A DNA stretch of 32,382 nt, from positions 1 through 32,382 of the forward strand of contig CAIQPO010000067.1 in assembly GCA_903873735.1 (NCBI GenBank). Direction: 5' to 3'. The position numbers were made by a program, and so were the translations under genes. This document shows positions 1-32,382 of the stretch, one piece after another. The notes under the pieces were generated by a model. That model did not search any database. It was not told the origin of the DNA and saw nothing but the letters and a program-made list of their open reading frames with translations. How positions within the stretch are numbered: position 1 is the stretch's first letter; every line of letters begins with the position of its first letter. Source of the DNA: Candidatus Collierbacteria bacterium (GTDB lineage: Bacteria > Patescibacteriota > Microgenomatia > UBA1400 > MFAQ01).

Positions 1-462
1 ATGCTTGAAGATATCCCACTTTCGGGTACAGTCGACCGAATAGACCAGATAAGTGAAAGTAGCAAAAGCGTCAGAGTAATCGACTACAAAACCGGTAAGC
101 CAAGATCAAGAAATGAAATCGAGGGCAACAACAAAAATTCCACTGGTGACTACAAACGACAGCTCGTTTTCTACAAACTACTTGCTCAGCTAGATAGCTC
201 ATTCCATTATCAGGTTACAGAAACCGAGATTGATTTTATCGAACCATACACCACCGGTGAATTTAAAAAGGAAAATTTCAATCCTTCAGACGATGAAGTT
301 GGTGAACTTAAAAAACTAATAAAAACTGTTTTTGGCAAAATCAGGAATCATAGCTTTGAAAAAACTACCGACACTAAGGTTTGTCAGAAGTGCCCCTTAG
401 TTGATCATTGCTATCCTGAAGGTTTAGACGAAGCAGCTTCATTTGGAGAAGAAGTTCTCTAA
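1..462 (+). CDS. C-terminal fragment of a RecB/UvrD-associated PD-(D/E)XK nuclease (5'-truncated by window)
   Basis: LSGTVDRID...VIDYKTGKPRS is the RecB-nuclease D-(E/D)XK signature; C-terminal CQKCPLVDHC resembles the Cas4/AddB-type Fe-S cysteine cluster. Confidence 0.8.
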   Translation: MLEDIPLSGTVDRIDQISESSKSVRVIDYKTGKPRSRNEIEGNNKNSTGDYKRQLVFYKLLAQLDSSFHYQVTETEIDFIEPYTTGEFKKENFNPSDDEVGELKKLIKTVFGKIRNHSFEKTTDTKVCQKCPLVDHCYPEGLDEAASFGEEVL

Positions 463-464
463 TA

Positions 465-1223
465 CTATTTCCACACCCCTCTCATTTCCTCTGGAAGTGT
501 CAGTGCAAGTTTGTACATCAACTCTTCTACACTAGGATACACTTTTGGATCAGTCTGTGTGGTGACCTCACCCACAGATAATCGTACTCTTCTTCCAATA
601 TTTATAGTGTCTCGATCATACTTTCCTAAATAAGATACACCCACGGGGACATAAATTACCGGCGCTAGCATTCTACCTGCAGCCACTACGCCTGGTTGTG
701 CCAAAATCATCTCTCCTGTTTCGCTACGGTGTCCTTCTGGACTAATCATGAATCCAGTTGGGACTCCTTCTGACCTAAGTTGCTTAAGTCGTCGCATCAG
801 ATCCATATATGTAGATCTAGCTTGCTCTTCTGTATATCCATATTTTGGATTGTTTACCTGATACGACTGAATCACTCTAATTATTTCTACGCCACATTTT
901 TTTGCCATCTCCACCAAAAAAGAAAAACCTTTACTTTTGGGATCATCGGGATCAGTATGAGAAAAAGATGCTGGAGCAAGTAAATGCCTCGTGTGGTGCG
1001 GGTCAATCCTCTCAGCAATGTGTGCTGCTACTGCTGGATCGTTGTAGGAAATGTGATTGAAGTAAAGAATAAAGCTATACTCTCTATTCTCGTCTAAAAA
1101 TTCCCTTACTTCTGTGATTCTACTTTTTGTTTCGCTTCCAATCTCCGGGCAATAAAGCAAACGCGGCGTTCCGTCTAGTAATATTTTCCTGTTTAGGTCT
1201 TCAATACTAGCCATATTCGCCAA
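465..1223 (-). CDS. PlsC-like glycerolipid acyltransferase
   Basis: NHISYNDP matches an NHX4D-like motif and PEGHRS matches PEGTRS-like block of the LPLAT family. Confidence 0.6.
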   Translation of the reverse strand: MANMASIEDLNRKILLDGTPRLLYCPEIGSETKSRITEVREFLDENREYSFILYFNHISYNDPAVAAHIAERIDPHHTRHLLAPASFSHTDPDDPKSKGFSFLVEMAKKCGVEIIRVIQSYQVNNPKYGYTEEQARSTYMDLMRRLKQLRSEGVPTGFMISPEGHRSETGEMILAQPGVVAAGRMLAPVIYVPVGVSYLGKYDRDTINIGRRVRLSVGEVTTQTDPKVYPSVEELMYKLALTLPEEMRGVWK

Positions 1224-1224
1224 A

Positions 1225-1551
1225 TTATATCAGTTTGAATTTATGCCGAATTTTCTCAAAATTTACACACTTTCCGTTTTCAAATCTGACACCCTCTCTT
1301 TCAAGCAGCTTAATTTTTTCAGTGATTTTTACACCCACAATCTCACCACAAAAACCTCCGATTTTGCCACTTGCAGATACTACTCTATGACAGGGTACCT
1401 TTGGAGCAAATGGATTCTCTCGCAGAGCATTTCCCACCGCCCTAGCTCCACCACCCACTACTTTAGCCAAATCTCCATAAGTAGTTACCTCTCCCTGACT
1501 CACCTCCATTAGTTTTGAGTACACTTTGCTTTGGAATTCACTCATTTTCAT
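1225..1551 (-). CDS. ogt: Methylated-DNA--[protein]-cysteine S-methyltransferase (MGMT/Ogt or ATL family)
   Basis: PCHRVV active-site motif and GEVTTYGDLAKVVGGGARAVGNALRENP DNA-binding segment; start taken at MKMSEF. Confidence 0.85.
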   Translation of the reverse strand: MKMSEFQSKVYSKLMEVSQGEVTTYGDLAKVVGGGARAVGNALRENPFAPKVPCHRVVSASGKIGGFCGEIVGVKITEKIKLLEREGVRFENGKCVNFEKIRHKFKLI

Positions 1552-1572
1552 ACCTAAATCATAAAACAAAAA

Positions 1573-1591
1573 CCCACCCTAATAGGGTGGG
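1573..1591 (-). terminator. Rho-independent terminator downstream of the 1600..2091 gene
   Basis: CCCACCCT-AAT-AGGGTGGG followed on minus strand by TTTTTGTTTT. Confidence 0.7.
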
Positions 1592-1599
1592 TAAATTCA

Positions 1600-2091
1600 T
1601 TACCAAGGCCTGTTCCATATCAGTGAGTACATGAGGAATATCCCTGTACCCACCAAGACAAAGGCGTAAAAGGTTCGAGAAAAGGCTGAAGTGGCTACTG
1701 CATCACGCACTGCCCGGAAGCTTCCGTATGTGCTGCAGTACAGTCTGTAGCAGACCTCTATCATGGCGATTGTGGCGAAGATGTGAACCGCAAACACCGA
1801 AATTAGGAAGGCAATCTTGAGGATAATCCCACCGCCTTCGGCCGGCGTGGAAATAAGCAATCCAAATGACACCACTGCCGCAAGCCAGAAGCTGATTTTG
1901 CCAAGAAACAGCCAATGTGATCGCTCCGACAGCCAATCATCATTCTCTCTTACCCAATTTCGTGCCCATCCCAAAATCCCCATGGAGTAGGGTAATGTAA
2001 GCAGGATAAAAATCATCGGGTCCTTGGTCGTGTGATACATCCAAGCACCCAAAAGGTACATTATCGAGTTGAAAATGAGTAGACACACCAT
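1600..2091 (-). CDS. Hypothetical multi-pass membrane protein
   Basis: Several hydrophobic segments; SD-like GGGAG upstream of ATG; own terminator. Confidence 0.65.
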   Translation of the reverse strand: MVCLLIFNSIMYLLGAWMYHTTKDPMIFILLTLPYSMGILGWARNWVRENDDWLSERSHWLFLGKISFWLAAVVSFGLLISTPAEGGGIILKIAFLISVFAVHIFATIAMIEVCYRLYCSTYGSFRAVRDAVATSAFSRTFYAFVLVGTGIFLMYSLIWNRPW

Positions 2092-2214
2092 GGCAATCTA
2101 CTCCCTTCTAGTGGTTTTGGCACACATCAATCAATGTGCTGGCGGTCAAGCCTTTTCTGGATTATATCCCATATTCAGTATAAATGTCTAATATATAGGG
2201 TCAGTAATTTACAC

Positions 2215-2237
2215 AAAAAACCTCTCCGAGGGAGAGG
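2215..2237 (-). terminator. Rho-independent terminator of 2251..2505
   Basis: CCTCTCC-GAG-GGAGAGG followed by TTTTTT on minus strand. Confidence 0.75.
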
Positions 2238-2250
2238 TTCATCAAATCGA

Positions 2251-2505
2251 TTACCCAGCTGAAAGGAGCCATGCTGTCAGAAACGCAGTGGCTGCTGCTG
2301 AAGAAATCAAACCAAGAACAGTAAGAATAATCACCAGGGTACCAGAAACGGTGACATCGCCGGTGCTCCGGCCTCTTACTGCTGCCACTGTCTGTGAAGC
2401 AGCCCACAGGATCATTTTGATCGTCATGGAGAAGAGGTTGCCAATGCCAAAGAAGAGGCAAATAGCAGCAATGAAATAGAGTAAGACCGAAATCCAGAGA
2501 TACAT
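2251..2505 (-). CDS. Small hypothetical membrane protein (84 aa)
   Basis: Strong SD (GGAGG) before ATG; three hydrophobic stretches; own terminator. Confidence 0.6.
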   Translation of the reverse strand: MYLWISVLLYFIAAICLFFGIGNLFSMTIKMILWAASQTVAAVRGRSTGDVTVSGTLVIILTVLGLISSAAATAFLTAWLLSAG

Positions 2506-2593
2506 ATGTCCTCCAATGGAATGTGCTTGATCGGGTCAATCGAACGTAACAAGTATATCACCCAGCCACAATATTTTCAATATATAGGATAAA

Positions 2594-3784
2594 TTACTCT
2601 AAAAAAGTAATGGCAAAGCCTTTCTTTCCAGCTCTACCTGTTCTTCCGATTCTGTGAACATAATCCTCATAGGTTGCAGGTTGGTCGTAGTTGATTACAT
2701 GAGTAATGTCTTTTACATCAATTCCGCGAGCAGCTACATCAGTGGCAATCATCACCTTGATGTCGTTATTCTTAAACAGCCTCAAAGCCTGCTCTCTTTG
2801 CGATTGGCGTTTATCACCATGAATAGCATCCACAGCAAAACCGTCTTTCTTAAGAGTTTCGGCTAGCTTTTCTACACCCCATTTGGTTCTTCCAAATACC
2901 AATGCTTTTGATACGTGTTCGCTTCTAAGCAAATCCTTGAGCACTCCAATTTTGTTTCCAGAAGTTTTAATAACGTTCTGTTCCACATTTTGTGAGGTTG
3001 CTCCAGTTTTTACTGAAATCTTCATCGGATTGGTCATAAACTCACGAGCGATGTTTTCTACTCTATCGTCAATAGTGGCAGAGAATAGGAGAGTTTGTCT
3101 CTCTCTTGGCACGAAAGATAATAGCTTGGTGATTTCTTTTACGAAACCCATATCAAGCATTCTGTCTACCTCATCGAGCACCACTGTCTTTACATCATCA
3201 AATCTCAACACTCTTCTAGTGTGCAAATCAGCGACTCTTCCTGGTGTTCCAATTATGATGTGATGAGTTTTTCTCAAATCAAAGATTTGTCTTTGAATAT
3301 TGGAGCCTCCTATAAGGAGCACTGTCCAAATACCCATACCTTCAGACACTTTTCTGAATTCATCTCTAATTTGTACAGCCAATTCTCTAGTTGGGGCAAG
3401 AATCAATGCTCTGTGATTGGGGTTTTGCAAGAGCTTCTGGACGATAGGCAAGGCAAAAGCCATTGTCTTACCGGTTCCAGTATCTGCAAGTCCAATCAAA
3501 TCACCACCCTTAATAGTTAAGGGTAATGTTTTGTCTTGAATAGGAGTTGGTTTTTCCAGTCCTAAGTGGGTAAGTCTTTCCAAAATCTTGGAATCAAGAC
3601 TGTGATCCGCAAACTGACTAACCACCATATCTTCGATGTCATCAGCTTCTACAGCTGGTTTTACAAACAGCCTAGGATCTAGAGCTTTAGGCGCAAACCT
3701 AGCTCTTCTTTGAATATTATGATTTTGGCCATGGCCAAAATTTCGTGGTCCATTTTGACCACCAAACCTTCTTGGTTTAAACAT
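2594..3784 (-). CDS. DEAD-box ATP-dependent RNA helicase
   Basis: Q motif PTPIQ, ADTGTGKT, PTRELA, TPGR, VLDEVDRM, SAT, HRIGRTGRAG. Confidence 0.97.
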   Translation of the reverse strand: MFKPRRFGGQNGPRNFGHGQNHNIQRRARFAPKALDPRLFVKPAVEADDIEDMVVSQFADHSLDSKILERLTHLGLEKPTPIQDKTLPLTIKGGDLIGLADTGTGKTMAFALPIVQKLLQNPNHRALILAPTRELAVQIRDEFRKVSEGMGIWTVLLIGGSNIQRQIFDLRKTHHIIIGTPGRVADLHTRRVLRFDDVKTVVLDEVDRMLDMGFVKEITKLLSFVPRERQTLLFSATIDDRVENIAREFMTNPMKISVKTGATSQNVEQNVIKTSGNKIGVLKDLLRSEHVSKALVFGRTKWGVEKLAETLKKDGFAVDAIHGDKRQSQREQALRLFKNNDIKVMIATDVAARGIDVKDITHVINYDQPATYEDYVHRIGRTGRAGKKGFAITFLE

Positions 3785-3938
3785 TTTATAGTGGGGAGGA
3801 TATTGCCTCTCCAGATGTCCTTTAGAAAAATCAAGTAAGACAACTGGGAGCCGTCAAACAAGTGAGCATAAAATCGCTCGCTCTAAGAACAATATAGGGT
3901 ATTGTATCACAACATAATCAATATTTCAAAATTAGCCA

Positions 3939-3962
3939 CAAAAAACCGGGACTGGCCCGGTT
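3939..3962 (-). terminator. Rho-independent terminator of 3971..4462
   Basis: ACCGGG-CCAGT-CCCGGT then TTTTT on minus strand. Confidence 0.75.
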
Positions 3963-3970
3963 GATGATTA

Positions 3971-4462
3971 CTACACTTTTTCCAAATAACCCAGTTCCAC
4001 AAGCTGGTTGATCATCGCCTGCATTTCTTGGGTGATTTTGTCTTCGGCGTATGCCAAGGCATAGAGCTCTATGACAAATACCATGAGCATATTCTTGTGG
4101 TCGTACCACAGACTTTGATCCATCTGTGCCCTGGTAATGCCGTTTAGGTAGGTGATCAACATGTCTACCCGGGTGCTAATCGATGAGGCTTCGGGGATGG
4201 AGTTTCTAAACGGTTTGAGTGATACCCTTTCGCAAAAGGCGCGGATCGTAGCATTACTCTCGCATACTTCAGATTCCAAAAACGCCTTGCGAATGACCAT
4301 CAAGACTGCCGATGGAATTCCCCGGGCAAAGTCCTTTTGGATAATGAGTTTCAGAGGGGACTTTGTCCCATTGTTAACCAAACCAACACCACAATAATTA
4401 CATTGTGTATCTGTGATCTTGGCAGGTCCTCCACAGTTTGGGCAAAATACAGCGGTAAGCAT
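3971..4462 (-). CDS. Zinc-ribbon hypothetical protein
   Basis: N-terminal CPNCGGPAKITDTQCNYCG; SD AGGAGA before ATG; own terminator. Confidence 0.6.
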   Translation of the reverse strand: MLTAVFCPNCGGPAKITDTQCNYCGVGLVNNGTKSPLKLIIQKDFARGIPSAVLMVIRKAFLESEVCESNATIRAFCERVSLKPFRNSIPEASSISTRVDMLITYLNGITRAQMDQSLWYDHKNMLMVFVIELYALAYAEDKITQEMQAMINQLVELGYLEKV

Positions 4463-4639
4463 AATGGCATCTCCTATTATGTTTGTCTAAAAGTGCACGT
4501 TTAGTTATTATAGCATAGATTATAGGATGACAAACAATAAAAAAGGGTGGGTTTGCCTTAAAACACAAGCTCCCGTATATGCTTATTACAAAAATAAACA
4601 AGTCAATCGAGGCATATATAATCGAATTAACTCAATACC

Positions 4640-5320
4640 ATGAAATATCACTACGACGAACTTAATCGAAATCCATTTGAGTCACACATGCTCGCAATTG
4701 ACTCAATTAAATCAAATACTAGTATTTTGGATATTGGATGTGCCACTGGTTATTTTGCTAAAGAGCTAGCTAAAAAGGGCTGTGAAACATATGGCGTTGA
4801 TAAGGATAGAATTGCCCTAAAAAAAGCTTCAAAATACTGTAAAGAAGTCATCCAGTGTGATCTAGACAATATCAAGATTTGCCACGCTCCCAAGAAACAC
4901 TTCGATTATGTTCTGATGCTTGATGTTTTAGAGCATCTTCAAAATCCAAAACTAGCTATTTCCCAAGTAGGAAAATTTTTGAAAAAAGATGGAAGATTGG
5001 TTGTTTCAGTTCCAAATATTGCTCATGCGTCTATAAGATGGGGTCTGCTTAAGGGAGATTTTGACTATACAAACACTGGAATTCTAGACTCTACCCATGT
5101 CCACTTCTACACCCTAAAAAGTATTTCCAGACTTCTTGAAAAGGAGGGGTTTAGGATATTGAAAATCAAACCCACAAACGGAATGTGCAAGGTTCCCTTC
5201 TTGTATAAAATTACCGATAGATTGCCAGCTACCTGGCAATACAAACTCGTCCAGAAATTTCCAAATTTATTTGCATACCAATTTATTATTATCTCTCGCC
5301 CAATCAAGCCCTTAAAGTGA
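4640..5320 (+). CDS. Class I SAM-dependent methyltransferase
   Basis: ILDIGCATGYFAKELAKKG motif I and MLDVLEHLQNP. Confidence 0.9.
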   Translation: MKYHYDELNRNPFESHMLAIDSIKSNTSILDIGCATGYFAKELAKKGCETYGVDKDRIALKKASKYCKEVIQCDLDNIKICHAPKKHFDYVLMLDVLEHLQNPKLAISQVGKFLKKDGRLVVSVPNIAHASIRWGLLKGDFDYTNTGILDSTHVHFYTLKSISRLLEKEGFRILKIKPTNGMCKVPFLYKITDRLPATWQYKLVQKFPNLFAYQFIIISRPIKPLK

Positions 5321-6678
5321 AAAAAATTAAATTTTTGCTCATAAATGCTATAGATATCTCAAAGTCATTGCAAACTTCTCTGCCACCGCTCGGTCTTGGA
5401 TATTTGGCATCTTCTCTTAGAAGAAAATATGGTGAAAAACTAATTAAGTTTAAAATTATTGATCGTGATGTTCTACAAGAAATCCAAAATTTTAAACCAG
5501 ACCTCGTTGGGATTACCTGTGTTTCTCAAAATTATAACTATGCAAAAGAATACGCTCATGCCGCCAGGCGTTTCAAAGTACCAGTAATTATTGGTGGTAT
5601 TCATATTACCGTTCTACCAAACACCCTATCGAAGGATATGGATGTCGCAGTCCTGGGAGAAGGAGAAGAAACGATTCTAGACCTCTTTGATGTTTTCATC
5701 CAAACGCGAAAATTTTCTCCAAAAAATCTGAAAAGCATCAGAGGCATCGCATACAGAGACGCAGGAAAAATCATCCAAAATGAAAAAAGACCACCGATAT
5801 CCGACATGGACTCAATTCCACTCCCAGCAAGAGATTTAATGAAGATAGAAAAATGTACCCATGTGTTTTCATCAAGAGGTTGTCCTTATCGCTGCGTGTT
5901 TTGTGCCTCATCGAGATTTTGGAATAGTACCAGATTTTTTTCTGCAGAATATGTTGTCAAAGAAATTAAATACTTATACGAAAATTATGGTGTTAGGGAA
6001 ATCGACTTCTGGGATGACTTGTTTATTGTCAACCGCCAAAGGATAAAAAACATTATCAAGCTACTAAAAGAAGAAAACTTACTTGGAAAGCTTAGATTTA
6101 GCTGCGCAGTACGATCAAACCTGATAGATGAAAACATGGCATCACTACTTAAGGAACTTAATGTGAAGGGTGTATCGATGGGTCTAGAATCAGGGACACC
6201 TGAAATATTAAATTTCCTAAAAGGTCATACTGTAAAAATTGAGGATCACAAACGAGCAATTCGAATATTTAAAGAAAATGGAATAGAGCCTAGTGCCTCA
6301 TTTATTATTGGATCTCCTCAAGAGACAAGAGAACAAATAATGAATACCTTCAACTTCATCCGAGAGAGTAAACTAAGAGGTTTTGGGGTGTATGTCCTCA
6401 CACCACTACCGGGGACACCAATCTGGGATTACGCTAAAGAAAAAGGCTTTGTGGATGAGAAAATAGATTGGAGCAGATTGAATGTTGAGTTTATGGATAA
6501 TCATCAAGATGCAATTATTCTCTCAGAAACTCTTTCAAGGGACGAAATATATGAAATGATGCGCAAATTCAAAGCGGAGCAAAAACGAAGAGAAATTCTA
6601 GATTATGTAAAGCATCCAAAAAATATACTCCGTAAAGCATACCACCAGGCAAAAAAATATCTTTCTGTCAATTCCTAA
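5317..6678 (+). CDS. B12-binding-domain radical SAM protein
   Basis: N-terminal PPLGLGYLASSLRR...IIGGIHITVLP B12-binding style domain; RGCPYRCVFC CX3CX2C cluster; GTG start overlapping the upstream TGA. Confidence 0.93.
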   Translation: MKKIKFLLINAIDISKSLQTSLPPLGLGYLASSLRRKYGEKLIKFKIIDRDVLQEIQNFKPDLVGITCVSQNYNYAKEYAHAARRFKVPVIIGGIHITVLPNTLSKDMDVAVLGEGEETILDLFDVFIQTRKFSPKNLKSIRGIAYRDAGKIIQNEKRPPISDMDSIPLPARDLMKIEKCTHVFSSRGCPYRCVFCASSRFWNSTRFFSAEYVVKEIKYLYENYGVREIDFWDDLFIVNRQRIKNIIKLLKEENLLGKLRFSCAVRSNLIDENMASLLKELNVKGVSMGLESGTPEILNFLKGHTVKIEDHKRAIRIFKENGIEPSASFIIGSPQETREQIMNTFNFIRESKLRGFGVYVLTPLPGTPIWDYAKEKGFVDEKIDWSRLNVEFMDNHQDAIILSETLSRDEIYEMMRKFKAEQKRREILDYVKHPKNILRKAYHQAKKYLSVNS

Positions 6679-6761
6679 GCAAAATTATCTTTATAAAAGT
6701 TCAACGCTATAGAAAATAATATGCTAATTAACACAGATTTAACTATATAAAGACCTATAGG

Positions 6762-6790
6762 TTGAAATTTAAGGATTTATATAGTATATT
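6762..6790 (+). promoter_or_regulatory. Sigma70-type promoter for 6844..7173
   Basis: TTGAAA - 17 nt - TATATT. Confidence 0.6.
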
Positions 6791-6843
6791 AATGTATCCT
6801 GAAAAATAAGTAGTACTTTAACCAAAAAAATGGGATTTAGACA

Positions 6844-7173
6844 ATGAGCACTGGAATCGAATATCTGCAAACTCACGCCCGGCTGAAGCAGGTTGCTATT
6901 AAAGAGCTAGGTGAAATGGCAATTGGAGGCCAGCCCTACTCATATTTCATGGGGCTTGCACGACAAACTTCGGAAGCCACGGGCATCAAAAACCCCAAAA
7001 TCATGCTCGCTATCACTTTCAAGCCTGGTATGAGCCCTGTCGGGACACCTGAAATCGTGTATCCTATTGCAGACTTCGAATGGGATGCATTCGTTGCTGA
7101 TATCAAATCCTACTGCGCCATGAACCCAACTGTCTGGGTAGTAGACGGTGATAAGTATACTGCCCCAATTTAA
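6844..7173 (+). CDS. Hypothetical protein (109 aa)
   Basis: Intact ORF framed by a promoter and a strong terminator. Confidence 0.6.
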   Translation: MSTGIEYLQTHARLKQVAIKELGEMAIGGQPYSYFMGLARQTSEATGIKNPKIMLAITFKPGMSPVGTPEIVYPIADFEWDAFVADIKSYCAMNPTVWVVDGDKYTAPI

Positions 7174-7177
7174 CCAA

Positions 7178-7220
7178 CCCCTTCAACAGAAGACCCTCTT
7201 CTCTTGAAGGGGATTTTTTT
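7178..7220 (+). terminator. Rho-independent terminator
   Basis: CCCCTTCAA...TTGAAGGGG (with inner AGAAG/CTTCT) then TTTTTTT. Confidence 0.85.
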
Positions 7221-7465
7221 GACATAATTTTCACTCACATAATACCAGTTATATAAATATACATTCCCAAATGAATTTACTAACAAAAAATCTCTCGGCA
7301 AGCGAGAGACTTTTCATTGTGACCCCGGCGGGATTCGTCTTCAGTCGAATTATGTTCGCTTCAGGACCCGGCTCGACAGGTTCGTTACGAAACTGTCTCC
7401 GCCATGTTCTCATCCCGCTGCTATTACAAACAAAAAAGTTTGGACAAGCCAAACTCTTTTATTTG

Positions 7466-7539
7466 TGACCCCGGCGGGATTCGAACCCGCGATCTATTGG
7501 ATGAGAACCAATTATCCTAGACCACTAGACGACGGGGCC
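7466..7539 (-). tRNA. tRNA-Glu (CTC anticodon)
   Basis: Minus-strand GGCCCCG...CGGGGTC-A acceptor, ATTGG-TTCTCAT-CCAAT anticodon arm with CTC, GCGGGTTCGAATCCCGC T-arm. Confidence 0.95.
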
Positions 7540-7594
7540 AAAGATCGAGCCCTTATATTCTACCAAAGACAAGCACATTTTTGGTGGGGGAAAC

Positions 7595-7623
7595 TTGACA
7601 AGTATAGCCAATAAATGTAAAAT
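7595..7623 (+). promoter_or_regulatory. Consensus sigma70-type promoter driving a candidate small RNA
   Basis: TTGACA - 17 nt - TAAAAT. Confidence 0.7.
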
Positions 7624-7629
7624 ACCAAT

Positions 7630-7706
7630 CGATTCTTGAATTACCTCGCTGAAATTCGAAACCTGCCCGGTTTCCATTTAATAGCCTACGAGGCTAATTT
7701 TTTTTT
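7630..7706 (+). ncRNA. Candidate small non-coding RNA
   Basis: Downstream of consensus promoter; hairpins GAATT/AATTC and GAAACC/GGTTTC, then terminator TAGCC-TACGA-GGCTA + T9; no substantial ORF. Confidence 0.55.
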
Positions 7707-7730
7707 GAATGAACCAGTTGTATTTGATTG

Positions 7731-7758
7731 TTGACAATATCAAAACAACCTTTATATT
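7731..7758 (+). promoter_or_regulatory. Promoter for greA
   Basis: TTGACA - 16 nt - TATATT. Confidence 0.65.
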
Positions 7759-7796
7759 TAATAACTATTGTCAAAAATAATTGCTAAAAAAATTAT

Positions 7797-8267
7797 ATGA
7801 AACAAGACAATCAGAGAGTTCAAATGACGCCAGTTGGCTACAACCAGCTAGTCGATGAGCTCAAACAACTAGAAAACATCAAGCTTCCTGAAGCTATTGA
7901 TCGCGTGGCAAAAGCCCGTGAATTTGGTGATCTCTCCGAGAACGCCGAATATCACTCAGCCAAAGACGACCTTTCAGCCCTTGAGGGTAGAATTGATGAG
8001 CTAAAAGACATAATCGCCAGGGTTCAAGTTGTTGACCTTAAAAAAGGTGACAGTGAGGTAACCATTGGCTCCACCGTTCACATCGAAGTTAATGGTTCAG
8101 AACATCAATTCACCATCGTAGGTGAGTGGGAAGCTGATCCAGCTGCTAAAAAAATCAGCCATGAATCTCCTCTTGGTAAAGCTCTAATGGGAAGGAAAGT
8201 CGGAGATGTAGTTGAAGTTGAAGCTCCTGCTGGAAAAATCTCATACAAAGTGAATCAAGTTAAATAA
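7797..8267 (+). CDS. greA: Transcription elongation factor GreA
   Basis: AREFGDLSENAEYHSAKDDLSALEGRI coiled-coil and C-terminal FKBP-like domain. Confidence 0.97.
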   Translation: MKQDNQRVQMTPVGYNQLVDELKQLENIKLPEAIDRVAKAREFGDLSENAEYHSAKDDLSALEGRIDELKDIIARVQVVDLKKGDSEVTIGSTVHIEVNGSEHQFTIVGEWEADPAAKKISHESPLGKALMGRKVGDVVEVEAPAGKISYKVNQVK

Positions 8268-8285
8268 TAACTAACAGTTCTAAAA

Positions 8286-8311
8286 AAGGCGGCGAATAGC
8301 CGCTTTTTTTG
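8286..8311 (+). terminator. Rho-independent terminator of greA
   Basis: GCGGC-GAATA-GCCGC followed by TTTTTTT. Confidence 0.8.
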
Positions 8312-8337
8312 ACTAAACACAAGTTTGAAAGTATAAT
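8309..8337 (+). promoter_or_regulatory. Promoter for the 8389..8751 lipoprotein
   Basis: TTGACT - 17 nt - TATAAT, immediately after the greA terminator. Confidence 0.7.
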
Positions 8338-8388
8338 ATAGGATATCAGTTATCCACGAAAGTGGCGCACCTTTGGAGTATTAAATAG

Positions 8389-8751
8389 ATGAAACACATT
8401 CCATTGCTGATTTTAGTTTTGTTTGTGGCTGTTTTTGGCCTTGCCTGTTCTCCACAAGATCAATCAACTACGGCATTGTCCAAAGTCTATCTCGCAGATT
8501 GTTACCAGTTCAAGCTTGAGAATTCTCCCCCAGGCTGCGTCGAGCAGTTGGTTGATAGTTATCTTGTTGTTGTTCTAAGCTCTGGAGTCATCCAAGAAAA
8601 ACAACCCGCGCTCATCGGAGAAAAAGGTGAAAAGACAGTATTTGTCGGCCAAGAAGAAGAAAAGTTGATATTCTTTGTCGATGGTCCAGTTAAATCAAAT
8701 AAGTGGACAATTACAACCGACAAGCAGATCTTCATTTTTAATACCAAATAG
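8389..8751 (+). CDS. Predicted small lipoprotein
   Basis: Signal peptide with lipobox FGLACS. Confidence 0.7.
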   Translation: MKHIPLLILVLFVAVFGLACSPQDQSTTALSKVYLADCYQFKLENSPPGCVEQLVDSYLVVVLSSGVIQEKQPALIGEKGEKTVFVGQEEEKLIFFVDGPVKSNKWTITTDKQIFIFNTK

Positions 8752-8762
8752 TCAAACAAACT

Positions 8763-8787
8763 ACCCTAATACAGGGTGGTTTTTTTA
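8763..8787 (+). terminator. Terminator of 8389..8751
   Basis: ACCCT-AATAC-AGGGT then GG and a T7 run. Confidence 0.6.
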
Positions 8788-8794
8788 CATAAAA

Positions 8795-8814
8795 AAGCCC
8801 GCATGAAGCGGGCA
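8795..8814 (-). terminator. Terminator of 8821..9093
   Basis: GCCCGC-TTCAT-GCGGGC then TTTTTT on minus strand. Confidence 0.75.
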
Positions 8815-8820
8815 TTCGTC

Positions 8821-9093
8821 CTAGCGAGGTCCGAAGAGAGATTGAACCAGAGCAGGGTTGAAGAAGAGCACTGCTCCAGCCACAATCACCAGGAGGATGA
8901 ACAAACATCCCATTCTGGATATGATATTTCCCAGGCCATCAAGTAGGGTGTGAAGTAGCTGGCTGGTCCAATGCAGTTTGGCACGCGCCTCAAGCACTTT
9001 GGCATAGGCTTCATGCTCCATCGCTTCTGCACGGCCTTTGGCCTCGATCACTTCTGGACGATTTTCTTCATCTTCGTAATCATAATCACTCAT
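8821..9093 (-). CDS. Hypothetical protein with C-terminal TM segment
   Basis: SD GGAGG upstream of ATG; own terminator; hydrophobic C-terminus. Confidence 0.6.
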   Translation of the reverse strand: MSDYDYEDEENRPEVIEAKGRAEAMEHEAYAKVLEARAKLHWTSQLLHTLLDGLGNIISRMGCLFILLVIVAGAVLFFNPALVQSLFGPR

Positions 9094-9186
9094 AGCAACC
9101 TCCGTATGGAAAAGTTCTTGGTAACGGGCATTTTATCACGCAACCTATATAAGTTCAATTTATGCCCCTGTTATACAATCAATCCT

Positions 9187-9774
9187 ATGGAAGAAAAATA
9201 CAAGCAAGCTCTAGAAAAACAACTTGACATTAAAATATTCACACACTCACTCGCCCTTGAAGCTTGCATGTCTGGTTTGTTTGATTATTTTCAAAAAAAT
9301 GGGCTTCTATCTCCCCAAGACCCTCCCAAGGAAGATTGGCAACTAGCCGGATTAATTCACGACATCGACTATTCCGAGCCATACAAGGAAGATCATCCAA
9401 ATAAAACCAAAGAAGCCTTGGCTAAATACGATCTAGATATTTCTGATTCTATTCACTCAATCATCAAAGCTCACGCCCCGGAACTAACAGGGTACCAACC
9501 CAAAAACAAAGCCGAATGGTCAATCTTCTGCGCCGACTCCCTCACTGGTTTGATTATGGCAGTGGCTTATGTCTACCCGTCAAAAAAACTAGCTGATGTC
9601 CAGCTAAGTTCTGTAATGAAACGCTTCTTAAAAGAGCCGAAATTTGCAGCAGGCACAAGAAGAGATGAGGTAGCTATGTGCGCCAACCCTGAAGGTTTGA
9701 ATCTTCCTCTGGAAACGTTCGTCTCCATCTGCCTAGATTCGATGAAATCTGTTGCTCCATCTCTCTCGCTTTAA
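9187..9774 (+). CDS. HD-domain phosphohydrolase-like protein
   Basis: HSLALEA...GLIHDIDY...HAPE; start moved to ATG 9187 from the longer ORF beginning at 8971. Confidence 0.8.
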   Translation: MEEKYKQALEKQLDIKIFTHSLALEACMSGLFDYFQKNGLLSPQDPPKEDWQLAGLIHDIDYSEPYKEDHPNKTKEALAKYDLDISDSIHSIIKAHAPELTGYQPKNKAEWSIFCADSLTGLIMAVAYVYPSKKLADVQLSSVMKRFLKEPKFAAGTRRDEVAMCANPEGLNLPLETFVSICLDSMKSVAPSLSL

Positions 9775-9794
9775 TCTGCTAAAATACAAGCTAC

Positions 9795-9944
9795 AAGCGT
9801 TAAGACAGCCTCCAACTGTCAAGCTCTTCCGGGTAGCAACGGAAGCGGGAAAGCCCGTAATCGCTAAATTGAGTATTGTTATATGGTGGCAACTGTTTTG
9901 CGAAAGCAAAGCCCGATAACACGCAGTCCTGGCGTGTTTTTTTG
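9795..9944 (+). ncRNA. Structured leader RNA / attenuator candidate upstream of serS
   Basis: AGCGTTA/TAA(T)CGCT closes three hairpins (GACAG/CTGTC, CTTCCG/CGGAAG, CGGG/CCCG); then GTTAT/ATAAC domain with TTTGC-GAAA-GCAAA, then terminator ACACGC/GCGTGT + T-run. Confidence 0.65.
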
Positions 9945-9980
9945 TATCTTCAGGGCAAATTAGTAATAAAATAAACTCAA

Positions 9981-11240
9981 ATGATAGACATTAACTATAT
10001 AAGAGAGAACCAAGACAGCCTCAAAACAGCCATTGCTCACAAACAAATGGATCCGTCGATCGTAGATCGAGTATTGGCTGCAGATGAAATAAGAAGAACG
10101 CTAATAAAAGAGGTTGAAGAACTTCGGTTTCAGGGAAACGAAAACATTGCTGGAGTAAAAGGTAGACCAAGTGATGAACAAATTGCCAAAGGAAAAGAAA
10201 TCAAACAAAAACTCCAAGAACTGGATCCCAAGCTGCAAGAAGCTGAAAAAAACTTTTCTGAATTAATGCTCTATGTTCCCAATCCTTCAGCATCAGATGT
10301 TCCACTCGGAAAAGACGAATCGGGTAATACTGAGGTGAAGAAATGGGGAGAACCTCCGACCTTCGACTTTCCTGTTTTACCTCATGAGGAGCTAGCAGAC
10401 AACTTAAATCTCTTAGATAACAAGCGAGCCGTAAGAATTGCTGGCAACCGGGCTTTCTTTACCAAAAATGATTTAGTTCTTTTGGAATATGGCTTGCTGA
10501 TGTACGCCCTCAAAAAAATGATTGCCAAAGGCTATACACCCATGACAGTTCCCTGGATGGTAAACGACGATGCTATGTGGGGCACTGGATACTTCCCCTG
10601 GGGTAAAGAGGATCACTACCAAACACAAGATGGTCAAAAGCTAATTGGCACCGCCGAAGTGTCTCTTACGGCCTTCTACAAAGATGAGACTCTCGACGAA
10701 AAAGACCTGCCGGTAAAGATGGTTGGGATTTCTCCTTGTTATCGTAGAGAAGTTGGATCATATGGAAAAGACACTAAAGGAATTTTCAGGGTTCATCAAT
10801 TCAACAAAGTTGAACAGGTTGTGTACACAATTGCAGACGAAGAAACAACTAGGGCAATGCACGACGAAATGCTTTCTCACACTGAGGAGTTGCTTCAGGA
10901 TCTCAAACTTCCTTATCACGTGCTTCTTATGTGTACTGGTGACATGGGTGCAGGCCAGCGACGAAAGTACGATGTTGAGGTCTGGTTCCCTAGCCAAAAC
11001 ACATACCGAGAGACCCATTCGGACTCGTATTTCAATGATTTTCAAAGTCGTAGATTAAATATCAAGTACAGATCCAAGGATGGTACTATCAAATTTGTTT
11101 ACACCCTAAACAACACCGTAGTGGCAACTCCAAGAATCCTAGGTGCTATTCTTGAAAATTATCAACAAGCCGATGGCTCAGTCAAAGTGCCCGAGGTGCT
11201 AGTCCCATTTGTCGGCAAAGAAGTCATAACACGTGCTTAA
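9981..11240 (+). CDS. serS: Seryl-tRNA synthetase
   Basis: MIDINYIRENQDSLKTAI, class II motifs including CYRREVGSYGKDTKGIFRVHQFNKVE. Confidence 0.98.
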   Translation: MIDINYIRENQDSLKTAIAHKQMDPSIVDRVLAADEIRRTLIKEVEELRFQGNENIAGVKGRPSDEQIAKGKEIKQKLQELDPKLQEAEKNFSELMLYVPNPSASDVPLGKDESGNTEVKKWGEPPTFDFPVLPHEELADNLNLLDNKRAVRIAGNRAFFTKNDLVLLEYGLLMYALKKMIAKGYTPMTVPWMVNDDAMWGTGYFPWGKEDHYQTQDGQKLIGTAEVSLTAFYKDETLDEKDLPVKMVGISPCYRREVGSYGKDTKGIFRVHQFNKVEQVVYTIADEETTRAMHDEMLSHTEELLQDLKLPYHVLLMCTGDMGAGQRRKYDVEVWFPSQNTYRETHSDSYFNDFQSRRLNIKYRSKDGTIKFVYTLNNTVVATPRILGAILENYQQADGSVKVPEVLVPFVGKEVITRA

Positions 11241-12297
11241 AAAAATTCTTTCACTTATCCCCATTTTGATTCTCGTTGGCATATATCTTGCCTATACCTA
11301 TACCGAATCAAACAAACCATCTCTATCACCATTCGGTGGACAAATAAATGATGGAGGTGAAGCAATTAAAAAAAGAATTTCCGCTCCTCTCAATCTGGAC
11401 TTTGCCATGTCTACAGAAATAGAAAGTCTGTCTACTCTCCCGAGATATATGGTCTACAACGCCGACACCGGTAAAGTGTATTACTCTAAAGCCACAAGTG
11501 ATTTTATTTCTCCTGCTTCATTTACCAAGCTAATGTCTAGTATGGTGGCTATCGATCTAATTCCTCTCGACACCGAAATTACAGCAACTCCAGAGTCCAT
11601 CAATAAAGTACCTACCATTCTTGAGCTTAAGGCGGGTGAAATTATGCCCGCGTCCGAACTTCTAAGAGCAGCAATTGCCACCAGCGCCAATGACGCAGCC
11701 CAAACTTTAGCCGACGGAGCAGCCAAGAAAGCAGGGTTAACTCAAAAAGAATTTATCAAACTAATGAATCAAAAAGCCCAGCTAATCGGGATGAAAACTA
11801 GCCGCTTTGCCAATCCCGATGGACTTGATGATGATAATCAGTTCTCAAGTCTCACTGATATCGCCCAAATGACTCACAATGTATTGGAAAACTATCCTGA
11901 AATTTCGTCTGCCGCAGCCACAGACCGACAAGATATCGAAAAAACCGACAAGCACGGTAGATACTACTTGCCAAACTGGAACGGACTCCTTGGAATCTAC
12001 CCCGGAGTGAATGGTCTAAAAATCGCCTACACCGAAAAAGCAGGGTACTCAACCATTGTCACCGCCAAAGTCAACGACAAAAATTTTGTCGCCATCGTCT
12101 CAGGAGCCGATTCTTACCTTGAGCGAGACAGGGCGGCTGCAGATTTACTCGACGCTGCTCTAATCGCTGAAAAAATTTCACCCAAAAAAATCAATCGCTG
12201 GGCACTAAACAAAAAATACAAAGAGTGGGGAGATCTGGCAAGACAGATTAGGGCAGAAATTGAAGCTACCAAATCAGCCAAAAATGTCACTGATTAA
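11233..12297 (+). CDS. D-alanyl-D-alanine carboxypeptidase (peptidase S11)
   Basis: SFTK (SxxK), SAND (SxN), N-terminal signal/TM. Confidence 0.87.
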   Translation: MLKKILSLIPILILVGIYLAYTYTESNKPSLSPFGGQINDGGEAIKKRISAPLNLDFAMSTEIESLSTLPRYMVYNADTGKVYYSKATSDFISPASFTKLMSSMVAIDLIPLDTEITATPESINKVPTILELKAGEIMPASELLRAAIATSANDAAQTLADGAAKKAGLTQKEFIKLMNQKAQLIGMKTSRFANPDGLDDDNQFSSLTDIAQMTHNVLENYPEISSAAATDRQDIEKTDKHGRYYLPNWNGLLGIYPGVNGLKIAYTEKAGYSTIVTAKVNDKNFVAIVSGADSYLERDRAAADLLDAALIAEKISPKKINRWALNKKYKEWGDLARQIRAEIEATKSAKNVTD

Positions 12298-12910
12298 CTA
12301 CTTTTTCCCCAAAGTGATCCATTTGGGAGATACAAAATTCAATCGGAATATTAGTGTAAATATTTGGGGAGGGGAACCCACCATCATTGTAGATGGCCTG
12401 ATAGAGTCTGGGTCTATCATGACTCATATTTGGAAATCAGGCATACACCAGCTAATACCCAAAAGCTATACTCCCAAAAAGATTCTACTTCTTGGGCTTG
12501 CTGCTGGTTCAAATGCAATTCTCATAAACAAGCTCTATCCCAAAGCCAAAATTACCGCTGTTGAAATAGATCCCGATATGGTGGAAATTGGTAAAAAATA
12601 CGGTCGTCTCAATCAGGTAAAAAATCTACAAATAATAACCGACGACGCAGAAGACTTTGCTCAAAAAAACCAAGAAAAATTTGATATTTGTTTGGTCGAT
12701 TGTTTTGTGGGCAAAGAGATACCAGTCAGACTAGAATCTCTCACATTTATTGAAAATCTGAAAAACAACTGCCGTTTCGTACTGATCAATCGCTTGTGGT
12801 ATCAAGAAACAAAGAATGTCTCGCAAAAGTTTCTAAACAAGCTGAATACTAAGTTTCTGGCACTTAAAGCCCATACTGGCACAAACATTATTATCTCTCT
12901 TGTCGCGTGA
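12284..12910 (+). CDS. Spermidine-synthase-like methyltransferase fold protein
   Basis: ILLLGLAAGSNAILINKLYPKAKITAVEIDPDMVEIGKKY; start moved to ATG 12284. Confidence 0.8.
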   Translation: MSLINYFFPKVIHLGDTKFNRNISVNIWGGEPTIIVDGLIESGSIMTHIWKSGIHQLIPKSYTPKKILLLGLAAGSNAILINKLYPKAKITAVEIDPDMVEIGKKYGRLNQVKNLQIITDDAEDFAQKNQEKFDICLVDCFVGKEIPVRLESLTFIENLKNNCRFVLINRLWYQETKNVSQKFLNKLNTKFLALKAHTGTNIIISLVA

Positions 12911-12931
12911 AACCTTTATAATAACCTCGAT

Positions 12932-15556
12932 ATGATAAATTTCATTACCAGCCTTCTCCAACCAAATAAAGTTGAGATAGAGAAACTTTCCAAAATTGTT
13001 AAAGAGATAAACTTGCTTGAAGAAAAAGCCAAGGCGCTAAAAGATGATGAATTTGCTCCAGAAATCGGCAAGGTAAGAGAAGAAATCCAAAATGGCAAAA
13101 CACTCGATGATGTGTTGCCCTGGGTATTTGCCCTTACCAGAGAAGCCTCATTTAGAGTTCTTAAAATGCGCCCCTTTGATGTTCAGCTTATGGCTGCCAT
13201 TGCTTTTCATCAGGGAAAAATCTCCGAACAAAAAACAGGAGAAGGAAAAACGCTTTCTGCAGTCCCCGCCATGGTTCTCAACGCAATCACCGGAGAGGGT
13301 GCACATCTAGTCACTGTTAATGATTATCTTGCCCGAAGAGACGCTGGCTGGATGGGACCGCTATACGCCTTCCTCGGTCTTTCAACAGGCGTCATTTATT
13401 CAGGATCTGGAGATTTACCCGCCTCAATTTACGATTCCGAATTTGTCGACTCAACCCACACAGACAGAAGGCTTCAGCACTTGAAGCCAGTATCAAGGTC
13501 CGAGGCTTATCGTGCTGATATTACCTACGGTACCAACAACGAATTTGGCTTTGATTACCTCCGTGACAACATGGCCAGATCGCCACAGTCTCTAGCCCAG
13601 CGATCGCATCATTTTGCTATTGTTGATGAAGTCGACTCTATCTTGATTGATGAAGCTCGCACCCCACTCATTATCTCCGCTCCAGATACCGAAGCCACCG
13701 ATAAATACTACCGTTTTGCCGAACTAGTAAAAGCTCTTTCATCAGATACTGACTTTGAAGTAGATGAAAAACAAAGATCAGCCACCCTTACAGACCATGG
13801 TTTGCGAAAAATTGAAAAGATCCTGAATGTAGAGAATCTTTATCAGCAGGAATACGACACCCTTCATCATCTAGAGCAAGCTCTGAAAGCCCAAAGCCTT
13901 TTTATAAAAGACAGAGATTATGTCGTCAAAGACGATGAGGTAATAATTGTAGATGATCATACCGGCAGATTAATGTTTGGTAGGCGATATTCAGATGGTC
14001 TTCACCAAGCAATTGAGGCCAAAGAAGGAGTCAAAATCCAGCAGGAGAGCCGCACCCTTGCTACCATTTCCCTCCAAAACTATTTTAGACTCTACAAGAA
14101 GCTCGCTGGCATGACTGGAACAGCTGTCACCGAAGCAGAGGAATTCAAGAAAATCTACAATCTTGATGTCATTGCCATTCCTACCAACAGGGCGATCCAA
14201 AGGCTAGATCATCCAGATGTTGTCTACAAAACTCAAAGAGCTAAATACTCTGCTATCATCGCCGAAGTTGCCGAAAAATTCCAAATTGGTCAGCCTGTTT
14301 TGATAGGCACCAAATCCATCGAACAAAACGATATCGTCACTCAATATCTCAAGAAAAAACACATTCCCCATCAAGTTCTAAACGCCAAAAACCATGAAAA
14401 TGAAGCCTCAATTATCGCCGAAGCTGGTAGATTAAAGGCCGTTACAGTTGCCACCAATATTGCAGGTAGAGGTGTAGATATTGTGCTTGGAGGAGACCCA
14501 ACCGGCAGAGACCAAGATGAATGGAAAAAAGAGGCAGACAAAGTCCGTGAGCATGGGGGACTTCACATCATTGGTGCAGTAAGACACGAATCGCGACGTA
14601 TAGATAATCAGCTAAGAGGTAGATCAGGGCGTCAGGGTGACCCTGGATCTTCCAGATTCTATATCTCCCTTGAAGACGACATCATGAGAATCTTTGGAGG
14701 AGACCAAGTTAGTAGACTCATGGACTTTCTTAAAGTCCCCGAAGATCAACCCCTAGAAGCCGGTATGGTTACCAAGGCTATCGAAACCGCCCAGGCAAAA
14801 GTTGAGTCGTTTTACTTTGATCAAAGAAAACACTTAGTAGAGTACGACGACGTCATGAACAAACAGCGCCAAATTTTCTACAAACGCCGCGCCAACATTC
14901 TCAATGGTAGTCCTGAGATAGTTGCAGGAGTTGTAGACGAGGCGATACTTAAAGCCGTCGATCAAGTGGTGCTTTCCTACTCGGCTTCAGGAATCTCCAA
15001 AGAAGAGTCGGACAATCTTGTCAAAGAGTTCCAGTCCATCCTGCCTCTTGATCCACAATCAGCCAAGCTCATAGAAAAGACCATCGCCGGCCAAGATTAC
15101 CTCACTGTCAAGACAAATCTAGAAAATATCATCAAACAGGCTCGCGCAGACCAAAGACAGCGTTTTGGAGAGGACTTGATGAATCAGATTAATAAGATCG
15201 TTACACTAGATTCATACGACGAACTTTGGATGAGTCATCTAGATGCCATTGATAATCTCCGTGATGGTATCGGGCTCCGAGGCTATGCCCAAAAAGATCC
15301 ATTGGTTGAGTACAAACAAGAATCTTTTTCCATGTTCGAGTCACTTCTTATGAGAATTGATGATCTAGTGGCACATAGAATTTTCCGCGTTCAAGCTATG
15401 CCCAGCGCAGTCCCTGCTCAAACACCAAAAGACAACAAGACCGACAAAAAAACTGGCAATGAGGAAAAAAACGCTCAATCTCTTGGAAGAAACGATCCTT
15501 GCTGGTGTGGTTCTGGGAAAAAATGGAAGAAATGTCACTATCCCAAGGTGGGTTAA
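12932..15556 (+). CDS. secA: Preprotein translocase subunit SecA
   Basis: MRPFDVQLMAAIAFHQGKISEQKTGEGKTL, VDEVDSILIDEARTPLIIS, C-terminal CWCGSGKKWKKCH SEC-C motif. Confidence 0.99.
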   Translation: MINFITSLLQPNKVEIEKLSKIVKEINLLEEKAKALKDDEFAPEIGKVREEIQNGKTLDDVLPWVFALTREASFRVLKMRPFDVQLMAAIAFHQGKISEQKTGEGKTLSAVPAMVLNAITGEGAHLVTVNDYLARRDAGWMGPLYAFLGLSTGVIYSGSGDLPASIYDSEFVDSTHTDRRLQHLKPVSRSEAYRADITYGTNNEFGFDYLRDNMARSPQSLAQRSHHFAIVDEVDSILIDEARTPLIISAPDTEATDKYYRFAELVKALSSDTDFEVDEKQRSATLTDHGLRKIEKILNVENLYQQEYDTLHHLEQALKAQSLFIKDRDYVVKDDEVIIVDDHTGRLMFGRRYSDGLHQAIEAKEGVKIQQESRTLATISLQNYFRLYKKLAGMTGTAVTEAEEFKKIYNLDVIAIPTNRAIQRLDHPDVVYKTQRAKYSAIIAEVAEKFQIGQPVLIGTKSIEQNDIVTQYLKKKHIPHQVLNAKNHENEASIIAEAGRLKAVTVATNIAGRGVDIVLGGDPTGRDQDEWKKEADKVREHGGLHIIGAVRHESRRIDNQLRGRSGRQGDPGSSRFYISLEDDIMRIFGGDQVSRLMDFLKVPEDQPLEAGMVTKAIETAQAKVESFYFDQRKHLVEYDDVMNKQRQIFYKRRANILNGSPEIVAGVVDEAILKAVDQVVLSYSASGISKEESDNLVKEFQSILPLDPQSAKLIEKTIAGQDYLTVKTNLENIIKQARADQRQRFGEDLMNQINKIVTLDSYDELWMSHLDAIDNLRDGIGLRGYAQKDPLVEYKQESFSMFESLLMRIDDLVAHRIFRVQAMPSAVPAQTPKDNKTDKKTGNEEKNAQSLGRNDPCWCGSGKKWKKCHYPKVG

Positions 15557-15678
15557 CCTATATTTTGCTAAGATGGATTATTGTTATAAAACAGGCCTCT
15601 AGACTACAATTTCTGGGAGTGATGTACTCTCTTTAATAGTAGGTCAGTAACCACTCTTCTCTTGTATATGTAATAATG

Positions 15679-15703
15679 ATTACTATTACCAATCAATAGT
15701 AAT
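15679..15703. repeat. Inverted repeat / possible operator or 5'-UTR hairpin
   Basis: ATTACTATT-ACCAATC-AATAGTAAT, perfect 9-bp arms, 3 nt before the ATG at 15707; AATAGTA also at 15635-15641. Confidence 0.7.
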
Positions 15704-15706
15704 ATT

Positions 15707-15751
15707 ATGTGTTCAACTTGCGGATGTAAGGGTCCTAAGAAACCCAAATAA
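15707..15751 (+). CDS. 14-aa cysteine-rich microprotein MCSTCGCKGPKKPK
   Basis: ATG TGT TCA ACT TGC GGA TGT AAG GGT CCT AAG AAA CCC AAA TAA, directly followed by a terminator; CxxCGC at N-terminus. Confidence 0.55.
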   Translation: MCSTCGCKGPKKPK

Positions 15752-15757
15752 AACGAA

Positions 15758-15779
15758 AGCGGCTAAAAGCCGCTTTTTT
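15758..15779 (+). terminator. Rho-independent terminator after the microprotein
   Basis: AGCGGCT-AAA-AGCCGCT then a T6 run. Confidence 0.85.
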
Positions 15780-15795
15780 CTGCTAACATAAATTA

Positions 15796-18639
15796 ATGCC
15801 CATAGATTTACGTGCCCTAATCGAGCCAAAAACGGTTGCGGTAATAGGAGCCTCTAGATCACCAGAAAAAGTTGGAGCTATAGCTCTAAAAAACATTCTG
15901 GAATCAGGCTTTACCGGTACCATTTATCCAATTAATCCCAATTCCGAAGAGATATCTGGCTTAAAGTGTTACCCAGATATTGCCTCACTTCCAGAAATCG
16001 TGGATGTTGGCGTTATTGCTCTCCCCACCGAACTTGCTATCGAGTCACTAAAAAATCTTGGAGAAAAAGGTGTAAAAAACGCCGTCATCTTTACTGCAGG
16101 ATTTAAAGAAATTGGACCCGCGGGGGAGATACTTGAGGAACAGCTAAAAGCCATTGCCAATCAGTATCAGATAAATATCATTGGTCCTAATTGCCTAGGT
16201 TTTGCCAACAACGACTTACCCATAAACATCACATTCGGACGCATAGTCAAACAGTCAGGAAATCTTCGTGTCATTTCACAGTCTGGAGCTTTAGCCACTA
16301 GCCTCTTCGACTGGTGCCAAGCTAGCAATCTAGGTTTTAGTCAATTTATTACCATCGGCAACAAAACCGTTATCAATGAAAATCACTTACTGGAATACTT
16401 CGAAGCCAATCCAGGATCAAAAAACACCTCCCCAGGCATGTCTGATGTCCACCCTATTGGTTTGTATCTAGAGTCTATAAGCGATGGCAGAGAATTCATA
16501 AAAATTGCTTCAAAAATTACTTCTAAAAATCCAATTTTTATCCTCAAGCCAGGAAAGTCGAAAGCTGCCGCCCAATCAATGAGGTCGCATACAGGATCCA
16601 TCGCTGGTGCAGACTCTGTGCTAGATATTGCCTTAAAAGAGGCGGGTGTTATTCGCTGTCACGAGTTGGGTGATTTCTTCGATCTAGCAAGAGGTTTTGC
16701 TTGGGAAAAATGCCCTTCGGGTCCAAGAGTTGCAGTCATATCAAATGCTGGTGGTCCGGCAGTTTTAAGTACCGACACAATTTCAGAAGTTGGACTTGAA
16801 TTGGCAGATCTATCTCAAGACGCAAGAGGCAAACTCTCCGATTTTTTACCTAGAATGGCCAGCTTCTTAAACCCAATTGATGTTTTGGGTGACGCTCTTG
16901 CCGACAGATTTGGTCAAGCCTTGGAGATAGTCTTACAAGAGAGTTCAGTTGACTCTGTCGTCGTAATCCTCACCCCTCAGCTAATGACCCAGATTGCCAA
17001 AACTGCAGAAATCATTAGCGATCTCTCCAAAAAATATCATCAGCCCATTATGTGCTCCTTTATTGGAGGTGGCCTCACTGCCGAAGGTGAAAGCATTCTA
17101 AATAATAATCGAATTCCCAGTTTTCCTTTCCCAGAAAGGGCGATAAAGACTTTAGCTGCCATGTACCACTGGCATCTTTTTAAGAATAGGGCACAAGACA
17201 ATGATATTGTCTGTCAAATTCCTGCTCCAGATATTTCATCAGCCAAGTCCATCATTATTTCTGCCCAATCAAAAAATTTACCCGGTCTTGATGGCTTTGA
17301 AGGTGAATCACTTTTGAGGTCGGTAGGTATTCCTACCCCCCAATCACAAATAGTCGTCGACGAAAACGAGGCTTCAATATTTGGCGAAGAAAATAGTTTC
17401 CCCATTTTGATCAAAGCCGCCTCCCCCAATCTCCTCCATAAGGCGGAAATTGGTGGGGTGGTGGCAAACCTAAACGACAGAGATTCGGTCGTTCGTGAAT
17501 GGCATGCCCTTTGGCAGAGGATTGATTCAAAAGCTTCAGATATCAAACCTTCTATTAGAATTCAAGCACAAAAACAAATACCAGTTAGTCATGAGTTAAT
17601 TGTTGGAGTAAAAAGAGATCCTACTTTTGGCAATGTTGTCTTGTTTGGTGCAGGAGGAAAGTTGGCGGAGCTAATTCAAGACCGCAATCTGGCGCTTGGT
17701 CCACTTACAGAGACAAAGGCTAGGACTCTCATAGAAAAATCCAAAGCGTTCAAGTTACTATCAGGCTTCAGAGGCGAAGAGCCATTCGACTTAAACCCCA
17801 TTGTTGATGTACTCATTAAACTATCTTCACTGGCCGACTCTTGCCCATCAATTAAGGAAATTGAAATTAATCCCTTGATTGTAAACAGAGATGGAGTTTC
17901 TGCCGTTGATGTTAAAACCATTTTCACCGATACTAAAGAAACCATGCCCGGACCAAAATTCAAAAACGCCACTGTAATTACTCACAAAACTCTTGCCAGC
18001 ACATTTCACTATTTCCTACTTAAGCCAGATGAGCCACTCAGCTTTACTGCCGGACAGTTTATCAGCATCAAGGTTTCCGATACTAAGCTAAACTCTTACT
18101 CCATCGCCGGCCAAACCCCTGACAAAAACATAGAGTTGATTATCGACACTGCTCCCGGGGGAGTTGGTTCCCAGTTTTTCGAGAAAGTAGTTGAAGGTCA
18201 AAAGCTAGAATTCCTTGGTAGCTTTGGCTGTTTTACCTACAAAGAAGATGATTCAGAAAACTTGGTTTTTCTTGCCACTGGTTCAGGTATTAGTCCCTTA
18301 AGGGCGATGATCCACGACCTGCTAGCAAACAACAAAACTTCAAAACCAATTACCCTTTACTTCGGTATGCGCTTCCAAGCCGACATCATACTCAGAGAGG
18401 AATTTGAGTCACTTGCTGCTGCACATCCAAATTTCAACTTCAAGCTTTGCCTTTCTAGGCCAGAGCCAGACTGGACCGGACTTCATGGCCACATTACCGA
18501 TATCTTAAATCAAGACTATCCCGACAAAACCAAAATTTCCGCATACATCTGTGGGGGGAAATCTATGGTGGAAGAATCAAATAAAATTCTCCTGGAAGGC
18601 GGCTGTCCCGAAAAACATATTTATCAAGAAAAATATTAA
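15796..18639 (+). CDS. ADP-forming acyl-CoA synthetase (alpha-beta) fused to C-terminal FNR-type flavin/NAD(P) reductase domain
   Basis: CoA-binding VAVIGASRSPEKVG, ligase-CoA SHTGSIAGAD, ATP-grasp GIPTPQ...PILIKAASPNLLHKAEIGGV, then AGQFISIKV...YSIAG...ATGSGISPLRAM...GMRFQADIILREEFE...YICGGKSMVEE. Confidence 0.93.
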   Translation: MPIDLRALIEPKTVAVIGASRSPEKVGAIALKNILESGFTGTIYPINPNSEEISGLKCYPDIASLPEIVDVGVIALPTELAIESLKNLGEKGVKNAVIFTAGFKEIGPAGEILEEQLKAIANQYQINIIGPNCLGFANNDLPINITFGRIVKQSGNLRVISQSGALATSLFDWCQASNLGFSQFITIGNKTVINENHLLEYFEANPGSKNTSPGMSDVHPIGLYLESISDGREFIKIASKITSKNPIFILKPGKSKAAAQSMRSHTGSIAGADSVLDIALKEAGVIRCHELGDFFDLARGFAWEKCPSGPRVAVISNAGGPAVLSTDTISEVGLELADLSQDARGKLSDFLPRMASFLNPIDVLGDALADRFGQALEIVLQESSVDSVVVILTPQLMTQIAKTAEIISDLSKKYHQPIMCSFIGGGLTAEGESILNNNRIPSFPFPERAIKTLAAMYHWHLFKNRAQDNDIVCQIPAPDISSAKSIIISAQSKNLPGLDGFEGESLLRSVGIPTPQSQIVVDENEASIFGEENSFPILIKAASPNLLHKAEIGGVVANLNDRDSVVREWHALWQRIDSKASDIKPSIRIQAQKQIPVSHELIVGVKRDPTFGNVVLFGAGGKLAELIQDRNLALGPLTETKARTLIEKSKAFKLLSGFRGEEPFDLNPIVDVLIKLSSLADSCPSIKEIEINPLIVNRDGVSAVDVKTIFTDTKETMPGPKFKNATVITHKTLASTFHYFLLKPDEPLSFTAGQFISIKVSDTKLNSYSIAGQTPDKNIELIIDTAPGGVGSQFFEKVVEGQKLEFLGSFGCFTYKEDDSENLVFLATGSGISPLRAMIHDLLANNKTSKPITLYFGMRFQADIILREEFESLAAAHPNFNFKLCLSRPEPDWTGLHGHITDILNQDYPDKTKISAYICGGKSMVEESNKILLEGGCPEKHIYQEKY

Positions 18640-20364
18640 ATGGATCAATCAATCTCATATTCTCTCAAGATAGGTGGGCAGGCGGGGCAGGGTGTTAAGT
18701 CGGCGGGTTTGGTCTTTTCCAAAATTGCCGTGAGATCTGGCTACAACATCTTCAACTATGTTGAGTATCCTTCTCTCATTAAAGGTGGACACAACGTAAT
18801 TCAAACCATCTTCTCCGAGGATGTCGTAAATAGTCCAGTACAGAGTGTAAATTTTTTAATTGCTCTAGATCTTGCGACAATCAAGATTCATCAGCCAGAG
18901 CTGGTAAATCAGGCGGGAATTGTTTATGAAGAAGAGGCCAATTACGACCTAGGAGATCTCTCCACTAAAACAAGGTTATTCCCCATACCTCTCAAAAAAA
19001 TTGCCAAAGAATCAGGAGCACCTGAAATCGCCTCAAACTACGTTGCCATGGGGGCGACAGTGTCACTTCTTGGGGCCGAATTTGCTCTCCTTAAGGACCT
19101 AATCGCAGAAGACCTCGCCGGAAAAGACATTTCACTAATCGAAGCCAACCAAAAGGCCGCCGAAACCGGATTCAACTACGCCGAAGAAAAATTTGCCTTT
19201 GGCTTTGAACATATTCTCCAAAAAAGAGATGTTGTTTCACCCAAAATGGTTATCAATGGCAACGAAGCTATTGCCTTTGCCGCTATCTCAGCCGGTCTGC
19301 AATTCGCTTCCATATATCCCATGTCTCCTGTATCAAATGTAATGCATGTACTGGCTGCCAATCAAAGAAAATATGGCTATATTTTCAAACAAGCCGAAGA
19401 TGAAATATCTGCTATAAACATGAGCATAGGTGCTTCATTTGCCGGAGCTAGATCAATGACCTCCACATCAGGCGGAGGATTCTGCCTTATGACTGAAGGT
19501 TACGGACTTGCTGGCATGACCGAAACTCCGTTGGTCATTATTGAAGGTATGAGAGCAGGGCCAGCCACAGGTATGCCAACTTGGAGCGAGCAAGGAGACC
19601 TGCGCTTTATTCTTCACTCCCACCAAGGTGAGTTCCCCAGGATAGTCTTGGCCGCCGGAGATCCAAAAGAAGCCTTTTATCTCACCCAAGAAGCCTTCAA
19701 TCTCGCTGATAAATACCAAACCCCAGTGGTAGTAATTACCGACAAAAATATCTGCGACAGCGAGCAAAGTTACGAAGATTTTGATTACTCAAACTATCGT
19801 ATTGATAGAGGCCAAACCACCACTGTTATCGACTCTGAATACAAAAGATACCAAATCACCCAATCAGGGGTTTCCCCTAGGTCATTCCCTGGTTTTGGTA
19901 ATCATTTCATCGGCAACTCCGACGAACACACCGAGTTTGGTTACGATACTGAAACCATTTCCGACAGAAATGCCCAGATGGAAAAGAGATTAAAAAAACT
20001 AGATCTTTGCGCCAAAGAGGATATGGCAGCTCCAGAGATTTTTGGTCCTGCCGACGCTGATATTACCCTAGTTTCCTGGGGAAGTACCAAAGGAGGTGTC
20101 CTTGAGGCACTCAAAAGACACCCCAATGTAAATTATGTACATGTAAAGTGGCTTAGTCCTTTTCCAGTCGGTCCTCTAAAAGAAATTCTTGAGAGGGCTA
20201 AGTATCTAATTGCCGTAGAAGCAAGTAGCACCAGTCAGCTAGCAGGTCTTATACGCGAAAAAACCGGTGTCGACATCCTCGACAAATTACTGAAAAACGA
20301 TGGCAGGCCATTTTTCCCCGAAGAAATTTCCGACAGGATTACCAGTGTTTTAACTTCAAAATGA
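18640..20364 (+). CDS. 2-oxoacid:acceptor oxidoreductase, fused gamma-alpha subunit
   Basis: GGQAGQGVKSAGLVFSKIAVRSGY gamma domain plus GNEAIAFAAISAGLQFASIYPMSPVS alpha domain. Confidence 0.95.
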   Translation: MDQSISYSLKIGGQAGQGVKSAGLVFSKIAVRSGYNIFNYVEYPSLIKGGHNVIQTIFSEDVVNSPVQSVNFLIALDLATIKIHQPELVNQAGIVYEEEANYDLGDLSTKTRLFPIPLKKIAKESGAPEIASNYVAMGATVSLLGAEFALLKDLIAEDLAGKDISLIEANQKAAETGFNYAEEKFAFGFEHILQKRDVVSPKMVINGNEAIAFAAISAGLQFASIYPMSPVSNVMHVLAANQRKYGYIFKQAEDEISAINMSIGASFAGARSMTSTSGGGFCLMTEGYGLAGMTETPLVIIEGMRAGPATGMPTWSEQGDLRFILHSHQGEFPRIVLAAGDPKEAFYLTQEAFNLADKYQTPVVVITDKNICDSEQSYEDFDYSNYRIDRGQTTTVIDSEYKRYQITQSGVSPRSFPGFGNHFIGNSDEHTEFGYDTETISDRNAQMEKRLKKLDLCAKEDMAAPEIFGPADADITLVSWGSTKGGVLEALKRHPNVNYVHVKWLSPFPVGPLKEILERAKYLIAVEASSTSQLAGLIREKTGVDILDKLLKNDGRPFFPEEISDRITSVLTSK

Positions 20365-21218
20365 CCACTCTACAAGATCTAGCAACTCCCATCACTCCAA
20401 ATTTCTGCCCCGGCTGTGGCAACTTCGGTATCTGGGCGGCTTTCAAAAATGCAGCCGTCAAAGCTGGTTGGGACAACCACAACACCGTTTTCACTGCCGG
20501 CATTGGCTGTCATGGTCACATGGTCAACTTCGTCAAACTAACCTCTTTTGAAGGCCTACATGGTCGAGCTATCCCTGTCGCTAGTGGCATGAAATTTGCC
20601 AATCACGCGCTAAATGTTTTTGTCTTTACCGGAGATGGGGACTGTCTGGGAGAGGGTGGTAATCACTTCATTCACGCCTGCAGGCGCAACCACAACATCA
20701 CCATTCTTCTCCACAACAACAGTATTTATGGCCTAACCACCGGTCAAACCTCGCCAGCTACCTACAAAGGTCAGAAAACCAAATCTACCCCTGATGGTAA
20801 CCCAGACGAGCCATTCCTGGTTTCGCATTTAGCGGTTGCTGCTGGTGCCACTTTTGTCGCCAGAGGGTTTACAGGTGACATTGCCGGACTTACAGACTTA
20901 ATGATTGCAGCCAACAACCATCAAGGACTTTCGGTGGTAGAAATTCTTCAACCCTGCGTCACCTTTAATAAAGAGTGTTCTCCCTCGTTTTACATGGAAA
21001 ATACCTACAAACTTCCAGAAGATTACGATCCTGAAAACAAAGCTCTTGCTCTAGCCAAAGCCATTGAATGGGGGCCAAAACAAATTCCCCTTGGCATAAT
21101 TTATCGCCAAAACAGACCAGTTGCAGAAAGCGAATTCCCTCAAATTGCCGAAAATACTTTGATTAGTAAAGAGGCAAGTGTGAGAGATATCAGCGAGCTC
21201 TTTACCAAACAACATTAA
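20361..21218 (+). CDS. 2-oxoacid:acceptor oxidoreductase, TPP-binding beta subunit
   Basis: FCPGCGNFGIW, GIGCHG, GDGDCLGEGGNHFIHACRRN TPP motif; ATGA overlap with upstream gene. Confidence 0.95.
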   Translation: MTTLQDLATPITPNFCPGCGNFGIWAAFKNAAVKAGWDNHNTVFTAGIGCHGHMVNFVKLTSFEGLHGRAIPVASGMKFANHALNVFVFTGDGDCLGEGGNHFIHACRRNHNITILLHNNSIYGLTTGQTSPATYKGQKTKSTPDGNPDEPFLVSHLAVAAGATFVARGFTGDIAGLTDLMIAANNHQGLSVVEILQPCVTFNKECSPSFYMENTYKLPEDYDPENKALALAKAIEWGPKQIPLGIIYRQNRPVAESEFPQIAENTLISKEASVRDISELFTKQH

Positions 21219-21237
21219 TCATTAATAATAGAAAACT

Positions 21238-21510
21238 ATGGACGATCAAAACCAAACCCAAACACCACAAGACAAGGAAGTACAAATTGGCAAATACAAG
21301 GTAAAAGTAATACGCAGTATGTGTATCGGTGCTGGCACTTGCATTGCCGTCTCCCCAAACATCTTCAAGCTTGATGAAGAAAACAAAGCAATTATTCTAG
21401 AAGGCAACACCGATACAGAGGCTAATATTCTTATGGCAGCCCAAGCTTGTCCAGTTAGAGCGGTTGAAATTGTAGACACCGAAACAGGTCAAAAAGTCTG
21501 GCCCATCTAA
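21238..21510 (+). CDS. Small ferredoxin, CX5C...CP type ([3Fe-4S]-like)
   Basis: CIGAGTCIAVSPNIFKLDEE...AAQACPVRAVEI. Confidence 0.85.
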   Translation: MDDQNQTQTPQDKEVQIGKYKVKVIRSMCIGAGTCIAVSPNIFKLDEENKAIILEGNTDTEANILMAAQACPVRAVEIVDTETGQKVWPI

Positions 21511-22223
21511 CTTATTAAACCACTCTCCACGACCAAGCTATTCCAGTATCTGATACTTTCCATTTCATATTGGGAAATTTTTTGAGTCACAAATCCCAAG
21601 TGCACAGCCACGAAGTCTCCCATTTCCAAAGTGGTTACTAAATCAGGATCAAGAATTTCCACAATCCGTTTAGTTCCCATTTGGAATCTTTCATCATTTT
21701 TCATCAACCAGTCTCTTTCGACTACCACCTTACCATCACCAAATTTCTGAACAATACCAGCGCCCACCATGCACTTGTTTATCACCGCCAGCCTCTCGTT
21801 AAAGCCATAATCGGTTGCAGCTACTAGAGCTACCTGGCTAAAATGAGTTAAATAAATCTCTCTGGGTAGTACTCTATTCAAGGCATCGGCAAAAGGCTTC
21901 CCCATATTTTTCTCATATGCTTCAACTAGATATTTTCTCCCTTCAGCTGATTTCATAGCCAGGTCTCCACCCAGCCAGTAACTCCTTACCACTTCCGGGT
22001 CGTATGAATCTTTTCCTCTTAACTTTCCAATTGCCTCGACAAAGGAATTCAAATGGGGAAAGCCGTGGTTTTCCAAAATTTCTCTAGCTGTCTCTTCGCC
22101 CTCTACACCAGCAAGAAACTGCCTTAAAACCTTCTGACACTGATCGTCACCACAAAAGCCTAGCATGTTTGGCTGAAGTGCATACCTGGCAGCAATCTCA
22201 ATTCCTACTTTTTCTTTTGTCAT
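21507..22223 (-). CDS. Hydrogenase-neighbourhood hypothetical protein (possibly DUF6390-like)
   Basis: Intact 238-aa ORF; convergent 4-bp overlap with ferredoxin; family assignment is from memory only. Confidence 0.55.
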   Translation of the reverse strand: MTKEKVGIEIAARYALQPNMLGFCGDDQCQKVLRQFLAGVEGEETAREILENHGFPHLNSFVEAIGKLRGKDSYDPEVVRSYWLGGDLAMKSAEGRKYLVEAYEKNMGKPFADALNRVLPREIYLTHFSQVALVAATDYGFNERLAVINKCMVGAGIVQKFGDGKVVVERDWLMKNDERFQMGTKRIVEILDPDLVTTLEMGDFVAVHLGFVTQKISQYEMESIRYWNSLVVESGLIS

Positions 22224-22256
22224 TTATCTTTTGTATCATAATTAATAAAACAAAAT

Positions 22257-22652
22257 ATGAAAAATATCTACTTTTTGGGTAATGAAGATGTAGAAATAGA
22301 CAACCAAGCTACCAATGTCCTCAAACACCTAAAACCCATAAACGACACCATCTACGTCCACATAAAGCCAAATGATGATATTCCCAGTGAAGATTTTCTT
22401 ATAATTGTTGATACCGTTGTTGGTATCGACAAAATCGTCCAAATTACCGAAGAAAATCTTTCCCAATTTACTCTTCCACCTCGCACTAGCGCCCATGATT
22501 ACGATCTAGGTTTTCAGCTAAGATACCTCCACAAAATCGGTAAGGTCAAACACTTCACCATTATTGGTATACCACCTTCAAGCTCTCCAGACTACGATCT
22601 AATCCACTCAATCTTGAGAAAGTTGGTGGCGCATGACATACAAGGGTCGTAA
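22257..22652 (+). CDS. Hydrogenase maturation endopeptidase (M52/HycI-like)
   Basis: FLGNEDVEIDNQA, LIIVDTVVG, TSAHDYDLGFQLRYL...IIGIPP; next to hydrogenase large subunit. Confidence 0.75.
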   Translation: MKNIYFLGNEDVEIDNQATNVLKHLKPINDTIYVHIKPNDDIPSEDFLIIVDTVVGIDKIVQITEENLSQFTLPPRTSAHDYDLGFQLRYLHKIGKVKHFTIIGIPPSSSPDYDLIHSILRKLVAHDIQGS

Positions 22653-23893
22653 GCTCTAATTATCTTTTCGGCTTCTAGTCGAAGGACATTCTCATCCTTC
22701 TCCAGATTTTCCTGAAAATATTTTTTCAAATCATTCTCAATATTTATCTGGTTCTGTGCAGTCGGCACTATCACATCGTAATTTACGATCATTCCTTTTT
22801 CATCCACTTCTGCCAGGTGATACAGAGTGCCTCTTGGTGCTTCAATGACTCCCACTCCCACCCCGTGTTTAGCCGGGACGGTTACTGGTTTTTCTTCTAC
22901 CATAGTAATTTCCTTTAAAACATCCAAGGCGTCATCTACACAGTGAAGAATCTCAAGCGCCTGGGCTAGATTATTGTGGTACACATTGTTTGAAGGGAAA
23001 AGGGCAAGGTACTTCGCCGCATCAGCTTGTGTTCTTTTGTTTAGCAAATCTTTATTTAGGTTTATACGAGCAAGTGAGCCCACCAGATAATCTTCATGGC
23101 TGTCAGAAAAAACGTATCCCTCTGCTTGTGAATATGGAATTATCACTGACTTTAAGAAATCATGGAAGTTTTCTTCAGCTATCTTCTTACCGCTGGTATT
23201 TACCACCTGGCCCTCGATAAAATCAAATCCAGCATCATTTCTTAAAGCTAGGTAATCAGAATTCCTGGTTAGCACATCTTTACAGTTTGCAAAAGCATCA
23301 ATTCCTCGAAGCACTAAAGGGCGAATTGCCTCAAGCCTAGAGATAAGTTCTGGAAACTTAGACGCATCTGGTAAGCGCAAGAAGCCGCCTACTGTAGGCA
23401 GTGGTGCGTGTATTGCTGCTCCAGCCATTGCCACTGATAAATCATTTCCTAGTCGCTTAATGTCAAAAGAGTCGTGTAGCAATTGGTGGCCCAAGTTTCC
23501 TTCCTCATCTGGGATATCCAAGATTGAATCAATTCCAAGCAAATCAGGTAACACAAAGAAATATAGATGCAGCGCATGATCTCTAATCATCAGGCCGTCA
23601 TAAGCTAACTTACGCAGCTTTTTAGTTTGTTCAGTCACTACAATTCCTTGAGATTTCTCAATAGCCTCAATCGAGCAAAAAAGATGCGAAATTGAGCAAG
23701 TACCACAAATTCTCGACAGGAAAGACGGCACAGCCATAATAGGCCTGCCCTTTACCGCCTCTGTGTAAAATCTTCGGTAATCCTTAATAATAAATTTTAA
23801 GTCAGTTACCTTCCTCTCTTGTACCGTCACTTTCAAACCCGCAGACCCTTCAATTTTAGTAATATTTTCTATCGTAATCTCTCCTGTATGCAT
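22592..23893 (-). CDS. [NiFe] hydrogenase large subunit
   Basis: RICGTCSISH (L1) and DPCMSCATN (L2) with nine residues after the L2 terminal position. Confidence 0.95.
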   Translation of the reverse strand: MHTGEITIENITKIEGSAGLKVTVQERKVTDLKFIIKDYRRFYTEAVKGRPIMAVPSFLSRICGTCSISHLFCSIEAIEKSQGIVVTEQTKKLRKLAYDGLMIRDHALHLYFFVLPDLLGIDSILDIPDEEGNLGHQLLHDSFDIKRLGNDLSVAMAGAAIHAPLPTVGGFLRLPDASKFPELISRLEAIRPLVLRGIDAFANCKDVLTRNSDYLALRNDAGFDFIEGQVVNTSGKKIAEENFHDFLKSVIIPYSQAEGYVFSDSHEDYLVGSLARINLNKDLLNKRTQADAAKYLALFPSNNVYHNNLAQALEILHCVDDALDVLKEITMVEEKPVTVPAKHGVGVGVIEAPRGTLYHLAEVDEKGMIVNYDVIVPTAQNQINIENDLKKYFQENLEKDENVLRLEAEKIIRAYDPCMSCATNFLKIEWIRS

Positions 23894-23895
23894 AT

Positions 23896-24399
23896 TTATT
23901 GAGTTATATTAAACAATTTTAAATACTTGCCCACCGCTTCTACAAAAGCCTTTGGATCCATGGGGCAACCGTTCACCTGATCATCAACCTTTATAAAATC
24001 ACTGATTTTTTGTACATTCTTGCTGTAATCAAAGTGACACATATAAAAAGCAATTTTGTAATTTATTTCATCAGACACGAAATTATTTCTACTTGCCGAA
24101 GGCTGACCAGTACAGGCACAGGCTCCTATTGCAACCACATACTTGCTATTCTCTCTGATTTTTTTCAGCTCATTTGCTTGCACTTCCGAAGAAATTGCTC
24201 CTTCTACAAATGCCACATCCAGTCCCTCAATCCTGTTATTCGACTTCAGTGGTTTCATGTACCTAAACTCAATAAGTTTCTTCCACTCGGTCAGATGGTC
24301 GTTCAGCATTTCTGTCAGAAGTATTGTGCTATCTTCACAACAAGTAAATGAAAACCAACCTATCACCAGTTTCTTATTTGTATCCATGTTAATATCCAT
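23896..24399 (-). CDS. [NiFe] hydrogenase small subunit (minimal, 167 aa)
   Basis: GWFSFTCCEDST, VEGAISSE, VAIGACACTGQPS, NGCPMDP; directly upstream of the large subunit. Confidence 0.92.
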   Translation of the reverse strand: MDINMDTNKKLVIGWFSFTCCEDSTILLTEMLNDHLTEWKKLIEFRYMKPLKSNNRIEGLDVAFVEGAISSEVQANELKKIRENSKYVVAIGACACTGQPSASRNNFVSDEINYKIAFYMCHFDYSKNVQKISDFIKVDDQVNGCPMDPKAFVEAVGKYLKLFNITQ

Positions 24400-24404
24400 T
24401 ATAT

Positions 24405-24608
24405 ATGTGCCTTGCTATCCCAGGAAAAGTGATTAGAGTGACAGACAAACAAGTTGAAGTAGCTTATCCTTCTGAAAACCGTCTGGTTTTTTTATCAGGC
24501 GACAAGCCAAAAGTAGGGGACTATGTCTTGGTGCAGATGGGGATTGTGGTAAAGATACTCACCCCTGAGGAAGCGAAAAAATCTCTATCAGCCTGGAAAG
24601 AGTTATAA
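24405..24608 (+). CDS. hypC: Hydrogenase assembly chaperone HypC/HupF
   Basis: MCLAIPGKVI N-terminus and short beta-barrel protein. Confidence 0.93.
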   Translation: MCLAIPGKVIRVTDKQVEVAYPSENRLVFLSGDKPKVGDYVLVQMGIVVKILTPEEAKKSLSAWKEL

Positions 24609-24637
24609 TATCCACAAAACCGCAACTTAACTAGGAG

Positions 24638-24877
24638 GTGGCCATGGCAATCAAAACTATTTCCGAGATCGGCTTGGAGCAGTGGCAATCAGAATATGTT
24701 CAACATCTTTTCGATCAAGGAATGAGGTGTGCGAATCTTGGTGACCAACCCGCTCCTTGGGTTCTTCATGGGCTTCGCCGCCTGGAAGAAGGAAAAACCC
24801 TCACAGCAACTGATGTAGAAGACATTAACCTTGCTGGTGGTACTGATCACCCTGACCCTTGGGTCGGTAGGCTTTAA
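24638..24877 (+). CDS. Hypothetical protein (79 aa)
   Basis: Strong SD AGGAGG before ATG; followed by terminator. Confidence 0.6.
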   Translation: MAMAIKTISEIGLEQWQSEYVQHLFDQGMRCANLGDQPAPWVLHGLRRLEEGKTLTATDVEDINLAGGTDHPDPWVGRL

Positions 24878-24881
24878 TCTT

Positions 24882-24906
24882 AGCCCGTCAATAGACGGGC
24901 TTTTTG
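24882..24906 (+). terminator. Rho-independent terminator
   Basis: AGCCCGTC-AATA-GACGGGCT then TTTT. Confidence 0.8.
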
Positions 24907-24921
24907 TTGTACACTTAAATC

Positions 24922-26973
24922 ATGAATCTTAGAAAAGGTCTGATTGGGTTATTCGTCCTCACCTTTTTACTGTCCGGTCTGGGGTTTGGTATGCTCATGT
25001 TGGATGAGCAGAAAGATCTCTCCAGCCGAGCGAGTGGGGGAGTTCCATCTCAAAAAAGACAAGCACTAAATGATGTAGTTTTGCTTGAAGATGCACCTTA
25101 CTGGGATGGTACTAAAGCTGGCCTACCAGTAAAAGTCACCTACAACGATACCCTCTGGCTTTCTCCCCAAGATAAAGAGCCAGTGTTTTCTCATCGCCAA
25201 AATACAATCACTGTCCGTTTTGATTTAAGTACCAACCTTACCTCCTCAGCTCTTCCAAAGCTTCTAGGAGAAAACTTTGTTTTGTATAAGAAAAATGTTG
25301 ATCCAGGAACTAGTTTGTATAAATTTTACGGAGAAACTAAAGCAGTCACCGTTTTGCCTGTAATCGACAATGTATCAGCTCTAGCAGTTGCTCCCTTGGG
25401 TACATCCCTAGATGACGTCAAAGATCTCATTTCGGGGGCTACTCCGTCAGCAGCTCTTGCCAAAGTAAAAGGCGCTAGTACTTCAAGTGATGAAAGTGCT
25501 AGGCTAGCAGCCTTAGTTCGACCATCAGTGGTGATGATTCTCACCGGTTACTGTGCTAATGCAAAATTAGGGGAGCTCCCAGGTACCGCTATCTCCGGAA
25601 AGCAATACCCATTCTGTCTAGCCGCTTCTGGTAGTGGTTTCTTCTTAAATTCTGAAGGACATATTGGTACCAATGGTCATGTGGTTAAGTTGGGTGGAGA
25701 TTCTGCCATTGTTGCTGCTGTTACCACTGGTCAGATGGATAACCTTCTTGTCGACTTTACTCAAGAATATCTCAAGCAAACCACTGGTCAGGAAGTGCCC
25801 AAAGAGCTAATTGCTCAAAAAGTCAAAGAAGCTCACAACAGCAAAGAATCCATTTATCAGCTTGCGGGGGCAATTCTACAGCTCAAAGAAAAAAACTTAC
25901 TTTCTGTCACCGACGAAAAATACAAATACTTTGTCCAAGCCGGATCCACTCCCATCACCATTTCCAAAACCACAGGAGTAAATGCAGGCGAAGATATTTT
26001 GGCTGCCCAGCTAATCGATTCTGATTACAAAGAGCTCGATATCAAGAAAGGTTTTACCTCATCAGATGTTGCCATAATCAAGGTAGAAGGCAAAGGTTTC
26101 CCAGCCCTACCTCTCGGAGATAGTTCTAAAGCTTCAGTTGGGAGCTCGCTTCAAGTCATTGGTTTTCCAGGCGTAGCAGCAGGCACTGGCAGCATGCTTC
26201 TTGATACTTCTGCCAATGCTGAACCCACAGTTACGAGAGGTGTAGTCTCTGCCCTCAAAAAAGCCAAGGGAGATCAAAAAAATCTAATCCAAACCGATGC
26301 CTCCATTACACACGGCAACAGCGGTGGTCCAGCCGTAAACGCCGATGGAGAGGTAATTGGAATAGCCACATATGGACTTACTCCGGAAGACGGAGGCGGT
26401 AACTACAACTTCCTAAGAGACATAAACGATCTAAAAGCCTTGATGGAAAAAAACAACATAAAAAATGAATCTGGAAACACTTACACATCTTGGAAGCAAG
26501 GACTCGAGAGTTTCTGGCTCAACTACTATCGCTATGCCAAGGACGACCTGTCTAAAGTAGATAATCTATATCCCATCCACCCCACCGTCGATAAATATTT
26601 AGCTGAAGCCAAAGAAAAGGTTGGTACAGCATCCGACCTTACCCCAATGTTTTCTCGTACGCAAAGAAAAATTTACATGACCATATCCGGAGTGGTAATG
26701 GCCTTCTCACTACTAGCCATAATTGTCTTGTTTGTTTTGGACAAAACTGCCAAGACTAGTCTTGCAGGTACCCTAGCCCAAGTGGGAGTTGCCTCACAAC
26801 CAACAGCTAGTCAGCCAGTGTCTACCCCCACACAGACTGCTGCATCAATGAGTCTACCACCACATCTATCAAACGAAGCTCCTCCACCCGCCCCTCCAGA
26901 AGACAGCGTTACCCATCCAGCTCCCCAGGGTGAAAATGCACCTCCACCGCCTCCTCCGGCTCAGACATTCTAA
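24922..26973 (+). CDS. Membrane-anchored trypsin-like serine protease with C-terminal TM and proline-rich tail
   Basis: N-terminal TM; GHIGTNGHVV, SSDVAIIKV, THGNSGGPAV triad motifs; TM AFSLLAIIVLFVL; PPPAPPED...APPPPPPAQTF. Confidence 0.88.
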   Translation: MNLRKGLIGLFVLTFLLSGLGFGMLMLDEQKDLSSRASGGVPSQKRQALNDVVLLEDAPYWDGTKAGLPVKVTYNDTLWLSPQDKEPVFSHRQNTITVRFDLSTNLTSSALPKLLGENFVLYKKNVDPGTSLYKFYGETKAVTVLPVIDNVSALAVAPLGTSLDDVKDLISGATPSAALAKVKGASTSSDESARLAALVRPSVVMILTGYCANAKLGELPGTAISGKQYPFCLAASGSGFFLNSEGHIGTNGHVVKLGGDSAIVAAVTTGQMDNLLVDFTQEYLKQTTGQEVPKELIAQKVKEAHNSKESIYQLAGAILQLKEKNLLSVTDEKYKYFVQAGSTPITISKTTGVNAGEDILAAQLIDSDYKELDIKKGFTSSDVAIIKVEGKGFPALPLGDSSKASVGSSLQVIGFPGVAAGTGSMLLDTSANAEPTVTRGVVSALKKAKGDQKNLIQTDASITHGNSGGPAVNADGEVIGIATYGLTPEDGGGNYNFLRDINDLKALMEKNNIKNESGNTYTSWKQGLESFWLNYYRYAKDDLSKVDNLYPIHPTVDKYLAEAKEKVGTASDLTPMFSRTQRKIYMTISGVVMAFSLLAIIVLFVLDKTAKTSLAGTLAQVGVASQPTASQPVSTPTQTAASMSLPPHLSNEAPPPAPPEDSVTHPAPQGENAPPPPPPAQTF

Positions 26974-27016
26974 TTCGTTTGAAAACTTACAGAATAGGGT
27001 GTAATAATTAGACAAG

Positions 27017-27157
27017 GTGAGACAATCTGCATTGTTAAACATAATTCTTTTCATTGCCCTTCTTCTTACGGCTCTCGTGTTTGTCCTCACTTCACCCCAG
27101 ACCTACATTGAAGAAAACGACTCTGGCCAAGTCTCTGGTGCCTCCTCAACAAAATAA
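27017..27157 (+). CDS. 46-aa single-TM small protein
   Basis: GTG-start ORF VRQSALLNIILFIALLLTALVFVLTSPQTYIEENDSGQVSGASSTK, not in supplied ORF track. Confidence 0.5.
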   Translation: MRQSALLNIILFIALLLTALVFVLTSPQTYIEENDSGQVSGASSTK

Positions 27158-27202
27158 CTAAAACAAATTTCCAATTTGTTATACACTTAAATTAGGACTT
27201 AA

Positions 27203-28096
27203 TTGCCACAAAAGCTAATGGATAACAATCAACCGAACGGAATCAATCTAGACCCAAATCTAATCACTAACCAGGGGTTACCTCCCCAAATGCCACAAGG
27301 TCAACCTCAGTACCCTCCACAAGCCCAGTATCCTGGTTATCCTCAATATCCTCCCCAAATGCCACAGGGCCAACCTCAATACGCCGGACAAACACAATAC
27401 TACAACCAACCAAACACAGGCCAGTTACCTCCCCAAATGCCACAAGGTCAACCTCAGTACCCTCCACAAGCCCAGTATCCTGGTTATCCTCAATATCCTC
27501 CTCAAGCTTATTACCCCCAGCAATCTCCAGCACCCCAAGCACCACCCTCCACCCCTACCACCACACCAAACCCAAACTCCTTATCGGAAAAACTACTTTC
27601 TGGCGCTATAGACATTCCCAAGCCAGTAGCAGGCTCTAGTGCTCCACTCCCCAACCAACCCTCACTAATGGCAGCTCAAGAAGAAAAACCTGCCATTCAG
27701 GAAGTCCCAGAGGTTACCAGCCAACCCGCCCCAATTGTTCCCGTTCAGGTACCTCCAGCTCCTCTTGTGGTTCAGTCAGCCCCCCCAACCCCAGAAGTCC
27801 CTCCAGCTCCTCCTCAAATTACTGCCGCCCCACTTCCAGTAGTAGAAGCCAAGCCTGTAGAAGAGCCAAAAGTAGATACTCAAGCCCCGGCACCCTTAAT
27901 AGCCCCAGCTGTGGACGCTCCCCAAGCTCTTCCGGATCTCCCCCCTGCCTTGGTTAGTGACCTAGTGACCAAACAAGCAGTTCAGGATGCACCTGATGGC
28001 GCTGCCCCATCACAGAATCAAGAAAATGTTTTTACAGTTGACACCAGTAGTCCTCTCTATGAAGATCCTGATAAAGTAGTTCTTCAGAAGAAATAA
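27203..28096 (+). CDS. Pro/Gln/Tyr-rich repeat protein
   Basis: Repeated PPQMPQGQPQY(PPQAQYPGYPQYPPQ) units followed by a Pro-Ala-Val-rich region; start TTG 27203 or ATG 27218. Confidence 0.75.
   Translation: MPQKLMDNNQPNGINLDPNLITNQGLPPQMPQGQPQYPPQAQYPGYPQYPPQMPQGQPQYAGQTQYYNQPNTGQLPPQMPQGQPQYPPQAQYPGYPQYPPQAYYPQQSPAPQAPPSTPTTTPNPNSLSEKLLSGAIDIPKPVAGSSAPLPNQPSLMAAQEEKPAIQEVPEVTSQPAPIVPVQVPPAPLVVQSAPPTPEVPPAPPQITAAPLPVVEAKPVEEPKVDTQAPAPLIAPAVDAPQALPDLPPALVSDLVTKQAVQDAPDGAAPSQNQENVFTVDTSSPLYEDPDKVVLQKK
27277..27501 (+). repeat. 78-bp exact direct repeat (27277-27354 and 27424-27501)
   Basis: Identical GTTACCTCCCCAAATGCCACAAGGTCAACCTCAGTACCC...CAATATCCTCC at 147-bp spacing. Confidence 0.9.
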
Positions 28097-28440
28097 TGGC
28101 AAAAGTAATCTGGACAAATCACCTTTACGAAAGAATCAAACAACGTGGCCTGGATCCTTCTTGGGTGGATAGTGCCGTCCGCTTCCCCGATAGAATTGAG
28201 AGAAGCTCGACCACCGACTCAAACAAACACATTAAAATTGTTAATGGTTATGAAATAGTCGCCGCAGTAAAAAGACAGGGTGGCGACTGGGTAATTACTT
28301 CTGCTTGGTGGAAAGAACCATATGGAGCTAGAAACACACACTCCCATCCCAGCCATCACAAAAACCAATTTTTCCTAGAAAGATGGATCTATCAAGGGGT
28401 GCTATGGCTAGAAAAACTAATTACGGGTAAAAAAAACTAG
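28096..28440 (+). CDS. DUF4258-like hypothetical protein
   Basis: WTNHLYERIKQRGLDPSWVDSAVRFPD...; family assignment from memory. Confidence 0.55.
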   Translation: MAKVIWTNHLYERIKQRGLDPSWVDSAVRFPDRIERSSTTDSNKHIKIVNGYEIVAAVKRQGGDWVITSAWWKEPYGARNTHSHPSHHKNQFFLERWIYQGVLWLEKLITGKKN

Positions 28441-28805
28441 TTGGTTTGATCAAAAATATATACGCTGTCATCCTCAATCTGATCCTCCTCTTTGGGAACA
28501 GCCACCGTTTCTTTCCTAAATGTCGACTCCGCTGACGCCTTTATTCTTCTAAAGTCATCACAATTAAGTGATGCAAATATTCCCTCTCTTTCCTCATTGG
28601 GACACTCATATGCATAGGCAAGACCCAAGAAAGTGCCGGTCACCAAAACCAAAGAAATCAAACAAGCGGAAATTATTCTGTATTTAAAAAATGCATCATC
28701 AAGGACAAATTCTCCCCATCCAGCAATCAAATTATAAAACCACCCCGAAAAAGAGATTATAAAAACCAAAGCCACGATAACTCCAACAACCACCGGCATC
28801 TGCAT
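28437..28805 (-). CDS. Hypothetical membrane protein
   Basis: Two hydrophobic TM-like segments; convergent overlap with the upstream gene. Confidence 0.55.
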   Translation of the reverse strand: MQMPVVVGVIVALVFIISFSGWFYNLIAGWGEFVLDDAFFKYRIISACLISLVLVTGTFLGLAYAYECPNEEREGIFASLNCDDFRRIKASAESTFRKETVAVPKEEDQIEDDSVYIFDQTN

Positions 28806-28827
28806 ACTCTCATGTTATCATAATTAA

Positions 28828-29538
28828 ATGACACCCGAGCTTGAAAAAAGACTGAGTGAGGCAGGAAATCAAAGAGAGTCCGAACACTTCTCTGAAGCCA
28901 TAAAGCAATATACAGACATCCTTTTTGATGCACTTTCTCAAGGAGATTATTCTGCTCAAATTCATTGCCTTTGCGGTCAGTCACTTACTTATAAAATTCT
29001 AGCCAGACACACCAGTCATGCCCTCTATCAAAAGCTCACAGTTGAGTTCTCACATCAAGCCATATATATTCTTGAAGACCACCAGGAGCACATCGATCCT
29101 CGCACTCACTCTATAGCTTTAAGTACTCACGCCGACGCCCTACTCATCAGCAGTCAGGCAGCTGAAGCTTTGCCATTCTTTGAGAAATCACTCCTTGTCA
29201 CCAATGCCGATGTACCAGAAAAAGGTAGACTAAAGGCTCATATTGGCAAGGTAAAATATCTCACCGGTCTCCATCAGGAGGGTAAAGACATGATCATCTC
29301 TGGTCTAGAAGACATTCGCACCGGCGACATGAATCAATATCACATTAGGGTTTGGGAGACAGGTGCTCTAAATGACCTTACTAGAATCGCCCTAAAAGAA
29401 GGAGACTTTACCAAAGCCTCAACTCTTAATAGCCAGTCAGTTAAAATTGCCACTGATCACAATCTTTCAATTAGGCTAAAAGAATCAGAAGCTCTCCAAA
29501 AAAGTATTAACAATCAAGACAAAAATATTGTTCTCTAA
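28828..29538 (+). CDS. TPR-like hypothetical protein
   Basis: Helical repeats e.g. NQRESEHFSEAIKQYTDIL; HADALLISSQAAEALPFFEKSL. Confidence 0.6.
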   Translation: MTPELEKRLSEAGNQRESEHFSEAIKQYTDILFDALSQGDYSAQIHCLCGQSLTYKILARHTSHALYQKLTVEFSHQAIYILEDHQEHIDPRTHSIALSTHADALLISSQAAEALPFFEKSLLVTNADVPEKGRLKAHIGKVKYLTGLHQEGKDMIISGLEDIRTGDMNQYHIRVWETGALNDLTRIALKEGDFTKASTLNSQSVKIATDHNLSIRLKESEALQKSINNQDKNIVL

Positions 29539-29539
29539 A

Positions 29540-30211
29540 ATGAAGACTCTTCCTCTAATCACTCTATCAGCAATACTACTCGCTGGCTGTACTTCTACCA
29601 ACACAAAAAACACTCTCGAGTTAACCGACAGTAAAATATCAGTAATTACCCCCACTGAAACAATTAATAATCAAACTCCCACACCCATGGCCAAAAACAT
29701 TACCGCAATCCTTCATACGACAGAAGGAGACATTACCATTGCCCTTTACCCCGACAAAGCCCCAGTTACTGTCTCAAACTTTATTGATTTGTCTAAGGGC
29801 ACTCGTGAATGGATAAATCCCAAAGATGGCAAAAAAATGACCAATACCCCTCTCTACAACGGCACTATTTTTCATCGTGTGATTGCCGGCTTTATGATCC
29901 AAGGTGGAGATCCAGCAGGTAGCGGTATGGGTGGACCTGGATATAGATTCAAAGATGAGTTCGATCCAAGCCTAACTTTTTCAGAACCATATCTTCTAGC
30001 CATGGCAAATGCCGGCCCGGGCACAAACGGCTCACAGTTCTTCATCACCGTCGAAAAAACTCCTCATCTAAACAATCGCCACACAATTTTTGGCAAGGTA
30101 GTTAAGGGTACAGAAGTAGTCGACAAAATTGCCAATACCAAAACTGATATGAGTGATAAGCCCTTAAAGGACGTTGTCATTTCTTCTGTCGACATTATTG
30201 AGGAAAAATGA
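29540..30211 (+). CDS. Lipoprotein cyclophilin-type peptidyl-prolyl isomerase
   Basis: Lipobox LAGC; FHRVIAGFMIQGGDPAGSGMGGPGYRFKDEF, NGSQFFITVEKTPHLNNRHTIFGKV. Confidence 0.95.
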   Translation: MKTLPLITLSAILLAGCTSTNTKNTLELTDSKISVITPTETINNQTPTPMAKNITAILHTTEGDITIALYPDKAPVTVSNFIDLSKGTREWINPKDGKKMTNTPLYNGTIFHRVIAGFMIQGGDPAGSGMGGPGYRFKDEFDPSLTFSEPYLLAMANAGPGTNGSQFFITVEKTPHLNNRHTIFGKVVKGTEVVDKIANTKTDMSDKPLKDVVISSVDIIEEK

Positions 30212-31044
30212 GGAAGATTGGAGGTCATGTATCCATCGCCGGGGGCATCTCTAATGCCATAGACAATACGATCTCAATTGGCGGAAACTGTATGCAAATC
30301 TTCGCCGGCTCTCCCAGACTTTGGGCAAGAACGCCATTTCCGCCAAGCCAGGTCGAGGCTTTTCTTGCTCGGAAAAATGAGCTTCACCTGGACCCCATTT
30401 TCATCCATGCACTCTATCTTGTAAATCTGGCCACCGACAATCAAGACTTGCTTGAAAAATCCATAAACTCACTAATAGCCGACCTAAACAACGGTACTTT
30501 AATTGAGTCTGCTGGTGTGATAGTTCACATTGGCTCCCACCAAGGAAGGGGATTTGATTCTGCTAAAAAACAAATTATCGAAAGTATAAACAAAATTCTT
30601 TCATCAACCACTAGTACCAACCTAATTCTTGAAAACGATGCCGGTCAAAATGGGAAAATCGGGTCCATTGAAGAAATTGAGACGCTAGTGGTGGAGTTAA
30701 AATCCGACAGAATTAGATTGTGTCTAGACACAGCCCATCTGTTTGAATCGGGAACTGACCTTCGCAATAAAGACATAGTAGATTTATTTGTATCCGATTT
30801 AGATAAGAGGGGACTCTTGGAAAAAATTTCATGTATCCATCTAAACGATTCAGCCACAGAGCTAGATTCTCACCGTGATAATCACGCTAATATCGGTGAA
30901 GGAAAAATTGGATCTAGCGGTCTTTCAAACTTCATCAATCACCCCCGCCTATCTCATTTGCCTTTACTTCTCGAGGTACCAGGCGAAAACAAAGCCGGAC
31001 CCGACAAAACAAACATCGAAAGAGTCATCTCTCTCACAAAATAA
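30208..31044 (+). CDS. nfo: Deoxyribonuclease IV (endonuclease IV)
   Basis: GGHVSIAGGISNAI, LENDAGQ, CLDTAHLFESG, HLNDS, HANIGEGKIG. Confidence 0.95.
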   Translation: MRKIGGHVSIAGGISNAIDNTISIGGNCMQIFAGSPRLWARTPFPPSQVEAFLARKNELHLDPIFIHALYLVNLATDNQDLLEKSINSLIADLNNGTLIESAGVIVHIGSHQGRGFDSAKKQIIESINKILSSTTSTNLILENDAGQNGKIGSIEEIETLVVELKSDRIRLCLDTAHLFESGTDLRNKDIVDLFVSDLDKRGLLEKISCIHLNDSATELDSHRDNHANIGEGKIGSSGLSNFINHPRLSHLPLLLEVPGENKAGPDKTNIERVISLTK

Positions 31045-32253
31045 TTATTCGTACCTAATCGCATCAATTGGTGAAAGATCTGCCGCTTTTTTGGCAGGAA
31101 ATACTCCAAAAATTACACCAATAGCACTAGAAGTACCTACTGCGAGGGCAACTGCTTCAATACTAATATATGCAGGGAATATCGTCTGTATAAGGGCCAC
31201 AATAACTGCAGCGAGGGCTAAGCCAGCTATACCTCCAAAAAGAGATAACACAACCGCTTCCATCAAGAACTGCCATAAAATGTCATTTCTCCTTGCCCCC
31301 AAAGCTCTCCTTATTCCAATTTCCTTTATTCTTTCAGAAACTGTTACATACATGATGTTTAAAATTCCGATTCCGCCCACAACAAGTGATATTGCAGCGA
31401 TTGCTACGAGCACCACATTTAATATATTAAAGATTGAACCAATAGCGTTTAGTATTTCAGTAGACTCCACTACTGAGAATTCGTCATCCTTAAATCTTTT
31501 AAGCATGACATTACTAATTTCCTCTTTTACTTTAGGAATATCTTCGGCTGATTGCGCCTTAATAATGAAAGTTGAAAACTTTTTGTCTGTATTGAATATG
31601 TATCCTGTTTTGTAGGGGATATACACAAATGAGTCAAAATCGGGTCCACCCAAGCCACCTCCGCCCTTTGATTCAGCCACGCCGATCACTCTAAATATCT
31701 GCCCAGAAAGTCTCACCTGCTTCCCTACAGATAATGCTTTATTCACAAATAGTTTTTCCGCCAGCTTGGGACCAATAACAGCAATTTTGTCTCTTTTCTG
31801 AACATCACTAACTGAAAAGACCTCACCATACTCTGCCTTAATATTCCTTGAATCAAAAAATTCATTTGAGGTTGAATAAATCGTCCCTGCCTCAGACTTC
31901 CCATTTGCCTCTACCTCCACACTTTTAGAGTACACAGGTACTGCATAAACGACTTCTGGTATTCTCTTTATTGCCACTAAATCCCTTTCCTCAAAGGTAG
32001 GACCAATGGTCGCAGAGCTGTTGCTAAAACCTCCACCCCTACTCAACACGCTTCCAGGTAAAAGATAGACCAAGTTAGTACCCAAACTATTAAACTGTTG
32101 CTTTATATATTCTTTTAGCCCTAAGCCAAAAGAAATTAAAAGCACCACAGACAAAACTCCAATCAAAATTCCTAGAGATGTCAGAATTGTGCGACCTTTA
32201 TTTTTTCCGAAATCTATCAAAGCTGACTTTAAAATATTTGAGAAGTAGTTCAT
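31045..32253 (-). CDS. MacB-type ABC transporter permease
   Basis: N-terminal TM, MacB-PCD-like periplasmic domain, C-terminal FtsX domain SERIKEIGIRRALGARRNDI. Confidence 0.93.
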   Translation of the reverse strand: MNYFSNILKSALIDFGKNKGRTILTSLGILIGVLSVVLLISFGLGLKEYIKQQFNSLGTNLVYLLPGSVLSRGGGFSNSSATIGPTFEERDLVAIKRIPEVVYAVPVYSKSVEVEANGKSEAGTIYSTSNEFFDSRNIKAEYGEVFSVSDVQKRDKIAVIGPKLAEKLFVNKALSVGKQVRLSGQIFRVIGVAESKGGGGLGGPDFDSFVYIPYKTGYIFNTDKKFSTFIIKAQSAEDIPKVKEEISNVMLKRFKDDEFSVVESTEILNAIGSIFNILNVVLVAIAAISLVVGGIGILNIMYVTVSERIKEIGIRRALGARRNDILWQFLMEAVVLSLFGGIAGLALAAVIVALIQTIFPAYISIEAVALAVGTSSAIGVIFGVFPAKKAADLSPIDAIRYE

Positions 32254-32382
32254 TTTGCCACCTCCCCGTCTTTTATCTTTATTTGTCTTCTTGTTCTTTC
32301 GGCAACATCTAGCTCATGAGTCACCACCAAGACTGTAACCTTCTCCGTTCTATTTAGTTCTTCAAAAAGCTCCATAATTTCA
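32250..32382 (-). CDS. ABC transporter ATP-binding protein, C-terminal fragment (truncated by window)
   Basis: Minus translation EIMELFEELNRTEKVTVLVVTHELDVAERTRRQIKIKDGEVAK*; ATGA overlap with permease. Confidence 0.88.
   Translation of the reverse strand, partial: EIMELFEELNRTEKVTVLVVTHELDVAERTRRQIKIKDGEVAK

Follow-up and report, generated by a model that had tools for sequence, protein, structure and literature searches.

An acyl-CoA synthetase joined to a ferredoxin-reductase-type module, and its hydrogenase-linked gene cassette, in Patescibacteria

The window analysed here, a 32,382-nucleotide stretch of a Candidatus Collierbacteria contig, holds a long open reading frame that a first-pass annotation read as a complete ADP-forming acyl-CoA synthetase (ACD) fused to a full FNR-type flavin/NAD(P) reductase. 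This raises two questions, namely whether one protein indeed combines both modules, and what such a protein could do among the genes that surround it.

One chain with two enzyme modules

The reading frame at 15796-18639 (plus strand) is uninterrupted, encodes 947 residues and closes with a single terminal stop. Translation, Pfam and profile matches to solved structures all bear out the annotated fusion, which divides as follows:

15796 to 17931, plus strand: ACD half, residues ~1-712, with CoA-binding, succinyl-CoA-ligase-like, ligase-CoA and ATP-grasp_5 domains (Pfam, structure match, conserved E226, H265 and H548)
17944 to 18636, plus strand: FNR half, residues 717-947, with FAD_binding_6 and NAD_binding_1 domains and without an Fe-S cysteine motif (Pfam, profile, alignment)

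Specifically, the ACD half carries CoA_binding_2 (residues 12-138, 4.5e-23), Succ_CoA_lig (155-299, 9.7e-39), Ligase_CoA_2 (312-460, 1.9e-9) and ATP-grasp_5 (497-707, 3.3e-58), with its CoA-binding, ligase-CoA and ATP-grasp_5 domains in the ACD order, and the FNR half carries FAD_binding_6 (727-815, 4.7e-8) followed by NAD_binding_1 (825-927, 3.5e-21). Foldseek and AF2 agree on an ACD fold for the first half, which AF2 models with confidence; the FNR half has a pLDDT below 50 because the alignment contained almost no FNR relatives. Profile searches, on the other hand, do find the FNR fold, on whose detection the annotation had made its reading depend. At the level of domain assignment, the protein is thus confirmed as a predicted complete ACD (residues ~1-712) plus, from the ferredoxin-reductase superfamily, a full FAD/NAD module (~717-947). 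In agreement with the annotation, which knew of no characterised example, a literature search with sparse coverage of subscription journals found no paper characterising the ACD-FNR architecture; within that literature the component parts are known and their joining is undescribed.

The same architecture, for which the annotation had suggested a search, recurs in 21 further Patescibacteria genomes, spread over ten families besides that of the window, which gives 22 full-length genes with the window's, at 45-55% identity. Ten of these genomes come from the class sample (385 genomes) and 11 from outside the window's class in the phylum sample (389 genomes), which in addition holds one truncated copy, in G601. 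Within the order sample (95 genomes) the fusion occurs in the window genome only, and G013 of that sample has a 60% identical ACD interrupted by a contig end. A stop missed between two adjoining genes, as an assembly or annotation artefact, has next to no chance of explaining the fusion and is rejected, because all 21 relatives read through in one open frame of 939-975 aa free of internal stops, two of them in single-contig genomes (G571 and G120), even though adjacent separate ACD and FNR genes do exist in G232. The same evidence dismisses what the annotation had considered, a frameshift or lost stop around residue 705.

The 63 related loci, most of them from other phyla, include none with an ACD joined to an FNR. 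In the FNR tree, a single clade (95/99) unites the fused FNRs with those of the operon and excludes the FNR that most relatives encode at another place. The fusion state requires five changes on the ACD tree, four of them forced by supported branches, and three on the FNR tree, one of them forced; judged from these counts, fission, loss or transfer would all fit and cannot be told apart. The Daviesbacteria contig MFDZ01000064 and the genome G405, which belongs to the window's class, carry identical ACDs. In addition to the separate halves of G232, an AMP-forming synthetase gene, a solo FNR and the same downstream oxidoreductase follow one another in G275 and G097, and physical fusion is therefore not essential to the system. 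A flavodiiron-like gene adjoins the FNR in G021 and G032, and in G032 this gene, the FNR, the oxidoreductase and a hydrogenase lie on one contig; the flavodiiron-like protein may be an alternative FNR partner in these two genomes.

Residues and relatives of the two halves

Over residues 8-701 the protein matches 8wzu, an ADP-forming 4-hydroxybutyryl-CoA synthetase (8e-129), and the ACD profile match to the 8wzu and 4xyl type spans residues 7-707. E226, which we take to be the active-site glutamate of ACD, is kept together with H265 and H548 in all 22 aligned full-length fusions. H265 and H548 correspond in the alignment to H256 and H535, the histidines through which Nmar_0206 relays phosphate (PMC11494057). 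The window protein thereby shares its domain set, catalytic glutamate and both relay histidines with the single-chain Nmar_0206 (8wzu) and the two-subunit ACD1 of Ca. Korarchaeum (4xyl), and, unlike either, carries an extra C-terminal FNR module. The ACD family is clear and does not extend to a substrate-specific call, since the NCBIfam models for 4-hydroxybutyrate--CoA ligase (505 bits) and the acetate--CoA ligase alpha subunit (491 bits) both score below their cutoffs. Protein acetyltransferases of the PatZ type (9it0; ~880 aa), also among the top matches of the ACD half, likewise consist of an ACD-like chain plus an additional C-terminal domain; theirs is a GNAT domain, whereas that of the window protein is an FAD/NAD oxidoreductase module.

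For the FNR half, residues 724-947 match the P450 reductase 5ogx (4.8e-23), with NqrF and MmoC matching too, and the best solved matches to the FNR profile are NqrF (7qty), MmoC (1tvc), BenC (1krh) and GcoB (5ogx). All four have FAD and NAD modules in the same order as the window protein. Each of them also has its own [2Fe-2S] domain, whereas the window FNR lacks one and is joined to an acyl-CoA synthetase instead. Its four cysteines form no CxnCxxC pattern, and the C-terminal [2Fe-2S] set of the PyrK/HydG type is absent, as the annotation had read; its consequent call for an external electron partner is supported. The flavin phosphate-binding R-x-Y-S motif reads N766-x-Y-S in the window. The asparagine form occurs in 19 of the 23 fused copies (R-x-Y-S in the other four) and is common to stand-alone operon FNRs and fused FNRs; flavin binding is for this reason only predicted. 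The nucleotide motif G-x-G-x-x-P is present as G829-S-G-I-S-P834, its proline being absent in three relatives, and the C-terminal aromatic residue is retained. With FAD_binding_6 ahead of NAD_binding_1, the FNR half is a divergent member of the ferredoxin-reductase superfamily by a purely profile-based assignment.

The cassette and its hydrogenase

Downstream of the fusion, the window contains the following genes:

18640 to 20364, plus strand: 2-oxoacid:ferredoxin oxidoreductase, fused gamma-alpha, directly after the fusion stop (Pfam; TIGR03710 above cutoff)
20361 to 21218, plus strand: 2-oxoacid:ferredoxin oxidoreductase beta, with C16, C19, C50 and C199 invariant (Pfam, NCBIfam)
21238 to 21510, plus strand: single-cluster ferredoxin with three cluster cysteines (C29, C35, C71; CIGAGTC...CP) (Pfam, alignment)
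21507 to 22223, minus strand: hydrogenase-associated DUF6390 protein with a HypC/HupF-like C-terminal region (Pfam, NCBIfam, relatives' loci)
22257 to 22652, plus strand: HycI-type hydrogenase maturation protease, its 3' end overlapping the large-subunit gene (Pfam)
22592 to 23893, minus strand: [NiFe] hydrogenase large subunit, hyd2-like, with RICGTC and DPCMSC retained (Pfam, NCBIfam)
23896 to 24399, minus strand: truncated [NiFe] hydrogenase small subunit, 167 aa, with CxGC changed to CEDS (Pfam)

The fusion, the oxidoreductase gamma-alpha and beta genes and the ferredoxin form a plus-strand run, so that the ferredoxin placed in the same operon by the annotation is its fourth gene; beyond it, the DUF6390, HycI, hydrogenase large- and small-subunit and HypC-like genes are of mixed orientation. 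The oxidoreductase alpha-gamma gene adjoins the fusion at 22 of the 23 loci, with gaps of -71 to +103 nt between mechanically called ORFs, the exception being G427 (73% complete), in which it lies on another contig. It is usually followed by the three-cysteine ferredoxin and a two-subunit [NiFe] hydrogenase, and this conserved downstream order upholds the annotated tie to 2-oxoacid fermentation. In each of 26 genomes searched, the window's included, the cassette oxidoreductase is the sole POR_N protein, and acetate kinase is absent from all 26, which makes ACD or an acetyl-CoA synthetase the likely acetate/ATP step. Of the four cluster cysteines expected in the ferredoxin, the second is absent in 24 of 25 cassette relatives, and G326 has Asp in its place. 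Seventeen cassette loci share an EamA-type transporter gene (for example L166:11747-12661 and L160:15969-17003), which often sits between those for the ferredoxin and DUF6390 and is not found in the window. A promoter scan gave matches at chance level.

The large subunit has the RxCGxC and DPCxxC ligands of group 3b hydrogenases, as do all 20 sequences compared. The full-length small subunit, beta subunit and gamma subunit of group 3b are not found together with it. The small subunit measures 167 aa versus ~260 in solved sulfhydrogenase delta chains, and its proximal cluster motif CxGC reads CCEDS in the window and CxEDS in 18 of 19 sequences, with the canonical form in G032. The window genome (92% complete) has no Fer4_22 hydrogenase beta subunit and no soluble gamma candidate besides the fused FNR, its sole other NAD_binding_1 protein being of the membrane ferric-reductase type. 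As side observations, the large subunit ends in DPCMSCATN, with Asn replacing the usual His/Arg ahead of the cleaved tail in 20 of 20 sequences, and the 3' ends of the HycI (plus strand) and large-subunit (minus strand) genes overlap by 61 bases, likewise in relatives.

These traits recall hyd2 of the CPR, for which a 2020 survey gives a small subunit of mean 164 aa and "uncertain" function, no consistent gamma and beta subunits, and no proximal or same-strand NAD-binding proteins (Jaffe et al. 2020, PMC7304191). The window hydrogenase is like hyd2, so described, in its 3b-like large subunit, its small subunit of ~164 aa and the lack of a same-strand gamma or beta gene; unlike in that account, as far as its relevant passages go, it is accompanied by an ACD-FNR fusion and an oxidoreductase cassette. 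Large-subunit identities leave a gap between hyd2-like sequences (at least 68%) and other related hydrogenases (at most 52%). By this gap and by its truncated small subunit, the window enzyme appears to fit CPR hyd2 as published.

With hyd2-like large subunits counted at identities of at least 68%, fusion and hydrogenase co-occur strongly. Among the 385 class genomes, 15 have a fusion or operon FNR and 17 a hyd2-like gene (both, 13; FNR only, 2; hyd2 only, 4; neither, 366), the count for G021 resting on an FNR interrupted by a contig end. In the phylum sample of 389, 14 have a fusion and 16 a hyd2-like gene (both, 13; fusion only, 1; hyd2 only, 3; neither, 372). Fisher p values, uncorrected for relatedness, are 4.6e-19 and 1.3e-20, respectively. 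No full-length fusion occurs in those genomes of the class and phylum samples that have one of the other related hydrogenases (at most 52% identity). The fusion is present and no hydrogenase match is found in G326 (95% complete; class) and G787 (phylum), and hyd2 is consequently not obligatory; unless the hydrogenase genes of these two genomes were missed, the FNR must be of use in the absence of hyd2.

A proposed role in 2-oxoacid fermentation

We propose, at somewhat better than even chances, that the fusion is a bifunctional fermentation enzyme that would form ATP from acyl-CoA and exchange electrons of NAD(H) with the operon ferredoxin and, by way of it, with hyd2. The observed architecture, its conservation, the catalytic residues, gene order, co-occurrence and lack of acetate kinase underlie this proposal, and from them we infer all reactions, the electron partners, the use of NADH over NADPH and the net direction. 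The ACD half would convert acyl-CoA, ADP and Pi into free acid, CoA and ATP, with phosphate relayed via H265 and H548 and with acetyl-CoA from the neighbouring oxidoreductase as its most likely substrate. The FNR half would bind flavin and exchange electrons with NAD(H) on one side and the small single-cluster ferredoxin on the other; NADH is favoured because the nearest solved relatives NqrF, MmoC and BenC use it. The ferredoxin would also receive electrons from the oxidoreductase and serve the two-subunit hyd2-like [NiFe] hydrogenase, for which the FNR half may replace the absent NAD-binding gamma subunit and the ferredoxin the absent beta subunit. With the cassette as a whole, the cell would then gain ATP from a 2-oxoacid and shed the electrons, or balance them, as H2 or NADH, with hyd2 as H2 outlet or inlet. 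Such an electron path is not a textbook one, given that a canonical cysteine is missing from the ferredoxin, and canonical ligands from the hyd2 small subunit.

The direction of the reactions is the weakest point of this proposal, because an AMP-forming synthetase can replace the ACD. It is unlikely, though by no means negligibly so, that the cassette runs in reverse, with H2 (via hyd2 and ferredoxin) or NADH yielding reduced ferredoxin, the ACD spending ATP to activate acetate and the oxidoreductase acting as pyruvate synthase. Every step is reversible in principle, and the AMP-forming synthetase that in G275 and G097 precedes the stand-alone FNR and the same oxidoreductase is of a typically acetate-activating kind. 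However, ADP-forming synthetases are usually tied to acid and ATP formation, and the absence of acetate kinase from 26 of 26 genomes leaves no acetate-kinase route from acetyl-CoA to ATP. A link of an ADP-forming synthetase to acid and ATP formation is also reported in a parcubacterium (PMC5220378).

We hold it rather improbable that the FNR half is a dedicated hyd2 subunit, standing in for gamma and docked on the small subunit, with the ACD as an anchor and no role for ferredoxin. The strong co-occurrence with hyd2-like genes would suit such a subunit, as would the lack of consistent gamma and beta subunits in hyd2, seen in the window genome searches and in the survey (PMC7304191). Yet the FNR gene runs with the oxidoreductase, the structural genes of the hydrogenase being on the other strand; FNR and hydrogenase genes are separated by a conserved ferredoxin gene, and the fusion is kept in G326 and G787, which have no hydrogenase match.

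A non-catalytic FNR half, serving as a structural or redox-sensing domain that tunes the ACD by flavin or NADH state, is very improbable. It would sit where the PatZ-type ACD-like protein has a different C-terminal domain, and most copies have N-x-Y-S in place of R-x-Y-S; this replacement is, however, shared by stand-alone forms of the same clade, most copies retain GxGxxP, C-G is conserved together with the M after it, and 32 columns are invariant across ten FNRs.

Returning to the bifunctional fermentation enzyme, its position offers a concrete candidate electron partner for CPR hyd2, a matter that the 2020 survey leaves open (PMC7304191), and in tiny uncultured Patescibacteria with genomes of ~1 Mb the enzyme would join the step of 2-oxoacid fermentation that yields ATP to its redox step. 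Tentatively, and at less than even chances, we further suggest that the fusion, the three-cysteine ferredoxin and the hyd2 with its altered proximal site form a physically coupled module that replaces a classical 3b hydrogenase of four subunits as well as separate enzymes for acetate and for redox reactions; if so, this module would be one found in minimal cells.

Elsewhere in the window, a B12-binding radical SAM protein is encoded at 5317-6678 (plus strand), immediately downstream of a methyltransferase gene, and a trypsin-like protease at 24922-26973 (plus strand) is followed at 27203-28096 (plus strand) by a Pro/Gln-rich repetitive protein with no Pfam match.
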